This document shows positions 1-64,000 of a stretch of 64,000 nt of DNA, piece by piece. Made by a program: the position numbers and the translations under genes. The number at the start of each line of letters is the position of its first letter. Within the stretch, counting starts at the first letter, position 1. The DNA comes from Sneathiella limimaris (lineage in GTDB: Bacteria; Pseudomonadota; Alphaproteobacteria; Sneathiellales; Sneathiellaceae), in contig NZ_JABBYJ010000001.1 in NCBI RefSeq assembly GCF_012932565.1, forward strand, positions 248,001 through 312,000, given 5' to 3'. The notes under the pieces are model-generated. The model did no database searches. It was not told where the DNA came from and saw only the letters and a list, made by a program, of their open reading frames with translations.

Positions 1-61
1 AGTAAGAAATCCCTGTTACATCAAGAGTAAGCCCTGCTTTTTTACAGACTATGACTGGGAC

Positions 62-646
62 ATGAAGAGAAAACTGAAAAAGCGAATCATTAGGAACGTG
101 GCTATCTGCGGCGTGCTTAGCATGACCCTTACCGGGTGTGTGGAGACCATTTTTGCTGGCCTGACAATTGCTGACCTTTTAACAGCTGGATCAATCACTT
201 CTTCTATTCTCACAGGCAAAGGCTTGGGTGAACATGCTTTGGATGCCGTAACAGGTCAGGATTGCCGAATTCTTGAAGCAATCTTTCGCAAAAACCGAGC
301 AGTTTGCGAGCCACGGGATTCGGTTGCAACTAACGACGATTTCAAAGGATTAGTTGGACTTCTAGACACACCTGCAGGGCAGGATATTCAGCTTGCCGAT
401 ATCCCAATGGGTGAAGATCAATATACTGCGGTCAATCTAAAGGCACGCGCCATTAGTCCCAAATTATTGAAAACTCTGAAAATTAACTCCGGGGTTACCA
501 TTGGAAATCAGCAATTGGTTGCTGATAAGCGGGAAATGCAGTTGCTCAAAGCCACCGCCAAATTCACAAAACCGGTAACAGCAGATATTTCTCCGGTTGA
601 AGCACCTGAGCTTCGCAGGCGGCTTGTCTCAGGCGGATTGTTTTAA
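62..646 (+). CDS. Putative outer-membrane or periplasmic lipoprotein, unknown function
   Basis: This 194-residue protein starts with a basic stretch, then a hydrophobic segment ending in a lipobox (LTGC, Cys at about residue 26), so it should be exported and lipid-anchored. A hydrophobic glycine/threonine-rich stretch follows the cysteine. The rest has no domain that I recognise. The start ATG follows a GGGAC sequence. The gene lies 53 bases before zapE on the same strand, so the two may be co-transcribed. The export signal is seen directly. The function is unknown. Confidence 0.75.
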   Translation: MKRKLKKRIIRNVAICGVLSMTLTGCVETIFAGLTIADLLTAGSITSSILTGKGLGEHALDAVTGQDCRILEAIFRKNRAVCEPRDSVATNDDFKGLVGLLDTPAGQDIQLADIPMGEDQYTAVNLKARAISPKLLKTLKINSGVTIGNQQLVADKREMQLLKATAKFTKPVTADISPVEAPELRRRLVSGGLF

Positions 647-699
647 ACCACTTTCTCAATAAGCTTTACAAGAACCCAGATCCTTGCTTTAAGGCCTTT

Positions 700-1827
700 A
701 TGACATCTATAGGCCCCCTTGAAAGATACCGCGCGCTTCGGCAGTCCAACTCCATCCAGCATGATCCCATTCAGGAACTTGCTGTTGAAAAACTGCAAAC
801 TTTGCATCGGCGCCTTCAAAGCTATAACCCTCAAACAAGTCAGCATTGGACCGATATTTTCAAGCTTGGCTCTCGAAAACCAAGAGAAGAGCCCCCGCAA
901 GGCATTTACATGTACGGCGATGTCGGTCGGGGAAAATCCATGCTGATGGACCTTTTCTTCGAAACAGCACCAGTGGAAAAGAAGCGAAGGGTCCATTTTC
1001 ATGCTTTTATGTTAGAAGTTCATGCTTTCATCCATAACTGGCGCCAAAGTAAAACCAAAAAGGGAGACGATCCTCTCGTTCCCTTGGCGGAAAAGATCGC
1101 AGGTGACGCCTGGTTACTCTGTTTCGATGAATTTCAGGTTACAGATGTCGCTGATGCCATGCTGCTCGGGCGCTTATTTGAGCTCTTGTTCGATAAAGGC
1201 GTAGTTGTCATCGCAACCTCTAACCGTATTCCCGAAGATCTGTACAAGGATGGTCTGAATAGGGAGTTGTTTCTTCCCTTTATCGATTTGATTAAGGATC
1301 AACTTGATATCCTTCATCTCTCCGGTGGTACTGATTACCGTCTGGACCGCCTATCAAAAAGCAACGTTTATTTCTATCCATTAAACGCCGAAGCGGATGC
1401 AGAAATGAACAAAACATTCGACCTTCTGACGGAAGGTAGCAAGGCAGAGCCAATCACCCTGACCACTCAGGGCCGTAAATTAGAAGTCCACATGGCAGCG
1501 AGAGGTGTCGCCCGCTTTACATTCGAAGAATTATGTGCCCGTCCACTTGGAGCGTCTGACTATCTGATGATCGCAGACCATTTCCACTCAGTATTGATGG
1601 ATCATGTCCCCCAGCTTGGCCCTCATAACAGGAACGAAGCCAAGCGCTTTGTCACATTTGTCGATGTTCTTTATGAAGCTGGAACCAATCTGATCCTCTC
1701 CGCCGAAGTTGAAGCTGACAAGCTTTACGAAGCCGGAGATGGCCATTTCGAATTTGCAAGAACGGTCTCTCGACTTATGGAAATGAGATCCGAAGATTAT
1801 TTAAAAGGCCTTGTTAGCCACTCCTAA
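700..1827 (+). CDS. zapE: Cell division protein ZapE / AFG1-family ATPase
   Basis: This is a 375-residue P-loop ATPase of the AFG1/ZapE family, which acts on the Z-ring in bacteria and in mitochondrial protein quality control in eukaryotes. The Walker A motif GDVGRGKS is at residues 73-80, the Walker B FDEF at about 142-145, and the sensor-like ATSNR at about 172-176. The length is normal for the family. The start ATG follows an AAGG sequence. In many alphaproteobacteria zapE sits next to mdh. Here the next gene is a convergent PaiB-like gene, so that link is absent. Confidence 0.93.
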   Translation: MTSIGPLERYRALRQSNSIQHDPIQELAVEKLQTLHRRLQSYNPQTSQHWTDIFKLGSRKPREEPPQGIYMYGDVGRGKSMLMDLFFETAPVEKKRRVHFHAFMLEVHAFIHNWRQSKTKKGDDPLVPLAEKIAGDAWLLCFDEFQVTDVADAMLLGRLFELLFDKGVVVIATSNRIPEDLYKDGLNRELFLPFIDLIKDQLDILHLSGGTDYRLDRLSKSNVYFYPLNAEADAEMNKTFDLLTEGSKAEPITLTTQGRKLEVHMAARGVARFTFEELCARPLGASDYLMIADHFHSVLMDHVPQLGPHNRNEAKRFVTFVDVLYEAGTNLILSAEVEADKLYEAGDGHFEFARTVSRLMEMRSEDYLKGLVSHS

Positions 1828-1850
1828 GACCTGGCCTGCCAACGAGCACC

Positions 1851-2453
1851 TTATAGAATACCCGTTTGCCAATCATGCAGATCTGTTTGCTGCAACGCCT
1901 CTGCCAGTGCCTGCTTATCATCAGCCTTCTTGTTTTGCCCTAATTTGGCTTTAGCCTCCAAACGGCTAATCGGTAAGCGAAAAGCAACAATGGCCTGCGC
2001 CATTGCCTTTAATCTCTTCTGGTCAAACGCTTCAACCGTCCAAGGTTCCGCTCGCCCTTTCTCGTTCTCATCTGTCAGGTCTTTGAGAACATCCAAAACA
2101 TCTGAAGCCTTATCCAGAATTTCAATTTCACCATAAGCATGGACAGCAACATAATTCCATGTCGGCACATTGATTTCAGAGGCGTAATACCGAGGAGAAA
2201 TATAAGCGTGCGGACCTTGAAAAATAGCAAGGGAATTACGGCCAGAAAAAAGTTTCCAATGAGAATTTGCTTTAGCTACATGCCCATAAAGTGCGCCGAA
2301 TTCTCCTTCTTCCTCGCTATAGTTTAGTGGGAGATGGGTCGCGATCGGACAACCTGCATCATCAGATGTAATGAGAGTGGCGAAACTGGCCTCAGGCAGG
2401 ATGGCTGATAGGGTCTCTTTTCCAGGTGCCTCAAAATATGGGGGTGTATACAT
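1851..2453 (-). CDS. FMN-binding PaiB-family protein
   Basis: This 200-residue protein matches the PaiB/negative transcriptional regulator family, which has an FMN-binding split-barrel fold. Family signatures are present in order: THLPL near residue 40, GHVAKANSHW near 57, the FQGPHAYISPRYY block near 78, and VPTWNYVAVHAYG near 95. Close to the C-terminus of the fold is KLGQNK, corresponding to the family's KLSQN. Bacillus PaiB was described as a regulator of sporulation and protease genes, but many homologues are probably flavoproteins of unknown role. The gene is convergent with zapE and probably transcribed alone. Confidence 0.85.
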   Translation of the reverse strand: MYTPPYFEAPGKETLSAILPEASFATLITSDDAGCPIATHLPLNYSEEEGEFGALYGHVAKANSHWKLFSGRNSLAIFQGPHAYISPRYYASEINVPTWNYVAVHAYGEIEILDKASDVLDVLKDLTDENEKGRAEPWTVEAFDQKRLKAMAQAIVAFRLPISRLEAKAKLGQNKKADDKQALAEALQQTDLHDWQTGIL

Positions 2454-2543
2454 AACGTTCCTCTTTTCTATTCTTCTGCCAATAGAAAATAATCGGTCCC
2501 AAAAAACAGCTCCATTCCATAAAGAGTTAAAGGGCCAATTAGA

Positions 2544-3284
2544 TTAAATCAGCCCCCTCCAATAATAGGCTATCAACCCAGCATATTCCTTTAAGCCATG
2601 CTTCCAGTAAAAGAAGCCTTCAAAACCGGGAACGAAGTCAGTCCATGTCAAATCTGAGTCTTTTATCCCGACGATAACGGCATTTACAGTAACGCCCTGC
2701 TTTTCGAGCACGGCCCGTGTTCGATACGCATGAATGCCTGTTGTGAACACAATAGCGGAGTTCAATTTGTGTGATTGCATCAAGGTTGCAATATTTGCAG
2801 CATGGTCTGCAGTTCCCTCAGCGCCAAATGTCAGCAAAACTTCTTCAGATCCATCAAGCTGCTCCATCAAGAAAGGAAGTTCGCCTTGTCCTTGCGGATC
2901 TGTTCCCGAGACAAGTAGGGGAGCTTGGATTTGTTTGGCCAATTTTTCTGCGCGCTTAACCCTAGAAAAAGAGCCCATTGATGGCAGCGTCGCTCCAGTT
3001 TCCCTATCACGTTGCAATCCAGACGCAAGAACAACAACGCTGTCACTATCCCCAAAGCGAAATTGTGCTATGGCATCCTGATAAGTTACACCAACATCAA
3101 TAGGCGCAATTAACAGTTTTCCCGTAACTGGAAAGCTCAAGAAGATAAGAATGATACTATTTGCGAGAAAATACCGCTTGCGCCGCGTCATCGCACTTAA
3201 GATCAATGTGACCGGCATAAAGATCAATATGACCCCAGGCAATGACATCCCGTCTATTAATTTCACTAACGCATAGTCCAGCAT
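2544..3284 (-). CDS. DUF218 / YdcF-SanA-ElyC family membrane protein
   Basis: This 246-residue protein has two hydrophobic N-terminal segments (about residues 13-30 and 38-55) followed by a soluble DUF218 domain. Visible features include SVVVLASGLQRDRETG near residue 81, a serine-containing strand (LLVSGT), and a later TTGIHAYRTRA block where the family usually has a conserved histidine/arginine pair. The homologues SanA and ElyC affect envelope integrity and peptidoglycan precursor supply in enterics. The exact role here is unknown. It lies downstream of the sdh terminator on the same strand and so probably has its own promoter. Confidence 0.8.
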   Translation of the reverse strand: MLDYALVKLIDGMSLPGVILIFMPVTLILSAMTRRKRYFLANSIILIFLSFPVTGKLLIAPIDVGVTYQDAIAQFRFGDSDSVVVLASGLQRDRETGATLPSMGSFSRVKRAEKLAKQIQAPLLVSGTDPQGQGELPFLMEQLDGSEEVLLTFGAEGTADHAANIATLMQSHKLNSAIVFTTGIHAYRTRAVLEKQGVTVNAVIVGIKDSDLTWTDFVPGFEGFFYWKHGLKEYAGLIAYYWRGLI

Positions 3285-3343
3285 TTATCTCTTACCACTC
3301 CTACAGATTTGCACCAGAAATTAAATCAAGCGGATCCTTTCAA

Positions 3344-3372
3344 AGAAAAAAGGCCGCCAAAAGGCAGCCTTT
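3344..3372 (-). terminator. Intrinsic terminator of the sdh operon
   Basis: Read on the minus strand, a 7-bp stem (GGCTGCC / GGCGGCC with one G-U wobble) and a TTTT loop are followed by a run of six T. It begins about 27 bases after the sdhB stop codon, where the end of sdhCDAB is expected. Confidence 0.85.
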
Positions 3373-3398
3373 TCTTTTTTTTAAATTGAACGCCCCTA

Positions 3399-4178
3399 TT
3401 AACGGCGTTCAACCATCATTTTCTTAATCTCCGCAATCGCCTTCGCAGGGTTCAAGCCTTTCGGACACGTATTTGCGCAGTTCATAATTGTATGACAGCG
3501 ATAAAGACGGAATGGATCCTCTAGATTATCCAGTCGCTCACCTGTAAATTCATCACGGCTATCAGCGAGCCAGCGATATGCCTGCAGCAAAATGGCTGGT
3601 CCTAGGAAGCGGTCTGAATTCCACCAATAACTTGGGCATGAGGTCGAACAACAAGCACACAGAATGCATTCGTACAAACCATCCAGTTTTTCACGATCTT
3701 CTTTCGATTGAAGACGTTCCCGATCTGGTGGAGGTGGGGTCTGGGTCTGCATCCAAGGCTTGATGGATGCATACTGAGCATAGAAGTTTGTCAGATCCGG
3801 AACCAAATCCTTCACAACAGGCTGATGTGGAAGTGGATAAATATTGATGTCACCATCCACTTCATCCATGCCTTTTGTACAAGCGAGTGTGTTCGTCCCA
3901 TTAATATTCATGGCACAGGAGCCACAAATACCTTCGCGGCAGGACCGCCGAAATGTCAGAGTCGGATCAATTTCATTCTTGATCTTGATTAGACCATCCA
4001 AAATCATTGGGCCGCAAGTATCTAGGTCTACATAATATGTATCGATACGTGGGTTTTCGGAATCATCAGGAGACCAACGATAGATATTGAAGGTCTTGAC
4101 GTTCTTTGCCCCATCAGGTTTCGGGTGGGTTCTCCCGGTGCCAACCTTTGAGTTCTTAGGCAATGCCAGTTCTACCAT
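3399..4178 (-). CDS. sdhB: Succinate dehydrogenase iron-sulfur subunit
   Basis: SdhB passes electrons from the flavoprotein SdhA to ubiquinone in respiratory complex II, on the cytoplasmic face of the inner membrane. The 259-residue protein shows all three cluster-binding regions: the 2Fe-2S cysteines C80, C85, C88 and C100, then C171, C174, C177 and C181, then C228, C234 and C238. Together the last two groups hold the 4Fe-4S and 3Fe-4S centres. It is the last gene of sdhCDAB, 18 bases after sdhA, and is followed by a strong terminator. Confidence 0.98.
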
Positions 4179-4196
4179 GTCTTACTTCCCTAGCTC

Positions 4197-5990
4197 TTAG
4201 TAAACCCGGGCTTTGGGTTTAATATAATCGATCTCATCAGTCAGTGTGTAAGTGTGGACCGGACGATAATCAATCCGAACACCTTCTGCATCACTGTGAT
4301 AAGTCAATGTATGTTTCATCCAGTTTTCATCGTCCCGATCCGGGAAGTCCTCACGGGCATGCGCACCGCGGCTTTCTTTCCGGTTCTCAGCAGCTGTCAT
4401 GGAGACAACGGCCTGACGAATGAGGTTATCCAGCTCCAGTGTTTCCACAAGGTCAGAGTTCCAAACCAGTGAACGGTCAGTAGTCTTGATATCGGCCATC
4501 TGTTTTTCAACTTCACCGATCTTCTGAACACCTTCCTGCAGGCTTTCACCTGTCCGGAACACTGCACAGTCGTCTTGCATAACCCGTTGCATCTTGTCAC
4601 GGATCTGGGCAGTAGACTGACCACCGCTTGCATTACGGAATCCATCAAGACGCGATAGTGCAGCGTCACATGCATCGCCTGCTAGAGGCGCATGTTTCGT
4701 ACCTGGTTTAATTACATCTTTTGCCCGAAGCGCTGCTGCACGCCCGAACACCACGAGATCAATTAGTGAGTTGGAACCAAGGCGGTTTGCGCCATGAACA
4801 GACACACAAGCCGCTTCACCAACAGCCATCAGGCCAGGAACAACCGCATCTGGGTTATCCCCTTTCAGATCCACAACCTCACCATGATAGTTGGTTGGAA
4901 TACCGCCCATGTTGTAGTGAACGGTTGGGATAACCGGAATAGGCTCCTTTGTCACATCAACGCCAGCAAAAATGCGGGCACTTTCAGAAATACCAGGTAA
5001 CCGCTCTTCAATCATGGCTGAATCTAGATGATCCAGATGCAGGAAGATATGATCGTTCCGATCGCCGACACCGCGGCCTTCGCGAATTTCCATTGTCATG
5101 GAGCGGCTAACAACGTCACGGCTGGCAAGGTCTTTCGCACTTGGAGCATACCGCTCCATGAAGCGCTCACCTTCACCGTTTACAAGGTAACCACCCTCAC
5201 CACGTACACCTTCTGTGATCAGGCAACCAGCCCCGTAAATTCCAGTTGGATGGAACTGAGTGAATTCCATATCCTGAAGGGGCAAACCGGCCCGGAGAAC
5301 CATTCCACCGCCGTCACCTGTACAGGTATGTGCAGATGTACATGAGAAATATGCCCGGCCAAAACCGCCTGTTGCCAGCACAACCATGTGGGAGCGGAAC
5401 AGGTGCAATGTTCCATCTTCCAAACACAGACACAGAACACCTTTACAGGCGCCGTCTTTGTCCATGATCAGATCAAGAGCAAAATACTCAATGTAGAAAT
5501 CGGTCTCATACTTCAAAGACTGACTGTACAAGGTATGCAACATAGCATGCCCAGTCCGGTCAGCCGCGGCACAAGTCCGCTGAGCAGCAGGACCTTCACC
5601 AAACTGGGTGGTCATTCCACCAAACGCGCGCTGATAAATCTTGCCTTCTTCAGTCCGGGAGAATGGCATACCAAACTGCTCTAGTTCCAGAACCGCTTGC
5701 GGAGCTTCCCGGCACATATATTCGATGGCATCCTGATCGCCCAGCCAGTCAGACCCCTTAACAGTGTCATACATGTGCCACTGCCAGTTATCTTCACCCA
5801 TGTTGCCAAGCGATGCGGAGATTCCGCCTTGCGCTGCAACGGTGTGTGAACGAGTTGGAAATACCTTGGTAACAGCCGCTGTTTTCAGACCAGCTTGTGC
5901 CATGCCCATGGTTGCACGAAGGCCAGCACCGCCAGCACCGACAACAACCACGTCATATTCATGTTCGATAATTGGATAAGCTTCAGACAT
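4197..5990 (-). CDS. sdhA: Succinate dehydrogenase flavoprotein subunit
   Basis: This is the 597-residue catalytic subunit of complex II, which oxidises succinate to fumarate using covalently bound FAD. The dinucleotide-binding GAGGAG lies at residues 18-23. The SHTVAAQGG block contains H49, the expected covalent FAD attachment site. The substrate-site HPTGIYGAG and the [18 protein letters not shown] segment are intact. The length is normal. It sits between sdhD and sdhB with very short gaps, so it is in one transcript with them. Confidence 0.98.
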
Positions 5991-5995
5991 CTACA

Positions 5996-6376
5996 TTATC
6001 CCCCGAAGGCCAGCTTGAGAACGGCCAGCGCTGCGGCGAGACCCACAATTGAGCAAATAAAAGTATTCAGCAGCAAACAAACAATTTTTGTGCTTTCTGT
6101 ATGAATGTAATCTTCAATCACGACCTGAAGACCAAGCTTCAGATGGTAGAAAGTCGTTCCAATCAAAAGAAGCATCACAATTGTTGCAAACGGTGAGCTG
6201 AGAGTTTCGCGAACCTGCATATAATCTGCACCGGTTAGGCAGATCGCATAGGCAAGAGCGATAACAAAAAGAGGAATCAAAGCGACAGCTGTCACTTTCT
6301 GATGCCACCAATGGGTGGTTCCATCCTTAGCAGATCCCAAGCCACGGACATTTTTAAGAGGTGTTTTCATGCTCAT
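5996..6376 (-). CDS. sdhD: Succinate dehydrogenase membrane anchor subunit
   Basis: This 126-residue inner-membrane protein has three hydrophobic segments (about residues 28-48, 62-80 and 96-120). It anchors the SdhAB dimer and helps form the ubiquinone site and the haem b site. The FYHLKLGLQVVIEDY block contains H78, the likely haem ligand, and the conserved Asp-Tyr pair (89-90) near the quinone site. It starts 2 bases after sdhC ends and finishes 5 bases before sdhA. Confidence 0.95.
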   Translation of the reverse strand: MSMKTPLKNVRGLGSAKDGTTHWWHQKVTAVALIPLFVIALAYAICLTGADYMQVRETLSSPFATIVMLLLIGTTFYHLKLGLQVVIEDYIHTESTKIVCLLLNTFICSIVGLAAALAVLKLAFGG

Positions 6377-6378
6377 GA

Positions 6379-6768
6379 TTACGCTCCCATGCCGTAGGCG
6401 ATAGCCCAGGTCAACAGCGTCAGAACGACAGAGCAGATGATGGCAGCCATACCTGTTTTGCGCATCGTTGGAAGCTCAAAACCCTTACCCGCATCCCAGA
6501 ACAGGTGACGAATACCATTACACAAATGGTAAAACAGCGCCCAAGTAAAACCAAACATCACCAAGCGACCAAACCAAGACGTCAGGAACGCACTTACGGT
6601 ATCAAAGGCTTCAGGGCCAGTTGCGGCGGCAATCAACCACCAGGCTAAAAGCAGGGTACCAACACCAAGCGCAACTCCCGTGATGCGATGGGTGATGGAG
6701 GTTACCATCGTGATCTGCGGTTTATAAATTTGCAGATGCGGCGATAGGGGTCTTTCTATATTCGCCAT
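6379..6768 (-). CDS. sdhC: Succinate dehydrogenase cytochrome b556 subunit
   Basis: This 129-residue cytochrome b subunit of complex II has the family opening RPLSPHLQIYKPQ and the SITHRITGVAL motif near residue 24, whose serine and arginine line the quinone pocket. The FYHLCNGIRHLFWD block contains H81, the expected haem b ligand. Three membrane segments are visible. It is the first gene of the operon. The 110 bases upstream, between it and the mesaconyl-CoA hydratase gene, should hold the sdh promoter, although I could not pick out a clear -35/-10 pair. Confidence 0.96.
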   Translation of the reverse strand: MANIERPLSPHLQIYKPQITMVTSITHRITGVALGVGTLLLAWWLIAAATGPEAFDTVSAFLTSWFGRLVMFGFTWALFYHLCNGIRHLFWDAGKGFELPTMRKTGMAAIICSVVLTLLTWAIAYGMGA

Positions 6769-6878
6769 GGATATCTCTCTAGCTAAGCTATCTATGAGTT
6801 ACTCGATCTTCTTTTTTGGCACGAATTGTAGGATCAGAAAAGGGTTAGTCAACAAAACCTGCACTAATGAATGCCTTT

Positions 6879-7949
6879 TTATACCTCAATTGTGGCTTTT
6901 GGCAATATCACCCAACAATCAAGATCCAAAACAACGGATGGATCTCTCTTCCCATCCTCAGCTTTATCAGGAAAATCGGCACATGTTTGATTTTTCACAC
7001 CTAAGCTACGAATCCGAAGCGCACCTAGATCAGTTCTTCCTGGCACGTCAGCTTTGTCCAGCACCTCACTCCAAGCATAAATGGTATCACCGGCAAAGGT
7101 TGGTGCTGTATGAGATCCCCCATTAATCGCTGCAACGAAAAGGGCATTTCCAAGTCCATTAAACGACAGACTTCTTACGAGACTGATGATATGACCGCCA
7201 TAAATCAAGCGACGACCCATTCGGTCATCTTTCATCATATGTTGGTTGAAATGAACTTTGGCCGTGTTTTGATACAATCGCGTAGCCAGCATATGCTCAG
7301 CTTCTTCGATAGTCATACCATCCACGTGATCAATTTTCTCGCCAACCTCATAATCTTCAAACAAGTGAACAGAACCAGCCAGCGCCGTGTCATAGCGTGA
7401 TACATCAAATTGTGATGGCACAAAGAATGCGGCAGGATCTACAGTTTCTGGCAACTCAGGCAATACGGTTTCTGGTGCAGCCGCTGATGGATCCTTTTTG
7501 CGGACCATCACCCAGCGGACATAATCCAGAACAACCTCGCCCATTTGATTCACACCTGTTGAGCGAACGTAAACCACGCCTGTTTTGCCATTGGAATTTT
7601 CTTTCAGACCAATTACTTCAGAAGTGGTTTGAACGCTATCCCCTGGATAAACCGGAGCAATAAACTTCACATCAGCATATCCCAGATTGGCAACCGCGTT
7701 TAACGAGATATCTGGAACCGTCTTGCCAAATACAATATGAAAAACAAGAAGATCATCGACTGGCGCTGCCTGCAGACCACAGTCCAATGCAAAACTATCA
7801 GCAGACTGCAGCGCAAACCGACCCCCATAAAGGGCTGTGTACAGAGAAACATCCCCTTCAGTGATTGTTCGCGGCGTTGCGTGGTAGAGGACCTGACCTA
7901 ATTTAAAATCTTCGAAAAAATTCCCAGGATTTGTTTTACTTGAGCCCAT
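6879..7949 (-). CDS. mch: Mesaconyl-CoA hydratase (MaoC/hot-dog family)
   Basis: This 356-residue protein has two hot-dog/MaoC-like halves and resembles Rhodobacter mesaconyl-CoA hydratase (beta-methylmalyl-CoA dehydratase) along its whole length. Shared blocks include KTNPGNFFEDFKLGQ, FHIVFGKTVPDISLNAVANL, VLDYVRWVMVRK, EKIDHVDGMT and HMLATRLYQNTAKVHFN. The enzyme interconverts mesaconyl-C1-CoA and beta-methylmalyl-CoA in the ethylmalonyl-CoA pathway, the acetate assimilation route used by alphaproteobacteria without a glyoxylate shunt. It is 12 bases downstream of the malyl-CoA lyase/thioesterase-like gene, so the two form one unit. The family match is from remembered sequence, not from a search. 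Confidence 0.9.
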   Translation of the reverse strand: MGSSKTNPGNFFEDFKLGQVLYHATPRTITEGDVSLYTALYGGRFALQSADSFALDCGLQAAPVDDLLVFHIVFGKTVPDISLNAVANLGYADVKFIAPVYPGDSVQTTSEVIGLKENSNGKTGVVYVRSTGVNQMGEVVLDYVRWVMVRKKDPSAAAPETVLPELPETVDPAAFFVPSQFDVSRYDTALAGSVHLFEDYEVGEKIDHVDGMTIEEAEHMLATRLYQNTAKVHFNQHMMKDDRMGRRLIYGGHIISLVRSLSFNGLGNALFVAAINGGSHTAPTFAGDTIYAWSEVLDKADVPGRTDLGALRIRSLGVKNQTCADFPDKAEDGKRDPSVVLDLDCWVILPKATIEV

Positions 7950-7961
7950 TAACTCTCTCCC

Positions 7962-8837
7962 TCAAGACGCCATTTCGTCAATCGCATCTGCCAAAGCAAC
8001 TTTCGCCTTGGCAATTTCAACATGCAGGTTCTCAACAAGCTTACCATCCACAAGAACAACACCTTTACCTTCTTTTTCTGCCTGTTCAAACGCTTCAATC
8101 ACACGGCGAGAATAGACAACCTCATCAGCGGACGGCGCAAAAACCTCATTCGCGGCATCGAGCTGTCTTGGATGTATCAATGTTTTGCCGTCGAAACCAA
8201 GCTCTAGACCCTGCACACAAGATGCGCGGTAACCGTCATCATCACCAAGGTCAAGATAAACGCCGTCTAAAACTGTCAATCCATAGGCCCGCCCTGCGAG
8301 AAGGCATAATCCCAAGGACGTTATAACCGGAAGACGCATCGCTGTGTGCTGAGCTTGGAGTTCTTTAACAAGATCAGATGTTCCCATAACAAAACAATCG
8401 ATCCGCTTGGACGCAGAAGCAATTTCTTCAGCCTTCAGAATTCCAAGCGGCGTCTCCATCATGCACCAAATAGAAGTAGTATCAGGCGCACCATTTTCAA
8501 CCATAAGCTTTTCAAGCTCATGAATTTGAGCGGCACTTTCTACTTTTGGCAGCAATATTGCGTCAGGCGCTGCCTTTGAAGCCGCGATGATATCGTCCCG
8601 GCCCCAAGGCGTATCAAGACCATTGACGCGAATAATGATTTCCCGTTTGCCATAATCGCCACTTGCGGCGTTTGCACAAACGATCTCCCGAGCCTCTGCT
8701 TTTGCGCCAGGCGCTACAGCATCCTCCAAATCCAGGATCAATCCATCAGCGGCAAGTCCTTTGGCTTTTTCCTGCGCCCGGGCATTGGAGCCAGGCATAT
8801 ACAATACAGAACGACGAGGTCTGAGGGATTTGGGCAT
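7962..8837 (-). CDS. (3S)-malyl-CoA thioesterase / CitE-like malyl-CoA lyase family
   Basis: This 291-residue protein is an HpcH/HpaI-CitE family TIM barrel. It has the start RRSVLYMPGSNARAQEKA, the metal/substrate acidic motif LDLEDAV (residues 35-41), the substrate-binding arginine in IIIRVNGLDT (R70), and metal ligands in MMETPLG (E128) and MGTSDLVKEL (D155). The overall sequence and length (under 300 residues) resemble Rhodobacter Mcl2, the (3S)-malyl-CoA thioesterase, more than the longer Mcl1 lyase. Either function fits the ethylmalonyl-CoA pathway, and the adjacent mch supports that pathway. The choice between thioesterase and lyase is inference. Confidence 0.85.
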   Translation of the reverse strand: MPKSLRPRRSVLYMPGSNARAQEKAKGLAADGLILDLEDAVAPGAKAEAREIVCANAASGDYGKREIIIRVNGLDTPWGRDDIIAASKAAPDAILLPKVESAAQIHELEKLMVENGAPDTTSIWCMMETPLGILKAEEIASASKRIDCFVMGTSDLVKELQAQHTAMRLPVITSLGLCLLAGRAYGLTVLDGVYLDLGDDDGYRASCVQGLELGFDGKTLIHPRQLDAANEVFAPSADEVVYSRRVIEAFEQAEKEGKGVVLVDGKLVENLHVEIAKAKVALADAIDEMAS

Positions 8838-8961
8838 GTTTTTCTCCGCTAAACTGACTATTGTCTTTATTTTTTGGCTGCATCATAAGCATTTTTTGCT
8901 GCAACGCAACAAAGTTGCGCTTAACCAACAAGAAAAGTAATTTTCTCCCTGAAGTAGACCA

Positions 8962-8993
8962 TAAAAAAACCGCCCGGTAACACCGGACGGTTT
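8962..8993 (-). terminator. Intrinsic terminator after asd
   Basis: On the minus strand, AACCGTCCGGT and ACCGGGCGGTT form an 11-bp stem with one G-U wobble around a very short loop, followed by T-rich sequence. It lies about 27 bases after the asd stop codon and separates that transcript from the malyl-CoA/mesaconyl-CoA gene pair. Confidence 0.88.
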
Positions 8994-9019
8994 ATTATGA
9001 TTTTGATGTAACAGGCTGA

Positions 9020-10042
9020 TTAAGCGGCTTTTTTCAAATACTCACGACCAACTAGTTCTGCAATCTGCACAGTGTTTAGTGCTGCACCTTTTCTGAGGTT
9101 ATCAGACACACACCAAAGGTTGATTGCATTATCGACAGTGGAATCGTCCCGGATCCGAGAAATAAAAGTCGCATAGTCACCAACACATTCCACAGGTGTG
9201 ACATATCCGTTTTCTTCCGGATTATCGACAACCATGATGCCAGGTGCTTCTCGCAACAATTCCCGAGCCTCATCAGCAGACAAACTGTTTTCAAATTCGA
9301 TATTCACGCTTTCTGCGTGACCTACAAAAGTAGGGACCCGAACACATGTTGCATTCAACTTTATCGCAGGATCGATAATTTTCTTTGTTTCCACGGTCAT
9401 TTTCCACTCCTCTTTCGTGTAGCGGTCATCCATGAAAACGTCGATATGCGGAATTACGTTGAACGCAATCTGCTTTGTGAAGTTTGAAGGTGTTGGCTCA
9501 TCATGAACAAACATCCCTTTTGTCTGATTGAAAAGCTCTTCCATTGCTTCGTTCCCCGCGCCAGAAACAGACTGGTAGGTAGAAACAACAACGCGCTTGA
9601 TTTTAGCAGCATCGTGCAAAGGCTTCAGAGCAACAACCAACTGAGCTGTCGAACAGTTCGGGTTCGCGATAATGTTCTTTTTGGTATAACCCGCCGCCGC
9701 CTCTGGATTAACTTCAGGTACGATCAGCGGTACATCTGGGTCCATGCGATAGTGGCTTGAATTGTCGATAACAATACAACCCTGAGACGCGGCAATCGGC
9801 GCATATTTTGCGGACACAGAACCACCAGCAGAAAACAGTGCGAAATCGGTTCCTGTGAAATCAAAATCGTCCAGGTTCTGGACCGTCAACGTCTTGTCAC
9901 CGAACGAAACCTGTTTACCCACGGAACGCTTGGAAGCCAGTGCCGTGACTTTAGCAACCGGAAATTGGCGTTCTTCGAGAATATTCAGCATTTCGCGGCC
10001 GACATTACCAGTCGCACCGACAACAGCAACATTGTATCCCAT
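9020..10042 (-). CDS. asd: Aspartate-semialdehyde dehydrogenase
   Basis: This 340-residue enzyme reduces aspartyl phosphate to aspartate semialdehyde with NADPH, feeding the lysine/diaminopimelate, threonine and methionine pathways. The NADP-binding GATGNVG is at residues 9-15. The catalytic cysteine is C130 in IIANPNCSTAQ, and the SVSGAGNEAMEE block follows near residue 160. It sits downstream of leuB on the same strand, an arrangement common in alphaproteobacteria, and ends before a strong terminator. Confidence 0.97.
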   Translation of the reverse strand: MGYNVAVVGATGNVGREMLNILEERQFPVAKVTALASKRSVGKQVSFGDKTLTVQNLDDFDFTGTDFALFSAGGSVSAKYAPIAASQGCIVIDNSSHYRMDPDVPLIVPEVNPEAAAGYTKKNIIANPNCSTAQLVVALKPLHDAAKIKRVVVSTYQSVSGAGNEAMEELFNQTKGMFVHDEPTPSNFTKQIAFNVIPHIDVFMDDRYTKEEWKMTVETKKIIDPAIKLNATCVRVPTFVGHAESVNIEFENSLSADEARELLREAPGIMVVDNPEENGYVTPVECVGDYATFISRIRDDSTVDNAINLWCVSDNLRKGAALNTVQIAELVGREYLKKAA

Positions 10043-10126
10043 GATTTTGATCTTTCATTCACTTTCCCCATGGCGACCGGAATGATCACCATGGAATTTG
10101 GTTAAAATGCAAACCTGTAGATAGGG

Positions 10127-11239
10127 TTAGTTACTCAAACTATCAAGTTCACTAATAATGGCATCCCCCATTTCAGTGGTAGACACCATGTTCTTGCCTT
10201 CCGACATGATATCTGCAGTCCGAATGCCTTTTGCAAGAACGTTCTGAACCGCTTTCTCAACCAAGTCTGCCTCATCCGCCATGTCGAAGCTATAGCGCAG
10301 CGCCATGCCATAAGACAAAATAGTCGCAATCGGATTAGCTTTTCCCTGCCCCGCAATATCAGGAGCGGACCCATGTACAGGTTCATATAGGGCCTTACGA
10401 CGTCCGTGCTCGTCGACGTCACCAAGGGACGCGGAGGGTAACATACCAAGAGAGCCTGTCAACATGGCCGCACAATCCGACAAAATATCACCGAAAAGAT
10501 TATCAGTTACAATCACATCAAACTGCTTAGGCGCACGGACCAACTGCATAGCAGCATTGTCTGCATACATGTGGCTGAGCTCCACATCAGGAAACTCTTC
10601 GTCATGGATCTTTGTAACTTCTTCACGCCAAAGAACACCGCTCTCCATAACGTTTGCTTTTTCACTGGAAACCACACGGCCGTTCCGTTTTCGTGCCAAT
10701 TCAAAAGCGACACGCGCAACACGTTGAATTTCAGGTGTTGTATATACCTGAGTGTTAACGCCTTTGCGAATTCCGTTGCCCAGATCCTCAATACCACGCG
10801 GCTCACCAAAGTAAACGCCGCCTGTCAGTTCCCGAACGATCATAATGTCCAGACCACTGACCAATTCTGGTTTCAAGCTAGACGCATCAACAAGCGCATC
10901 AAAGCAAATTGCCGGACGCAGGTTGGCGTATAGCTCTAGGTCTTTGCGAAGACGCAAAAGGCCACGTTCTGGCTTAATAGAAAAATCCAGATTGTCCCAT
11001 TTTGGACCACCAACAGCGCCAAGAAGAACAGCATCTACATTTTGAGCTTTGTCCACAACCGCATCTGTAATCGGGATACCGTGCTTATCGATAGAAGATC
11101 CACCTACAAGATCTTCATCCACATCGAATTTTACCGCACGTTTATCTTCCATCCAATCCACGATACGACGGACTTCCGTCATTGCTTCCGGACCAATACC
11201 ATCACCAGGCAGGATCAGAAGTGACTTGTTAGACGCCAT
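10127..11239 (-). CDS. leuB: 3-isopropylmalate dehydrogenase
   Basis: This is the 370-residue NAD-dependent decarboxylating dehydrogenase of leucine synthesis. It opens with [17 protein letters not shown]. It has the [19 protein letters not shown] substrate-arginine block, [15 protein letters not shown], and the metal-binding [10 protein letters not shown] segment. Together with leuC and leuD upstream it completes the isopropylmalate branch. A short GC-rich hairpin-like sequence lies between leuD and leuB (about 11265-11290), with no T-run, so read-through is likely. Confidence 0.97.
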
Positions 11240-11301
11240 TTTTTCTTCCTATTCTTTTAGTGCTAGGGTAGTGGGAGCCCCCTTAGGCCCCACCCATTAC
11301 T

Positions 11302-11916
11302 TTATTCGGCTTGCAACCAAGGCTGACTGAGTTTTTGCTTCTCTTCAAAGCTGTCTACCTTGTCCGCTTTTTGCAGCGTTAAACCAACCTCATCCAGCCC
11401 ATTGAGAAGGCAATGCTTACGGAAAGGGTCGATCTCGAAAGAAATAGTTCCCCCATCCGGGCCCTTGATTTCCTGGTTGGGAAGATCGACTGTCAGTGTC
11501 GCGTTGGATCCGCGGTCAGCATCATCCAAAAGCTTATCCAACTCTTCCTGGGAAACCTGGATAGGCAGAATACCGTTTTTAAAACAGTTGTTATAGAAGA
11601 TGTCCGCAAAAGAGGTGGAAATAACGCACCGGATGCCAAAATCAGCCAACGCCCAAGGCGCATGTTCCCGGCTGGAACCACACCCGAAGTTATCACCTGC
11701 TACAAGGATCTGAGATTGCCGGTAGGCCGGCTGGTTCAGGACAAAATCCTCAACCTCAGATCCATCATTGTTATAGCGCATTTCAGCAAACAGGTTCTTA
11801 CCAAGCCCAGCTCGCTGAATGGTTTTCAGGTACTGTTTTGGGATAATCATATCCGTGTCGATATTCACCAAAGGCATTGGCGCAGCTACACCGGAGAGAG
11901 TTGTAAATTTTTCCAT
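11302..11916 (-). CDS. leuD: 3-isopropylmalate dehydratase small subunit
   Basis: This 204-residue swivel-domain subunit pairs with LeuC to isomerise 2-isopropylmalate to 3-isopropylmalate. Family features are [18 protein letters not shown] near the N-terminus and [17 protein letters not shown] in the middle, which contributes to the substrate pocket. The length is typical. It follows leuC by 11 bases, so the two subunits are probably made in a balanced ratio from one message. Confidence 0.97.
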
Positions 11917-11927
11917 TGTTATCCCCC

Positions 11928-13334
11928 TTAACCCAATTCGCGAACGTCAGTTAGATGACCTGTAATTGCTGCAGCGGCAGCCATTGCAGGACTGACCAAA
12001 TGGGTCCGTCCACCACGTCCCTGGCGGCCTTCAAAGTTCCGGTTTGACGTTGAAGCACAACGATCACCTTCATCCAAACGGTCTGCATTCATGGCCAGAC
12101 ACATTGAACAACCAGGCTCCCGCCATTCAAACCCTGCTTCCACAAAGATCTTATCCAAACCTTCTTCTTCTGCTTGCAATTTCACAAGACCAGAGCCAGG
12201 AACGATAATGGCGTTTACACTGTCTTTGACCTTCTTGCCTTTAACAATTTCTGCAACGGCGCGCATGTCCTCAATACGGCCATTGGTGCAAGAGCCAACA
12301 AAGACATGATCCACAACGATATCTGTCAGTTTCATGCCAGCTTCCAGCCCCATGTATTTCAGGGATCGCTCTGCTGCAACCTGCTTACCACTGTCAGGGA
12401 AATCTTTTGGGAAAGGCACTGAAGCTGTAATCGGGAGCGCGTCTTCAGGGCTTGTCCCCCAAGTGACATAAGGAACAATTTCTGATGCTTCCAGAACAAC
12501 TTCCTTATCGAACACTGCACCTTCATCGGTGGTCAGTGTTTTCCAATAAGCAACAGCTTGTTCATACGCACCAGCTTTTGGCGCATAAGGACGGCCTTTG
12601 ATATATTCGAAGGTTGTGTCGTCCGGAGCGATCAACCCAGCCCGTGCACCAGCCTCGATCGTCAGGTTGCATAGGGTCATGCGACCTTCCATGGAAAGTG
12701 AGCGAACTGCCTCACCCGCGTATTCGATCACGCAACCTGTACCACCTGCGGTACCGATTTTGCCGATGATGGCCAAAGCCAAATCCTTTGCGGTAACACC
12801 AACGGGCAATTTCCCATTGACCAGCACCCGCATATTCATAGCTTTTTTCTGGATCAGTGTCTGGGTGGCAAGCACATGCTCCACTTCAGAAGTACCAATG
12901 CCATGAGCCAAGGCACCAAAAGCACCATGAGTAGAAGTGTGACTATCACCGCAGACGATTGTCATGCCAGGCAACGTCAACCCTTGCTCCGGACCAATGA
13001 TATGCACGATGCCGCGCCGATCATCTGTCATGGAGAAATAATTGACGCCGAATGCCTTAACGTTAGCTTCCAGTGTTTCAACCTGAAGCTTACTTTCCGG
13101 ATCAACAATCCCAAGGTGGAGATCCTTGGTTGGAACGTTATGGTCTGCAACTGCAAAAGTCGCATCTGGTCGACGGACTTTTCGCCCTGCTACCCGCAAA
13201 CCTTCAAAGGCCTGTGGACTGGTGACTTCATGGACAAGATGGCGATCAATGTATAGCAGGCTCGCACCATCGTCCTGCACATCAACCAAGTGACTGTCCC
13301 AAATTTTGTCATACAGGGTTTTCGCTGCACCCAT
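11928..13334 (-). CDS. leuC: 3-isopropylmalate dehydratase large subunit
   Basis: This 468-residue aconitase-family protein carries the catalytic 4Fe-4S cluster of isopropylmalate isomerase. The cluster cysteines are seen in [13 protein letters not shown] and in [11 protein letters not shown]. The N-terminal ADHNVPT and the [13 protein letters not shown] blocks are also intact. It is the first leu gene and begins about 107 bases after rplS. That gap contains an imperfect hairpin but no classic terminator for this strand and no obvious leucine-rich leader peptide. Confidence 0.97.
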
Positions 13335-13381
13335 TTCGTGTTCCTCTCTAGTCGGGATTTTATTTTGTTCTTAACAGGAAT

Positions 13382-13416
13382 ACCGGCACAGCCGATTGCC
13401 ATGCCGGTTCCTTTTT
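13382..13416. other. Hairpin in the rplS-leuC gap
   Basis: ACCGGCA and TGCCGGT form a 7-bp stem around a 13-base loop. A run of five T follows only on the plus strand, so as a terminator it would act on antisense transcripts and not on rplS. For the minus strand it is at most a processing or attenuation structure. Confidence 0.3.
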
Positions 13417-13441
13417 AACCAAAATCAGGGCGCCAGAAAAC

Positions 13442-13828
13442 TTATTCAGCAGCTTTCTTGACACCACGATCTTCGCGACGCTCGCGGATACGAGCTTTCT
13501 TACCACGAAGACCACGCAGGTAGTAAAGCTTAGAGCGGCGAACAATACCCTGGCGGACAACTTCAATTTTGTCGATCCGTGGAGAATATAGTGGGAATAC
13601 ACGCTCAACGCCTTCACCGTAGGAGATCTTACGAACAGTGAAGTTTGCATTGATACCACCGGAGTTCCGAGCGATACATACGCCTTCGAACACCTGGATA
13701 CGTTCACGAGTTCCCTCGACAACTTTCACATGCACCCGCAGAGTGTCACCGGGACGGAATTCCGGAGCCGGACGCTCAGCTGTCAGCTTTTCAATCTGCT
13801 CTTTCTCGAGCTGCTGGATTGTATTCAT
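13442..13828 (-). CDS. rplS: 50S ribosomal protein L19
   Basis: This protein of the 50S subunit lies at the 30S-50S interface. I place the start at [11 protein letters not shown] (128 residues), the usual L19 opening, with AAGGTG a few bases upstream. An in-frame ATG five codons earlier overlaps the trmD stop and is less likely. The core shows [20 protein letters not shown], the basic [15 protein letters not shown] block and a short C-terminal tail. It is the last gene of the classic rpsP-rimM-trmD-rplS operon. Confidence 0.96.
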
Positions 13829-13839
13829 AGCTTTCACCT

Positions 13840-14586
13840 TCATTTCAGTTTTTCATCCGACAGACGGTCCCATAGATCCGCCCGCCGTTGTTTCGTCAAC
13901 TCTTCGGAGCAGTGTTGCCGCCACTCCTTGATCTTTTCATGATGCCCAGATAGCAAAACCTCCGGGACTTCACGGCCTTCCCAGACCGCAGGCCGGGTAT
14001 AATGGGAATATTCCAACAACCCGGTCTCAAAACTCTCATCTTCAAGGGACGATTGGTTCCCAGTCACGCCTGGTAATAATCGAACCACTGCATCCAGCAT
14101 CGCCATCGCAGCAATCTCTCCGCCTGAAAGTATGAAATCCCCTAAGGAAACTTCTTCCAACTCCCGGGCTTCGATAACCCTTTGATCAATGCCTTCAAAG
14201 CGCCCACAAAGCAGGATTACTCCTGGTCCTTCAGCGACTTCCCTTATCAGAGACTGGTCCATAACCCGTCCCCGAGGGCTGAAATACATCAATCTTTTAT
14301 CGCCACCGGAAGCGACTTTTGCCGCATCAATGGCGTTACCCAAAACATCTGGCCTCATCACCATGCCGGCACCGCCCCCAAAAGGACTGTCATCCACCGT
14401 ATGGTGTTTACCGACTGAATAGTCCCGGATATTGGTCACCTGCAATTCCCAGGCTCCCGTTTCCAGTCCTCGGCCAGCCAACGACTGCCCCAACGGACCC
14501 GGAAACATATCCGGAAAAAGAGTAAGAACATGAGCCTTCCAAGACCCGCGATCTTCCTCTTTACATTCAGTGTCGCGCGACAACAT
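13840..14586 (-). CDS. trmD: tRNA (guanine-N1)-methyltransferase
   Basis: TrmD is a knotted SPOUT methyltransferase that makes m1G37 in tRNAs and prevents +1 frameshifting. The 248-residue product has the family's [10 protein letters not shown] opening, the [17 protein letters not shown] block, the RFEGIDQRV segment and the knot-region [19 protein letters not shown]. Its N-terminus carries about 16 extra residues before the usual start. The upstream ATG has a GGAG sequence some 12 bases away, so the exact start is uncertain. It lies between rimM and rplS. Confidence 0.95.
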
Positions 14587-14601
14587 CTTCGTCTTGCGCT
14601 C

Positions 14602-15165
14602 CTACCGACTTCCGTCTGAACTCTCTGCAGGTTCCTTATCAGGGACCTCAAAGAAATCATCCGGCAAATTCACCACGATATGCCCTTTTTCCAGATCAAC
14701 GACCGGCACCATTTCCTTGGTAAAGGGTACCAGAACACTGGATTTTTTCCCTTTTCCCTCTGGCACGATCTCCAGAATGTCCCCACCACCGAAATCATTC
14801 AGTCTCAGGATACGACCAAATCGGTTTCCGTCTTCATTAATCACATCCAACCCCACAAGGTCAGTGTGATAGAAGGCATCTTCCTCTTCAATCTCAGGTA
14901 ACCTGTCTCGCGGAACATAAAGCTCTTGCCCTTTTAGGGCTTCTGCCTGATTGCGATCTGTTACCCCTTTAATCCGGATAACCGGCTGGGACTTTGACAT
15001 ACCCACCAGCGAAACATCAAAAGTCGTTTCACCGGTTTTATTTTCCAGCGGACCATACGCTGCGATATCTTCAGGGAATTCCGTAAAGGATTTGACCTTT
15101 AACTCGCCCCTAATGCCTTTTGCGCCAGTAATAACGCCGAGCAGCAGTCGGTCCGACTGTGACAT
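14602..15165 (-). CDS. rimM: 16S rRNA processing protein RimM
   Basis: RimM is a ribosome-maturation factor acting on the 30S head together with S19. The 187-residue protein has the N-terminal barrel (LLLGVITGAKGIRGELKVKS), a linker containing LKGQELYVPR, and a C-terminal PRC-barrel (FYHTDLVGLDV through VPFTKEMVPVVDLEKGHIVV). The C-terminal tail is acidic and of low complexity. It is 12 bases downstream of rpsP and 15 bases upstream of trmD. Confidence 0.95.
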   Translation of the reverse strand: MSQSDRLLLGVITGAKGIRGELKVKSFTEFPEDIAAYGPLENKTGETTFDVSLVGMSKSQPVIRIKGVTDRNQAEALKGQELYVPRDRLPEIEEEDAFYHTDLVGLDVINEDGNRFGRILRLNDFGGGDILEIVPEGKGKKSSVLVPFTKEMVPVVDLEKGHIVVNLPDDFFEVPDKEPAESSDGSR

Positions 15166-15177
15166 ACCAGATAACCC

Positions 15178-15609
15178 TTAAGCTTCAGCCTTTTCTTCAG
15201 CAGCTTCTTCTGCTGGAGCTTCCTCTGCAGCAGCAGCTTCGGCTTTTGCAGCTTCGGCAGCTTCAGCAGCTTCACGAGCAGCTTCTTCAGCTTCACGCAG
15301 ACGCTCCTGAGCTTTAGCTTTTGGCTTAGCTTTGTTTGGATTATTGCGCTCAACTTTTTCGGAGATTCCAGCTTCAGCCAGGAATTTTTGAACCCGATCT
15401 GTTGGCTGCGCGCCAGTTCCGAGCCAATGCTTGATCCGCTCTTCATCCAGCTTAACCCGTTCGCCGCTGTCTTTTGCCAGCATTGGGTTGTATGTACCTA
15501 CGATTTCAATATACCGACCATCACGAGGGCTACGGACGTCTGCAACTACGATACGGTAGAAGGGACGTTTCTTAGCACCCTGACGGGTAAGGCGAATTTT
15601 CAGTGCCAT
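15178..15609 (-). CDS. rpsP: 30S ribosomal protein S16 with Ala/Glu-rich tail
   Basis: The first 80 or so residues are a standard S16 ([20 protein letters not shown], then [12 protein letters not shown] and [16 protein letters not shown]). The protein then continues for about 60 residues in a low-complexity tail of Ala, Glu and Lys that should form a long charged helix, giving 143 residues against 82 in E. coli. Such tails are common in alphaproteobacterial S16 and vary in length. It heads the rpsP-rimM-trmD-rplS operon, 35 bases after ffh. Confidence 0.97.
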
Positions 15610-15644
15610 AGTTAAACTTCTCTCTCTTCAGTAAAATACTGTCT

Positions 15645-17006
15645 TTAAAATTTCATACCTGGGGGAAGAAGGCCTTGCATGCCGCCACGCATGACGCCTT
15701 TATTGCCAAGCTTCTTCACCTTTTTCATCATTGACGCCATCTGTTTGTGCTGTTTAAGCAACCGATTAACGTCCTGAACGGACATTCCGGCACCAGCCGC
15801 AATGCGTCGCTTGCGAGATGCCGCTATGATTTGAGGATTCCGGCGCTCTTTTGGCGTCATGGATTCCACAATCGCAATCTGTCTTTTCAGCAGCTTGTCA
15901 TCCAGGTTTGCACCTTCGAGCTGCTTTTTCATCTTACCAACGCCGGGCAACATACCAACAAGGCTGTTCATCCCGCCCATTTTCAGCATTTGCCTTAGCT
16001 GGCCTGCCAGATCGTCCAAATCGAACTGGCCTTTTTGCATCTTCTTGGCGAGGCGATCTGCTTCGTCTTTTTCGATCAGTTCGGAGGCTTTTTCCACCAG
16101 CGATACAACATCGCCCATACCAAGAATTCGGTTTGCCAACCGATCCGGGTGGAATGCTTCCAGCGCATCCAGTTTTTCACCAGTACCCAACAACTTGATC
16201 GGGCAACCTGTGACTTCCCTCATGGAAAGTGCAGCGCCGCCGCGGCCGTCGCCGTCGATTCTGGTCATGACCACACCGGTTACATCAACCCGCTCTTTAA
16301 ACTGCTGCGCAACATTGACTGCGTCCTGACCAGTCAAGCTGTCTACAACCAAAAGAGTTTCTGTTGGTGCGGAGATCTCATGGACAGCCTTCATTTCGGC
16401 CATCAATTGCTCATCGACATGCAAGCGGCCGGCGGTATCCAACATAACGACGTCGAAACCTTGCAGTTTGGCTGACTGAAGCGCCCGCTTGGCAATTTCG
16501 ACAGGCTGCTGTCCTTCAACAATCGGCAGTGTGGTGATGTCAGTTTGCTCACCCAGAACACGCAGCTGCTCCTGAGCAGCTGGACGGCGGACGTCAAGAG
16601 ACGCCATCATCACTTTCTTACCCTTTTTCTCGGTAAGATATTTGGCGATCTTGGCGGTAGATGTCGTTTTACCAGAACCTTGCAGACCAACCATCATGAA
16701 GACAACCGGTGGCACCGCCAGCAGGTTTAGTTCCTGCGATTCGGACCCGAGAGTTTCAACAAGCTGATCATGGACCACCTTGATGACCATTTGGCCAGGG
16801 TTGATGGATTTGAGGACTTCTGTGCCAACTGCTTTGGTTTTGGCTTTCTTGATAAAACTTTTAACAACAGGCAGTGCAACATCAGCTTCCAACAAGGCCA
16901 CGCGGACTTCGCGCATAACCTCATTGACGTCTGCTTCCGTAAGGGCGCCCCGCTTGGTCAATTTGCCAAGTACGTCGCCTAGTCTGCCCGTCAGATTTTC
17001 AAACAT
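15645..17006 (-). CDS. ffh: Signal recognition particle protein Ffh
   Basis: Ffh is the SRP GTPase that binds signal sequences and SRP RNA and hands nascent membrane proteins to FtsY. The 453-residue protein shows the N domain, the G1 loop GLQGSGKTT (107-115), the DTAGR motif, and TRIDGDGRGGAALS. The methionine-rich M domain carries the RNA-binding segment (MTPKERRNP, SRKRRIAAGAG) and ends in a Gly/Met-rich tail. Its receptor gene ftsY is about 2.4 kb away, divergently oriented. Confidence 0.97.
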   Translation of the reverse strand: MFENLTGRLGDVLGKLTKRGALTEADVNEVMREVRVALLEADVALPVVKSFIKKAKTKAVGTEVLKSINPGQMVIKVVHDQLVETLGSESQELNLLAVPPVVFMMVGLQGSGKTTSTAKIAKYLTEKKGKKVMMASLDVRRPAAQEQLRVLGEQTDITTLPIVEGQQPVEIAKRALQSAKLQGFDVVMLDTAGRLHVDEQLMAEMKAVHEISAPTETLLVVDSLTGQDAVNVAQQFKERVDVTGVVMTRIDGDGRGGAALSMREVTGCPIKLLGTGEKLDALEAFHPDRLANRILGMGDVVSLVEKASELIEKDEADRLAKKMQKGQFDLDDLAGQLRQMLKMGGMNSLVGMLPGVGKMKKQLEGANLDDKLLKRQIAIVESMTPKERRNPQIIAASRKRRIAAGAGMSVQDVNRLLKQHKQMASMMKKVKKLGNKGVMRGGMQGLLPPGMKF

Positions 17007-17265
17007 TCAGTTAAAACCTGTGTTTCATCAATCAGTTAAATTCGTTACCAAGCCTCAAAAAAGAGCTAAAATCCATACAACGCAAAAAGCGCCAGTGCAC
17101 GAAACTCGTGGACTGACGGGTACCTTATACGGCACGGATTTATAACACTCATTTGAGCTGAGTGCGGTGAAATAGCCATAGAGGAGGGGAAGAGTCAAGT
17201 TTTTCCGCGCAGTTTCCATAACTATTAACTGGACCCAAGCCACAATAACCCCTATATCGCGCGAT

Positions 17266-18105
17266 ATGGAACAAGTCGCTTTTAAAAAAATGCATGGGCT
17301 CGGCAATGACTTTGTCATCATCGATGGACGTGAAAACGATCCAAAACTGACCCCTGCCAATTTGCGAGCGATCGGTGATCGGCACAGAGGAGTTGGTTAT
17401 GACCAACTTGTTGTCCTGGAACCAACCGAAGCTGCTGATGTTTTTATGCGGATATACAACTCCGATGGGACAGAGGCTGAAGCTTGTGGCAATGCGACCC
17501 GTTGTGTCGCCCATCTTATGATGCAGGAAACCAATTCCGACTCTGTTGTGATTGAAACTGTGGCTGGCTATCTAAAAGGAACCAAGGGATCCAATGCCCC
17601 TATTGTTATTGATATGGGCAAACCGCGTCTTAACTGGCAAGCCATTCCTTTGGCCCGTGAGGAAGACACCGATCATGTGTCGATCGCCGCAGGCCCCCTC
17701 AGCGATCCGGTTGCAGTCAATATGGGTAATCCTCATCTAGTCTTTTTTACAGATGATGCTGAAAGCATTGATTTGGAAAAATGGGGTCCCATTCTGGAGC
17801 ATGATCCACTTTTGCCAGCCAAAGCCAATATCAGCGTAGTCAGTCAAAATACGGATAGTTCCCTTCGTCTTCGGGTATGGGAACGGGGCGTTGGAATTAC
17901 TTTAGCTTGTGGATCAGCTGCTTGCGCAACAATTGTCGCCGCTACCCGTAGAGGATTAGTGGACCGCAAAGCAACAGTTCACTTGAATGGCGGCCCTCTG
18001 CTGATGGAATGGCGTGAGGACGACCATGTTCTGATGGGCGGTGATATCGCCTATTCCTTTGAGGGTATTTTGAACCCTACCCTGCTGGAAGGAGCAGAAC
18101 AATGA
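17266..18105 (+). CDS. dapF: Diaminopimelate epimerase
   Basis: This cofactor-independent epimerase converts LL- to meso-diaminopimelate for lysine and peptidoglycan. The 279-residue protein opens with FKKMHGLGNDFVIID. It has the two catalytic cysteines, C74 in ACGNATRC and C215 in TLACGSAAC. The latter motif reads ACGSA instead of the more common ACGTG or ACGSG. The 259-base gap to ffh should hold divergent promoters. I saw no strong Shine-Dalgarno before the chosen ATG, but the position fits the family. It overlaps mtaB by 4 bases. Confidence 0.96.
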   Translation: MEQVAFKKMHGLGNDFVIIDGRENDPKLTPANLRAIGDRHRGVGYDQLVVLEPTEAADVFMRIYNSDGTEAEACGNATRCVAHLMMQETNSDSVVIETVAGYLKGTKGSNAPIVIDMGKPRLNWQAIPLAREEDTDHVSIAAGPLSDPVAVNMGNPHLVFFTDDAESIDLEKWGPILEHDPLLPAKANISVVSQNTDSSLRLRVWERGVGITLACGSAACATIVAATRRGLVDRKATVHLNGGPLLMEWREDDHVLMGGDIAYSFEGILNPTLLEGAEQ

Positions 18106-19376
18106 GTTCAGGTCCTTTAAAACAGCCCGAGATAGTCACCTTCGGATGTCGACTTAATACCTATGAATCTGAGGTTATGCGCGGACATGCCACAGCAGCG
18201 GGTCTAAATAACGCAGTAATCATAAATACCTGTGCCGTTACGAACGAAGCCGAAAGACAGGCCCGTCAAGCGATCAGAAAAGCAAGACGGGATCATCCTG
18301 ACGCAAAAATTATTGTAACAGGATGCGCTGCCCAGACTAATCCCGATCAGTTTCAGGAAATGACTGAGGTGGATCAGATCCTTGGTAACCTGGAAAAACT
18401 GGAACCGGAATCCTTTGGCCTTGAGGCTGCGGAGAGAGTTCAGGTGAATGACATCATGTCTGCAACTGAGACCGCCAGCCACCTTTTAGAAGGTTTTGAG
18501 GGGCGCGCGCGCGCTTTTCTACAAATTCAAAATGGGTGTAATCATCGCTGCACTTTCTGCATTATTCCTTATGGCCGCGGCAACAGTAGATCAGTGCCCC
18601 TTGGTGCCATCGTTGAGCAAGCCCGAAGTCTAACCGAAAATGGTTATCAGGAATTTGTACTAACAGGCGTGGACATCACAGCCTATGGGGAGGATCTTCC
18701 GGGCACCCCAACCCTAGGGCAAATGTGCCGCCGATTGCTGGCTGCTGTTCCAGATATCAAACGCCTTCGGCTCTCCTCCCTCGATCCAGTAGAGATCGAT
18801 GAAGATCTTTGGCGCCTGATCGAAAAAGAAAAACGATTAATGCCACACCTGCATATTAGTCTGCAGGCGGGTGACGATATGGTTCTAAAGCGGATGAAGC
18901 GCCGACATTTACGTCAGGATGTTTACGATTTTGTCGAAAAAGCACGTAGCTTAAGGCCTGATGTGGTTTTTGGAGCGGATATCATTGCGGGCTTCCCAAC
19001 CGAAACTGATGAAATGGCTGAGAATAGTCGCCTGCTACTGGAAGAATGCGACATAACTTACGCACATGTTTTCCCATATTCAGAGCGTCCCGGAACTCCA
19101 GCGGCTAAAATGCCTCAAGTTCCTGGAAACATTCGAAAGGAGCGCGCAGCTACCCTTCGTGCAGTTGGTGAGGAAAATCTCGCACGTCACCTGAACAGTC
19201 TCGTGGGCCAAAAATTACCGGTCCTTGCCGAAAATGAAACAACTGGCCGAACTGAAACATATGCTCCAGTAAAATTTGATTTCACTGCAGAACCAGGTAC
19301 GATCTTTGACGTTATGATTACAGGCAGCGATGGTCAGAAGCTGCATGCAAATCTTGAGGTAGCTAAAGCTTTATGA
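18102..19376 (+). CDS. mtaB: tRNA t6A37 methylthiotransferase MtaB
   Basis: MtaB is a radical-SAM enzyme that converts t6A37 to ms2t6A in tRNAs. The 424-residue product has the N-terminal UPF0004 domain with cysteines C16 (FGCRLNTYESE), C44 (NTCAVTNEAE) and C75 (VTGCAAQ), which bind the auxiliary cluster. The radical-SAM triad is C146, C150 and C153 (CNHRCTFC), and a TRAM-like C-terminus follows. The FGCRLN signature favours MtaB over MiaB. ATGA-type overlaps with dapF and ftsY indicate translational coupling. Confidence 0.93.
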   Translation: MSSGPLKQPEIVTFGCRLNTYESEVMRGHATAAGLNNAVIINTCAVTNEAERQARQAIRKARRDHPDAKIIVTGCAAQTNPDQFQEMTEVDQILGNLEKLEPESFGLEAAERVQVNDIMSATETASHLLEGFEGRARAFLQIQNGCNHRCTFCIIPYGRGNSRSVPLGAIVEQARSLTENGYQEFVLTGVDITAYGEDLPGTPTLGQMCRRLLAAVPDIKRLRLSSLDPVEIDEDLWRLIEKEKRLMPHLHISLQAGDDMVLKRMKRRHLRQDVYDFVEKARSLRPDVVFGADIIAGFPTETDEMAENSRLLLEECDITYAHVFPYSERPGTPAAKMPQVPGNIRKERAATLRAVGEENLARHLNSLVGQKLPVLAENETTGRTETYAPVKFDFTAEPGTIFDVMITGSDGQKLHANLEVAKAL

Positions 19377-20320
19377 GTGATACGTCCCCAAAAGAAAAAA
19401 AGGGCTGGTTCAGTCGACTTAAAGACGGTCTCAAACGATCCTCTAATGCCATTTCATCCGGTATCTCCGATATTTTCACCAAGCGTAAGCTCGATGATGA
19501 CGTCGTAGAAGAACTAGAGGAGCTTTTAATTAGCGCTGATCTAGGTGTGTCTACAGCAGCACGGATAGCTGCAAACATTGCCAAAACCCGCTACGACAAA
19601 GAGATTTCCCCCGAAGAAATTCGGGAGGCGCTGGCAGAAGAGGTTGCCACTATCCTGGAGCCTGTTACCCAACCATTTAAGTTGCAGGAAGGTTTAAAAC
19701 CCCACGTAGTTTTAGTCATCGGCGTGAACGGATCAGGTAAAACCACTACGATAGGAAAGCTCGCCAAACAATATAGTGATCAGGGTAAAAAGGTCGTTCT
19801 TGCTGCTGGTGATACTTTTCGTGCCGCTGCGATTGAACAACTCTCTATCTGGGGAGAGCGAACAGGCGCCAAAGTCATCACGACCAAAGTTGGTGGAGAT
19901 GCTGCGGGTCTTGCCTATAGCGCATATGAACAGGCCGTCGAAGAGAACGCGGATCTCTTGCTGATTGATACTGCTGGTCGTCTCCAAAACAAATCAGATT
20001 TAATGGCGGAACTTGAAAAAATACTCAGGGTTTTAAGAAAGCTAAACCCTGATGCTCCCCATTCAAGTATTCTGGTTTTGGACGCCACCACCGGACAAAA
20101 TGCCCTCAATCAGGCAGAAATTTTTGGCAAAGCCTGCGATGTGACTGGCCTTGTCATGACCAAGCTGGACGGAACAGCTCGCGGCGGCGTGCTTGTCGCC
20201 ATTGCAGATAAGTTCAAGCTACCTGTCCATGCCATTGGCGTTGGTGAAGGCATCGAGGATTTGCAACCATTTGCCGCTAAGGATTTCGCTCGCGCCCTTG
20301 CTGGTGCAGACAACAACTAA
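19373..20320 (+). CDS. ftsY: Signal recognition particle receptor FtsY
   Basis: FtsY is the membrane-associated receptor GTPase for the SRP. The 315-residue protein has only a short, mainly basic N-terminal region in place of the long acidic A domain of E. coli FtsY. It is followed by the N domain and the G domain with GVNGSGKTTT (117-126), AAGDTFRAAAIEQL, DTAGRLQNK and TKLDGTARGG. Short forms like this are usual in alphaproteobacteria. It overlaps mtaB by 4 bases and is followed by yciB after 18 bases. Confidence 0.97.
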   Translation: MSDTSPKEKKGWFSRLKDGLKRSSNAISSGISDIFTKRKLDDDVVEELEELLISADLGVSTAARIAANIAKTRYDKEISPEEIREALAEEVATILEPVTQPFKLQEGLKPHVVLVIGVNGSGKTTTIGKLAKQYSDQGKKVVLAAGDTFRAAAIEQLSIWGERTGAKVITTKVGGDAAGLAYSAYEQAVEENADLLLIDTAGRLQNKSDLMAELEKILRVLRKLNPDAPHSSILVLDATTGQNALNQAEIFGKACDVTGLVMTKLDGTARGGVLVAIADKFKLPVHAIGVGEGIEDLQPFAAKDFARALAGADNN

Positions 20321-20338
20321 TACCGGAATTAAGTAATC

Positions 20339-20908
20339 ATGTCACAAGGCCGTATGCCACAAGCGATCAAAACAGCAACTGAATTGGGACCAATCCTCCT
20401 GTTTTTCGGGGCTTACTATTTGTATGATTTGTATGTGGCAACTGGCGTCATTATGGTGACCACTCTGATATCATTGGCGGTTTCCTACTATTACGAACGA
20501 CGCCTGCCAGCCATGCCGCTGGTCACCGCAGTTGTGGTCACTATCTTTGGCGGCCTCACCCTATATCTGAACGATGATACGTTCATAAAAATGAAGCCTA
20601 CAATCATCTACGTCCTTTTCGCAGCAGCCTTGGGTGCCGGTCTGTTACTTGGTAAATCCTTCATTAAAACACTCTTTGGCAACTTCTGGGATCTGGAGGA
20701 TGCTGGTTGGAAACAATTAACCGTAAGGATGACCTTGTTCTTTTTACTACTCGCTCTTGTCAATGAAGTTGTCTGGCGAAACTTCTCAACGGACCTCTGG
20801 GTCAACGTAAAGGTTTTCGGCTTTACGGGCATTACCTTCATCTTCTTTTTGGCGCAAGTCCCACTCATTACGCGCTACACTAAGAAAGACTCAACGAGCG
20901 AAGGTTAA
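20339..20908 (+). CDS. yciB: Septation protein A / inner-membrane protein YciB
   Basis: This 189-residue polytopic inner-membrane protein of the YciB/IspA (intracellular septation A) family has about five hydrophobic helices. Family marks are TELGPILLFFGAYYL near the N-terminus, KPTIIYVLFAAALG in the middle, and the NEVVWRNFSTDLWVNVKVFG block near residue 140. Homologues contribute to envelope synthesis and normal septation. The gene follows ftsY, a neighbour seen in other alphaproteobacteria. Confidence 0.92.
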   Translation: MSQGRMPQAIKTATELGPILLFFGAYYLYDLYVATGVIMVTTLISLAVSYYYERRLPAMPLVTAVVVTIFGGLTLYLNDDTFIKMKPTIIYVLFAAALGAGLLLGKSFIKTLFGNFWDLEDAGWKQLTVRMTLFFLLLALVNEVVWRNFSTDLWVNVKVFGFTGITFIFFLAQVPLITRYTKKDSTSEG

Positions 20909-20912
20909 GTAG

Positions 20913-21755
20913 GTGGCACTTCCCTATTTCCCAGTTGAGCAGGGTGATTTCCGTCTAAGCATGGGTTTAAAACCGCTCCAGGACGATAGCTGGATTGAGG
21001 TAGATGAGAACTATACGACTGAAACGGCTCAGCGCAGAGAGCTGCTAACAAAGCAGAGAGAAAAAGTTTTTGCATCCACTCCCGAAGCGAAAACTGCTGA
21101 ACAGGAAGTCTTAAGGCGCGTGTTGGCAAAACTTAAAAAAGATCATCCCAACATTGATACAGCCCATCACTTGAACGATCCTAACCCCCTCGCACGCGCA
21201 GCAGCGCTTGTTCAAGAGGATTTGGTTATCATGCAGGAGAAAGAGAATGGCTTCGCACTAACGGCTGCCGCTGTCTGCTTTCCATCTGCTTGGGACTTAG
21301 CCAGTAAAGTTGGGCGAACCATGCGTCAAATTCATGATCCGGTCCCGCGTGTAAATACGGAAATCGGTCGGTCGATTGATCTTTTCTTCAACAACATGAA
21401 GTCATCAAAAAACGTACAGCGGTTCAATTGGGGCCTATACGACAGCGATGCATTGTTCCAACCAAGTTGGTGGCGGACGCAACAGGCAGCACCTGAGATC
21501 ACGCAAGAAACAGTCGGCTCAAAGATTTTCTTTCGCGTTGAAAAACAAACTCTTCAAAGATTGGAAAACGGTCGTGACACGCTTTTTACGATCCGGATTT
21601 TCAACACTCCCCTTGAAGAGGTTGCCATCGATCCAAACAAGGCAGCGCAACTATCAAAAGCCATTCAGACCATGCCAGAAGACTTCAAGGGTTATAAATC
21701 GATCAACAAATACCAGCATCTTTTAATACCCTATCTGGAGGCTCAGGCTCTTTAA
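20913..21755 (+). CDS. DUF3445 protein (haem-dependent oxidative N-demethylase-like)
   Basis: This 280-residue protein matches the DUF3445 family, related to the alpha subunit of haem-dependent oxidative N-demethylase, which releases formaldehyde from dimethylamine. Visible marks are PFRLSMGL-like FRLSMGLKPL near the start, ENGFALTAAAVCFPSAWDL in the middle, IHDPVPRVN, and a later FFRVEKQTLQRL. It begins with GTG 4 bases after yciB, so it belongs to the same transcript. Partner subunits are not nearby, so the true substrate is unknown. Confidence 0.8.
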   Translation: MALPYFPVEQGDFRLSMGLKPLQDDSWIEVDENYTTETAQRRELLTKQREKVFASTPEAKTAEQEVLRRVLAKLKKDHPNIDTAHHLNDPNPLARAAALVQEDLVIMQEKENGFALTAAAVCFPSAWDLASKVGRTMRQIHDPVPRVNTEIGRSIDLFFNNMKSSKNVQRFNWGLYDSDALFQPSWWRTQQAAPEITQETVGSKIFFRVEKQTLQRLENGRDTLFTIRIFNTPLEEVAIDPNKAAQLSKAIQTMPEDFKGYKSINKYQHLLIPYLEAQAL

Positions 21756-21758
21756 GGG

Positions 21759-22328
21759 TTAAGCTCGTCTCATCAATTCAAAAGATCGTTTTGCAATATC
21801 GCCATCCGCATTTCCAAAGGGCACAAATGCGGATTTTTCTTTGATCTGATCGTAATGGTGAAGGGCCCAATAGACAGTCGGGAACGCCAAATCATTCCAA
21901 GGAATTTCACTCCACCTAAATAGCTCAACTTCCAAAGATTCGGGACCCGCCGAAAAATCAGGTTTTGTCAGCTCCGCCCGATACATGATCTGGACCTGAC
22001 TAATATGAGTGATGTTGTAAATAGCCAATAGGTCGCGAATTTGAATATGGGCATTAGCCTCCTCCATCGCTTCCCGAGCCGCACCTTCTTCTGTCGTTTC
22101 CTGCTGCTCCATGTAGCCTGCGGGTAAGGTCCAGAAATTTTTTCTTGGGTTAATAGCCCGGCGGCACAGAAGGAATTTATCCTCATATGTGACGACAGAT
22201 CCGACAACAATTTTAGGATTTACATAATGTACCCAGCCACAATCCTGACAGACATCCCTCTCGATACTATCTCCCTCAGGAACCTCCCGAGAAAATCCAT
22301 AATCAAGTGGGTTAGTAGAGCCAGACAT
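21759..22328 (-). CDS. NUDIX hydrolase, FAD/ADP-ribose pyrophosphatase-like (NUDT23 type)
   Basis: This hydrolase of nucleoside-diphosphate-linked compounds is 189 residues from the start I prefer, MSGSTNPLDYG, which has GGGAG five bases upstream. An in-frame ATG 15 codons earlier lacks such a site. It carries a short CxxC element (CQDCGWVHYVNPK), then LLCRRAINPRKNFWTLPAGYME and a NUDIX box ending REAMEEANA. The box has N where the consensus has G. This EEANA variant is typical of the plant-chloroplast/NUDT23-like group acting on FAD or ADP-ribose. It is convergent with the DUF3445 gene, 3 bases apart. Confidence 0.88.
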   Translation of the reverse strand: MSGSTNPLDYGFSREVPEGDSIERDVCQDCGWVHYVNPKIVVGSVVTYEDKFLLCRRAINPRKNFWTLPAGYMEQQETTEEGAAREAMEEANAHIQIRDLLAIYNITHISQVQIMYRAELTKPDFSAGPESLEVELFRWSEIPWNDLAFPTVYWALHHYDQIKEKSAFVPFGNADGDIAKRSFELMRRA

Positions 22329-22369
22329 CTTAACTCCCATCCTGAAAACAGTCAGAACTGCCGCAGCCT

Positions 22370-22558
22370 TCAAACACTAATATCAATCGTGCGGCCAATT
22401 CCACTAAACGTCATATCAGGACGCTGGTCGTTTATAATAACGGGCTTATCAACTTTTTCGACAGGTCGAACTTGTTGTTCTGCAGCAGAAAAATTCTGGC
22501 CGAACATCCGCCCAGACATTTGCACACCGCCCGCTACAGTTCCTGATATTTTTACCAT
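22370..22558 (-). CDS. Small hypothetical protein (62 aa)
   Basis: This 62-codon ORF fills the gap between the ccmI stop and the NUDIX start on the same strand. It has an ATG preceded at about 9 bases by GGAT. The product begins MVKISGTVAGGVQMSGRMFG and ends in FSGIGRTIDISV, with no membrane segment and a mix of glycines and charged residues. I do not recognise a family. It may be a real small protein because no larger gene competes for this strand and its composition looks ordinary. There is no direct support beyond that. Confidence 0.4.
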   Translation of the reverse strand: MVKISGTVAGGVQMSGRMFGQNFSAAEQQVRPVEKVDKPVIINDQRPDMTFSGIGRTIDISV

Positions 22559-22578
22559 TGCTGCTAAATCCTACTCTT

Positions 22579-22594
22579 GTGGATTTCTATCCAC
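22579..22594 (-). other. Small hairpin after ccmI
   Basis: GTGGAT and ATCCAC form a perfect 6-bp stem with a 4-base loop just after the ccmI stop codon. There is no T-run, so it is more likely an mRNA 3' stabiliser or chance structure than a terminator. Confidence 0.3.
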
Positions 22595-22606
22595 GGAGGA
22601 AGATTA

Positions 22607-23986
22607 TCAATTCTCAGACTGTTGGGAAAGGGAGTTTATTGCCTGCTGAACATTTGCGTAGATTTTACTTCCCTCCGGCACCAACTTAAGCATCTGTTCC
22701 CAATGAGTTCGGGCTTCTTGAGTATCGCCTTTGAGTGCAGCCGCAACACCTAAATACCAATGCGCTTCTGGGATTGTTTCATCAAGGTCAAGAATTTTGC
22801 GATAAACCTGCAATGCAGTTTCAGGTGGCTCCCGCCCCTCTGATCCCAGAACCAAAGCTAACGCCTGAAATACAAGTGGCTCAGGATTTTTAGGTTGTAA
22901 GACAGCCGCTCGGCTATAGGCGTCTGCTGATTTCTCAAACTGTTTAAGCGTCGAATAGGCTCTGCCCAGCTTCATCAATCCAGGGAAGTCAGGGTTTTCA
23001 GCCATTCGATCCGCTAACCCTGCAACCATGGAATTTATCATGTCTTGACGATCTGCAGCAGACAGCTCTGCTGCTGCTTCCATATCTTCGCGCGACGGGC
23101 CTTTATCTCCTGTCGGAAGTTCCTTACTTGCCAGTAATTCACTTACATCTTTGCCAAGCTCAGATGCAACAGCCTCAATACGTTTTGCCAGAATAGGCAT
23201 GTAGGGCGCTTCAGGTTCGCTATCTTTATAGAGATTGCTCCATTTAGTCAGAGCCACTGCCAGTTCACCATTTTGTGCATCGTACAAGGCCAAGTAGAAC
23301 CGCGCACCCGGATGGAGAGGATCAAGCGAATAGGCCTTTTTGAAATTTTGAAGTGCAGCGTCACTTACTGTCCCATCAGCAAGGAAAAAGAAGTTTTCAG
23401 CTGCACCGACATAAAGATCTGCATCCTCAGGTGCAAGACGGGTTGCCTGCAAGTAAGTATTTGCTGCGTCCTCATACCGGCTCATTCGGTTCAAAGTACG
23501 TGCCAGCAAGACCCATCCGTCTAGATTGTCCGGCTGCTCCTGAAGTTTTTCCGCCAACCTTTTTACAAGACTACCAAGATCCTGGGTTGCAAATTGACGT
23601 TTTTCGGCTTGTATGTCGCGGGAGGCTAGCGGTTTTGAGGGAAGATCTGGTGATCCAAGATAGGAATAAAGCCGCAGAGATCCCAAAGACAGAACAAGCA
23701 CAATCAAAACCGCTTTCACTGCAAGATGAGTTTCCGCTTTTTGCTTTATTTGTTGTTCTTCACCTGCCCTTAAAATCCGACGCTTGATTTCAAGTCGCAC
23801 GGGCTCTGCGTCAGCCTCCGAAACAACACCTCGCTCAACATCCTCCTCAAGCTCTTTCAGCTGATACTTATAAACATCTAAGCCCTGAAGTTGGTCCTCT
23901 GCTGTTCGAGATGATTTCCAGAGAAACGGCCAAATCAGAATAATCGCTGCAAAGGCGAGAGTAGCGCACAACACCACCCAGATCAT
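22607..23986 (-). CDS. ccmI: Cytochrome c biogenesis protein CcmI (TPR)
   Basis: CcmI presents apocytochrome c to the haem ligation complex CcmFH. The 459-residue protein has an N-terminal membrane helix (about 2-20), a cytoplasmic loop with the YKYQLKELEEDVERG motif typical of CcmI, and a second helix near residue 92. A long periplasmic domain of TPR-like repeats follows (for example WVLLARTLNRMSRYEDAANTY). It is the last gene of the ccm operon and overlaps ccmH by 4 bases. Confidence 0.93.
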   Translation of the reverse strand: MIWVVLCATLAFAAIILIWPFLWKSSRTAEDQLQGLDVYKYQLKELEEDVERGVVSEADAEPVRLEIKRRILRAGEEQQIKQKAETHLAVKAVLIVLVLSLGSLRLYSYLGSPDLPSKPLASRDIQAEKRQFATQDLGSLVKRLAEKLQEQPDNLDGWVLLARTLNRMSRYEDAANTYLQATRLAPEDADLYVGAAENFFFLADGTVSDAALQNFKKAYSLDPLHPGARFYLALYDAQNGELAVALTKWSNLYKDSEPEAPYMPILAKRIEAVASELGKDVSELLASKELPTGDKGPSREDMEAAAELSAADRQDMINSMVAGLADRMAENPDFPGLMKLGRAYSTLKQFEKSADAYSRAAVLQPKNPEPLVFQALALVLGSEGREPPETALQVYRKILDLDETIPEAHWYLGVAAALKGDTQEARTHWEQMLKLVPEGSKIYANVQQAINSLSQQSEN

Positions 23987-24504
23987 CTCTTTTTCTCCTC
24001 AGCGTCATCCTCAAGCAACGTCTTGAGCTTCTGTTCTTCCTCTGGTGTCAGTGCACTGGAAATGCCGCCGTCCGCCACAGCTTCTTTAGACTTGCGGCGA
24101 AGAAATTGCCACATGAACACCGCTCCAATGAAGAAAAACAGAACCGGCGCTAACCAAAGCAATAAAGTTCTTGGTTTGAAAGGGGGATCTAGAAGAACCC
24201 AGTCACCATATCGGGATACTAAATAAGTTTTGACCTGATCATCACTGTCCCCAGCCGCAACCCGCTCTCTCACAATAGATCTTAAGTCTTTGGCAAGATC
24301 CGCGTTACTATCCATGATCGATTGGTTTTGGCACACCAGACATCGAATTCCATCTGCAATGTCTCGTGCTCTTTCCTCAAGCTTGGGATCTTCAAGCCGT
24401 TCCTCAACAAATATCGCATTTGCGGCAGACACAAACAGAACAAACACGCTCAACGTTATCAATAGACTTGATACCAGCCTTTTATAAAGCTGAAGATCTG
24501 TCAT
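23983..24504 (-). CDS. ccmH: Cytochrome c maturation protein CcmH (CcmL type)
   Basis: CcmH is a membrane-anchored thiol-redox protein that acts on apocytochrome c in the periplasm. The 173-residue product has an N-terminal signal-like helix, the redox motif CLVCQNQSI (LRCLVCQ type) near residue 54, and the family block YGDWVLLDPPFK. A second transmembrane segment near residue 118 is followed by an acidic cytoplasmic tail. This is the short single-domain form. The second domain of E. coli CcmH is provided here by ccmI. It overlaps ccmG by 1 base. Confidence 0.95.
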   Translation of the reverse strand: MTDLQLYKRLVSSLLITLSVFVLFVSAANAIFVEERLEDPKLEERARDIADGIRCLVCQNQSIMDSNADLAKDLRSIVRERVAAGDSDDQVKTYLVSRYGDWVLLDPPFKPRTLLLWLAPVLFFFIGAVFMWQFLRRKSKEAVADGGISSALTPEEEQKLKTLLEDDAEEKKR

Positions 24505-25037
24505 TAACCCAAATTCCCAGTAAGCCGAGGGAGGATTTTCTGCTGCAGGTCTCTCTCTGTTATTGGACCAATGATTTTATCCAAGATTGTGCCATCAGGC
24601 CCCATAATGAAAGTTTCTGGAACACCGTACACACCGAAATCGATGCCAACGCGCCCCTTCAAGTCCATGCCTGTTCGGGTATAAGGGTTGCCATGTTTCT
24701 TCAACCATTTAGCCGCTGCTTCTGGCGTGTCCTTATAGTTTAATCCGAAAATTTCGACTTTTCCTGCTCGCTTTAGTTCCATCAGTGTTGGATGCTCCGC
24801 CAAGCAGGCGACACACCAGGAAGCGAAGACGTTCAACAAGGTGACTTTACCGGAGCGCAGATCCGTTGCAGACAAATCCTCTCCATAACCTGGAACTGCA
24901 GTAAGAGAAAATTCTGGAGCCTTTTTATCAATCAGCTCAGACGGAATTTCACTTGGATCCAAATAAAATAAGGCATAAAGCATAACCCCAGAAATCACGG
25001 CAAATGTGATTAGCGGCGCAAGGAATTTTAATTTCAT
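24504..25037 (-). CDS. ccmG: Thiol:disulfide interchange protein CcmG/DsbE
   Basis: CcmG is a membrane-tethered periplasmic thioredoxin that keeps apocytochrome c cysteines reduced. The 177-residue protein has one N-terminal membrane helix and a thioredoxin fold with NVFASWCVACLAEHP, giving a CVAC active site where CVPC or CPTC is more usual. Downstream it has the cis-proline context YGVPETFIMGPDG and the FGLNYKD segment. It overlaps ccmF by 4 bases and ccmH by 1. Confidence 0.94.
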   Translation of the reverse strand: MKLKFLAPLITFAVISGVMLYALFYLDPSEIPSELIDKKAPEFSLTAVPGYGEDLSATDLRSGKVTLLNVFASWCVACLAEHPTLMELKRAGKVEIFGLNYKDTPEAAAKWLKKHGNPYTRTGMDLKGRVGIDFGVYGVPETFIMGPDGTILDKIIGPITERDLQQKILPRLTGNLG

Positions 25038-27028
25038 CCGGACACCTCTGCTGGCCTTTGTGGTTTCGTTGATGCCTTACTCTTTTGAACAGACCCAATG
25101 CGGAAACGTCGATCACTCAGGCTGAAAAGACCACCAATGAACATCACGATCGCGCCACCCCAAATCCAGGATACGAATGGCTTGTGATAAATCCGGGTTG
25201 CGTGGCCACCTTTACCATCACTTTCCCCAATTACCACATAAAGGTCCGCGCTTAGCATCGGCCAAATAGCAGCTTCAGTGGTCTCCATAGGCGGTGATTG
25301 ATAAACGCGTTGTTCCGGCGTTAAGGTTACGATCTTTTGGCCCTCTTTAGTTACGTCAAAAGTGCCACTTAACGTATCATAGTTGGGCCCGCGCCCCTCA
25401 GCTGCGCCTTTAAAGGTAAATTCATAACCGCCGACCGACACAGTTTCATTGGGCATCATGACGCCCAATCGCTCACTTTGCCAAGCTTCCGACGCGGTAA
25501 CCCCAAGGATAACCATTGCTACACCTAGATGGGCAAGAGTCATGCCATGAGCACTTCTCGGCAAGTTCCTCATACGTTTGAAACTGTTGGAAAAACTAGT
25601 TCTAAATAGTTTGATGCGCTCCGCCCATTCAATCAAAACTGCTGCTGTCAGCCATGCGAATAAGGCCATACCTACAAATGCTAAAACTGGGCCTTCATCA
25701 ACGATCCACCATGTCACCCCAAGCAAAACAAGAACAGCAACGACCGCAAGCTTTAACCGATCAAGTACGGATTTCAAATCGGCTCGCTTCCAAGGAAGGA
25801 ACGGTCCAAACGCCAACGCCACGATGAGTGGCATAGCAAGCGGGAGAAACGTGGAGTTAAAGAAAGGGGGGCCAACCGAGACTTTCGCACCTGAAACTGC
25901 ATCCAGAAATAACGGATATAAGGTTCCCAATAAAACCGTTGCCGCAGCTGTCGATAGCAGGAGATTGTTGAAAACCAGTGCCCCTTCACGACTAATCGGC
26001 GCGAAAACCCCACCACCACGCATTTTCGGTGCTCGAATTGCATAAAGTGTCAGAGACCCGCCAACGACAACAAACAGGAAAGCCAGAATGAAAACGCCTC
26101 TTTCAGGATCTGTTGCGAACGCGTGTACAGAATTAAGCACACCGGAGCGAACAAGAAACGTACCTAGCAGAGAAAAACTGAAAGCAATAATTGCAAGCAA
26201 GATGGTCCAGTTTTTCAAAGCATCTCGTTTCTCAACAACAATGGCAGAGTGCAATAGAGCCGTAGAAATCAGCCAAGGCATAAAGGAGGCATTTTCAACG
26301 GGGTCCCAGAACCACCAACCACCCCAGCCGAGCTCGTAATAGGCCCACCAGGAGCCGAGCGCGATCCCGAGTGTCAAAAATCCCCACGCAGCCAACGTCC
26401 AAGGGCGAACCCACCTCGCCCAGGCCGGATCGACTTTTCCCTCTATCAAAGCTGCGATCGCAAAGGAAAAGGTTACAGAAAGTCCAACATAACCCAGATA
26501 AAGAAAAGGCGGATGAAAAGCCAACCCTGGATCTTGTAGCAGCGGGTTTAAGCCTCTCCCCTCAAACGGGGCCGGATCTAGCCGCTCAAACGGATTTGAT
26601 GTAAAAAGAATGAACAATAAAAAGCCGACGCCAATTAAACCCTGAATGGACAACACCCTGGCTTTAAGGGATGCAGGGAGATATCGACCAAAGATTGCAA
26701 CGGCAAGCCCAAACAACGCTAGGATCCAGGCCCAAAGAAGCAGTGAACCTTCATGATTGCCCCAAACGCCACTAATTTTATACAGAAGCGGTTTTAATGA
26801 GTGAGAATTTTCCGCCACGTTAGAAACTGAAAAATCACTTCCTAAATAGGCAACAGTCAGGGCAAAGAAACTAAGCGTTACAGCGAGGAATTGAACGAGC
26901 GCAGAACTGGATGCAAAGTTCATCATAGGAAGATTGCGGCGGCCCGCACCAACCAGTGGAACAGTTCCTTGTAAAAGAGCAACAATTAGAGCCAGAATTA
27001 AGCCAAATTGACCAAGTTCAGCTGTCAT
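25034..27028 (-). CDS. ccmF: Cytochrome c haem lyase subunit CcmF
   Basis: CcmF is the large polytopic integral-membrane subunit that attaches haem to apocytochrome c with CcmH and CcmI. The 664-residue protein has many hydrophobic helices and the haem-handling tryptophan-rich WWD segment GWGGWWFWDPVENASFMPWL near residue 243. The GHPGVLLW-like NHEGSLLLWAW block comes before it, and the FLVRSGVLNSVHAFA block after it. The length is normal. It overlaps ccmE by 11 bases. Confidence 0.97.
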   Translation of the reverse strand: MTAELGQFGLILALIVALLQGTVPLVGAGRRNLPMMNFASSSALVQFLAVTLSFFALTVAYLGSDFSVSNVAENSHSLKPLLYKISGVWGNHEGSLLLWAWILALFGLAVAIFGRYLPASLKARVLSIQGLIGVGFLLFILFTSNPFERLDPAPFEGRGLNPLLQDPGLAFHPPFLYLGYVGLSVTFSFAIAALIEGKVDPAWARWVRPWTLAAWGFLTLGIALGSWWAYYELGWGGWWFWDPVENASFMPWLISTALLHSAIVVEKRDALKNWTILLAIIAFSFSLLGTFLVRSGVLNSVHAFATDPERGVFILAFLFVVVGGSLTLYAIRAPKMRGGGVFAPISREGALVFNNLLLSTAAATVLLGTLYPLFLDAVSGAKVSVGPPFFNSTFLPLAMPLIVALAFGPFLPWKRADLKSVLDRLKLAVVAVLVLLGVTWWIVDEGPVLAFVGMALFAWLTAAVLIEWAERIKLFRTSFSNSFKRMRNLPRSAHGMTLAHLGVAMVILGVTASEAWQSERLGVMMPNETVSVGGYEFTFKGAAEGRGPNYDTLSGTFDVTKEGQKIVTLTPEQRVYQSPPMETTEAAIWPMLSADLYVVIGESDGKGGHATRIYHKPFVSWIWGGAIVMFIGGLFSLSDRRFRIGSVQKSKASTKPQRPAEVSG

Positions 27029-27467
27029 TGCCTGCCTCTTTCTCTTTCCATTGACCCCTTTCCTTCAAACTCTCCGCAACTTCTGGCGGCATATAATTCT
27101 CGTCATGTTTAGCAAGAACATTGGTCGCCCTGAAAACTCCGTTTTCGTCCATTTGGCCTTCAGTGACCACACCTTGGCCTTCACGAAATAAATCTGGAAC
27201 CAAACCTCTATAGTGAACTTCAACGCTTTCAGCCATATCCGTGACTTTAAAGCGGATTTCCACCCCATCCTTTACATAACTTCCTTCTTCAACAAGGCCA
27301 CCTAAACGGAATGTCCTGCCTGCAGGAACTGGTTTCTCAACCAGATCGGAAGGGCTGTGAAAAAACACTAGGCTATCTTCAAAGGATGAGAGCACAAGAG
27401 CCGCGGCAACCCCGAGCACAGCCAAGCCGGAGAGAACAATATAGAGGCGACGCTTTTTCCTAGTCAT
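27018..27467 (-). CDS. ccmE: Haem chaperone CcmE
   Basis: CcmE is a periplasm-facing membrane-anchored haem chaperone that carries haem covalently from CcmC to CcmF. The 149-residue protein has a basic N-terminus, one helix (about 9-27) and an OB-fold domain. The haem-binding histidine is H121 in LAKHDENYMP, with the partner tyrosine Y125. It overlaps ccmD by 4 bases. Confidence 0.97.
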   Translation of the reverse strand: MTRKKRRLYIVLSGLAVLGVAAALVLSSFEDSLVFFHSPSDLVEKPVPAGRTFRLGGLVEEGSYVKDGVEIRFKVTDMAESVEVHYRGLVPDLFREGQGVVTEGQMDENGVFRATNVLAKHDENYMPPEVAESLKERGQWKEKEAGNDS

Positions 27468-27673
27468 ACTGTTTTCTCCCTCGCCTGGCGTCTTTGAGTC
27501 CGAGCAAGTTGCCGTTCCTCCTCCAACGGTTTTAACAACCGCTCAGTCACTTTCAACTTACGAATACTGAGAAAAACAAGAAGAAAAAGGACAAGGGCCG
27601 ATAACCCATATGACGGCCAGACAAAAGCCGCATAGCCACCCATGTGCAGAAATTCACTCAACGATCCATCCAT
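27464..27673 (-). CDS. ccmD: Haem exporter accessory protein CcmD
   Basis: CcmD is a 69-residue single-pass membrane protein that helps release holo-CcmE from the CcmABC complex. It has the family-typical opening HMGGYAAFVWPSYGLSALVL, one helix, and a long charged C-terminal tail. It lies 103 bases after ccmC and overlaps ccmE. The extreme shortness and the position in the operon support the call more than sequence detail does. Confidence 0.92.
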   Translation of the reverse strand: MDGSLSEFLHMGGYAAFVWPSYGLSALVLFLLVFLSIRKLKVTERLLKPLEEERQLARTQRRQAREKTV

Positions 27674-27776
27674 CCCAGCTCAGACCTCTGGTTATAGCCT
27701 TGATGCCTATATAATCTGTCTAGCCTTGTTTTCCAAGATTTCCAGGGCAAATGCGTCAGAATGACGCTCTAGGCCG

Positions 27777-28508
27777 CTATTCCTGAAGACGATTTATCTG
27801 CAACATTCGCAAGCGGCGGCTTAAGATTTCAGACTTCACCCGAATGATGAAGACACTCGCGAACAGAGCCAAATAAGCAACACCCATGATTAAAAGTGGC
27901 GTAAGAATTGAGCTATGAATTTTGGGCCCTTCCATAGTTGCCACGCTCGCTGGCTGATGGAGAGTGTTCCACCAATCAACAGAAAACTTGATAATCGGAA
28001 TATTGATAACACCGACGAGCACCAGAATTGCCGCTGCTTTAGCTGCCTTGGACTGATCATCAAAACTGGACCACAGAGCCATATATCCTAGATACAGAAA
28101 AAACAGGATCAGCATGCTGGTCAATCTCGCATCCCACACCCAATATGTTCCCCACATCGGCTGCCCCCAAAGAGCACCGGTAACGAGCGCCAGAAATGTG
28201 AAACATGCCCCAATCGGAGCAGAGGCCTTGGCAGACAGGTCCGCAACAGGATGCTTCCAGATCAAGCCGACCGCAGAGGCAACCGCCATCATCACATATA
28301 TGCTCATGGACATCCACGCAGCCGGGACGTGCACAAACATGATCCGAACCGTGTCGCCTTGCTGGTAATCTCTCGGAGAGACAAACAAGGCCATATATAA
28401 GCCAATCGCCAGCAGAATAACCGCTAACCCTGAAACCCAAGGGAATATGGCATCCGAAATTCTTAAGAAACGGGCCGGATTTGCAAACTTATGTAAATCC
28501 ACTGCCAT
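27777..28508 (-). CDS. ccmC: Haem transport/ligation membrane protein CcmC
   Basis: CcmC is a polytopic membrane protein that loads haem onto CcmE. The 243-residue product has about six helices. It has the WWD-type segment WGTYWVWDARLTS near residue 120 and flanking histidines in IMFVHVPAAWMS and NTLHQPAS, which are expected to coordinate haem. It lies between ccmB and ccmD in the operon. Confidence 0.96.
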   Translation of the reverse strand: MAVDLHKFANPARFLRISDAIFPWVSGLAVILLAIGLYMALFVSPRDYQQGDTVRIMFVHVPAAWMSMSIYVMMAVASAVGLIWKHPVADLSAKASAPIGACFTFLALVTGALWGQPMWGTYWVWDARLTSMLILFFLYLGYMALWSSFDDQSKAAKAAAILVLVGVINIPIIKFSVDWWNTLHQPASVATMEGPKIHSSILTPLLIMGVAYLALFASVFIIRVKSEILSRRLRMLQINRLQE

Positions 28509-28551
28509 TATTCAACCGCCTGCTCTTCTCTCATGGTCCAATTCTTCATTC

Positions 28552-29217
28552 TTACTCAACCGCTAGTCTTAAGGCTGCCCCAGACGCAATCGGACTTACT
28601 ACCAACGCCCCCAATGACAAACCACCGAGTAACATCAAATGGGATTTCACTGGCAACATTCCGATCGATGCCTCGACGGCTGCTACGCCGAAAATAAGTA
28701 CTGGAATATATAAGGGCAAGACCAGAAGCGACAACAGGACACCACCGCGACGCATCGCCACAGTAAGAGCACCGCCAATTGATCCTATTAAACTCAAAAC
28801 TGGCGAGCCAATCATTAAGGATAAAACCATAACCCAGATCCCGTCCGTCGGCAGATTAAGGGATATAGCAACAATTGGTGTGATCAGGATCAATGGAACA
28901 ACAGAGGTAATCCAATGAGCCGAAATCTTCGCGAGAACCATAAACTCAATTGGCAAGGGCCCCTGCATCAGTTGTTCGAGCGTACCATCCTCATAATCAG
29001 CCTGATACAGCCGATCCAAAGTCAACAAACATGCTAGTAGTGCCGCCACCCAAAGGACCCCAGGTGCGATCCGAGCCAAGATATTTAGCTCAGGCCCGAC
29101 ACCCAACGGAAATAAGGTCACCGCAATTACAAAGAAAGCCAATGTCATCGGAATTGTGCTTCCCTGCCGATATGCCAGCTTCAAATCGCGAAGAAACAAC
29201 GTCCAAAAGGCGATCAA
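28552..29217 (-). CDS. ccmB: Haem exporter permease CcmB
   Basis: CcmB is the 221-residue six-helix membrane subunit of the CcmAB ABC complex, whose ATP hydrolysis frees haem-loaded CcmE. The typical DLYQADYEDG-like LDRLYQADYEDGTLEQL block follows the second helix, and PLYIPVLIFGVAA lies near residue 173. It overlaps ccmA by 4 bases. Confidence 0.95.
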   Translation of the reverse strand: MIAFWTLFLRDLKLAYRQGSTIPMTLAFFVIAVTLFPLGVGPELNILARIAPGVLWVAALLACLLTLDRLYQADYEDGTLEQLMQGPLPIEFMVLAKISAHWITSVVPLILITPIVAISLNLPTDGIWVMVLSLMIGSPVLSLIGSIGGALTVAMRRGGVLLSLLVLPLYIPVLIFGVAAVEASIGMLPVKSHLMLLGGLSLGALVVSPIASGAALRLAVE

Positions 29218-29834
29218 GACAGGTCTCCAGCATATTCAGAAATATCGAGAATATCCTCTGTCCCTGTTCCTAGATCCTGGTGTGTTGCCAGTACGGCCAT
29301 TCCTTTGGCAGCTATATGCTTTTTCAAGACACTCCGAAATAAGTCGATATAGTGACTGTCGAGTGAACTAATCGGCTCATCCAGAATCCATAGAGGCGTG
29401 TTACTGATCAACAGCCGAGCCAAGTTGGATCGCTTCTTCTGTCCCGCCGATAGGTTTTGTGTGGGGTAATCAGCGATTTTATCCAACTCGAATGTAGTTA
29501 TGGCTTCCGCCACGTCACTACTTCCCCGATATTTAGACCAAAAGCTCAGATTTTCGCGTGGTGAAAACGAACCTTTCAAAGCATCTTGATGTCCAATGTA
29601 AGAAAACTCTCTTTGGTACTCCATAGGGTCATCACCCACAGACTTTCCGTTCCAGAGAAACTCTCCTGAAGCGGGTTTAAGGAGACAAGCCAGGACACGC
29701 AGCAATGACGATTTGCCGGATCCATTGGGACCTTTTACCCAAAGTACGCGACCCGGGGACAATGAAAAGTCAACACCTTGAAAGATGCACCTTTCCTGCC
29801 GAATACAGGACAAATTGCTTGCAGCTAGAGTCAT
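29214..29834 (-). CDS. ccmA: Cytochrome c biogenesis ATP-binding protein CcmA
   Basis: CcmA is the ABC ATPase partner of CcmB. I start the gene at MTLAASNLSCIRQ (206 residues). The longer reading frame would begin inside the terminator of the gene upstream. The Walker A is GPNGSGKSS, the signature region is NLSAGQKKR, and the Walker B is LWILDEPISSLD. It heads the ccm operon, so its promoter must lie in or near the short stretch between the terminator at 29851-29888 and the start codon, or transcription enters by read-through. Confidence 0.95.
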   Translation of the reverse strand: MTLAASNLSCIRQERCIFQGVDFSLSPGRVLWVKGPNGSGKSSLLRVLACLLKPASGEFLWNGKSVGDDPMEYQREFSYIGHQDALKGSFSPRENLSFWSKYRGSSDVAEAITTFELDKIADYPTQNLSAGQKKRSNLARLLISNTPLWILDEPISSLDSHYIDLFRSVLKKHIAAKGMAVLATHQDLGTGTEDILDISEYAGDLS

Positions 29835-29850
29835 AGACCTAAACGCCCAT

Positions 29851-29888
29851 AAAAAAAGGAACAATCCTTGACTACAGGATTGTCCCTT
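29851..29888 (-). terminator. Intrinsic terminator after the PaaK-like gene
   Basis: On the minus strand GGGACAATCCT and AGGATTGTTCC form an 11-bp stem (one G-U pair) with a 7-base loop, followed by seven T. It ends the transcript of the PaaK-like gene and separates it from ccmA. Confidence 0.92.
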
Positions 29889-29924
29889 TAATCGCAATAG
29901 ACTTAAGAAGTCTTGATTCTGGGC

Positions 29925-31172
29925 TTATTCGTATGTCCGTTGGTCATCAATAACCTTACCGTCATTGGCCAGACTACCAATAGCCACAAATTCAACATCA
30001 CCCTTCAGTTTGCAAAGACTCTGAACTGATTGTGCAACGGCAGCTTTTAAATCTTCACTTCCACCGTCCACTTCACACTGAAGCGTCATCTGGTCCACAT
30101 TGTCAGAACTCGTAACGACGAGGCGAACTTTCTTCAGTTCTGAATGTCTTTTCTGGACGTCCGCCACACTACCTGGGTGTACGAACATTCCTTTCACCTT
30201 GGCAGTTTGATCGGCTCGGCCCATCCAGCCTTTAATCCGCGGTCCTGTCCGCCCGCAAGAGCTCCCCTCAGGCAGAAAAGCGGACATGTCACCAGTACCG
30301 AAACGAATGAGTGGATATGTTTTATTGAACGTTGTAACGACAACTTCGCCAACTTCACCAGGGGCAACTGGATCTCCGGTGCCTGGGCGAACGATTTCGA
30401 CAATAATCCCCTCATCGATCGTCATGCCTTCCATGGCTTCAGTTTCGTATGCAATTAGTCCAAGATCAGCAGTACCGTAGGACTGGATTACTGTTTCAAT
30501 ACCCATATCCTGTAATTGCTGGCGCAAGGAAGGAGGCAGCGCTTCACCGCCCACGCTCGCAACCTTCAGAGAAGACATATCCATTCCAGCTTCCTTGCCT
30601 TTTTCCAGCAGGATTTTAAGAAAAGAAGGGGTCCCCACATAGGCTCTCGGCTTCAAAGTAGCGATCGCCTGAAGTTGCATTTCTGTATTTCCAATACCGG
30701 CCGGAAATACTGGACAGCCCACAGCGCGGGCACCACTTTCCATCATGTGTCCGGCAGGTGTCATGTGATAGGAAAACGTATTATACACCAGGTCACCGGG
30801 ACGGAAACCAGCCGCCCACATTGCCCGGCCCATCCGGAAATAGTCTTTGGTACTCTGACCTGGCTCAAAAATTGGTCCTGGTGACATAAAGACGTTTGCG
30901 ACAGATCCAATATCCTCACCATTTAGCCCACCTAAGGGTGGATTATCTTTCTGTTTGGCAATTAGGTCTGATTTACGCGTTACCGGTAGTTTAGCCAACT
31001 CTTCGAGACTATTCACAGACGCTGGATCAACATCCTTCAGGATTTCCCCAAAATAGGCGGAATTCGTTTTTGCATGCGCCAATTGTTCCTGAAGCTTCGC
31101 AATCTGGTCTTTCAGCCGTTGCTCAGAAGATCTGGTCTCCAGATCATCATAATATTTACCAGAGCCTGTCAT
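29925..31172 (-). CDS. PaaK-like phenylacetate-CoA ligase family protein with degenerate P-loop
   Basis: This is a 415-residue ANL-superfamily protein, starting at MTGSGKYYDDLETRS. A longer frame begins inside the terminator upstream. It follows PaaK over much of its length (for example VIQSYGTADLGLIAYETE and GWMGRADQTAKVKGMFVHP). However, the adenylate P-loop, normally SSGTTGKPT, reads FMSPGPIFEPGQ at about residues 95-106. It may therefore bind AMP differently or be non-catalytic. It lies after the liv ABC genes with its own terminators on both sides. CoA ligation is inferred from the family only. Confidence 0.78.
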   Translation of the reverse strand: MTGSGKYYDDLETRSSEQRLKDQIAKLQEQLAHAKTNSAYFGEILKDVDPASVNSLEELAKLPVTRKSDLIAKQKDNPPLGGLNGEDIGSVANVFMSPGPIFEPGQSTKDYFRMGRAMWAAGFRPGDLVYNTFSYHMTPAGHMMESGARAVGCPVFPAGIGNTEMQLQAIATLKPRAYVGTPSFLKILLEKGKEAGMDMSSLKVASVGGEALPPSLRQQLQDMGIETVIQSYGTADLGLIAYETEAMEGMTIDEGIIVEIVRPGTGDPVAPGEVGEVVVTTFNKTYPLIRFGTGDMSAFLPEGSSCGRTGPRIKGWMGRADQTAKVKGMFVHPGSVADVQKRHSELKKVRLVVTSSDNVDQMTLQCEVDGGSEDLKAAVAQSVQSLCKLKGDVEFVAIGSLANDGKVIDDQRTYE

Positions 31173-31206
31173 GTTTTTTCTCTTTCTAATCGATAGCCTT
31201 GTTATC

Positions 31207-31250
31207 AATAAAAAAGGCAACCAAAACCTTCATGATTTTTAGTTGCCTTC
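31207..31250 (-). terminator. Intrinsic terminator after livF
   Basis: On the minus strand AAGGCAAC and GTTGCCTT form an 8-bp stem around a roughly 20-base loop, followed by TTTT-rich sequence. It lies just after livF and overlaps the 5' end of the unextended PaaK-like reading frame. Confidence 0.85.
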
Positions 31251-31258
31251 CTCTTTGA

Positions 31259-32080
31259 TTAAGCAAGCCAACGTTTACGCCGCCGGTAATGCTTCACATC
31301 TCTAAAGCTCTTGCGACCGTCGCCGCCCAGGCCGAGATAAAATTCTTTTACGTCCTCGTTATTAGACAGATCTTTTGCATCACCATCCATCACAACGCGA
31401 CCGTTTTCCAAGATATATCCATAATGCGCATATTTCAGCGCGATCGTTGCGTTTTGCTCAGCAACAAGAAAACTCACACCTGTTTCCTCGTTAAGCCGCT
31501 TTACGATCTCAAAAATTTCTTCCACCAGCTGCGGAGCAAGTCCCATTGATGGCTCATCCAATAGGATCAAGCTTGGTTCTGCCATCAGGGCACGACCAAC
31601 TGCCACCATCTGCTGTTCGCCACCGGATACGTATCCAGCCAGTGATGTCCGACGTTCTTTCAAACGTGGAAAATAATGATAAACCTTCTCAAGTTCCTCA
31701 TTGATCATAGCCCGGCCGCCTTTTCGAGTATAGGCGCCGGTCAGCAAATTCTCTTCAACCGTCAAATGTTCAAAACAATGACGACCTTCCATCACCTGGA
31801 CAACACCCTGGGTTACCAGTTCGGCAGGTGATTTTTCAGTAATGTTTTCGCCACGGTACTCAATCGAGCCTTTCGTAACCTCCCCTCGCTCAGAGCGGAG
31901 GAGGTTCGAAATGGCTTTCAAGGAAGTCGTCTTGCCAGCACCATTAGCCCCTAGGATTGAGACAATGGACCCTTCCGGCACCTCAAGAGAGACACCTTTC
32001 AAGACGAGGATCACATGGTCATAAATGACCTCGATATTATTCACCCTGAGAAGGGGATTGCTTGACGCATTCATTGGCAA
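31259..32080 (-). CDS. livF: Branched-chain-type ABC transporter ATP-binding protein (LivF family)
   Basis: This 273-residue ATPase of a HAAT-type importer has Walker A GANGAGKT, signature YVSGGEQQM and Walker B LILLDEPSMGLAPQLV. The C-terminal end carries a basic tail (SFRDVKHYRRRKRW). The family name suggests branched-chain amino acids, but related importers carry urea, short amides or aromatic acids, so the substrate is not determined. It is the last of the five transporter genes and is followed by a terminator. Confidence 0.9.
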   Translation of the reverse strand: MPMNASSNPLLRVNNIEVIYDHVILVLKGVSLEVPEGSIVSILGANGAGKTTSLKAISNLLRSERGEVTKGSIEYRGENITEKSPAELVTQGVVQVMEGRHCFEHLTVEENLLTGAYTRKGGRAMINEELEKVYHYFPRLKERRTSLAGYVSGGEQQMVAVGRALMAEPSLILLDEPSMGLAPQLVEEIFEIVKRLNEETGVSFLVAEQNATIALKYAHYGYILENGRVVMDGDAKDLSNNEDVKEFYLGLGGDGRKSFRDVKHYRRRKRWLA

Positions 32081-32105
32081 GACTTCCTTTATTCAACACT
32101 AACGC

Positions 32106-33422
32106 TTAGGAGCAGCTAACTGCATCCAAACCTTTTTCTTTCAGGTAGCTTTCAGCAGATTTTTTCATCGCTGGCAGAACGAGATCATCCATAGGAGTAA
32201 GCTCGTCTGAAACGATGTTCCACTTCTTGCCATCCCACTGCTGGATGCGGAAAGAACCGCCGCCAACATGGTCTGAACAGGTTGGTGAAATTTCTGGACC
32301 CATGCCTGCAACACCCATTTTCTCGGCCATTGCTGCATCCATCTTCAGATTTTCCATACCCCAGCGAAGCTGTTCGGAAGTAATTGCTTTCACACCGAAT
32401 TTTTCCTGTGCTGCAAGAATACCAGCGTGGATAAAGACCTGTGTCAGAACAGAACGGTTATAAAGCACTTGGCCAACGTTCTCTTTACCTGCACCATTAC
32501 CTTTGTCATAAACATGTTTCATAATGTCTTGGATGACTGGGAATTCTGTGCCAGCAGCAGAGAAAGTTGCACTCTTATAGCCAACAGCTGCATCACCTGC
32601 AGGAATTGTGTCCTGCTCAGCACCGGCCCACCAGTTACCAATGAAGTTTTCTGCTGGGAAGCGGATTTTAGCAGCTTCTTTGATTGCGGCTGCGTTCATC
32701 GCACCCCAACCCCACATGACAATGTAGTCAGGTTTTGCACGGCGGATCTGCAGCCATGTTGCTTTCTGCTCAATACCTGGGAATACCACTGGGTATTTCT
32801 TCAGGTTAAAGCCGAATTTTTCGGACAAGGTTTCCATAATCGGAATGGATTCTTTACCATAGGCGATGTCTAGATAAACAAGGGCAACAGTCTTGCCTTT
32901 AACGTTATCCATTCCACCTTCCTGCTGGCCAATATACTTCAGGATACCAGTTGCCTGACCCCAGTAGTTAGTCATCAGAGGAAATACATATGGGAAAGCT
33001 GTGCCAATACCGGCATCGGCACGACCATAACCCATTGTCAGAAGTGGAATTTTATCTGTCCGTGTCCGATCAGCCAGGGCGTAGGTTACACCTGTGCTGT
33101 ATGGTTGGTAAATCAGCGCACCACCATTGTTGCCTTTTGTACGTTCATAGCACTCAACACCACGGTCAGTGTTGTAACCGAACTCGCATTCTTCGTGAAT
33201 GACCCGCGCGCCGTTGACGCCACCGTCACGCTCATTGATCATCGCCCAATAGTCAGCTGCACCATTGGCTGTTGGAATACCACCCGGCGCAAAAGGTCCA
33301 GTACGATAAACCAGTTTCGGCAAATACAGTGTATCTTCTGCAAAAGCCGGGGCTGGCGCTGTAAACGGAGCCGCAAGAACAGCAGCCCCCAAAGCACCGA
33401 GAACAAATTTCTTCAAACTCAT
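32106..33422 (-). CDS. HAAT-type ABC transporter substrate-binding protein
   Basis: This 438-residue periplasmic binding protein has a signal peptide (MSLKKFVLGALGAAVLAAPF, cleaved after about APAFA) and a type-I Peripla_BP domain beginning TLYLPKLVYRTGPFAPGG. The binding region contains DYWAMINERDGGVNGARV. The length is greater than classical LivJ/LivK (about 370). A cysteine pair near the end could form a disulfide. The subtype is often found with an adjacent acyl-CoA ligase, which points to an organic acid rather than leucine, but this is inference. Confidence 0.88.
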   Translation of the reverse strand: MSLKKFVLGALGAAVLAAPFTAPAPAFAEDTLYLPKLVYRTGPFAPGGIPTANGAADYWAMINERDGGVNGARVIHEECEFGYNTDRGVECYERTKGNNGGALIYQPYSTGVTYALADRTRTDKIPLLTMGYGRADAGIGTAFPYVFPLMTNYWGQATGILKYIGQQEGGMDNVKGKTVALVYLDIAYGKESIPIMETLSEKFGFNLKKYPVVFPGIEQKATWLQIRRAKPDYIVMWGWGAMNAAAIKEAAKIRFPAENFIGNWWAGAEQDTIPAGDAAVGYKSATFSAAGTEFPVIQDIMKHVYDKGNGAGKENVGQVLYNRSVLTQVFIHAGILAAQEKFGVKAITSEQLRWGMENLKMDAAMAEKMGVAGMGPEISPTCSDHVGGGSFRIQQWDGKKWNIVSDELTPMDDLVLPAMKKSAESYLKEKGLDAVSCS

Positions 33423-33526
33423 ATTTTCCTCCCAGAGTTACCCTTGTTTACGCGCGGTCAAAACCGCCAAGAGAAGTTTTCCATTTTGAAAACCAGACCT
33501 AACTGTGACCGGCTTTCAAAAACAGA

Positions 33527-34612
33527 TCAATATGGAAACGGCCAGGTTCTCAGTTTTTCCTTACCGATGGTCCATAGTCTTGCAAGCCCATGAGGCTCAA
33601 CAATCAAGAAAAAGATAATCAGGACACCAAACACCATGAATTCAAGGTGGGCGACCATGTCTACTCCAATATCCCAACCGACCATAGGAGGTACATTATT
33701 CAGGAAAATTGGCAAAAGCATGATGAAGCCGGCCCCAATGAACGATCCAAGAATACTGCCCATACCACCAATGATCACCATAAACAGAATGGCGAACGAC
33801 CGATTGATACCAAAAGCTTCCGGTTCAACAGTTCCGAGATGGACAAATGCCCAGAGTGCGCCGGCCACACCGCAGAAGAAAGAGCTGACCGCAAACGCTG
33901 ATAATTTTGTCTGAAGTGGCTTAAAGCCAATAATCTCTGCAGCAATATCCATGTCGCGGATAGCCATCCAACCGCGGCCAATATGACTTCGAACAAGGTT
34001 CTTGGCTGCCAAAGCGAGAACAGCAACAAAAACCAAGGTGAAGATATATTTTTCTGCAGCGGTATTAAATTCGTAACCCAGGACCACCAAAGGCGGTGCA
34101 GTGATCACACCGGAAGGGCTGTAGTTTGTAAACCAACCAACTTTAACAAACAGCCATTCTAGGAAGAACTGAGCCGCAAGGGTTGCCACAGCCAGATAGA
34201 AGCCTTTGATCCGCAAAGACGGAATACCAAACATAATCCCAACAAGGGCAGCAACCAGTCCAGACAACAGAATGGTTAATACCAACGGCATGGTTCCTTC
34301 GAACCCACCAACTGTGATAGTGAATGTCGCAAACTTATAAGCTGCGAACGCACCAACAGCCATGAACCCGCCGGTTCCGAGTGAAATCTGCCCTGCATAA
34401 CCTGTCAAAATATTCAGGCCGATCGCAGCCAGCGCCAAGATCAAAAACGGTGTCATGATGGCGCTAATGAAATACTCACCCCCAAATAGTGGGATACCAA
34501 CAAAAGCGATGAGCAAGATTATTCCAATGCCAATCCGGTCCTGAAGGATCGGAAATACCGCCTGGTCTTCTTTATAAGAGGACTTAAACTGTCCAGCTTC
34601 ACGATAAAACAT
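33527..34612 (-). CDS. livM: ABC transporter permease (LivM family)
   Basis: This 361-residue inner-membrane permease of the HAAT importer has many hydrophobic helices and the family block NILTGYAGQISLGTGGFMAVGAF near residue 68. The coupling-helix region is RSHIGRGWMAIRDMDIAAE near residue 208. It pairs with LivH to form the channel and is 5 bases after it. Confidence 0.92.
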   Translation of the reverse strand: MFYREAGQFKSSYKEDQAVFPILQDRIGIGIILLIAFVGIPLFGGEYFISAIMTPFLILALAAIGLNILTGYAGQISLGTGGFMAVGAFAAYKFATFTITVGGFEGTMPLVLTILLSGLVAALVGIMFGIPSLRIKGFYLAVATLAAQFFLEWLFVKVGWFTNYSPSGVITAPPLVVLGYEFNTAAEKYIFTLVFVAVLALAAKNLVRSHIGRGWMAIRDMDIAAEIIGFKPLQTKLSAFAVSSFFCGVAGALWAFVHLGTVEPEAFGINRSFAILFMVIIGGMGSILGSFIGAGFIMLLPIFLNNVPPMVGWDIGVDMVAHLEFMVFGVLIIFFLIVEPHGLARLWTIGKEKLRTWPFPY

Positions 34613-34617
34613 TCTGA

Positions 34618-35511
34618 CTAAACCCTCTCAATAATCTTTTCACCGAACAGGCCCTGCGGACGGAACAGCAGGAACAGCATCGCCAGCATGTATGCAAACC
34701 AGTTTTCGATCGCACCGCCGACGATTGGGCCAAGATAGATTTCAGCCATCTTTTCACCGGCACCAATGATCAATCCACCTACGATCGCGCCAGGAATAGA
34801 CGTAAAGCCACCCAACATAAGCACAGGCAGCGCTTTCAGGGCAATCAGGCTCAGACTAAATTGAACACCCAGCTTAGAGCCCCACATGATACCAGCAACA
34901 AGGCCAACGAGACCCGCAACTGTCCACACAACGATCCAGATGAAGCGAAGGGAAATACCAACGGACATAGCTGCCTGGTGATCATCAGCAACAGCACGAA
35001 GAGCCCGGCCAATTTTCGTTTTATTAAAGAAGATTGCTAAGAGCGCCACCAAAGCAGCAGCTGTCAAACCCGCAACCAACTCAAGTTGATCAATGAAAAT
35101 ACCTCCGACATCAAAAATGTCGTTCGGAAGACCAATATCCAGAACCTTAATGTCACTTCCCCACACTGTCTGGCCAAAACCATCCAGGAAGAACGTAACA
35201 CCAATGGTCGCCATAAAGAGGATAATGGGTTCTTGATTGACCAGCTTACCCAGCACGAATTTCTCTACGCACCAAGCCAAGGCAACCATAATTGCCACTG
35301 TAATGAGGAAGGCAATTGACCAATGAACGCCAAGCGCTTCCTGAACACCCACGAGGCTGAGAGCTGCAAACAGCATCATCGCGCCCTGGGCAAAGTTAAA
35401 CACACCTGAGGCTTTAAAAATCAGCACGAAGCCGAGAGCCACCAGGGAATAAAGGGCACCTGTCAACAATCCACTGAACAGGACCTCAACGAAGAACAAA
35501 AAGTCCGCCAT
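34618..35511 (-). CDS. livH: ABC transporter permease (LivH family)
   Basis: This 297-residue permease is the LivM partner. It begins with VEVLFSGLLTGALYSLVALG and has NFAQGAMMLFAAL near residue 38. Its coupling segment TKIGRALRAVADDHQAAMSVG is near residue 164. Its C-terminus FRPQGLFGEKIIERV is typical of the family. It lies between livG and livM. Confidence 0.92.
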   Translation of the reverse strand: MADFLFFVEVLFSGLLTGALYSLVALGFVLIFKASGVFNFAQGAMMLFAALSLVGVQEALGVHWSIAFLITVAIMVALAWCVEKFVLGKLVNQEPIILFMATIGVTFFLDGFGQTVWGSDIKVLDIGLPNDIFDVGGIFIDQLELVAGLTAAALVALLAIFFNKTKIGRALRAVADDHQAAMSVGISLRFIWIVVWTVAGLVGLVAGIMWGSKLGVQFSLSLIALKALPVLMLGGFTSIPGAIVGGLIIGAGEKMAEIYLGPIVGGAIENWFAYMLAMLFLLFRPQGLFGEKIIERV

Positions 35512-35532
35512 ACTTAACTCTCCTGTCTTGGA

Positions 35533-36324
35533 TTAATGACCGCCGCCCAGATAGGCGTCGATAACTTTCTGGTTGCTACGGACCTCATCAGGAACACCAT
35601 CCCCGATCTTCCCTCCGTAATCGAGGACCATCACTCGATCGGAAATATCCATAACCACACCCATATCATGCTCAATAAGACAAATGGTCGTGCCAAACTC
35701 ATCATTAACATCAAGGATAAAGCGGCACATGTCCTCTTTCTCCTCAAGGTTCATACCAGCCATTGGCTCGTCCAGAAGCAGAAGCTCGGGCTCAGCAGCA
35801 AGTGCCCGGCCCAATTCAACACGTTTTTGCAGACCGTAAGGAAGCCGGCCTACAGGTGTTTTCCGAATGGCTTCAATTTCCAGAAAATCAATAATGTCTT
35901 CTACGAAACGCCGATGCTCCAACTCTTCCTTCTGGGCACTTCCCCACCAGAACATAGAGGACAGCAGGCTTGATTTCATTTTAAGATTCCTGCCTGTCAT
36001 GATGTTGTCCAGTGTGGACATTCCGCGGAACAGAGCCACGTTTTGGAAGGTCCTCGCAATACCCTGGGTGGCAGCCTCGTGAGGCTTCATGGCACTCCGT
36101 GTTTGACCTTTGTAGGTTATTGTACCCTGCTGCGGATGATAAAATCCGTTAATGCAGTTCAACATGGAAGTTTTACCAGCACCGTTTGGTCCAATGATTG
36201 CCCGGATTTCACCTTTCTTGATGTCAAAACTAACATCAGAAATCGCTCGCACCGCACCAAAAGAAAGGCTGATATCTTCTACTTCCAGCAGGACATCGCC
36301 TGGCTTGTAGTCTTGATTTGTCAT
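35533..36324 (-). CDS. livG: ABC transporter ATP-binding protein (LivG family)
   Basis: This is the 263-residue second ATPase of the importer. Walker A is GPNGAGKTS, the arginine-rich Q-loop region is GIARTFQNVALF, the degenerate signature is LPYGLQKRVELGRAL and the Walker B is LLLLDEPMAGMN. The C-terminal end (VRSNQKVIDAYLGGGH) is usual for LivG. It follows fadD by 18 bases and shares its transcript with livH. Confidence 0.93.
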   Translation of the reverse strand: MTNQDYKPGDVLLEVEDISLSFGAVRAISDVSFDIKKGEIRAIIGPNGAGKTSMLNCINGFYHPQQGTITYKGQTRSAMKPHEAATQGIARTFQNVALFRGMSTLDNIMTGRNLKMKSSLLSSMFWWGSAQKEELEHRRFVEDIIDFLEIEAIRKTPVGRLPYGLQKRVELGRALAAEPELLLLDEPMAGMNLEEKEDMCRFILDVNDEFGTTICLIEHDMGVVMDISDRVMVLDYGGKIGDGVPDEVRSNQKVIDAYLGGGH

Positions 36325-36342
36325 ACTCTACTCGCTCCCGCT

Positions 36343-38292
36343 TTATGATGCGGCTTTCATTGCCGGGAATGTTTCTGAATTCATGACTTTTACGGAGGCT
36401 TTCAGCTTACCTTTGCGGCCATCCTCAAATGTCATTTCAGATTCAATATCTGCCACCTTCACATCGCTGAACAATGCAGTAATCAAAGGCTCATAGCGTT
36501 CCGCAATAATCCGACGACGAACTTTTCGCGTTCTTGTCAATTCGCCATCATCCGCGTCCAAAGCTTTTGGTAGAACTAGGAAACGCGTAATTTGCGCGCC
36601 AGCGAGTTCGCTATCAACGGCAAGATCTCTATTTACCGTTTCGATACACTCTTTAATCTGAGCGTAAACCTCATCGCGGTTGGCCAGATCCTGATAGCTC
36701 GCATAGGAAATCCCGCGCCGCTCTGCCCAGTTTCCTACAGCTTCTAGATCAATGTTGATAAAGGCCGTAACGGTATCCCGATCAGCACCGTGACATACCG
36801 CTTCAGAAATAAACGGAAAGAACTTGAGCTTGTTTTCAATGTACTGAGGCGCGAACAACGTTCCGTCATTCAATTTGCCCACATCTTTCGCCCGGTCGAT
36901 CACCTTCAGCTGACCATCGTCGGTCATGATGCCGGCATCGCCTGTGTGAACCCAACCTTCAGCGGTTTTGGTTTCTTCGGTCGCCTCATCATTCTTGTAA
37001 TAGCCAACAAACGCGCCCGGACTCTTGTAGAGCACTTCGCCACTTGCATCATCGATCTTGATCTCACAGCCAGGCGCAGGCGGCCCTACCGTATCCGGAC
37101 GGACATCCTTATCATTTTGAATACACACATACGCACATGACTCTGTCTGACCATAAAGCTGTTTCAAATTCACGCCCAGTGAGCGATAGAATTTAAACAC
37201 CTCTGGTCCCATCGGCGCACCGGCTGTATAAGCAACTCTGATCTGACTGAAGCCAAGCGTGTTTTTCAACGGCCCGTAAATCAGCAAATTTCCGAGCGAA
37301 TAGAGAAGCCTGTCTTTAAGAGATACTGGCTTTCCTTCCATGATCTCCACGCCACACCGCTTCGCAACATCGATAAAGTAATGAAACAGCTTCTGCTTGA
37401 TAGCACTGGCATCTTCAATGCGGATCATCATCTGAGTCAGCATATTTTCGAAGATGGCGGGAGGTGCAAAATAGTAGGTTGGGCCAATTTCCCTGAGATC
37501 CGTCAGAACTGTTTCGGCATTTTCTGGGCAATTAACTGAGAACCCAGCTGTTGCCGCCTGCGAATAAGAGAACAAATGATCACCAACCCAGGCCATTGGC
37601 AGGTAGGAAAGAACCTTGTCTTTCTCTGTTAGATTTTCAAATTCAACGGATAAACGGCCAGCAGTGACCATATTGTCAAAGCTAAGCATTACACCTTTTG
37701 GACGTCCGGTGGTTCCTGAAGTGTACATCAAGGTCGCGATATCGTCAGGTTTGGCTTTATCCGATTCCTGATCATAAAACCCTGGATGCTTCGCATCATA
37801 AGCGCGCCCCAGATCCTGAACATCTGAATAAGCTTTAATAAAGTCCTGCTTATAGTGCCGCATACCGCGCGGCTCTTTATAGATGATATATTCGATTGTC
37901 GGACACTGATCCATAATGGAGAGGACTTTATCGACCTGCTCCTGATCCTCCACAACCACAACTTTGACTTCTGCGTGAGCCAAAACATACTGAATTTCGT
38001 CTGCCACCCCATCTTGGTAAAGAGGCACTGGTAGAGCACCAATCGCCTGCGTTGCAGAGAAGACCCAATATAATTGAGGCCTGTTGGAGCCGATAATCGC
38101 TACCGCATCGCCCCGCTTAACGCCAAGATCAACCAACCCAAGGCCGAGCGCCCGGGAGTTTTCATACACATCTTTCCAAGTATAGGTCTGCCAAATCCCA
38201 AACTCTTTTTCTCGATAAGCAGGCACATTTGGACGAATTTCAGCATTTCTGCGGATCAGCTTTGGAAAAGTGTCAAATTCTGTCTTTGTCAT
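36343..38292 (-). CDS. Long-chain acyl-CoA synthetase (AMP-dependent, FadD15-like)
   Basis: This 649-residue AMP-forming ligase activates a carboxylic acid with ATP and CoA. The P-loop is canonical (LMYTSGTTGRPKGVML). It is followed by YLPMAWVGDHLF, an adenine-binding YGQTESCAYV and the GWVHTGDAGIMTDDGQLKVIDR block near residue 450. A cap-like C-terminal section is long. The length matches the eukaryotic-style long-chain group. It is the first gene of the ABC importer operon, suggesting that the imported compound is an acid that is converted to its CoA ester on entry. The exact chain or ring structure cannot be told. Confidence 0.88.
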   Translation of the reverse strand: MTKTEFDTFPKLIRRNAEIRPNVPAYREKEFGIWQTYTWKDVYENSRALGLGLVDLGVKRGDAVAIIGSNRPQLYWVFSATQAIGALPVPLYQDGVADEIQYVLAHAEVKVVVVEDQEQVDKVLSIMDQCPTIEYIIYKEPRGMRHYKQDFIKAYSDVQDLGRAYDAKHPGFYDQESDKAKPDDIATLMYTSGTTGRPKGVMLSFDNMVTAGRLSVEFENLTEKDKVLSYLPMAWVGDHLFSYSQAATAGFSVNCPENAETVLTDLREIGPTYYFAPPAIFENMLTQMMIRIEDASAIKQKLFHYFIDVAKRCGVEIMEGKPVSLKDRLLYSLGNLLIYGPLKNTLGFSQIRVAYTAGAPMGPEVFKFYRSLGVNLKQLYGQTESCAYVCIQNDKDVRPDTVGPPAPGCEIKIDDASGEVLYKSPGAFVGYYKNDEATEETKTAEGWVHTGDAGIMTDDGQLKVIDRAKDVGKLNDGTLFAPQYIENKLKFFPFISEAVCHGADRDTVTAFINIDLEAVGNWAERRGISYASYQDLANRDEVYAQIKECIETVNRDLAVDSELAGAQITRFLVLPKALDADDGELTRTRKVRRRIIAERYEPLITALFSDVKVADIESEMTFEDGRKGKLKASVKVMNSETFPAMKAAS

Positions 38293-39182
38293 AGGCTCCC
38301 TGCATCCCTAACAAATTTATACTGACGCCAAAAAATTCCGGCGAAGTCATTATTTTTATTTTCGGGATAAACTGCGGCGCCTTAAACAGACCACTTCATA
38401 CAAATGGTGTTCAAGCTTCGATCACTCGAACCAACACACGTCTCTCCCTGGAACGCGACCTTGTAAACGGCCATCTTTTTATTGGGCTTCTTTTTGAGCC
38501 TTATTTCATGTGATTAATCATTTATCTCAGAAAAGGTCAAGAGAAAATACGATTTTTCTATATTATACTGAGACAATAAGTGAAAAATATTAAATATTAT
38601 AGAAAAACAAACATTTGTATTGTAAGTAAAAAATAAAATATTAAATCTTCAAATCAATAAACAAGTAACAATAGTATTTAATATCCTAAAAATTCACTTA
38701 TATTTATCTTATATATGTGACAATCAAAAATATTTATTCTAACTTTTACTTACTCTAATTAAAAAATTGAATAGATAAAATTAATTATAATACGCCAACC
38801 AAATTGTTTCTTTAATTGCTCATTATGACTACTTACTGAAATATTCTTTGTATCGCTTTTTCAGAAGAAGTTTATCCAAATCACCAGCTCAGAAATTTCA
38901 AAATCAAACCGAATCTAGAAGTTTCTCTGCTTCAAACAATGCCCCTAGTAAAAATCCAGTCAGAATACTATTCGTCCAGATTCACCATGAAGTGTGCCAG
39001 AATCCGGTCCTCTGAGGATTGATTTTAAGCAACTGATTAGGAATTAACGGCCCTTATTCCCATCTTTTTCACGTTAGCTCTTGAGTAAATTTGAAATTTA
39101 GGGCACATACGGGCCGATAAAACACCGATATCCTGACTTCTCAGGTATCTTCCCGTTCCCACACTGAGCAAGGAGCGAAGCG
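38293..39182. other. 890-bp intergenic region between fadD-like gene and acnA
   Basis: No convincing gene lies here. The left 200 bases are of mixed composition. Positions 38521-38820 are about 19% G+C by hand count and contain several nested inverted repeats. The right 300 bases return to normal composition and end in the acnA ribosome-binding site (AAGGAG, about 8 bases before the TTG start). Being between two outward-facing genes, the region must hold both promoters, but I cannot pinpoint them. Confidence 0.85.
38553..38753. repeat. Nested inverted repeats in the AT-rich block
   Basis: Four perfect inverted pairs are visible. TTTTTCTATA (38553-38562) pairs with TATAGAAAAA (38598-38607). 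ATAAGTGA (38576-38583) pairs with TCACTTAT (38694-38701). ATATTAAATA (38587-38596) pairs with TATTTAATAT (38675-38684). GTAAGTAAAA (38622-38631) pairs with TTTTACTTAC (38744-38753). The second and third pairs are nested in one hairpin frame. In sequence this AT-rich, short repeats can occur by chance, so their meaning is uncertain. Confidence 0.6.
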
Positions 39183-41876
39183 TTGACAACAACAGGTCAC
39201 GACAGTCTCAAAATTCGTCGCACTCTAGAAATCGACGGAAAGAAATACGATTACTATAGCATCCCAGCAGCTGAGGAAGCCGGATTGGGAGATGTCTCCC
39301 GTCTACCATTCTCCTTGAAAGTTTTGCTTGAAAACCTGCTGCGCCATGAAGATGGCCGGACAGTGACATCTGATGACGTCGCTGCCCTCGCTGGCTGGTT
39401 GAAAGCCAGAAAAGCGGACCGGGAAATTGCCTATCGCCCTGCACGTGTTTTGATGCAGGACTTCACAGGTGTTCCAGCCGTAGTAGACCTCGCAGCCATG
39501 CGCGATGCGATGGTCAACCTTGGTGGCGATCCAGAGAAAATCAATCCACTCGCCCAGTGCGATCTTGTTATCGACCACTCCGTAATGGTGGACAAAGCGG
39601 GTACACCTTCCGCATTTAAAGAAAACGTAGATTTGGAGATGGAACGTAACGGCGAACGTTACGCGTTCCTTCGCTGGGGTCAAAAAGCGTTTGATAACTT
39701 CCGGGTTGTCCCTCCTGGAACAGGTATCTGTCACCAGGTGAACCTTGAATACCTAGCCCAAACCATCTGGACAACCAAAGACCAAAACGGTGTTGAGGTT
39801 GCATATCCTGATACACTTGTTGGTACAGACAGCCACACCACAATGGTGAACGGTATGGCCGTTCTTGGCTGGGGTGTAGGTGGTATTGAGGCTGAAGCAG
39901 TTATGCTGGGTCAGCCAATTTCCATGCTGCTGCCTGAAGTTGTAGGCTTTCAATTGGACGGCAAGCTGAAAGAAGGCACAACACCAACTGATTTGGTATT
40001 GACTGTTACCCAGATGCTCCGTGCTGAAGGTGTGGTTGGTAAATTCGTTGAATTCTATGGTCCTGGCCTTGACGAACTGTCTTTGGCGGATCGGGCAACA
40101 ATTTCCAACATGGCTCCTGAATATGGCGCAACATGTGGTTTCTTCCCGATTGATCAGGAAACAATCGAATTCCTTAACTTCACAGCTCGTGATCCAGAAC
40201 GTGTGAAACTCGTTGAAGCTTATGCAAAAGCTCAAGGCATGTGGCGCGATTCAAACACTCCAGACCCTGAGTTCACAACAACTCTGTCTTTGGATGTGTC
40301 AACTGTCGAGCCAAGTCTGGCGGGTCCAAAGCGGCCGCAGGATCGGGTTTTGCTGTCACAGGCAACATCTGAGTTTGCCGAAGCTCTGCCAACACTGGCA
40401 GGCAATAGTGACGGTATTGAAAAGAAAGTTGCTGTTAAAGGTACTGACTACAGCATCGGTAGTGGTGATGTTATTATTGCAGCAATCACTTCCTGTACAA
40501 ACACATCCAACCCAAGTGTTATGCTGGCTGCGGGCCTCGTTGCCCGGAACGCAATCGCCAAAGGCCTGAAAGTCAAACCTTGGGTGAAGACTTCCTTGGC
40601 ACCTGGCTCTAAAGTGGTGACCGATTATCTTGTAAAAGCTGGTCTTCAGGATGATTTGGACGCACTTGGCTTTAACTTGGTTGGTTACGGCTGTACAACT
40701 TGTATCGGTAACTCCGGTCCTGTTGCTGAACCTATCGCAGATGCAATTGCAGAAGGCGACCTTGTGGCCTGTTCTGTTCTTTCTGGTAATCGGAACTTTG
40801 AAGGACGTGTTAGCCCGCAGGCAAAAGCCAACTATCTGGCGTCACCTCCACTAGTTGTTGCATACGCGATCGCTGGCTCCATGAACATCGACATCACGAA
40901 AGATGCGATTGGTGAAGATCAGGATGGAAATCCTGTGTACCTGAAGGACATCTGGCCAACAAACCAGGAGATCAAAGACACAGTTCGTTCCTCTTTGACC
41001 CGTGATATGTTTGTAACTCAGTATGCGGACGTTTTCGCTGGCGATCAGGCTTGGCAAGGCATTAAGACAGCCGAAGGTCAGACATATACATGGGATGCAA
41101 CATCCACATATGTTCAGCACCCTCCATATTTTGAGGGAATGAAGAAAGAAGCAGGCGGGTTCAGCGATATTGAAGACGCTCGCATCCTGGCTCTTCTTGC
41201 TGACTCTGTGACAACAGATCACATCTCTCCAGCAGGCGCCATTAAAGCGGACAGCCCAGCTGGCGAATACCTGAACGATCATCAGGTTCCAGTTAAGGAT
41301 TACAACTCCTACGGATCTCGTCGTGGTAACCACGAAGTGATGATGCGTGGTACTTTTGCCAACATTCGCTTGCGGAATGAAGTTGCTCCTGGAACCGAAG
41401 GTGGTGTTACCAAACACATGCCAGATGGTACCCAGCAGTGGATTTACGACGCTTCAATGCAATACCAGAAAGATGGTGTTCCATTGGTTGTATTCGCTGG
41501 TAAGGAATATGGTACTGGTTCAAGCCGTGACTGGGCAGCGAAAGGAACACGTCTGCTGGGCGTGAAAGCCGTCGTTGCTGAAAGCTTCGAGCGTATCCAC
41601 CGTTCCAACCTCGTTGGAATGGGCATCCTGCCGCTTCAGTTCCCTGAAGGCGTAACCCGTAAAACTCTGGGTCTGGATGGCACCGAAACTGTCAGCATCA
41701 CAGGAATCAAAGATGGCATCACACCACGGATGACAATTCCATGCACCATCACACGCGCTGATGGCAGCTCTGAAGTTGTCAACCTGCTCTGCCGGATCGA
41801 TACTCTTGATGAAGTGGAATACTACCGCCATGAAGGTATTCTGCAGTACGTATTGAGAAAACTAGCTGCCTCCTAA
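39183..41876 (+). CDS. acnA: Aconitate hydratase A
   Basis: This 897-residue TCA-cycle enzyme isomerises citrate and isocitrate. It starts with TTG, preceded by AAGGAG. The 4Fe-4S cysteines are seen in [13 protein letters not shown] and [13 protein letters not shown], and the [21 protein letters not shown] block is intact. The C-terminal swivel domain has [16 protein letters not shown]. The length and motifs fit the AcnA/IRP1 type. It is followed by a strong terminator. Upstream lies the long AT-rich region, which may carry its regulation. Confidence 0.97.
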
Positions 41877-41902
41877 CTGGCAGACTTCCAGATCAAAAAG
41901 GA

Positions 41903-41932
41903 AACGGCGATCTTCGGATCGCCGTTTTTTTT
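41903..41932 (+). terminator. Intrinsic terminator of acnA
   Basis: ACGGCGATC and GATCGCCGT form a 9-bp perfect stem closed by a UUCG tetraloop, followed by eight T. It lies 27 bases after the acnA stop. Confidence 0.95.
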
Positions 41933-41985
41933 GTTCACCGAAGCTTGAATTGCGTGTGAACAACAAGATCGATACCTTAAGATGC

Positions 41986-42711
41986 ATGAAATCTCTTACA
42001 CATATAATCACAACTCTTAGCCTTAGTTTTCTTGCCTTTTCGGCAGAGGCAACTGAAGTACGTCAAATGGACACAGTTGTAGAGCTTTACACTTCACAAG
42101 GCTGCTCCTCCTGCCCGCCTGCGGATGCACTGATGGGAGATATCGTTAATACAGCGAACAAGACCAATGTCCTGGGCTTATCGTTTGCTGTGACCTACTG
42201 GGATTACATTGGCTGGAAGGATACATTTGGCTCTCCTCAAAACGATTTACGCCAAACCCAGTATAAAGAGCGACTTCGGACGAGCTACGTCTATACACCG
42301 CAAATGATTGTTGGAGGCAAGGATCATTTTGTTGGCTCCAGCTCAGACCAACTCTCCCATAATCTTGCTGTGTATAAAGGTCACGCTCGTCAACTTCCCT
42401 TGAAATGGAAACTGCAAGACGATGTATTGGAGATTGCCCTTCCCAGCTGGCAAACACCGTCAATCATATGGCAAACCGACCTCAACCATGCAGAAAAAGT
42501 CAGTATCGGGCGCGGCGAAAACACAGGTCGTAAAATCACATATCATAATGTAGTTCGAAAACTGGACAGTCTGGCAAACTGGGACGGGAAACCCAAAACC
42601 CTAAAGCTTTCACTCAAATCTCTTCGTGAGAAGGGCCGGGACAGCTGTGCAATTCTCGTTCAGGAAAATGGATACGGCTCCATTGTTGCCGCTCTCTTCA
42701 TCCAACTCTAA
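41986..42711 (+). CDS. Secreted DUF1223 thioredoxin-like protein
   Basis: This DUF1223 protein is 241 residues from ATG. An upstream TTG would add 12 residues before the signal peptide. It has a cleavable signal (MKSLTHIITTLSLSFLAFSA, then EA) and a thioredoxin-like fold with TSQGCSSCPPADAL, where the CSSC pair is the likely redox site. The conserved VTYWDYIGWKD and YTPQMIVGGKDHFVGS blocks follow. Next to acnA is a common place for this gene in alphaproteobacteria, but its role is not known. Confidence 0.88.
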   Translation: MKSLTHIITTLSLSFLAFSAEATEVRQMDTVVELYTSQGCSSCPPADALMGDIVNTANKTNVLGLSFAVTYWDYIGWKDTFGSPQNDLRQTQYKERLRTSYVYTPQMIVGGKDHFVGSSSDQLSHNLAVYKGHARQLPLKWKLQDDVLEIALPSWQTPSIIWQTDLNHAEKVSIGRGENTGRKITYHNVVRKLDSLANWDGKPKTLKLSLKSLREKGRDSCAILVQENGYGSIVAALFIQL

Positions 42712-42807
42712 ACCCGATCAATTCCGCTTCAAAATTTTCTGGTTGCTTGCCACTTAAACAGGGCTCAAGCTATAAAGACGCACAGAAAATAAAAAGGAAA
42801 AAGCGGA

Positions 42808-43632
42808 ATGCCCAAGGAAACAGCTCCCCTTCTACCAGCAGCAACAGTTCTTCTGGTTCGAGATTGTCAAAAGCCTTCAGATAAACTTGAAGTCTTCATG
42901 GTGGTGAGACATCATCAAATCGACTTTGCCTCAGGCGCATTGGTCTTTCCTGGAGGTAAAGTCGACAAAGCAGACTTAAAAGAAGAACTGCGGGATCATT
43001 TGCCGAGTACACAGGATCTCGATGACCCACTACTGTCTTTCAAAATCGCATCTATTCGGGAAGCCTTTGAAGAATGCCACGTGCTTTTGGCCCGTGACCG
43101 GACAACTGGGAAAATGATCGCTCCCGCAAAGGTTGAGGCGCTGACCGAAAAGTATCGGAAAGACATGCAGGCGGGTGATATTGACATTCTTAAGATGGCG
43201 GACGCAGAAGATTTGGAACTGGCAACAGACCTATTGGCTCACTACTCTCATTGGGTAACGCCGACCTTCATGCCTAAACGATTTGATACGCATTTCTTCA
43301 TTGCGGAGGCACCAGAGGAACAACTTGCCTTTCATGACGGTGAAGAATCCGTCGACAGTGTGTGGGTTGGACCCAACGAAGCTATGGACGGCGCCAAGGC
43401 GGGAAAATATACAATCATCTTTCCGACACTAATGAATATTGAATATCTGACACGATATAGCTCTGCTGGCGAAGCAATTGAAGGTTCCAATTCGACCAAA
43501 ACTGTCACTGTGCTTCCTGAGCTGGAAATCACAGCAGAAGGGAAGTTCCTAAACATCCCAGCTGAAGCCGATTACAGCCTGACGCGTCGTCCAATTGATC
43601 CAATGATGGACCCAGATCGGAAAAAAGCCTGA
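42808..43632 (+). CDS. NUDIX hydrolase, NUDT19-like
   Basis: This 274-residue NUDIX-fold protein resembles the NUDT19 group, whose characterised members hydrolyse coenzyme A species. It has SGALVFPGGKVDKADL near residue 45. After an insertion come IASIREAFEECHVLLARD, in which the NUDIX box G is replaced by H. The later FDTHFFIAEAPEEQ matches the group's metal-site flank. The long insert between the two halves of the NUDIX box is normal for this group. It follows the DUF1223 gene by 96 bases. Confidence 0.82.
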   Translation: MPKETAPLLPAATVLLVRDCQKPSDKLEVFMVVRHHQIDFASGALVFPGGKVDKADLKEELRDHLPSTQDLDDPLLSFKIASIREAFEECHVLLARDRTTGKMIAPAKVEALTEKYRKDMQAGDIDILKMADAEDLELATDLLAHYSHWVTPTFMPKRFDTHFFIAEAPEEQLAFHDGEESVDSVWVGPNEAMDGAKAGKYTIIFPTLMNIEYLTRYSSAGEAIEGSNSTKTVTVLPELEITAEGKFLNIPAEADYSLTRRPIDPMMDPDRKKA

Positions 43633-43646
43633 TTACTGCTTATGTA

Positions 43647-43670
43647 GGAGCCCGTTATGTAACGGGCTCC
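43647..43670. other. Perfect hairpin at the convergent gene ends
   Basis: GGAGCCCGTTA and TAACGGGCTCC form an 11-bp perfect stem with a two-base loop at the junction of the NUDIX gene (plus) and the acyl-CoA-dehydrogenase-like gene (minus). The stop codon of the latter is inside the stem. No T-run follows on either strand, so it may be a two-way terminator without a U-tract or an mRNA end stabiliser. Confidence 0.55.
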
Positions 43671-44773
43671 TGACCGAGCTGAATGCGACCACAGAAGAGA
43701 TATTGTTGATCCTCAGGAAGAGGATGGAATTGAGCCGCATGAGCATCTCTCAATAGCTTCTCCAATCCAAACTTTCTTACGAAACCTGCACCCCCAGTAA
43801 TTTTTAAAGCCTGCTCAACTGTCTCAACCACCGCTTCAGCGACAAGTGTTTTGTGACACAGCATGTTACTTGCAACAGCCAGCTCTGCTGAAAACTCAAG
43901 ATCATTGGCCAGCCGGACCATACTCTCAAGACCAATCTGTGCCTTGGTCAATTGAGTCCTCAGTCGACCCACCTGCATGGCTTTTAAATCGCTGGTGTCT
44001 CCCTTTTGCGCAAACGCAATCGCCATCTCGGCCGCTTTTTCGGCAACCCCGACATATGCAGCCATAATAAGCGGCAGAGCGACGACCAAAATGACATTAA
44101 ATGCGGCATGGTAACCAGCTCTCGCCCGGATCAGTGCCACTGCCTCATCCGGGACAAAAACTGATCTGAGTTGGATGGTTTGGGAACCTGTTTCCCGCAT
44201 CCCATGACTATCCCAATCGCCCAGCAAGTTGACCCCTTCGGCAGAAAGGCTAACTGGAAAATGAAGAACTTGCCATCCTTCCTCAGGATGCTCGTAAGGT
44301 GCAGATGTTATCATTGCTGCTGCAGCAGGGGAGCCGCTTGCAAATGGCTTGATAGCACTGACCTTATAACCACCGTCGACCCGCTCAACGGAACCTGTTG
44401 AATCAAGCCAGTCCTTAGCCCCCGTGCTCACAAGCACAACTTCCTTTTGACCGACAAGCTCCAACACTTTTTTTCCAGGCTTTCCATGCGCGTCATTATA
44501 TTTAGCGGCTGAGACTAGATGTTGATGCATTGAAAGAGCAAGTGCCGTCGAAGGACTATAGTGGGCGAGACGGCGAATAAACGAAACCATCTGAGAATGT
44601 GAGATTTCGGATCCACCGTACACCTTGGGAACCTGAGCAGAGAAAACTCGATTGGTTTTTAAGATCTCATAATTCTCGAATACAAAGCTCCCACTTTGGT
44701 CCCGCTCAACAGTCCCCTCCCCCCAACGACTTGCGTATGTATCGACCAGCCTATCTAAATTCAGAGTGTCCAT
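43655..44773 (-). CDS. Acyl-CoA dehydrogenase-family flavoprotein (monooxygenase-like subgroup possible)
   Basis: This 372-residue protein starts at MDTLNLDRLVDTY, preceded by GGAGAGAG. A longer frame adds 19 residues upstream. It has the three-domain acyl-CoA dehydrogenase fold, including LALSMHQHLVSAAKY, the FAD-region VSTGAKDWLDSTGSV, and KITGGAGFVRKFGLEKLLRD near the C-terminus. The end reads HAAQFHPLPEDQQYLFCGRI. It lacks the classical EGT segment that normally follows RD, so it resembles the DszC/SfnB-like monooxygenase side of the superfamily. It is divergent from an HxlR regulator that probably controls it. Confidence 0.8.
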   Translation of the reverse strand: MDTLNLDRLVDTYASRWGEGTVERDQSGSFVFENYEILKTNRVFSAQVPKVYGGSEISHSQMVSFIRRLAHYSPSTALALSMHQHLVSAAKYNDAHGKPGKKVLELVGQKEVVLVSTGAKDWLDSTGSVERVDGGYKVSAIKPFASGSPAAAAMITSAPYEHPEEGWQVLHFPVSLSAEGVNLLGDWDSHGMRETGSQTIQLRSVFVPDEAVALIRARAGYHAAFNVILVVALPLIMAAYVGVAEKAAEMAIAFAQKGDTSDLKAMQVGRLRTQLTKAQIGLESMVRLANDLEFSAELAVASNMLCHKTLVAEAVVETVEQALKITGGAGFVRKFGLEKLLRDAHAAQFHPLPEDQQYLFCGRIQLGQEPVT

Positions 44774-44879
44774 CAGCTCTCTCCTTTTCCTGTAGGCCAG
44801 ACTTTCCACTAACGAAAACGAACTTTCCACTTCAATATTTGAAGTTGCTAAAGCTCTTTTCTTTTCCTAACGTTGAAGC

Positions 44880-45563
44880 ATGGGAAACACGAAAAGCTAT
44901 GGTCAGTACTGTCCTATCGCAATTACAGCTGAAATTATCTGTCAGCGATGGACAGTGCTTGTTTTGAGAGCCTTTTTCCTTGGAGCCACCCGCTTTTCAG
45001 AGATTCAGAAAAGTGCTCCGCTCATGTCCTCGGCTCTTCTAACACAGAGACTTAGGGAACTGGAGACGGCGGGCATTATCCGAAAACAAAAAATGTCGGG
45101 CAGCAATTCCTATCAGTTAACTCCGTCCGGGGAGGCATTATTTCCCATACTTGACCAAATGGGGAGTTGGTCCCAGACATGGCTTAGACGAGAAATCACT
45201 AACGAGGAAAATCTGGATCCAGATGTTTTAATGTGGGAATTGCGCCGGGCAAACTTAGATTGCGAGGACATCTCTAGACGCCGGCGCGTGGCACATTTTA
45301 TGCTCACAGGAACCACACCGACCAAACGAAACTACTGGTTAGTTTTTGAGCCAGAGGATACGGACATCTGTACTAAAGATCCAGGACATGAAGTTGATAT
45401 CTGGATTTCGGCACATATTAAAACCCTAGTTGAAATTTGGTTAGGTCATCGAACAATTGCGAAAGCTGTCGATGACGATCTTCTGATCCTTGAAGGAAAT
45501 CAGTCGGAAATCAATCATTTCCACAACTGGTTTTCCTTAAGTCATTTCGCAAGCAAGGCATAA
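44880..45563 (+). CDS. HxlR-family transcriptional regulator
   Basis: This 227-residue protein begins with a winged-helix HxlR domain: CPIAITAEIICQRWTVLVLR with Cys near residue 11, then FSEIQKSAPLMSSALLTQRL and the wing LTPSGEALFPIL. A longer C-terminal section (about 120 residues) follows that may bind a ligand; I do not recognise it. HxlR proteins often sense aldehydes or redox stress through the N-terminal cysteine. It is divergently arranged with the acyl-CoA-dehydrogenase-like gene across about 106 bases. Confidence 0.88.
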   Translation: MGNTKSYGQYCPIAITAEIICQRWTVLVLRAFFLGATRFSEIQKSAPLMSSALLTQRLRELETAGIIRKQKMSGSNSYQLTPSGEALFPILDQMGSWSQTWLRREITNEENLDPDVLMWELRRANLDCEDISRRRRVAHFMLTGTTPTKRNYWLVFEPEDTDICTKDPGHEVDIWISAHIKTLVEIWLGHRTIAKAVDDDLLILEGNQSEINHFHNWFSLSHFASKA

Positions 45564-45579
45564 CATTCCACTCTTTACT

Positions 45580-45903
45580 TCAAAGCAACGCCAGTACAGC
45601 TGCCACACCTTTAATCAGACTCTCCACCGTTTTCCCTGTTTCTTGGGCAGATCTGGACCATTCATCTAATTTCTCAAAGGTTTCTCTGCTTTCTTCCAAC
45701 TCAGATTTCACCTCTTTAAAGTGGGCCGTTCTTTGCATTATTGGAGATGCATTTAGGAATTGCAACTGCCCGTAAACGAGCTGTCGTGCAGTCAGGAGTT
45801 CGATTTGCATAGCCCTCGGCAACGCACTCAAATCCTGATGATCCAGAAGCTTCAGTGCATAATGCAGTTTTTCATAAGATGTCATGTCATTCAGTGGCAT
45901 CAT
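45580..45903 (-). CDS. Small hypothetical protein paired with lipoprotein
   Basis: This 107-residue protein has no match that I know. It is mostly helical and charged, with a Gly/Ala/Leu-rich hydrophobic C-terminus (SLIKGVAAVLALL). The start has AAGGAG four bases upstream, inside the end of the preceding lipoprotein gene. The two frames overlap by 17 bases, which suggests translational coupling and a shared role. It is convergent with the HxlR gene. Confidence 0.62.
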   Translation of the reverse strand: MMPLNDMTSYEKLHYALKLLDHQDLSALPRAMQIELLTARQLVYGQLQFLNASPIMQRTAHFKEVKSELEESRETFEKLDEWSRSAQETGKTVESLIKGVAAVLALL

Positions 45904-46954
45904 CTCGCTCCTTTAGGACGCTTATCAGGGAAGCTTTATGTTCGATTAATTTTCTTTCCAGCGCCGAAATAACTGCTGCCGGATTTATGCTCTGCGGCAA
46001 ATCCTGCGATAATTTAAGGTAAGGCTGCGGGCGGTCTATGGAAGTTTGGCCCTCGAATTCTCTGGACAAAGACAAATGCAATTTAGCGAGCATTAATACT
46101 GCTTCTTGAAGCCTGGTGAGCTCACCATCAATGAGATCTTTCTTGCGATCAATTGAATAGATCTTATCCAAAAGTGCTGGCCGCTCTTTTGCTGTCCGTA
46201 CCTCCTTGGGGCTTGAAAGGGCTAAACGCTGACGCCAGATTGTACCCGTTTCGGAAAGAGCTTGCTGCATGATTGGCCGAAGTCCACCACGGCACTCAGG
46301 AAGAGAATCGATATCGACGGGCGGTTTTAGATTAGCGGTCAGATTTTTACAAATCGCTTTCCTATCCCCGAGCAGCCCGATGTCCAAGTATAAGAACAGA
46401 ACCAGCTTCTCGATCGCAGGCTGGATCTTGAAGGTCAGTTGCTGGAGTTGGTCACGGGTGTTTGGGCTGACATAATGCTTCGCAATTGCCTGAACTTCAG
46501 CGACTGCTGAAGATAAATTTGGGTCATCTAATAAATTTCCTGGAAGTGATTGTTTCGAGTTCGAAACCTGAAATTCTTTAAGGTCTAGAACATCTAGGGG
46601 TGCAACTTTCAAATGCTGCGCACCTAAACTTTTCTCCAGTCGATCAGCATAAAGCGAAAGACTCCCAAATAGGCCCTTTCGAATAGAAAGATCTTTTGGA
46701 GAAAAAAGAGGGACATATTGGACTTTTGGTCTTCCTCCTAAATCAAACTGCAAATTGAGATTGGTCTGCTGAGCTAGACGATTAGCCGTTTCAGCTAGAT
46801 CAAATGCCGTCATGACTGCATCACGAACAGCATTGACAGCTTCGGAAAACTCCTGGCTTTTTTGTACGAGTTCCTCCGAAGGGCGACTTGCGCAACCCGC
46901 CAACGCAACTAAAAGCACACAGCCTAAAAATCCCTCTCGCAATCTATTCCGCAT
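45887..46954 (-). CDS. Predicted lipoprotein, mostly helical, unknown function
   Basis: From MRNRLREGFLG this is 355 residues with a lipobox LAGC at about residue 21, so it should be lipidated and exported. An upstream in-frame ATG would give 12 extra residues. The mature part is mainly alpha-helical, with several Leu/Gln/Lys-rich amphipathic stretches and two cysteines (in RKAICKNL and LPECRGG) that could form a disulfide. I recognise no domain. It overlaps the 107-residue gene downstream and precedes it in one transcript. Confidence 0.72.
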   Translation of the reverse strand: MRNRLREGFLGCVLLVALAGCASRPSEELVQKSQEFSEAVNAVRDAVMTAFDLAETANRLAQQTNLNLQFDLGGRPKVQYVPLFSPKDLSIRKGLFGSLSLYADRLEKSLGAQHLKVAPLDVLDLKEFQVSNSKQSLPGNLLDDPNLSSAVAEVQAIAKHYVSPNTRDQLQQLTFKIQPAIEKLVLFLYLDIGLLGDRKAICKNLTANLKPPVDIDSLPECRGGLRPIMQQALSETGTIWRQRLALSSPKEVRTAKERPALLDKIYSIDRKKDLIDGELTRLQEAVLMLAKLHLSLSREFEGQTSIDRPQPYLKLSQDLPQSINPAAVISALERKLIEHKASLISVLKERDDATE

Positions 46955-47014
46955 ATTTGACCTGTCTTGTGTAGTCATAAGTACAAACAAGACGGCCTAA
47001 TCGCTAATTTGTGC

Positions 47015-47050
47015 CAAAAAAGAAAGGGATGGCATCTCTACCATCCCTTG
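47015..47050 (-). terminator. Intrinsic terminator of htpG
   Basis: On the minus strand AAGGGATGG and CCATCCCTT form a 9-bp perfect stem with a 7-base loop, followed by TCTTTTTTGG. It begins about 22 bases after the htpG stop codon. Confidence 0.93.
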
Positions 47051-47070
47051 ATAATGAGAAAAGAATTGTT

Positions 47071-48945
47071 TTAGAGGCCATGTGCCATGAAGTTTGCCAT
47101 CCTTCTGGAAAAAGCTACCGGATCTTCCGGTTGCTCACCTTCCACTATGTAGGCCTGATCCAACAACAGAAAGGCCGCATCATTCAAGAGCTCTGTAGTC
47201 TCTTTCTCCTCGGCTTTGGCCATTAACTTCTTCACTAATTGATGCTTTGGATTAATTTCCAAAATACGCTGGGATGTCATTCCCCCCAATTGTTTATGGG
47301 CCTTCAAAACTTTTTCTAAATGGATGTCCATATCCCCATCATCCGCAACCAGACACACAGGACTATCCGTCAAACGCTTAGAAACTCTGATATCTTTAAC
47401 TTTATCTTTTAGAGCTCCCCGAAAAGCGCCAATCAAGAGATCAAGTTGCGGCAAATCGGCCTTTTCATCTTCTTCCGATTTATCGTCTTCCTTACCCTTA
47501 ACCTTATCGAGATCGGCAGACCCTTGGGTAACAGACTTAAAAGGCTTATCCATAAATTCAGATTGGCGCCCCAACCAGAAGTTATCGACAGGATCACTTA
47601 ACAGCAGAACTTCAATACCCTTTGCTCTGAAACCTTCCAGCTGCGGGCTCTTGCGCATAGCTTCAAGGTTGTCACCTGTAATGTAGTAGATACATTCCTG
47701 CTCTTCAGGCATCCGCTCCACATAACTCTCAAGCGATGTGTAACTCTCAGAATTTGTGCTGTGGAATACTGATAACTTCAGCAGCTGATCGCTATTTTCA
47801 AAATCTTCGTAGATACCTTCCTTCAGGACAGCGCCAAAGTTATCCCAGAATTTATGATACCCTTCCTCATCCTGCTCAGCTCGTTTTTCCAGCTCGCTCA
47901 AAACCTTTTTCACAATACCGGATTTGATTTTGCGAAGAACTGGATTGTTCTGCAGCATTTCACGGCTAACGTTGAGTGGAAGATCTTCTGAATCCACGAT
48001 GCCTTTCACAAAACGTAAGTAAGCTGGAACCAGTTCCTCACAATCATCTGTAATGAAAACCCGCTTTACGTATAGTTTGATAGCTGATTTTCGATCTGGA
48101 TTGAAAAGGTCAAAAGGTTGTTGCTCCGGTATAAAGAGGAGAAGGCTATATTCTAGAATACCTTCAACCTTGCTATGTAAAGTCGCCCAAGGTGTATCAA
48201 ATGCCTGACCGACATGATGATAAAACTCAGTATATTGCTCTTCAGAGATTTCCGATTTTGGTCGTGTCCAAAGCGCACTGGCCGTATTCAGTGTTTCGTC
48301 TTCTTTACCCTCTTCTGAGGCTACCAACACGACTGGTAAAGCAATGTGATCGGCGTAAGTTTTGATAATTGTCCGAAGACGGGCTTCTTCCAGATATTCA
48401 CTGGCCGTTTCTTTCATGTGCAAGGTTATTGTTGTTCCTCGCCCTTCGCGCGTGGCATCGGAAATCGTATAAGATCCAGTTCCATCGGAAACCCATTTAT
48501 GCGCTTGAGTCTCTCCTGCTTTCAAACTGACGACTTCAACCTTGTCCGCCACCATGAAAGAAGAATAAAATCCAACTCCAAACTGGCCGATCACGCTAAC
48601 ATCTTTTGCGGAATCTCCGCTCAATTGATTGATGAAGTTTGAAGTACCAGACCGCGCGATAGTCCCCAGGTTCTCAATCATCTCCTGTTCGGACATCCCA
48701 ATTCCGTTATCTGAAATTGTGAGTGTTTTTGCACTCTTATCCAACGTCAACCGAACCTTGAAGTCCGTGTCTCCCTCAGTAAGGGAGGGGTTAGTCAATG
48801 CTTCATATCTTAATCGGTCACATGCATCAGACGCGTTCGAAACCAGTTCCCTCAGAAAAATCTCGGATTCACTGTAGAGAGAATGAGTTACGATATGCAG
48901 TAGTTTGGCGACTTCCGCCTGAAACTCATGCTTTGTCTCTGTCAT
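47071..48945 (-). CDS. htpG: Molecular chaperone HtpG (Hsp90)
   Basis: HtpG is a 624-residue ATP-dependent chaperone and homodimer. It has the GHKL ATPase domain with ELVSNASDACDRLRYEALT, SDNGIGMSEQEMIENLGTIA and GQFGVGFYSSFMVAD. The middle-domain catalytic region is NVSREMLQNNPVLRKIK, and the C-terminal dimerisation domain is intact. It is flanked on the downstream side by a strong terminator. About 95 bases upstream of the start there is another terminator-like hairpin on the same strand. Confidence 0.98.
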   Translation of the reverse strand: MTETKHEFQAEVAKLLHIVTHSLYSESEIFLRELVSNASDACDRLRYEALTNPSLTEGDTDFKVRLTLDKSAKTLTISDNGIGMSEQEMIENLGTIARSGTSNFINQLSGDSAKDVSVIGQFGVGFYSSFMVADKVEVVSLKAGETQAHKWVSDGTGSYTISDATREGRGTTITLHMKETASEYLEEARLRTIIKTYADHIALPVVLVASEEGKEDETLNTASALWTRPKSEISEEQYTEFYHHVGQAFDTPWATLHSKVEGILEYSLLLFIPEQQPFDLFNPDRKSAIKLYVKRVFITDDCEELVPAYLRFVKGIVDSEDLPLNVSREMLQNNPVLRKIKSGIVKKVLSELEKRAEQDEEGYHKFWDNFGAVLKEGIYEDFENSDQLLKLSVFHSTNSESYTSLESYVERMPEEQECIYYITGDNLEAMRKSPQLEGFRAKGIEVLLLSDPVDNFWLGRQSEFMDKPFKSVTQGSADLDKVKGKEDDKSEEDEKADLPQLDLLIGAFRGALKDKVKDIRVSKRLTDSPVCLVADDGDMDIHLEKVLKAHKQLGGMTSQRILEINPKHQLVKKLMAKAEEKETTELLNDAAFLLLDQAYIVEGEQPEDPVAFSRRMANFMAHGL

Positions 48946-49249
48946 TTTATTCTAACCTCTTACCATTTAGCTGTTGGTAGCCCTTATATGAAGATAAGGC
49001 GGGAAAGGATCAAGAGGTCATTCGCTCTGAAAAAAGAAAGACAAAATAAAAGGCCCGCTTCGAGGGGCGCAAAAATTCGAAGCAGGCCAAGTTGATCAGC
49101 AACCGATGTGTGTAGATGGTGTCGATCAATAGGGTAAGTATATTTATTTGGAACGGTCATTCAAGTACTTTCAGCAGAAAAAAGTTAACCGTCATCACAA
49201 ATATAAAAAAATAAGCGTCTCTCCCTCACTTGCAATTGAGGGATTCCAT
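48946..49249. other. 304-bp gap between htpG and the GntR gene
   Basis: No gene is supported here. The gap contains the htpG promoter region, an orphan minus-strand terminator at 49041-49088, a small palindrome GTTGATCAGCAAC near 49091, and the GAGGGA ribosome-binding site of the GntR gene just before 49250. A reading frame that extends the GntR protein upstream to 49148 is less likely than the ATG at 49250. Confidence 0.7.
49041..49088 (-). terminator. Orphan intrinsic terminator-like hairpin
   Basis: On the minus strand GGCCTGCTTCGA and TCGAAGCGGGCC form a 12-bp stem (one G-U wobble) with a loop of about 13 bases, followed by TTTTATTTTG. It sits upstream of htpG, where no minus-strand gene ends. 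It could close a short non-coding RNA that starts near the GntR promoter, or end antisense transcription. Confidence 0.6.
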
Positions 49250-49990
49250 ATGAAAGACACACCCAACATTCGGAATATTCAAGTCGGGGCAGAGGGAAGC
49301 CCTCAACCGCTGTATGAGCAGGTGAAGAATTACGTTCTCTCCCATATCGATTCCGGTGCGTGGTCGGTGAACGCTCAGATCCCCTCAGAACATAGCCTCG
49401 TAGAAGAATTGAACATGTCACGAATGACTATTCATCGAGCTTTGAGAGAATTAACGAAAGATGGTTATCTAACTCGTATCCAAGGTGTGGGGACCTTTGT
49501 CGCGCCTCAAAAAAACCGAGGCGGTGAACCTGCCCTCCTCTATGATATTCGCGAAACCATAGAAGCCGTGGGCAACATCCACCGTTGCATACCCCAATTT
49601 TTCCAGATCGAACCTGTTAATCCAGAGTTCGCTGTCAAACTCGGCATGAAAGAGGATGATCCCGTCATCCGTTCCTATTTCATACACCAGGCAAATGGTC
49701 TTCCAATCCTATTAGAGGACCGCTATACCGTGCCGGACCTCATGCCCGACATGCTCGAGGTAAATTTTACAGAAAAAACGATAGACTCATACTTCCGCCA
49801 AACCTGCACAATGCTGTCTCATGAAAATCAAATAACAGCGATAACAGCGAATCAGGAAGTACAACATTTTCTGGATACAGAAACCTTGGCGCCCTGTGTA
49901 CAAATTACACGCCGCAGTTGGCAAGGAACACGCATTTTGTCTTATACACGAATGATTATTCCAGCAGGTCGGTTGCAACTTAAGTGCTAA
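49250..49990 (+). CDS. GntR-family regulator, HutC subfamily
   Basis: This 246-residue protein is counted from MKDTPNIRNIQ, which has GAGGGA six bases upstream. It has an N-terminal winged helix (QPLYEQVKNYVLSHIDSGAW, SEHSLVEELNMSRMTIHRAL and a wing IQGVGTFVA) and a C-terminal UTRA ligand-binding domain (EDDPVIRSYFIHQANGLPILLEDRYTV). The layout is that of HutC, the histidine-utilisation repressor, and other HutC-like proteins. No hut genes are nearby, so its ligand and target are unknown. Confidence 0.87.
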   Translation: MKDTPNIRNIQVGAEGSPQPLYEQVKNYVLSHIDSGAWSVNAQIPSEHSLVEELNMSRMTIHRALRELTKDGYLTRIQGVGTFVAPQKNRGGEPALLYDIRETIEAVGNIHRCIPQFFQIEPVNPEFAVKLGMKEDDPVIRSYFIHQANGLPILLEDRYTVPDLMPDMLEVNFTEKTIDSYFRQTCTMLSHENQITAITANQEVQHFLDTETLAPCVQITRRSWQGTRILSYTRMIIPAGRLQLKC

Positions 49991-50106
49991 TTCAACCAGA
50001 GGATAAACAAGCGAGAATCATTCTTAACAAAAAGTTAATTTGCCTATACAGCAAACTGCAGACGTGTTAGCCTTGCAAAGGAGTAACCTTTTTAGAAACT
50101 GATGTT

Positions 50107-50766
50107 ATGAATATATTTTTAGCTGATGATCATCCGCTTTACCGAATGGCTCTGGCCGGTCTTCTCAAACAACTAGATGATCAAGTGGATATCACAGATT
50201 GTTGTAATTATAACGAGTTACAGACTGCATTGTCCCAAGCAACCTCCTTACCAGATCTGATACTTCTGGATCTGTGTATGCCAGGTATGGATTATGAGGA
50301 AGCCATAGCCGACCTCAAACAAAAATACCCAGACGTAAATCTGGTTATTATCTCCGGCTTGGAAGACACAATGGATATGTCAAAAGTCCTAAATTTAGGG
50401 GCTGAAGGCTTTATCCCAAAATCCTCCACTCGGGAGGTGTTGCTCAGTGCCATTCGCCTGGTCTTGTCTGGTGGCAAATATATTCCAGCTCAGATTTTCT
50501 CAAATTCAAACTCGAAAACTGAAAACAAGCCCACTCTTTCAGCTCGTAAAAGCAAACCTGCTCTGAGTAGCAATGGGCCAGATGCTTTAACACGCCGTCA
50601 ACGACACGTCCTTGACCTAATGGCTGAGGGTCATTCTAACCGAGAAATTGCGACTGCACTTAATCTTGCTGAAAGCACGGTGAAAGTACATATTACTGCT
50701 ATTTTCCGGATCCTAGGGGTTTCAAACCGCACGCAAGCCGTTCTGCAGGCTAAAGAGTTTGCTTGA
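50107..50766 (+). CDS. NarL/FixJ-type response regulator
   Basis: This 219-residue two-component regulator has a receiver domain with acidic pocket ADDHPLYR, phosphoacceptor D55 in LILLDLCMPG, and the conserved lysine in FIPKSS. A Ser/Lys-rich linker is followed by a LuxR-type helix-turn-helix (LTRRQRHVLDLMAEGHSNRE, then LAESTVKVHITAIF). No sensor kinase is adjacent. The start ATG lacks a close Shine-Dalgarno; the nearest AGGAG is about 20 bases upstream. Confidence 0.9.
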   Translation: MNIFLADDHPLYRMALAGLLKQLDDQVDITDCCNYNELQTALSQATSLPDLILLDLCMPGMDYEEAIADLKQKYPDVNLVIISGLEDTMDMSKVLNLGAEGFIPKSSTREVLLSAIRLVLSGGKYIPAQIFSNSNSKTENKPTLSARKSKPALSSNGPDALTRRQRHVLDLMAEGHSNREIATALNLAESTVKVHITAIFRILGVSNRTQAVLQAKEFA

Positions 50767-50778
50767 TCCCCAAAAGGT

Positions 50779-52272
50779 TCAACCCAACGCCGCAATCTGA
50801 TCAGATTTCATCGACTTGGCCGCCGTTTGGTGGCCAGATGAAGCGCTGTCTGAAGTATAGAGATTTTTCAAAGCATCCACGACCATCTCCTCAGTGAAAT
50901 GAGGAGGCTCGCCCATGTACTTACAAGAAGCAACAACTTGGTCGATAATGAATTTCGGCTGATAACAAGCAAGGTCATATTTGTTCTTAACCTGCAGTTC
51001 TTCCAAAACAATATTGAGGATATCCGGTGTCATCTCCAATCCGCGTGATGCGGCGACCGCTTTGAAGATCTCATAATACTGGTCTTTATTTGGTCCAATT
51101 GTTTCCAGCTTATATGGAATACGCCGAAGAAACGCAGGATCCATCAAATCATCTGGAGCCAAGTTAGTGGAGAAGATGACCAACTCATCAAATGGAAGTT
51201 GAAAGCTTTTACCCGTGTGGAGTTTCAGGAAGTCAATTCGACTTTCCAAAGGAACAATCCAGCGGTTCAGCAACTCTTCAGGGCTTACAAGCTGACGCCC
51301 GAAATCGTCAATAATAAAGGTGCCGTTTGAGGCCTTCACATGTAGCGGGGCTTCATAATATTTAGCGCTGACGTTATAGCTGAGATCCAGCATTTCCAAA
51401 GTCAGTTCACCACCGGTGATTACAATTGGTCGCTCGCAGGGAACCCAACGGCCATCAAACTCCTCACGCCTCAACCCAGCCCTAAAACCTTCGCTTTCAG
51501 AGGGCATTAGAGGTTTGTGAATGGCCGGATCAAATACCTTGATAATTTGTCCGTCCACTTCGAAGCAGTAAGGAACATAAATCACATTGGCAAATATGGC
51601 GGCAACTTTTTCAGCAACAGTCGTCTTCCCATTACCGGGAGGGCCATAAAGCAGAATACTTTTACCTGAGTTGATGCCTGGCCCCAAGCGACGAACAAAA
51701 TCCTCAGCAATCACTAGGTTCTTAAAGCTATCCGCAATCTTTTCCTTTGAAACCCGCTCATTAGTGATTTTCTGCTGGAGAATCCGTTCCTGATAAGCTT
51801 CAAGAGACACAGGCGCAGGGCCCACATATTGATTCTGTTGCAAAGACTCCAACGCAAATCGACGACCCGTTTCGGTCATCACATAGCGGTTTTCAGAAAA
51901 ACTCGTTTGATCCGCTGTCCCCAGCGCTTCCAGATACTTCCGATCAGCGGCGTCTTGAATCAAACGGTGTACAACAGAAATAGGTAGCTTGATCGCAGCT
52001 GCATATTCAGAGGCTGTTTCCAGGCTATTCACATAGATGGACTTGAACATGATCCGTAATAGGTTAGAGGCCTGAACGCCTGTCTCTTCAATCGTTTTCG
52101 CCGCTTTTGGCGCTTCAAAAACAACTTTATCGAGTTCATCCTGACTGATTACACCCAGAGCCACCAAGTTATCTCCCAGACGGCCACCGGTTTCTTTCTG
52201 GCGATGATATGCAAGCTCAATATCTTCTTTGGCAACAAGACCATGCGCTAACAAAAGGTCGCTTATCAGCAT
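50779..52272 (-). CDS. MshEN/AAA ATPase fusion of unknown function
   Basis: This 497-residue protein has three visible parts. The N-terminus (about 1-55) resembles the MshEN/GSPII_E N-terminal module (LLLAHGLVAKEDIELAYHRQ, RLGDNLVALGVISQDELDKV), known from c-di-GMP-binding type II/IV secretion ATPases. A central helical part follows, which may be winged-helix-like. Next is an AAA core with Walker A GPPGNGKT (210-217), Walker B IDDF (321-324), a sensor asparagine (N370) and RRIP near 383. The fold is AAA, not the secretion ATPase fold. It is convergent with the NarL gene. The function is unknown. Confidence 0.75.
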   Translation of the reverse strand: MLISDLLLAHGLVAKEDIELAYHRQKETGGRLGDNLVALGVISQDELDKVVFEAPKAAKTIEETGVQASNLLRIMFKSIYVNSLETASEYAAAIKLPISVVHRLIQDAADRKYLEALGTADQTSFSENRYVMTETGRRFALESLQQNQYVGPAPVSLEAYQERILQQKITNERVSKEKIADSFKNLVIAEDFVRRLGPGINSGKSILLYGPPGNGKTTVAEKVAAIFANVIYVPYCFEVDGQIIKVFDPAIHKPLMPSESEGFRAGLRREEFDGRWVPCERPIVITGGELTLEMLDLSYNVSAKYYEAPLHVKASNGTFIIDDFGRQLVSPEELLNRWIVPLESRIDFLKLHTGKSFQLPFDELVIFSTNLAPDDLMDPAFLRRIPYKLETIGPNKDQYYEIFKAVAASRGLEMTPDILNIVLEELQVKNKYDLACYQPKFIIDQVVASCKYMGEPPHFTEEMVVDALKNLYTSDSASSGHQTAAKSMKSDQIAALG

Positions 52273-52452
52273 TCGTTCAAACTCCGGATCAAGTGAGCAG
52301 ACAGACCTGCTCGCAAAACTTAAATCGCTACTCTACTGACCTTTCGTTAACAGCCAGTTAGAAACTCCAGAAATTTTGATCTTTAAGGGTGGTCGGCCTT
52401 GCCCCATCTATATTAGTATTGAGCTGTTATCCCCAACTGACTGGATTGATCC

Positions 52453-52980
52453 ATGAATACATACAAAGCCTTATTGACTATCTTCTCTCCAGACCGGGTT
52501 GGGTTAATCTCGGATGTAACTGGGTTTCTATCCGGCCAGGGGATCAATTTGGGGGATACGAGTTTTGCCGGTCTTGGAGAAGGTGGTGGACTGACCAGTT
52601 TGCTGGAGATTCCTGAGGAATTAACTGAGAGTGCTGTTACAGAAGAACTGCGGACACTTGCCTCCCTCGAACATGCTGAAATTGATATCAAGCGCCTCAG
52701 CTTACCGGATTTAGAGTTACCATCACGCGATATTACCCATATCGTTCTCCTTGATGGTCTCGATCAGCCTGGGTTACTTGCTCGCTTCACAGAAGTCATC
52801 AGTGAGTTTGGAGGCAATATTGTTCGACTTAAGTCAGAGCAGGTAGAGAAAGGTGGAGAAACACACTTCGTTACCGAACTTGCCCTTTATCTTCCACCCA
52901 ATCGATCAGAAAACTGCCTAACAGCTCTTGGAAATACAGCTGAGAGGTTGGGACAGTTCATACAGCATGAAGCGATATAA
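52453..52980 (+). CDS. ACT-domain protein, GcvR-like
   Basis: This 175-residue protein has two ACT domains, the first with LLTIFSPDRVGLISDVTGFL and the second with VLLDGLDQPGLLARFTEVIS. This is the layout of GcvR, the glycine cleavage repressor, and of related amino-acid-sensing proteins. There is no DNA-binding domain, so it would act through a partner. No gcv genes are nearby. It is convergent with the chemoreceptor gene. Confidence 0.82.
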   Translation: MNTYKALLTIFSPDRVGLISDVTGFLSGQGINLGDTSFAGLGEGGGLTSLLEIPEELTESAVTEELRTLASLEHAEIDIKRLSLPDLELPSRDITHIVLLDGLDQPGLLARFTEVISEFGGNIVRLKSEQVEKGGETHFVTELALYLPPNRSENCLTALGNTAERLGQFIQHEAI

Positions 52981-53007
52981 ACTGCCCTTTCCCGCTCCGC
53001 TTTGCAG

Positions 53008-55803
53008 TTAGGCTGTCCGCACTGTTTTCAGGAAGTTGGCGACTTCCTCATTCAATTCTGATGATCTAGCCGCCAGATTTGAAGACTGATCCAGAATATG
53101 GCTCGCTGCGGAACCAGTCTCTTCTGCAGACCGGGTTACATTTGAGATATTGGTTGTTACCTCATTTGTGCCCGTCGCGGCATCACCTGCGCTTCTGGAG
53201 ATTTCCTCCGTTGAAGCAGTTTGTTCCTCAATCGCTGCAGCAATAGCCGCAGAAATTTCGTCCATCTGCCCGATGATGTTGGAAATTCCCTGAATAGCAT
53301 CAGCAGATTCCTGAGTAGCACCCTGGATACCGCTAATCTGGTTTGAAATCTCTTCAGTCGCCCTAGCCGTCTGGTTCGCCAAATTCTTAACCTCTGCGGC
53401 AACGACAGCAAAGCCTTTACCAGCATCACCAGCACGGGCTGCCTCAATCGTCGCATTGAGTGCCAACAGGTTTGTCTGTTCGGCAATATCGGTAATTAAT
53501 TCAACGACTTCACCAATTTTTTGCGATGACTCAACGAGGAACTTGATCTGTTGATGGGTGTCATCTGCCTGTCTCACGGCATCACCAGCAACCCGGGTCG
53601 ACTGAGCAACCTGCTTGCTGATTTCGCGGATCGAGCTAGACATTTCATCAGCAGCTGAAGCCACTGTTTTCACATTGGAAGACGCTTGTTCAGCTGATCC
53701 AAGAGCACTGGAAGTCTGGGTGTTGGTTTCTTCCACGACCTTCAGCATCTGTTCTGAGGAGGAGTGCATATCTCGAGCCGCTGCATCAACAGCGTTTGCA
53801 ATACTTCCAACAGATTTTTCAAACTCATTTGCCAATTTAAGCAAGTTTGAACGATTTTCTTCATCTCGCCGCTGACGTTCAGCTTCGGCCTCTTCCTCAC
53901 GGCGTTTCTCTTCCTCTGCACGCTGAGCTGCACGCTCTTGACGATCTTTCTCAGCCTTTTCAGCCTCTTCCCGCAGGCGTTCGGTCTCAAGCGCATTATC
54001 CTTGAACACGCCCATGGCTTTCGCCATTTCACCAATTTCATCCTTGGTTTCTGAAGAAGGCACTTCCGCTTCTAAGTTACCATTTGCCAGTTCATTCATG
54101 GCAGTTGTCATTTTGCGGATGGGGTTTGCAATACCATTCCCAATCAAGACCGCTAGCAATAGCCCAATACCAATTGCACCCAGAACACATAGCGCAATAA
54201 TGATATAGGTATTAACCACAGTACTCTGTGCAGCGTCAGACTTTTCTGCCATCTGATTTTCCAGTACGGAGCGGAATTCGCCCATGACAGCCTGAAATTC
54301 CTGGAAATATTTCTCACCGCGGGCTTCACCTACCAAGTCCGCCATATCATCCATAGTCTTGGCGTCACCAATTCCACGGCGCAGCTCAATCATTCCCTCA
54401 ACAACATCTTTTTGCCAGCTATCAATGATCTTCGATGCTTTTGTTAGACGCTCTGACTGTTCTGCTTCCTGAAACATGACACGCGCATTTAGATCAGCAA
54501 TCGCTTTTTTGAATAATTTGCTGCCCTCTGTATACGGCGTCAGGAAACTATCTTGACCGGAGAGAAGATATCCGCGCATACCCGTTTCCATATCGACAGC
54601 AGATGTCAAAATATTTAATGCATCTTCAATCACTCTAGAGCTGGCAGAAACTTTTTCTTCATTCATGATCATGGTAGCCAAACCGGCTTCCACTTTTTGT
54701 TCCGCCGCCAAAGCATCCGCTTTCTTGAAATGAACCCGTTCTGTTTCAGCTTGGGAAATCGATCCAAGAGCCGTATTAAAAGCTTCTAGCTCTTTAGCAC
54801 CGGCATTGCTGCCCAGAAAACCGTTCAATTGCAACAAATTACCAGTGCCGTTGCTAACCGCTTTTCGAAGCTCAATTGCCGGTTTAACAGCAACTTCAAT
54901 CCACTGATAAATGGCTTCATCTGCCTTCGTCACGCTCTCGGCATGCTTTTCATCAGCTTCAACCTCTAAACCTAGAACTTCAAGCTCAGCAAACATCAGA
55001 TCTTCTGAATATTGATATGTTTCTAGAAAATCCTCGTTGCCAGCGATCAGATAACCCCTGAGAGCTGATTGCATTTCGGTAATTAGGTTCTTCACGCGCG
55101 TTACAGCCGTCAGGATATTTTGGGTATATTCAACTGCAGCCGCAGTCTCCTTAACCACTTTGAACTGCTCACGAACAGCATCCTTAGCTACCGAAAATTC
55201 CTCTTTCCTTGTTTCAAGCCGGGACCGCTCAAAAGCAATAAAAGCATCGATCTCTTTTCTGAAGTTCTCAAAGAAGACTTTGCCCTTGGCTTCGCCGACA
55301 AGTTTAGCCATGTCGTTCATGGTTGGTGCATCACCGATTTGGCGGCGGAGCTCAATACTGGGCTCAGTAACATCTTTCTGCCAGCTTTTCAGGATCGATT
55401 CTGTTTTCGTTAAACGATCTAACTGCGCTTGATTGTCCTGCCCAATTTCTGCCCGCAGCTCTTCAATCAAGGCATAAGTTTCTTCTTCACCGGATTTGTA
55501 TGGCTTCAAGAAGCTTTCCTGTCCGGCCAGCAAATACCCGCGCATACCTGTTTCCATATGGAGCGCCGATGTCTCAATAGCTGCCGCTTTTGAAGACAAT
55601 TCTCGCGTCTGGTTCAGCGTTACACTTGTCTCAACCAAACCGTTAACATTGAGACCAGCCACCATGCCCAGAATAATCAGCAGGACCAGAGGCGCGCAGG
55701 TTCCGATTAGGATCTTGGTTTTTGTTTTAAGGTTTCTAAATTTGGTTATAAAACCAGCAGCCGACTTAAGATTTCCGGCATTGAGCGTTTTGCTTGCTCC
55801 CAT
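53008..55803 (-). CDS. Methyl-accepting chemotaxis protein with three CHASE3-like repeats
   Basis: This 931-residue membrane chemoreceptor has an N-terminal helix (about 31-53) and a periplasmic sensor containing three CHASE3-like repeats. Their marker motifs ([39 protein letters not shown]) start at residues 83, 244 and 405, exactly 161 residues apart. A second helix (about 532-555), a HAMP domain and a charged coiled-coil linker (about 610-660) lead to the MA signalling domain with the hairpin tip [21 protein letters not shown]. There is no NWETF-type tail. The triple array is described further in the findings. Confidence 0.93.
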
Positions 55804-56100
55804 GGTACTTCTACATCCCTTACTTGGACCTCAGCAGCCACCAGCTTCGGTCATGATTCATTTCGGCAATAATCATTTGACACACTTGCCGACCCCCAAA
55901 ATGATCCTAAAGTTTTTCGCGAATTGATTAATATGCTGTTAAGCGTATAAAAATTTTCCCTAAATAAGAAAATCCCACCCGAACAGGAAGACTGACTAAA
56001 TGACGCCAAATGCTTTTCACTGCATCTAATCTCGCCTAGACTAATGGCCCAATCGTATAATTAGAAAGGCGGTCGTTCCGGTAGCGAACCGAATTAAAAT
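55804..56100. other. 297-bp intergenic gap before the crotonase gene
   Basis: No gene is supported. The gap lies between two outward-pointing genes and should contain both promoters. The only structure noticed is a GTTC/GAAC pair seven bases apart within GTTCCGGTAGCGAACCG (about 56072-56090), just upstream of the crotonase ATG. It might be an operator, but this is weak. Confidence 0.6.
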
Positions 56101-56889
56101 ATGCCTCAAAAACCCTTTAAAACCCTCAAATATATAACCAATGGCCCTATCGCAGAGATCATTCTTGACCGCCCTCCTGCCAACCTGATTGATTACGATT
56201 TAACCTATGAATATCTGGAAGCGCTCGACCTCGCCGACAAAGATGAAGCCATTCGGGTCATAATTTTATCAGGCCGGGGCAAAGGATTATCCGGGGGAGT
56301 GGATTTAAAATTTCTTGAACAATTCGGTCCTACTGAAATGAAAGATTTTTTGTCCCTTTTCTACATCAAAACCGTTGAGCGCGTCAGGAGCCTCACCAAA
56401 CCAATAATAGCCTCAGTCCACGGATATGCTCGGGAAGGTGCATGCACACTGGCATTTGCTTGCGACATGATCATTGCTTCCGAAGATGCCGATTTCGGGT
56501 ATCCAGGCGTTCCTAATCTAGCTGCGCCTCCTGGTATGCATGTTTGGCATCTTCAAGAATTAATAGGACGTATGAAAGCTGCGAAATTAATCTTCACAGG
56601 CGAGCCCATAACCGCGCCAGAAGCCGACCGACTTGGCCTTGTTACGGATGTTGTTCCGCGCGACAAGCTTGATGCCGAAACCAAAAAACTGGCAGAGAAA
56701 ATTGCTAGCATGTCCCCTGTCGCTCTCAAAATTTCCAGAGAATTGATGTATCGGGTTGAAGGAATGAACTTTAAACAAGTTCCGCCAACCGCACTTGATG
56801 CCATGGCCGTCGCATTTGCATCAGAAGACAGCCAGGAAGCCCGAAAAGCCTTTGTAGAAAAACGAAAGCCCATCTGGAAGGGACGTTAA
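56101..56889 (+). CDS. Crotonase-family (enoyl-CoA hydratase/isomerase-like) protein lacking both catalytic glutamates
   Basis: This 262-residue crotonase-fold protein has an intact CoA/oxyanion-hole region (SGRGKGLSGGVDLK, and GACT near 113-116). In the alignment by spacing, the two catalytic glutamates of rat enoyl-CoA hydratase (E144 and E164, 20 residues apart) fall on T116 and G136 (in REGACTLAF and DFGYPGV). It therefore should not hydrate in the standard way and may be an isomerase, hydrolase or decarboxylase-type member, or inactive. It is a single-gene unit. Confidence 0.86.
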   Translation: MPQKPFKTLKYITNGPIAEIILDRPPANLIDYDLTYEYLEALDLADKDEAIRVIILSGRGKGLSGGVDLKFLEQFGPTEMKDFLSLFYIKTVERVRSLTKPIIASVHGYAREGACTLAFACDMIIASEDADFGYPGVPNLAAPPGMHVWHLQELIGRMKAAKLIFTGEPITAPEADRLGLVTDVVPRDKLDAETKKLAEKIASMSPVALKISRELMYRVEGMNFKQVPPTALDAMAVAFASEDSQEARKAFVEKRKPIWKGR

Positions 56890-56960
56890 TTCTCTGAAAA
56901 GGCTATAGCCCTATGATACGCTTCAATCAGCAATAATATGCGGGATACTGGGGGGGATCC

Positions 56961-57512
56961 ATGGGAGATCAAAATACAAAAATCGAAGCTGCAATGGAAA
57001 GGCCAATTAACTGTTCCAATCAGCTATTAAATAGATTTGCCAGTATTGTTCTCGCCAGTGGAGAAGTTCCTAGGGCTAACCTTCAATCTGGCATACCGAA
57101 AGCTGAAATGCTGTTCTTCATGCTAGCAGATGGAGCTGTTGTCGGGGCCAGTGCTGTTCGATATCAGGAGAAAAATTATCATCGCCACCTCTTTGAGCGG
57201 GCAGGTGTCCCCGAAATGTATAATCCTTACAGCGTGGAAGTCTGCTGGCTAAGTATTTTACCTGAATATAGAAATCTCGGCGGCTGGAATTTGATGCATA
57301 AGCTCCGCAAGAGCTACTTGGGAAACCGCCCTCACCATGCGATTACCCGTGTGGAGAATAAAAAGGTTTCTGATCTTTCACCCTACGGCTATGAAAGGGC
57401 AGGCAAGCCCTTCTACCCTGCGACAGACAAAAACCTGATCCAGTTGGCCGTTGCCAACCATGATCCAATATACGATCCCTCCAAAAGGCTGATTTACGCA
57501 AAACCACAATAA
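56961..57512 (+). CDS. GNAT-like protein, tandem copy A
   Basis: This 183-residue protein is clearly a paralogue of its downstream neighbour. It has a GNAT-like CoA-binding region (VEVCWLSILPEYRNLGGWN, where the usual RxxGxG reads RNLGGW) and an unusual conserved stretch AGVPEMYNPYS upstream of it. The N-terminal part (MERPINCSNQLLNRFASIVL) is shared with the second copy. The C-terminal end contains NHDPIYDPSKRL. The substrate is unknown, and I do not know a named family. Confidence 0.7.
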   Translation: MGDQNTKIEAAMERPINCSNQLLNRFASIVLASGEVPRANLQSGIPKAEMLFFMLADGAVVGASAVRYQEKNYHRHLFERAGVPEMYNPYSVEVCWLSILPEYRNLGGWNLMHKLRKSYLGNRPHHAITRVENKKVSDLSPYGYERAGKPFYPATDKNLIQLAVANHDPIYDPSKRLIYAKPQ

Positions 57513-57524
57513 GAGAAAGCACCC

Positions 57525-58073
57525 ATGCCAGAAGTTGAACCTGAACTGAAAGTCATAATGCGCCGGCCGATAGACTGCCCACCAGAAATGCACAAACGCT
57601 TTATCGAGATTGTCATGGAGGGTGGAGAAACCCTGTTGCCAAACCTGCAACGTGGAGTTCCCATGGCAAATATGCTGTTTTTTGGTCTTGTTGGTAGGGA
57701 AATAGCTGGCGTTTGCTGCGCCCGATATCAAAATGTGCACTATCACAAACATCTCTTTATTCAGGCTGGCGTTCCAGAAATGTATAATCCCTACAGCTTA
57801 GAGATTTGTTGGTTAAGTGTTCTTCCCAAATACCGCCGCAAAGGTATTTTTAAACAGTTTATCACCCAATGGGATGGTTATTTGAAAGATAGGCCCGCGC
57901 ACGCGATTACACGCGTTGCAAACGCACCTGTCGCAAATCCGGCTCGCTTTGGGCCCAATTATCATGAAGTTGGCGAGCCTTTCTATACAGACAACAGCGA
58001 CGATCTTATCCAACTGACCGTCACCAACCACGACCCCGTTTTCGAACCGAAAAAACGCCTTCGTTACTGCTAG
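57525..58073 (+). CDS. GNAT-like protein, tandem copy B
   Basis: This 182-residue paralogue of the preceding protein starts 12 bases after it. Its acetyl-CoA site motif reads LEICWLSVLPKYRRKGIFKQ. The stretches AGVPEMYNPYS and NHDPVFEPKKRLR match the first copy closely, with about half of all aligned residues identical by eye. The spacing suggests co-translation and perhaps a heterodimer. It is convergent with the dehydrogenase-like gene, 7 bases apart. Confidence 0.7.
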   Translation: MPEVEPELKVIMRRPIDCPPEMHKRFIEIVMEGGETLLPNLQRGVPMANMLFFGLVGREIAGVCCARYQNVHYHKHLFIQAGVPEMYNPYSLEICWLSVLPKYRRKGIFKQFITQWDGYLKDRPAHAITRVANAPVANPARFGPNYHEVGEPFYTDNSDDLIQLTVTNHDPVFEPKKRLRYC

Positions 58074-58080
58074 AGAAACA

Positions 58081-59199
58081 CTACCGATCTAACGAGCCTT
58101 TTTCGTAACCCTGAAGTCCATCCAGCAGATGATGCATGAGCTCTGTTGGCAAATTCGGCCCACAGACATCCTCGATCAACTGCGTAGGATCCAAAAGCTC
58201 CCGCTTGCGTTGAAGGAATGGACAATAAGGATATAGGAAAGCATGAAGCATTATTTCCGTGATCCCATCGGTCGGATGCCCCTGATCTTTAAAAATTTGA
58301 TAAATCTGTTGTAATAATCCACCTGCTTCTAAATAGTTGATCGGATGTTTGCCGGAATGCTCCAAGGGAAGCCTGAGTCGATTATTCCGGATCCGGTTTA
58401 AACAGATTTTTATGTATTCATTCATAGACTTATCCGAACACATACCCATTTTATCAAGGATGTCCCGGATTTGTCTAATTAGGTGCAACACTTTTAAGTA
58501 CACCTCGGAATCAACTGCGACTTCATGCAGATATTGATACCCTTTATGTACACCGAGATACGATAGCGATAACTGAGCACTCAGATCCAAAAATTGTTGC
58601 AAACGCCAAATCTCTTCAGCCTTCATCCCACGAATACAAAGGGGAATGTTATATTGATTACCCTCACCAGGCAGGATGAGAGTACCCGAAGCTGCGGTCA
58701 CGCATAAAGGGTCGATATGCATAAGTTCTGACGGCGCCTTTGGGCTAACCAAACAGTCCACAGTAATTGGTTGAACTTCAGCTCTCTGTTGAAACAACGT
58801 TTCCAGATAGGTCTGAATTTCCGGATTTGAGTAAATGTTTAGAACAGCAAGGGCATTACTATCTGGTCTTAGAAGACGGCGAATTTCACCTGCTGCATCT
58901 TTAAGATCCCGCTCATCAACGGCGAAAACAACACAATCAGTTTGATCAATGAGTTGGCCAATGTCGTTTATATGCAAGCATGCTGTGTAAGGAGCTTCTA
59001 AAAGATCATATCCATCCTCTAAAACAGTAACTGTCTTAAAAATCTTGTCATCCCGGTCGAATTCACGAATAAGGCTTGGATCCCGATCGGCAAAACACAC
59101 ATCATAGCCAGCTTCCACCAAACGCGGCGCCAGAAACCCTCGCCCAATAGCTCCGGCACCGACAATCAAAATTGATTTTTTCACTGGCTCGTCTGTCAT
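58081..59199 (-). CDS. Mannitol-1-phosphate-5-dehydrogenase-like oxidoreductase
   Basis: This 372-residue protein has a Rossmann NAD-binding start (SILIVGAGAIGRGFLAPRLV, GAGAIGRG at about residues 14-21), as in the mannitol-1-phosphate dehydrogenase family. The helical C-terminal domain (from about residue 200) has a lysine in YLGVHKGYQYL, the region that supplies the catalytic lysine in this family. The substrate is not determined. No mannitol transport or other polyol genes are near. It is convergent with the GNAT-like pair. Confidence 0.75.
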   Translation of the reverse strand: MTDEPVKKSILIVGAGAIGRGFLAPRLVEAGYDVCFADRDPSLIREFDRDDKIFKTVTVLEDGYDLLEAPYTACLHINDIGQLIDQTDCVVFAVDERDLKDAAGEIRRLLRPDSNALAVLNIYSNPEIQTYLETLFQQRAEVQPITVDCLVSPKAPSELMHIDPLCVTAASGTLILPGEGNQYNIPLCIRGMKAEEIWRLQQFLDLSAQLSLSYLGVHKGYQYLHEVAVDSEVYLKVLHLIRQIRDILDKMGMCSDKSMNEYIKICLNRIRNNRLRLPLEHSGKHPINYLEAGGLLQQIYQIFKDQGHPTDGITEIMLHAFLYPYCPFLQRKRELLDPTQLIEDVCGPNLPTELMHHLLDGLQGYEKGSLDR

Positions 59200-59461
59200 C
59201 TATGGCTCTAGAACCTCAGGCTTCCAAAAACTTCATCAAATTATCTTATTCATATGTAGGTTTCATGTTAGTGCTTGCGACCGCTATGACTGGCAAGTTC
59301 AACAAAAAGTTATGAGGCCGGGCAGTTGCATTCCAACCTGTCATCCACCATAATAATTAACAGTCATATTAGACTACAATAATTCTAAACCTTTAGCCGC
59401 ACCCGATCCCCTTTTGCGAAAGTCCAGTGGATCCCTTGCGGCCAATTTAATGGACATATAC

Positions 59462-60226
59462 ATGAATGAATTAAACGGGAAGGTTGCCCTGATCTCCGGG
59501 GCAAGCAAAGGTATTGGTGCCGCAACGGCTCGCTTTATGGCAGAGCAGGGAGTTAAGCTAGTCTTAGCCGCGCGGACTGAAAGTTCGCTGCAAGAACTAG
59601 CCAAAGAAATTATCGACGCTGGGGGGGCCGCCGTTGCTATTGGCTGTGATGTCGCCAAGTATGAGGATGTAGAAAAAGCAGTAGATGCGGCAATTTCAAA
59701 CTTTGGCAAGCTTGATATTCTGGTAAACAATGCCGGTTTGATCGAACCCATTGCACGGCTCGCGGACTCTGATCCTGAAAGTTGGGTTACGGCAGCGGAT
59801 GTAAACTACAAAGGTGTCTATTTTGGACTAAGAGCTGCACTCCCTCATATGCTGAAAGCTGGTCAAGGCACCATTGTGAACGTCAGCTCTGGCGCGGCAA
59901 CCGGCGCCCTAGAAGGCTGGAGCCATTATTGCTCTTCAAAAGCGGCTGCTTTGTCCCTAACCAAATGTGCTGATGTTGAATATCGGGATCAAGGAATTAC
60001 CGTTGTGGGAATGAGCCCAGGTACCGTGGCTACTGGAATGCAGGTATCCATTAAAGCATCTGGTATTAACAGGGTCAGTCAGCTGGATCCTTCCGTACAC
60101 ATACCTGCGGAATGGCCTGCTAAAGCCATTGCATGGCTCTGCACAGAAGAAGGTAAAGCCTATGCAGGGACTGATTTTTCCTTGAAAACCGAAGAAGGCC
60201 GTAAAGCTATCGGCCTCGACGCGTAA
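59462..60226 (+). CDS. Short-chain dehydrogenase/reductase
   Basis: This classical SDR is 254 residues from MNELNGKVALISG. Upstream in-frame TTG and ATG starts are possible but there is no clear ribosome-binding site for any. It has the cofactor motif GASKGIGAATARF, the NNAG motif (LVNNAGLIE), the active-site SSGAATGALEGWSHYCSSKAA with Tyr and Lys in the YxxxK arrangement, and GMSPGTVATGM. Its substrate is unknown. A weak terminator-like hairpin follows. Confidence 0.9.
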   Translation: MNELNGKVALISGASKGIGAATARFMAEQGVKLVLAARTESSLQELAKEIIDAGGAAVAIGCDVAKYEDVEKAVDAAISNFGKLDILVNNAGLIEPIARLADSDPESWVTAADVNYKGVYFGLRAALPHMLKAGQGTIVNVSSGAATGALEGWSHYCSSKAAALSLTKCADVEYRDQGITVVGMSPGTVATGMQVSIKASGINRVSQLDPSVHIPAEWPAKAIAWLCTEEGKAYAGTDFSLKTEEGRKAIGLDA

Positions 60227-60237
60227 GGTTCTCAGTT

Positions 60238-60276
60238 GGAGTTGCTCATCAACTGGAAAGCAACTCCACTTCTTTT
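60238..60276 (+). terminator. Possible intrinsic terminator after the SDR gene
   Basis: GGAGTTGCT and AGCAACTCC form a 9-bp perfect stem with a 12-base loop, followed by ACTTCTTTTC. The T-tract is interrupted, so the call is moderate. It starts 12 bases after the SDR stop. Confidence 0.5.
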
Positions 60277-60402
60277 CGGTGAGAAGTCAAAATATCGTCA
60301 GATAATAATTATTTATTTTTTAAATCTTCACTGATTTTTATTTTATATATATTTTTCAACGATCTGCATCAGTCTCACCACCAACTTTTATCAACAAAAT
60401 CA

Positions 60403-61119
60403 TCAGGGCTCAACGACCAGCTGCACCCGATCGCTATTGAAACTTGTGCGGCCATATTCAATGGGTTGACCCTTGGGATCCACATCCACGCTTTCGGTCA
60501 CCAGGATCGGCCGGCTTTTTTGCTGTTTGAGTAACATGGCAATCTTTCGGGACGGAAGCTCCGCATTAATTCGTGTAAATTTTCGCGTATAATCCTCAAT
60601 TCCAAAAAACCTGAACGCTTCTGTCAGGCTTTTTGTTTGCTGAAAGATCAGATCAAGTCCTTCAAATCGATCTGCCGGCATAAAACTATGGCTCACCGCC
60701 AGCGGAACCTTATCTGCTTCACTGACACCCAATATCTCAATAATTGGCTCACCGGGTTTGATCTTCAAGTGCTTTGCAACCGTCGGGCTTGCCTTTTTAA
60801 CATGACTTTCGACAAGCTTTTTATCCGGCAGGCGATGTCGGCTGGAAATAATCTGAGAAAAGCGGGTTCGGCTGTTAATGGGATAATCGATTAAGGTTTC
60901 CTGAACGAAAGAGCCCCGTCCCTGCTCCACGCGGATCACATTTGCTTCTGCCAGGGCTGCCAACGCCTGACGAACTGTGTGCCGATTAACTTCAAACCTT
61001 TTGGCGAGCTCCTGTTCAGTTGGCAGTTTGTCACCAGCCTTGAAAATCTGCATGGCAATATCCCTCAGGATCTGCCGCTCAATCTGCTTCCAGATTGCTT
61101 GACCTTTCTCCCATTCCAT
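60403..61119 (-). CDS. phnF: Phosphonate metabolism regulator PhnF (GntR family)
   Basis: This 238-residue GntR/HutC-type regulator has a winged helix (QIERQILRDIAMQIFKAGDK, EQELAKRFEVNRHTVRQALA, with wing RVEQGRGSFVQ) and a C-terminal UTRA effector domain. The identification as PhnF rests on its position, divergent from phnG with a C-P lyase operon, and on the layout of the family. In other bacteria PhnF represses phosphonate or phosphate uptake genes. A region of about 105 bases separates it from phnG and should contain its operator. Confidence 0.93.
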   Translation of the reverse strand: MEWEKGQAIWKQIERQILRDIAMQIFKAGDKLPTEQELAKRFEVNRHTVRQALAALAEANVIRVEQGRGSFVQETLIDYPINSRTRFSQIISSRHRLPDKKLVESHVKKASPTVAKHLKIKPGEPIIEILGVSEADKVPLAVSHSFMPADRFEGLDLIFQQTKSLTEAFRFFGIEDYTRKFTRINAELPSRKIAMLLKQQKSRPILVTESVDVDPKGQPIEYGRTSFNSDRVQLVVEP

Positions 61120-61194
61120 GGGCCTCTCCCAACTTTCATAAATGTTTAACAGACTCGTCGTCGAAACATCTCACTTCCTGCCCTATACCGTAAA

Positions 61195-61214
61195 TAGATA
61201 TAGACATCTAGACA
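61195..61214. promoter_or_regulatory. Candidate PhnF operator in the phnF-phnG gap
   Basis: Within the divergent gap, the hexamer TAGACA occurs twice, at 61201-61206 and 61209-61214, and a TAGA precedes them at 61195. A perfect TCTAGA lies across the second copy. Repeats of this kind are reasonable GntR-family operators, but this site was found by eye only. Confidence 0.4.
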
Positions 61215-61224
61215 AATAATAGAG

Positions 61225-61695
61225 TTGTTGAGAAATTTCATAATGACGTCACAAACGCTCAGTCCAGAGATACAAAAGCGGCAAGACTGGCTTCGCCTTC
61301 TGGCCTCCACGCCAGAAGATAAACTGGAAACGTATGTCCAGGAAAACTTGCCGGACATCCCCTATTCATACTTGCGGGAACCTGAAATTGGTCTTGTCAT
61401 GGTCCGCGCCCGTGCGGGCGGTAATGGTCGACAATTTAATATGGGTGAAGTCTCAGTTGCCCGTTGCAGTGTCACGCTCACAAATCAAGTTGTGGGGCAC
61501 GGATATGTCAAAGGTCGGAGCAAGCGCCATGCTGAACTGATCGCTCTTCTAGATGCAACTTTTCAGGATCGCCAACCGGATGAGACCTTCTTGCAAGATC
61601 TAAAAAGGGCTTGCCTGGCAAAGCGGGAGCAACTTTCCCGCAAAGCGGCCGCAACAAAAGTTGATTTCTACACAATAGTTCGGGGGGAAGATTAA
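61225..61695 (+). CDS. phnG: C-P lyase core subunit PhnG
   Basis: PhnG is part of the carbon-phosphorus lyase core complex (PhnGHIJ) which cleaves organophosphonates. The 156-residue protein shows PhnG marks: RQDWLRLLASTPEDKLETYV at the start, a PEIGLVMVRARAGGNGRQFN segment, GEVSVARCSVTL and GHGYVKGRSKRHAELIALLDA. It overlaps phnH by 1 base. Confidence 0.95.
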   Translation: MLRNFIMTSQTLSPEIQKRQDWLRLLASTPEDKLETYVQENLPDIPYSYLREPEIGLVMVRARAGGNGRQFNMGEVSVARCSVTLTNQVVGHGYVKGRSKRHAELIALLDATFQDRQPDETFLQDLKRACLAKREQLSRKAAATKVDFYTIVRGED

Positions 61696-62297
61696 TGACC
61701 GTGCAATCTGTACCAAGCCCTCTCGCTGGATTTGAGAATGTTTCAATCGCCTCCAACCATGTTTTCAGGGGTGTCTTAGATGCCTTTTCCCGTCCGGGAA
61801 AGTTGGTTCCCTTAGCGATGGATTTGCCGACCCCAGCGGAAATCAACGGGACTGCGATGTCAGTTCTCCTCGCAATGGCAGATCTGGAGACACCCGTTTT
61901 TATTGCGGCGGATTTGCAAAGTGATCAATTAACAGCTCATTTACAGTTCCACACTGGCTGCCCGATCACAAGCAAACCATCCGACGCTGCATTTGCATTG
62001 GCATCCGCTCATTCAGATCTGTCTTTCCTCGATCAACTTGCTGTTGGGGATGCTGAGAACCCTCATGCATCAACAACCCTGATCCTGATGGTTGATGGCT
62101 TCCAAGGCTCAGAACCCATCACCCTTTCAGGACCCGGGATTGAAGAGAAGGCGATCCTAACTGCCGAACAACTCCCGGGAAACCTGATCCAGAAATTGAA
62201 ACGAAACCACCAACTTTTTCCTTGCGGCTTTGATGTGATTTTAGCCGCGTCGCAGGAAATCGCTGGCTTACCCCGCTCTACGAAACTGGAGGCCTGA
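61695..62297 (+). CDS. phnH: C-P lyase core subunit PhnH
   Basis: PhnH is the 200-residue core protein of the C-P lyase complex that pairs with PhnG and PhnI. It has the N-terminal FRGVLDAFSRPGKLVPL block, LLAMADLETPVFI, the QFHTGCP segment, and a C-terminal LFPCGFDVILAASQEIAGLPRST block. It is followed by phnI after 2 bases. Confidence 0.95.
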   Translation: MTVQSVPSPLAGFENVSIASNHVFRGVLDAFSRPGKLVPLAMDLPTPAEINGTAMSVLLAMADLETPVFIAADLQSDQLTAHLQFHTGCPITSKPSDAAFALASAHSDLSFLDQLAVGDAENPHASTTLILMVDGFQGSEPITLSGPGIEEKAILTAEQLPGNLIQKLKRNHQLFPCGFDVILAASQEIAGLPRSTKLEA

Positions 62298-62299
62298 AG

Positions 62300-63406
62300 A
62301 TGTATGTCGCTGTAAAAGGTGGTGAAAAAGCGATTGAAAACGCCCATCGCCTACTTGCTGAAAAACGTCGCGGCAATCCAGATGTGCCGGAACTTTCAAC
62401 AGATCAAATCGGTGAACAGCTGACGTTGTCAGTTTCCCGCGTGATGGCAGAAGGCTCCCTACATGACCCTGAACTTGCCAGCCTCGCGATCAAGCAGGCA
62501 CGTGGTGATCTGATCGAAGCCATTTTTCTGATCCGTGCCTATCGAACGACCCTACCGCGCTTTGGCTATTCTGTGCCTATCAACACACGCGCTATGTTGT
62601 TAGAGCGTCGGATCTCCGCCACTTATAAAGATCTGCCAGGTGGACAGATACTGGGTCCTACCTTCGACTATACCCATCGACTGATTGATTTCACACTTGC
62701 TGCAAATGGAGAAACCCCGCTTGAAAGCGAAGAAACTGAGCAAACACTGTCAGCCGAAATCCCACGTGTGCTGGATGACCTGTTGCAGCATGAAGAATTA
62801 ATCCAGTCTGAACCTCTCTCCTCGACCGAAGATACTGATCCCATCGGTGACATAACTCGCGATGCAGTTTCGTTCCCAGTTGACCGGGATATTCGCCTGC
62901 AGACCCTCTCCCGTGCGGATGAGGGATTTCTGCTGTCCCTCGGCTATTCCACACAGCGCGGCTATGCCCGAAACCATGCCTTTGTCGGGGAAATCCGTTA
63001 TGGGCATCTCGCCATTGAGTTCACCCCGGAAGAATTGGGTTTCCCGATCGAACTTGGGGAAATTGATGTAACTGAATGCGAAAATGTAAATCAGTTCAAT
63101 GGGTCCAAGTCAGAGCTACCACAGTTTACGCGCGGCTATGGTCTCACCTTTGGGCAAAATGAAAGGAAAGCCATTTCCATGGCCCTTGTGGATCGAGCCC
63201 TTCGAGACAGAGAACTTGGGGAGGAAATCGTTGCACCTGCTCAGGATGAAGAGTTTGTGCTCGCTCACTCCGACAACATCCAGGCCACCGGGTTTGTGGA
63301 ACATATCAAACTTCCTCATTACGTGGATTTCCAGTCGGAATTGGAGCTGGTTCGCAAACTTCGTGAAGAAATTTTAACTGCCAGACAACAGGAGGCTATG
63401 GAATGA
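62300..63406 (+). CDS. phnI: C-P lyase core subunit PhnI
   Basis: PhnI is the nucleosidase-like core subunit that exchanges phosphonate for adenine on ATP. The 368-residue protein has MYVAVKGGEKAIENAHRLL at the start, LIEAIFLIRAYRTTLPRFGY, GQILGPTFDYTHRLIDF near 115, and a GYGLTFGQNERKAISMALVD block towards the end. It overlaps phnJ by four bases (ATGA). Confidence 0.96.
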   Translation: MYVAVKGGEKAIENAHRLLAEKRRGNPDVPELSTDQIGEQLTLSVSRVMAEGSLHDPELASLAIKQARGDLIEAIFLIRAYRTTLPRFGYSVPINTRAMLLERRISATYKDLPGGQILGPTFDYTHRLIDFTLAANGETPLESEETEQTLSAEIPRVLDDLLQHEELIQSEPLSSTEDTDPIGDITRDAVSFPVDRDIRLQTLSRADEGFLLSLGYSTQRGYARNHAFVGEIRYGHLAIEFTPEELGFPIELGEIDVTECENVNQFNGSKSELPQFTRGYGLTFGQNERKAISMALVDRALRDRELGEEIVAPAQDEEFVLAHSDNIQATGFVEHIKLPHYVDFQSELELVRKLREEILTARQQEAME

Positions 63407-64000
63407 ACGCGCCCGGATATGAGACCGAAATCACTGGCTATAATTTTGCCTATCTGGATGAGCAAACAAAACGCATGATCCGAAGGGCTATTTTGAAAGC
63501 TGTTGCAATCCCTGGCTATCAGGTTCCTTTCGCAGGCCGGGAAATGCCCATGCCTTACGGTTGGGGAACTGGCGGGGTTCAAGTTACGGCAGCTGTCATC
63601 AGTCCAGAAGATTGCTTGAAAGTCATCGATCAAGGGTCTGACGATACCACTAACGCGGTTAGTATCCGCAAATTTTTTGCGAAAACAGCGGCGGTGGAAA
63701 CCACTGAAAACACTGAAGAAGCCTCGATTATCCAGACACGGCATCGGATCCCGGAAACCCCGCTCAAAGAAGATCAGATTTTGGTCTATCAGGTTCCCAT
63801 TCCGGAACCGTTACGATTTTTGGAGCCTCGGGAAACGGAAACCCGCAAAATGCATGCGCTTGAAGAATACGGCCTCATGCATGTCAAACTCTATGAGGAT
63901 ATCGCCCGTCACGGGCATATTGCGACCACCTACGCCTACCCAACACTGGTGAATGGTCGCTACATGATGGATCCATCACCCATTCCGAAATTCGATAATC
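63403..64000 (+). CDS. phnJ: C-P lyase radical-SAM subunit PhnJ, partial (5' part)
   Basis: PhnJ carries the 4Fe-4S/radical-SAM chemistry that breaks the carbon-phosphorus bond. The visible 199 codons start at the ATG overlapping the phnI stop and show YNFAYLDEQTKRMIRRAILK, IPGYQVPFAGREMPMPYGWG, and HALEEYGLMHVKLYEDIARHG. The radical-SAM cysteines of the family lie nearer the C-terminus, beyond the window end, so they cannot be checked. Confidence 0.96.
   Translation, partial: MNAPGYETEITGYNFAYLDEQTKRMIRRAILKAVAIPGYQVPFAGREMPMPYGWGTGGVQVTAAVISPEDCLKVIDQGSDDTTNAVSIRKFFAKTAAVETTENTEEASIIQTRHRIPETPLKEDQILVYQVPIPEPLRFLEPRETETRKMHALEEYGLMHVKLYEDIARHGHIATTYAYPTLVNGRYMMDPSPIPKFDN

Follow-up and report, generated by a model that had tools for sequence, protein, structure and literature searches.

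ANL enzymes are defined by the formation of an acyl-adenylate from ATP. A locus in the 64,000-nucleotide stretch of Sneathiella limimaris DNA analysed here (the window) raises the question of what a protein with the fold of the phenylacetate-CoA ligase PaaK does once the loop that binds the ATP phosphates has been replaced, when it is encoded behind an importer and a ligase whose own motifs are in place. The PaaK-fold protein with an SPGP loop (window positions 29925–31172) is hereafter denoted SPG.

The operon and its RNA elements

An earlier note on this DNA had placed the protein after a five-gene importer and a FadD-like ligase, and the operon reads as it described, in the order FadD-LivG-LivH-LivM-SBP-LivF-SPG (SBP, substrate-binding protein), all on the minus strand. 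The gene set of a HAAT importer with a dedicated FadD (LivF, LivG, LivH, LivM, Peripla_BP_6 and acyl-CoA synthetase) is complete in the window. HAAT (LivFGHMK-type) importers have the same five-gene layout and domains; clusters of the window type differ from others in that FadD lies inside the cluster, LivF carries a conserved basic tail and SPG is the last core gene. The features are, in window coordinates:

36343..38292, minus strand: FadD-like acyl-CoA synthetase, ANL motifs A3, A5, A7, A8 and A10 in place
35533..36324, minus strand: LivG-type ABC ATPase (domain searches)
34618..35511, minus strand: LivH-type permease (domain searches)
33527..34612, minus strand: LivM-type permease (domain searches)
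32106..33422, minus strand: periplasmic substrate-binding protein, Peripla_BP_6, related to 4ru0 (domain and PDB searches)
31259..32080, minus strand: LivF-type ABC ATPase with C-terminal tail RKSFRDVKHYRRRKRWLA (domain search, alignment)
31203..31258, minus strand: candidate terminator or attenuator in the gap from LivF to SPG, a strong RNA hairpin with a U run (folding)
29925..31172, minus strand: SPG, PaaK-fold protein with SPGP loop, 415 amino acids (sequence, domain searches, AlphaFold2 model)
30873..30884, minus strand: codons of S97-P98-G99-P100, site of the ATP phosphate-binding loop, motif A3 (sequence and alignments)
30288..30290, minus strand: codon of D295, the ribose-binding Asp of A7, retained (alignments)
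29955..29957, minus strand: codon of K406, the A10 lysine, present in the window protein
29855..29889, minus strand: terminator-like hairpin directly 3′ of SPG, 14 pairs, U run (terminator scan)

The stretch 31200–31262 folds with a minimum free energy of −24.4 kcal/mol (z −6.5), so that transcription of SPG may be separate from, or weaker than, that of the importer; the hairpin at 31203–31258 is absent from the list of sites returned by the terminator scan. That scan gave 17 terminator-like sites in the scanned stretch against 9.8 expected, the site at 29855–29889 having the most pairs. Further 3′ of SPG, in the window (24000–29900) and in Sneathiella relatives, lie genes which we take from their resemblance to be cytochrome c maturation genes. 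At locus L039 SPG stands beside the same putative cytochrome c maturation genes with the importer and FadD absent; a FadD-importer set of another subtype is found elsewhere in that genome.

SPG is a complete PaaK-fold protein

The SPG reading frame runs from an ATG at 31172 to a stop at 29925; the list of open reading frames also offers an upstream TTG at 31220, and the ATG is preferred because Sneathiella relatives align from residue 1. SPG carries the AMP-binding domain PF00501 that marks ANL proteins (57.9 bits, Pfam cut-off 29.9), whilst the PaaK-type C-terminal domain AMP-binding_C_2 (PF14535) is sub-threshold at 20.6 bits (Pfam cut-off 25). The closest PDB sequences are the PaaK-type ligases 4r1l, 2y4o, 2y27 and 6hdw, and a 43-row orthologue profile compared by hhalign with 16 canonical PaaK sequences matched them at a probability of 100 (E 1.1e-57, 30% identity). 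An AlphaFold2 model made with 43 aligned sequences (mean pLDDT 91.7, pTM 0.85) superposes over almost its whole length on 4r1l (VIA-align Z 38.4, the match reaching residue 414), on 2y4o (PaaK2 with phenylacetyl adenylate; Z 37.9) and on 6he0 (Z 36.4), and Foldseek matches it to 4r1m with an E of 6.5e-37. As these matches extend over nearly the full model, SPG is a whole PaaK-fold protein. In the annotated Azospirillum records examined it is named only as an 'AMP-binding protein'.

With PaaK (TIGR02155; 2y27, 2y4n, 2y4o) SPG shares the fold, a similar length, the A7 Asp, the Arg, Asp and Gly of A8 and the A10 region, and with the 2-hydroxyisobutyryl-CoA ligase HCL (6hdw, 6he0) the fold over the whole model. 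Atypical ANL proteins of related fold are EhpF (3hgu), which is without a C-terminal domain, at Z 19.0 and NatL2/AjiA1 (6tm4) at Z 30.4. HCL, a PaaK-type ligase for a small branched acid, is described as a CoA ligase in PMC8388817, according to which NatL2/AjiA1 shows no domain alternation.

Such a fold and domain content would be expected if SPG tolerated its loop and were still an ordinary ATP-dependent CoA ligase for the same or a second acid. Against this, SPG scores 145.8 bits with the NCBIfam PaaK equivalog model TIGR02155, far under the curated cut-off of 646.3, and the operon already encodes an intact-motif ligase, FadD. The residues described below bear on the same point.

The A3 loop is replaced, not degenerate

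Residues 93–107 of SPG are NVFMSPGPIFEPGQS; S97-P98-G99-P100-I101 aligns on the S-S-G-T-T of PaaK, both in hhalign against the 16 canonical sequences and in a profile alignment to the PaaK1 chain. Conservation was read from an orthologue set of 163 rows at ≥41% identity (162 distinct, the window protein being present twice; 155 clusters at 95% identity). Rows aligned over <250 residues were excluded from the loop counts. S97, P98 and G99 are each found in 163/163 rows, P100 in 157/163 and Ile or Leu at 101 in 162/163. The A3 motif [ST][ST]G[ST]TG is missing from all 163, compared with SSG[TS]TG in 17/17 canonical PaaK, where the positions of P98, P100 and I101 hold Ser (17/17), Thr (16, with Ser in 1 of 17) and Thr (17/17), respectively. 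The S-P-G loop recurs in 3/3 deeper relatives (SPG2, below) and in 0/32 other PaaK-like rows, canonical ones included; all 32 keep the P-loop (22 SSGTT, 5 TSGTT and 5 close variants).

The observation that started this analysis, namely SPGPI where PaaK has SSGTT, is therefore confirmed and, with S-P-G in every orthologue row, is not a matter of chance; it is the term 'degenerate', used for the loop in the earlier note, that has to be given up, since the loop does not vary and strong purifying selection acts on the gene. Pairwise comparison of the window SPG with L034, L037, L038 and L041 gives pN of 0.108–0.229 and pS of 0.758–0.834, with dS saturated, values that place the gene under such selection. 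From these alignments we regard the loop as a conserved replacement and not as decay. A decaying paralogue hitch-hiking in the operon might be expected to lose its main catalytic loop, as SPG has; given the invariant loop, the purifying selection and the retention of SPG with FadD even where the two are unlinked, such a fate is extremely improbable, and neutral decay or a pseudogene was rejected on the first two of these grounds.

In PaaK1 the ATP phosphates are bound by the loop backbone together with Ser94, Thr96 and Thr97, and loop mutants of one superfamily member show a 4- to 2,000-fold loss, a loop proline mutant being inactive (PMC8388817, available text). From the S-G-T-T spacing, the three PaaK1 residues would correspond to P98, P100 and I101 of SPG. 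An ordinary phenylacetate-CoA ligase bearing this loop would have made it a merely tolerated variant; the three nearest PDB relatives with inspected alignments (4r1l, 2y4o and 2y27) all have the ordinary SSGTT loop, and the literature searched, which is not the whole of it, contained no characterised protein with the SPG loop.

Other ANL motifs and residues particular to SPG

The A5 Ser of PaaK is Ala in 163/163 SPG orthologues, in which the Tyr/Phe and the Asp/Glu of A5 are kept (163/163). The A7 Asp (D295) and the A8 Arg (R319) are invariant, each in 163/163 orthologues and 3/3 SPG2. The A8 signature Rx(D/K)x6G is present, with R319, D321 and G328 each in 163/163 orthologues; all 3 SPG2 proteins keep the Arg and have lost the hinge Asp (D321 to Gly) and the Gly (G328 to Glu). 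The A10 Lys, described as highly conserved in the accessible part of PMC8388817, is found as K406 in 143/163 orthologues, the other 20 having Leu (8), Val (4), Ile (3), Arg (3), Met (1) or Ala (1), and in 0/3 SPG2. Read as a sequence argument, the pattern suggests that SPG has lost, or can do without, the residues for the ATP phosphates and keeps those recognising the ribose.

For the ordinary ligase introduced above, retention of A7, A8 and, in most rows, the A10 Lys is favourable; the loss of the three PaaK1 phosphate contacts and of the A5 Ser, and of the A10 Lys in 20/163 rows, is not. We consider an ordinary ligase improbable, and that SPG is something other than an ordinary ATP-dependent CoA ligase is, in our judgement, quite likely.

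The statement that GRADQ and KVKG regions remain in SPG proved correct as far as their presence goes (318–322 and 325–328), but the first residue of the latter, K325, is not that of PaaK, which has Ile in 17/17 canonical sequences. K325 belongs to a set of residues that are unlike PaaK and invariant in SPG (H136, P139, K325 and F330, in place of Gly, Thr, Ile and Asn; 163/163 orthologues and 3/3 SPG2), to which E243 can be added (161/163 and 3/3). Aromatic residues and Lys occur at the positions of F330 and K325 in other ANL families, and the idea that these two residues mark a further loss of phosphate binding was dropped for that reason.

These unusual residues, common to SPG and SPG2, would suit an active enzyme whose chemistry has changed so as to bypass ATP; it might, for instance, take the acyl-AMP made by FadD and pass the acyl group to CoA or another acceptor, or convert an acyl-CoA. 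The invariant A7 Asp and A8 Arg point the same way, as do the hinge Asp and Gly of A8, which serve the second half-reaction and are kept by the orthologues, and the acyl-CoA genes that adjoin SPG in several loci. However, SPG2 has lost the hinge Asp and Gly with the loop kept, so a function shared by both groups is unlikely to need the thioesterification state, and the motifs of FadD suffice for both half-reactions. A changed enzyme is thus an alternative to which we give some weight but which we think unlikely. A narrower 'split ligase', in which SPG carries out thioesterification only, is weakened by the same two A8 losses in SPG2.

Deeper relatives

Three proteins at 33–38% identity, SPG2, have the same loop as SPG:

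L123, 8935–10137: SPG2 member
L163, 8977–10203: SPG2 member
L164, 2977–4170: SPG2 member

A branch supported at 100/100 separates SPG (34 rows) and SPG2 (3) from all 32 PaaK-like rows in a 69-row maximum-likelihood tree. Long branches join where SPG, SPG2 and PaaK meet, as the program itself warns, and for this reason a single origin of the loop in SPG and SPG2, suggested by the tree, is likely but not proven. The importer-FadD operon is repeated at L164; at L123 the SPG2 gene lies in an acyl-CoA catabolic island, surrounded by acyl-CoA dehydrogenases, a hydratase, a carboxylase and a lyase.

Gene order and co-occurrence with FadD

The order seen in the window recurs in loci labelled alpha-, beta- and gammaproteobacterial; Azospirillum and others have a different binding protein and the order LivG-FadD-LivH-LivM-SBP-LivF-SPG. 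In at least 132/164 loci with enough flank, a same-strand LivF lies upstream of SPG at a distance of ≤700 bases; this is an undercount (L064 and L080 were missed), and the set includes a few genes twice, as separate loci. The 'stops inside' some SPG homologues, followed up in four of them (L165–L168), turned out to be only each protein's own C-terminal stop.

In a class sample of 289 genomes, SPG was found in 83, FadD (E≤1e-130) in 76, both in 76 and FadD alone in 0 (phi 0.94); the corresponding counts in a phylum sample of 398 genomes, which overlaps the first in some genomes, are 67, 66, 66 and 0 (phi 0.99). The lists were compiled by hand and include a few fragmentary SPG entries (G080, G228), and a gene is counted as absent if no match reached the threshold. 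Some FadD matches at E≤1e-130 belong to importers with no SPG close by, in genomes that have SPG elsewhere. Seven SPG genomes of the class sample lack FadD at this threshold, of which G272 and G176 have a FadD of 36–37% identity adjoining SPG (L113, L115); the sole such genome of the phylum sample, G502, in fact has a FadD (50% identity) beside the operon. Across a common set of 96 genomes, phi with SPG is 0.95 for FadD versus 0.50 for canonical PaaK (a match of >600 bits, 16 genomes). The link to the importer and FadD proposed from the window is borne out by this conserved gene order and near-absolute co-occurrence. SPG is a large, strictly conserved ANL branch (83/289 class genomes) without the ATP loop, and a near-obligate companion of an intact-motif ligase and an importer.

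The pairing persists without linkage. SPG and FadD are on different contigs in 20/76 class genomes, from assemblies that are partly fragmentary, and lie ~26 kb apart in G189 and ~186 kb apart in G593. SPG stands away from any importer at L039, L043, L065, L116 and L130; the genomes of the last four have an orthologous FadD (55–57%) with adjoining LivG and LivH elsewhere. Among four further genomes searched, three have a FadD of 39–46% and that of L040 has none at E≤1e-60. Conversely, importer-FadD systems without a nearby SPG are found at L255, L256, L258 and L260–L265, and a genome of the same genus, G265, has an importer-FadD system and no SPG; SPG is therefore not required by every such system.

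The partner ligase and the LivF tail

FadD was examined in 81 rows, 53 of them ≥50% identical to the window protein. The A3 loop TSGTT is present in every row covering it, both in these (50/50) and in the rest (28/28), as is the A10 Lys (53/53 and 27/27). The window genome also has, at a separate site, a canonical PaaK above the curated cut-off. With the FadD motifs intact and a canonical PaaK of its own, the organism has no evident need of SPG as a ligase.

LivF ends in the basic tail RKSFRDVKHYRRRKRWLA (codons at about 31262–31315, minus strand). Among 134 distinct LivF proteins whose fetched stretch also encodes SPG, FadD or both, 130 have an RRRKRWL-type tail, 1 RRKKRWL and 3 another basic tail; among LivF proteins with neither in the fetched stretch, stretches that are often short, a basic tail was seen in 0/29. 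FadD-linked importers without a nearby SPG (L260–L265) also carry the tail, which consequently goes with FadD and not with SPG; the tail was rejected as a marker of SPG, and is possibly a docking site for FadD. A second importer-FadD system in the window organism's own genome (L255, contig C2, 354503–373270) has no adjoining SPG and a LivF with a different basic tail, RGKRRWKKRKTWR.

A proposed non-adenylating partner of the acyl-CoA synthetase

Our preferred reading, held tentatively and at a little under even chances, is that SPG has the PaaK fold but does not adenylate, and is the partner of an acyl-CoA synthetase coupled to import, most likely as a ligand binder. Going by family, the HAAT-type ABC importer would bring a carboxylic acid into the cell, where the operon FadD, going by its motifs, would make the acyl-CoA. 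SPG would have given up the half-reaction from ATP to acyl-adenylate, retaining a ligand-binding cleft with ribose-recognising residues, and would act beside FadD or the importer; most probably it would sense, hold or hand over an acyl ligand (acid, acyl-AMP or acyl-CoA). The partner role is supported by the replaced loop contacts, the lost A5 Ser, the optional A10 Lys and the invariant A7 Asp and A8 Arg, and also by the constant presence of SPG with FadD in the samples, the persistence of the pair when unlinked, the intact FadD motifs and the organism's own PaaK elsewhere. The earlier suggestion of a CoA-ligase relative that has changed its reaction, or of a binding or regulatory protein, stands in so far as SPG is a relative whose grip on the ATP phosphates has been replaced; we lean to a binder or regulator over a changed enzyme, mainly because SPG2 has lost the thioesterification hinge too.

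Several observations counsel caution over the partner role. D321 and G328 (163/163) and K406 (143/163) are kept, as would be expected if domain alternation or thioesterification persists; some SPG loci lie apart from importers and some importer-FadD systems have no SPG nearby; and the hairpin between LivF and SPG may separate their expression, to which the long branches at the join of the tree can be added.

In a bolder version of the partner role, rather doubtful at present, the LivF tail would dock FadD at the membrane and the acyl intermediate would be received or gated by SPG, a second and obligate ANL subunit, so that uptake is directly coupled to CoA activation. If this were true, one activation reaction would be shared by two ANL proteins, one intact and one without the P-loop. 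Eukaryotic DIP2 resembles the SPG/FadD pair in placing a motif-losing ANL unit (FLD2) beside an intact one (FLD1); in DIP2, however, both units are in one polypeptide and FLD2 has lost A5 and A7, whereas SPG is a separate protein that has lost A3 and kept A7 (PMC9342972, in its accessible portion). Should the partner reading be right, SPG would be a testable pseudo-ligase that controls or shares carboxylate activation; together with the LivF tail it points to uptake-coupled CoA activation in HAAT importers of uncharacterised substrate.

The literature searched, whose coverage leaves out most subscription journals, contained no paper attributable to SPG, its operon or such ANL proteins, and the system goes unmentioned in the available parts of the GapMind paper (PMC9007349) and of a Ruegeria transporter paper (PMC10130141); this silence is weak evidence that the family is new. 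Among the proteins of a Roseobacter proteome is a 'paaK, phenylacetate-CoA ligase, putative' of 44.68 kDa (PMC4103551, excerpt), whose mass would suit SPG and which may be a candidate for it.

Clues to the imported acid

The nearest solved relative of the binding protein is 4ru0, whose only designation is putative branched-chain amino acid binding protein, and it gives no clue to the substrate. Annotated genes downstream of SPG in Azospirillum include an aldehyde dehydrogenase, isovaleryl-CoA dehydrogenase, thiolase, acyl-CoA dehydrogenase, carboxyl transferase, enoyl-CoA hydratase and biotin carboxylase, and near SPG at L129 are a carboxylase, a hydratase, a thiolase and a relative of hydroxymethylglutaryl-CoA lyase. 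A type III CoA-transferase relative occurs in 19/98 long SPG loci, in 16 of them at ≥57% identity and adjacent to SPG, all labelled betaproteobacterial; most of the 98 have none of these acyl-CoA or CoA-transferase genes. Our best guess is a branched or isoprenoid-type acid in some lineages, and there may be several substrates across SPG systems.

At L065 (5761–8863) and L044, two genes next to SPG on the opposite strand resemble boxB and boxC of the aerobic benzoyl-CoA pathway. Genes for branched-acyl-CoA breakdown, of the isovaleryl-CoA dehydrogenase/carboxylase type, lie near SPG at L218 (10279–19221), L091, L105 and L129.

Follow-up and report, generated by a model that had tools for sequence, protein, structure and literature searches.

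Three tandem CHASE3 repeats in a Sneathiella chemoreceptor, predicted to fold as a three-storey sensor

Introduction

The sensor of the chemoreceptor McpZ has reportedly been published as a novel fold, in which three four-helix modules are concatenated, with a proposed origin in the Rhizobiaceae. To our knowledge, the sole solved case of a three-module chemoreceptor comes from the Rhizobiaceae. The periplasmic domain of PilJ consists of two PilJ domains (PMC6381276). According to the authors of GlnX, writing in 2022, no other case was known in which membrane-anchored 4HB domains are repeated in tandem within a single chain (PMC9769921). The sensors of TorS and LytS make contact with a binding protein (PMC6321045), and for CHASE3, a link to ionic strength has been described, with ion sensing reported for other CHASE3 kinases (PMC10950880). 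Here, we describe a chemoreceptor with three CHASE3 repeats, named R1, R2 and R3, which is encoded in a window of 64,000 nucleotides, the whole stretch analysed, from the 3.66 Mb genome of the marine alphaproteobacterium Sneathiella limimaris. A literature search covering few subscription journals yielded no description of a triple CHASE3 receptor.

Results

Domain organization of the receptor

The receptor gene lies on the minus strand (Table 1), which refines the original prediction, a reading of the sequence alone that had proposed a triple CHASE3 sensor on a chemoreceptor. The Pfam family CHASE3 (PF05227) matches the 931-residue protein in three separate stretches with an E-value of 1e-67 and 226.7 bits. 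When scored in the whole-genome search, each unit exceeds the curated gathering cut-off of 28 bits, so the profile recognises all three repeats and not a single one, and the proposed sensor stands. The marker motif M-x-x-x-M/L-R-G-Y-L recurs in the translation at exactly the claimed residues, 161 residues apart both times, and the expected tryptophans, one per repeat, are exactly placed and are the only three in the receptor. Local alignment likewise bears out R1 and R3 as the closest pair (score 301, against 158 for R1/R2 and 130 for R2/R3). As every pair exceeds 76, the top score of 300 shuffles of any pair, the likeness of the repeats is far above chance. As also described, R1 and R3 both contain the block ELRRxIGDAxTMxDMAxLVGEA; R2 lacks it.

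Hydrophobic stretches at residues ~31-53 and 532-554 bracket the repeats and are followed downstream by the HAMP and MCP signalling domains; with both PF00015 and PF00672 matched, the protein has the domain content of an MCP. The translation holds no hydrophobic segment between the repeats, and hence no separate TM pair for each bundle of the GlnX type. Lying between two TM helices, the CHASE3 array is probably extracytoplasmic.

Table 1 Features of the receptor gene and its product.
Feature	Position in the window	Strand	Basis
Whole gene, 931-aa membrane chemoreceptor, TM1-[CHASE3]x3-TM2-HAMP-MCPsignal	53008..55803	-	ORF and Pfam
TM1, residues ~31-53, continuous with R1 helix 1	55645..55713	-	Hydrophobic stretch in translation; predicted helix, sensor residues 6-72
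CHASE3 repeat R1, motif residue 83, Trp 141	55198..55617	-	109.8 bits, above cut-off
CHASE3 repeat R2 (diverged; predicted distal tip), motif residue 244, Trp 301	54733..55143	-	61.6 bits, above cut-off; 3va9 alignment
CHASE3 repeat R3, motif residue 405, Trp 463	54238..54660	-	98 bits, above cut-off
HAMP, residues 554-603	53995..54144	-	Pfam PF00672, 42.6 bits, E 7.7e-11
MCP signalling domain, residues 731-890	53134..53613	-	Pfam PF00015, 118.1 bits, E 4.8e-34
Predicted through-going helix, R1 helix 4 and R2 helix 1, residues 173-254, 82 aa	55042..55287	-	AlphaFold2 H152-233 of sensor, pLDDT ~90; indel-free junction
Predicted through-going helix, R2 helix 4 and R3 helix 1, residues 336-415, 80 aa	54559..54798	-	AlphaFold2 H315-394 of sensor; indel-free junction
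R3 helix 4 into TM2, residues 495-559; predicted partner of R1 h1-h3	54127..54321	-	AlphaFold2 H474-538; YvaQ alignment; covariation

A long, highly charged, helix-like stretch rich in E, R and K (53820-53995, approximately residues 603-660) is located between HAMP and the signalling domain, and it is kept in the Sneathiella orthologues. The receptor ends in KTVRTA, without an acidic tail and final aromatic residue. Acidic-aromatic tails are found in many triple receptors outside Sneathiella (L043, L045, L051, L060, L066 and L069-L073), where the last residue is aromatic (e.g. DTEFERY, DESWEEF) and the tail is similar to CheR-binding pentapeptides.

Predicted structure of the sensor

The structure of the S. 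limimaris sensor (residues 22-560) was predicted by AlphaFold2 with a 63-row alignment, which comprises 63 distinct triple CHASE3 sensors from several phyla. The model has a mean pLDDT of 85.5 and a pTM of 0.48, and because the latter is only 0.48, the relative placement of the stacked units, or storeys, is uncertain. No turn is present at either repeat junction; instead, helix 4 of each of the first two repeats runs into helix 1 of the next. A phmmer search of the PDB with the single sensor retrieved the solved CHASE3 structure 3va9 as a weak match only, and a profile of the 63 triple sensors retrieved it at E 6.6e-15. On the model, 3va9 aligns contiguously with R2 alone (127/127 residues, rmsd 1.9, Z 16.3). 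In the model of the YvaQ receptor (9a65_A), 202 residues of the TM1-bundle-TM2 part align (rmsd 3.6 angstrom) within the range 1..539 of the triple-sensor model, so that the start and the end of the sensor would together make up one proximal bundle. R2 is its own four-helix bundle in the model, and a swap of helix 4 is predicted between R1 and R3, as read from aligned ranges and not from coordinates. The top Foldseek match is McpZ (8f7n, E 4.8e-6), with a loose superposition (rmsd 16.5 to 20.6).

If every repeat formed its own upright bundle, the helices of ~80 residues would hit the membrane, a conflict that the model matches resolve. An R1 helix 4 that extends past the membrane end of R1 is impossible, as both TM helices lie in one membrane, and the swapped reading was therefore adopted. 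We consider it likely that the triplicated CHASE3 sensor folds as one upright three-storey tower, in which R1 and R3 exchange helix 4. The original prediction had envisaged a three-unit stack that alters the distance to the membrane, built of three similar domains and not of a single continuous bundle. The stack is favoured by the structure prediction, and no single featureless bundle is predicted; the repeats seen in the sequence do not coincide with the structural modules, as only R2 folds self-contained and R1 and R3 swap helix 4 according to both prediction and covariation.

As a control, we predicted the two-copy sensor of the relative L102 with AlphaFold2. This model contains a turn at the junction (194-199), and AlphaFold2 is thus not blind to such turns. 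3va9 aligns with the L102 model over 126/127 residues (rmsd 2.4 angstrom) in the range 45..348, and since this range spans both repeats, the second repeat would contribute the helix 4 of the bundle. TorS (261/273 residues, rmsd 4.7 angstrom) and the HBM of McpS (235/236, rmsd 4.6 angstrom) align with the same model, and two-copy relatives are predicted to form a TorS/HBM-like two-storey tower. A two-storey tower needs a top hairpin between its repeats and a three-storey tower does not, and the junction sequences agree. Gly or Pro occurs in the junction in 14/15 cases for two-copy arrays versus 61/128 for triple arrays; the spacing at two-copy junctions varies from 157 to 180. Among the 63 triple sequences, the junctions (172-218 and 336-380, sensor numbering) are free of indels, which occur at sensor residues 23-29, 100, 296-300 and 423. 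Contrary to the simple tower model, the central junction of the four-copy relative L050 has no clear hairpin.

Covariation between helices

The contact registers of h1-h4 and h3-h4 were fixed from R2, for which the swapped and the same-repeat model do not differ, and transferred to R1 and R3. Swapped pairs (R1 h1/h3 with R3 h4, and R3 h1/h3 with R1 h4) reach a z sum of 8.07, and no other register is as high, whereas same-repeat pairs reach 0.79, with 71.6% of registers equally high. When Sneathiella is left out, the sums are 7.09 for swapped and -1.27 for same-repeat pairs. The swapped pairs score higher in 40/40 subsamples and under all nine parameter settings, ranking in the top 1.6% in six of these; their weaker ranks in the other three (0.12-0.24) are due to the R2 control, for which a different h3 register was selected. 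The h2-h4 diagonal pairs show no clear preference, and block averages of mutual information were too noisy, leaving the register test as the one informative signal. This result is independent of the predicted model. Because the set is small (~43 effective sequences), it gives moderate support to the helix 4 swap.

These observations bear on a different layout, which was our first idea from the distances: each repeat would fold by itself, and the three upright CHASE3 bundles would stand next to one another on the membrane, with tight turns at its surface as connections, similar to GlnX without the central TM hairpin. The distance from helix 4 to the next helix 1 would leave ~4 residues for a turn, GlnX from Corynebacterium glutamicum has been modelled as two side-by-side bundles (PMC9769921), and such a layout permits any copy number, including the four copies of L050. 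We nevertheless regard it as unlikely, as it is disfavoured by the turn-free AlphaFold2 junctions, by the lack of junction indels across the 63 sequences and by covariation that speaks against same-repeat pairing of helix 4, and as the solved CHASE3 fold maps across both repeats in the two-copy model.

Divergence and spacing of the repeats

A tree of 113 repeats, built by a quick method, groups those of most lineages by position and not by organism, with exceptions in several Planctomycetes, Vibrio and Lentisphaerales rows. The first repeat of two-copy arrays falls with R1, and the second with R3. Judged by its sequence, the sensor goes back to a single CHASE3 four-helix bundle that was triplicated long ago. 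Every one of the 63 sequences has both the Arg and the Gly of the RGYL motif in each copy, and as this includes R2, the middle repeat is not decaying. The distance between the motif Arg residues is 160 from R1 to R2 in 59/63 sensors and 161 from R2 to R3 in 54/63. The commonest spacing in relatives is accordingly 160 then 161, which refines the even period of the original prediction; the S. limimaris receptor has 161/161 because its R1 carries one extra residue.

This pattern can be set against a tandem duplication without special function, in which the extra bundles serve as spacers and the receptor acts like one with a single CHASE3 domain. Such a reading would suit a fold that is already known, a proximal module that resembles an ordinary MCP sensor, and a gene found in only ~10/24 genus genomes. 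We consider it very improbable, as the repeats diverged long ago and group mostly by position across phyla, their spacing is almost fixed at 31-75% identity, and the motif Arg and Gly are invariant throughout.

The IGDAxTMxDMA block is found in R1 of 50/63 sensors and R3 of 47/63, and in R2 of 0/63. The R2 repeats of seven Sneathiella sensors share a stem of 2.62 changes per column, compared to 0.46 for R1 and 0.43 for R3. Both features could be taken to mean that one ligand is bound by R1 as well as by R3 and a second one by the diverged R2, with three separate sensors integrating two signals. We regard this as possible but rather doubtful: if R1 and R3 build two joint modules, as in the tower, mutual fit and not a shared ligand would explain their likeness.

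Distribution, output domains and copy number

The closest relatives are found within Sneathiella, with an orthologue at 75% identity; sensor identity between relatives and the S. limimaris receptor ranges from 31-72%. Full-length orthologues with three repeats occur in 8/24 genus genomes, and 2 further sensors are cut by contig ends. At the level of the class, 6/385 genomes yield full-length matches, 3 of the 6 being from Sneathiella. A search of a plasmid collection gave no match. Outside the genus, the array is rare yet phylogenetically broad: named carriers include Roseibium, Leisingera, Phaeobacter, Vibrio penaeicida, Desulfonema magnum, other Desulfobacterales, Planctomycetota and Lentisphaerales, several of these records being metagenome bins whose labels may be wrong.

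Among the 53 receptors scanned for output domains, 49 carry MCPsignal and 4 a histidine kinase, such as L014, which combines the triple CHASE3 sensor with HAMP-HisKA-HATPase. Two-copy relatives are represented by, e.g., L100-L102, L104-L108, L111-L113, L121 and L123. The four-copy chemoreceptor L050 (L050:3447-6728) has spacings of 160, 161 and 160; its fourth repeat resembles a recent copy of its third, and it has no junction that is a clear hairpin. In L074 (Leisingera sp. ANG-M1), a two-copy and a three-copy CHASE3 receptor are adjacent (~3223-5690 and 5929-8853), possibly a snapshot of copy-number change.

Genomic neighbourhood

The receptor gene is accompanied by genes for an ACT-domain protein, an AAA protein and an enoyl-CoA hydratase, neighbours that are mostly common to Sneathiella alone, and the genus orthologues share one neighbourhood wherever it is readable. 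The genes around the receptor give no hint of a ligand. In three genus genomes without the receptor, the hydratase gene lies in a different context, and no empty site was seen. Two adjoining paralogous genes (56961-57512 and 57525-58073) have no Pfam match above the cut-off, the product of the second being weakly GNAT acetyltransferase-like (E 0.0024); at the corresponding place in L035, their relatives are present as three copies in tandem. In the Sneathiella glossodoripedis relative (L006:939-1447), the ACT-domain gene beside the receptor seems frameshifted, with the frames joining at 1256.

Discussion

In the three-storey tower, the proximal storey would be formed by R1 h1-h3 together with R3 h4, which would bring TM1 and TM2 next to each other, the arrangement of an ordinary chemoreceptor. 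R1 h4 and R3 h1-h3 would make up the middle storey, and R2 alone would form the distal tip, a candidate reading head, linked to the middle storey by two helices of ~80 residues unbroken by turns. The site at which a signal is read may be the tip or a joint between storeys, and the signal may be a small ligand or, as in TorS and LytS, a loaded binding protein; the tip may accordingly contact a binding protein or, like other CHASE3 kinases, sense ions. We postulate that the signal travels as a shift of the long helices, which would reach the proximal bundle on the side of R3 helix 4/TM2, then HAMP and finally the kinase-controlling end. As R2, the predicted reading head, changes fastest in Sneathiella, its natural variants provide a set in which to look for ligands.

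A more general view, for and against which we find the case evenly balanced, is that tandem CHASE3 receptors grow by storeys, the outer repeats exchanging helix 4 with each duplication, to give one, two, three and perhaps four storeys, of which the two-copy form needs a top hairpin and the three-copy form does not. The arrays would then show, in a form that can still be read, how the folds of TorS, HBM and McpZ evolved, folds in which the repeats are no longer visible. This would provide a concrete route from one bundle to multi-storey sensors by plain duplication, and place the three-module chemoreceptor architecture in several phyla. It also advises caution, as sequence repeats in a receptor need not equal structural domains.

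Among described systems, 3va9 (CHASE3 of Rhodopseudomonas palustris HK9) has a fold which R2 shares and belongs to the family that all repeats match; 3va9 has one bundle, whereas the Sneathiella sensor has three repeats, two of them predicted to exchange helix 4. The McpZ sensor of Sinorhizobium meliloti (8f7n), the top structural match of the triple sensor, is shorter (364 residues), and three stacked modules of its type are predicted here, although at a pTM of 0.48 and an rmsd of 16.5 for this best match. 8f7n is absent at E<=10 from the search with the profile of 63 sensors, more distant homology being beyond the reach of the profile. Against the reported Rhizobiaceae origin of McpZ, the CHASE3 arrays occur in several phyla, and their sequence repeats are still visible. 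TorS (3o1h, 3o1j) and McpS HBM (2yfa, 2yfb) have the two-storey arrangement predicted for the two-copy CHASE3 relatives, but differ from the triple sensor in having two storeys and in belonging to other sequence families. PilJ (7zjr, 8wdf) likewise carries tandem 4HB-type domains in one chemoreceptor, but these are two domains of the PilJ family and match the two-copy model more loosely (246/268 residues, rmsd 7.8). The helical tandem module of GlnX also duplicates 4HB/CHASE3-like domains on one chain (PMC9769921); its two bundles stand side by side with their own anchors and four TM helices, whereas the Sneathiella receptor has two TM helices and a predicted stack.
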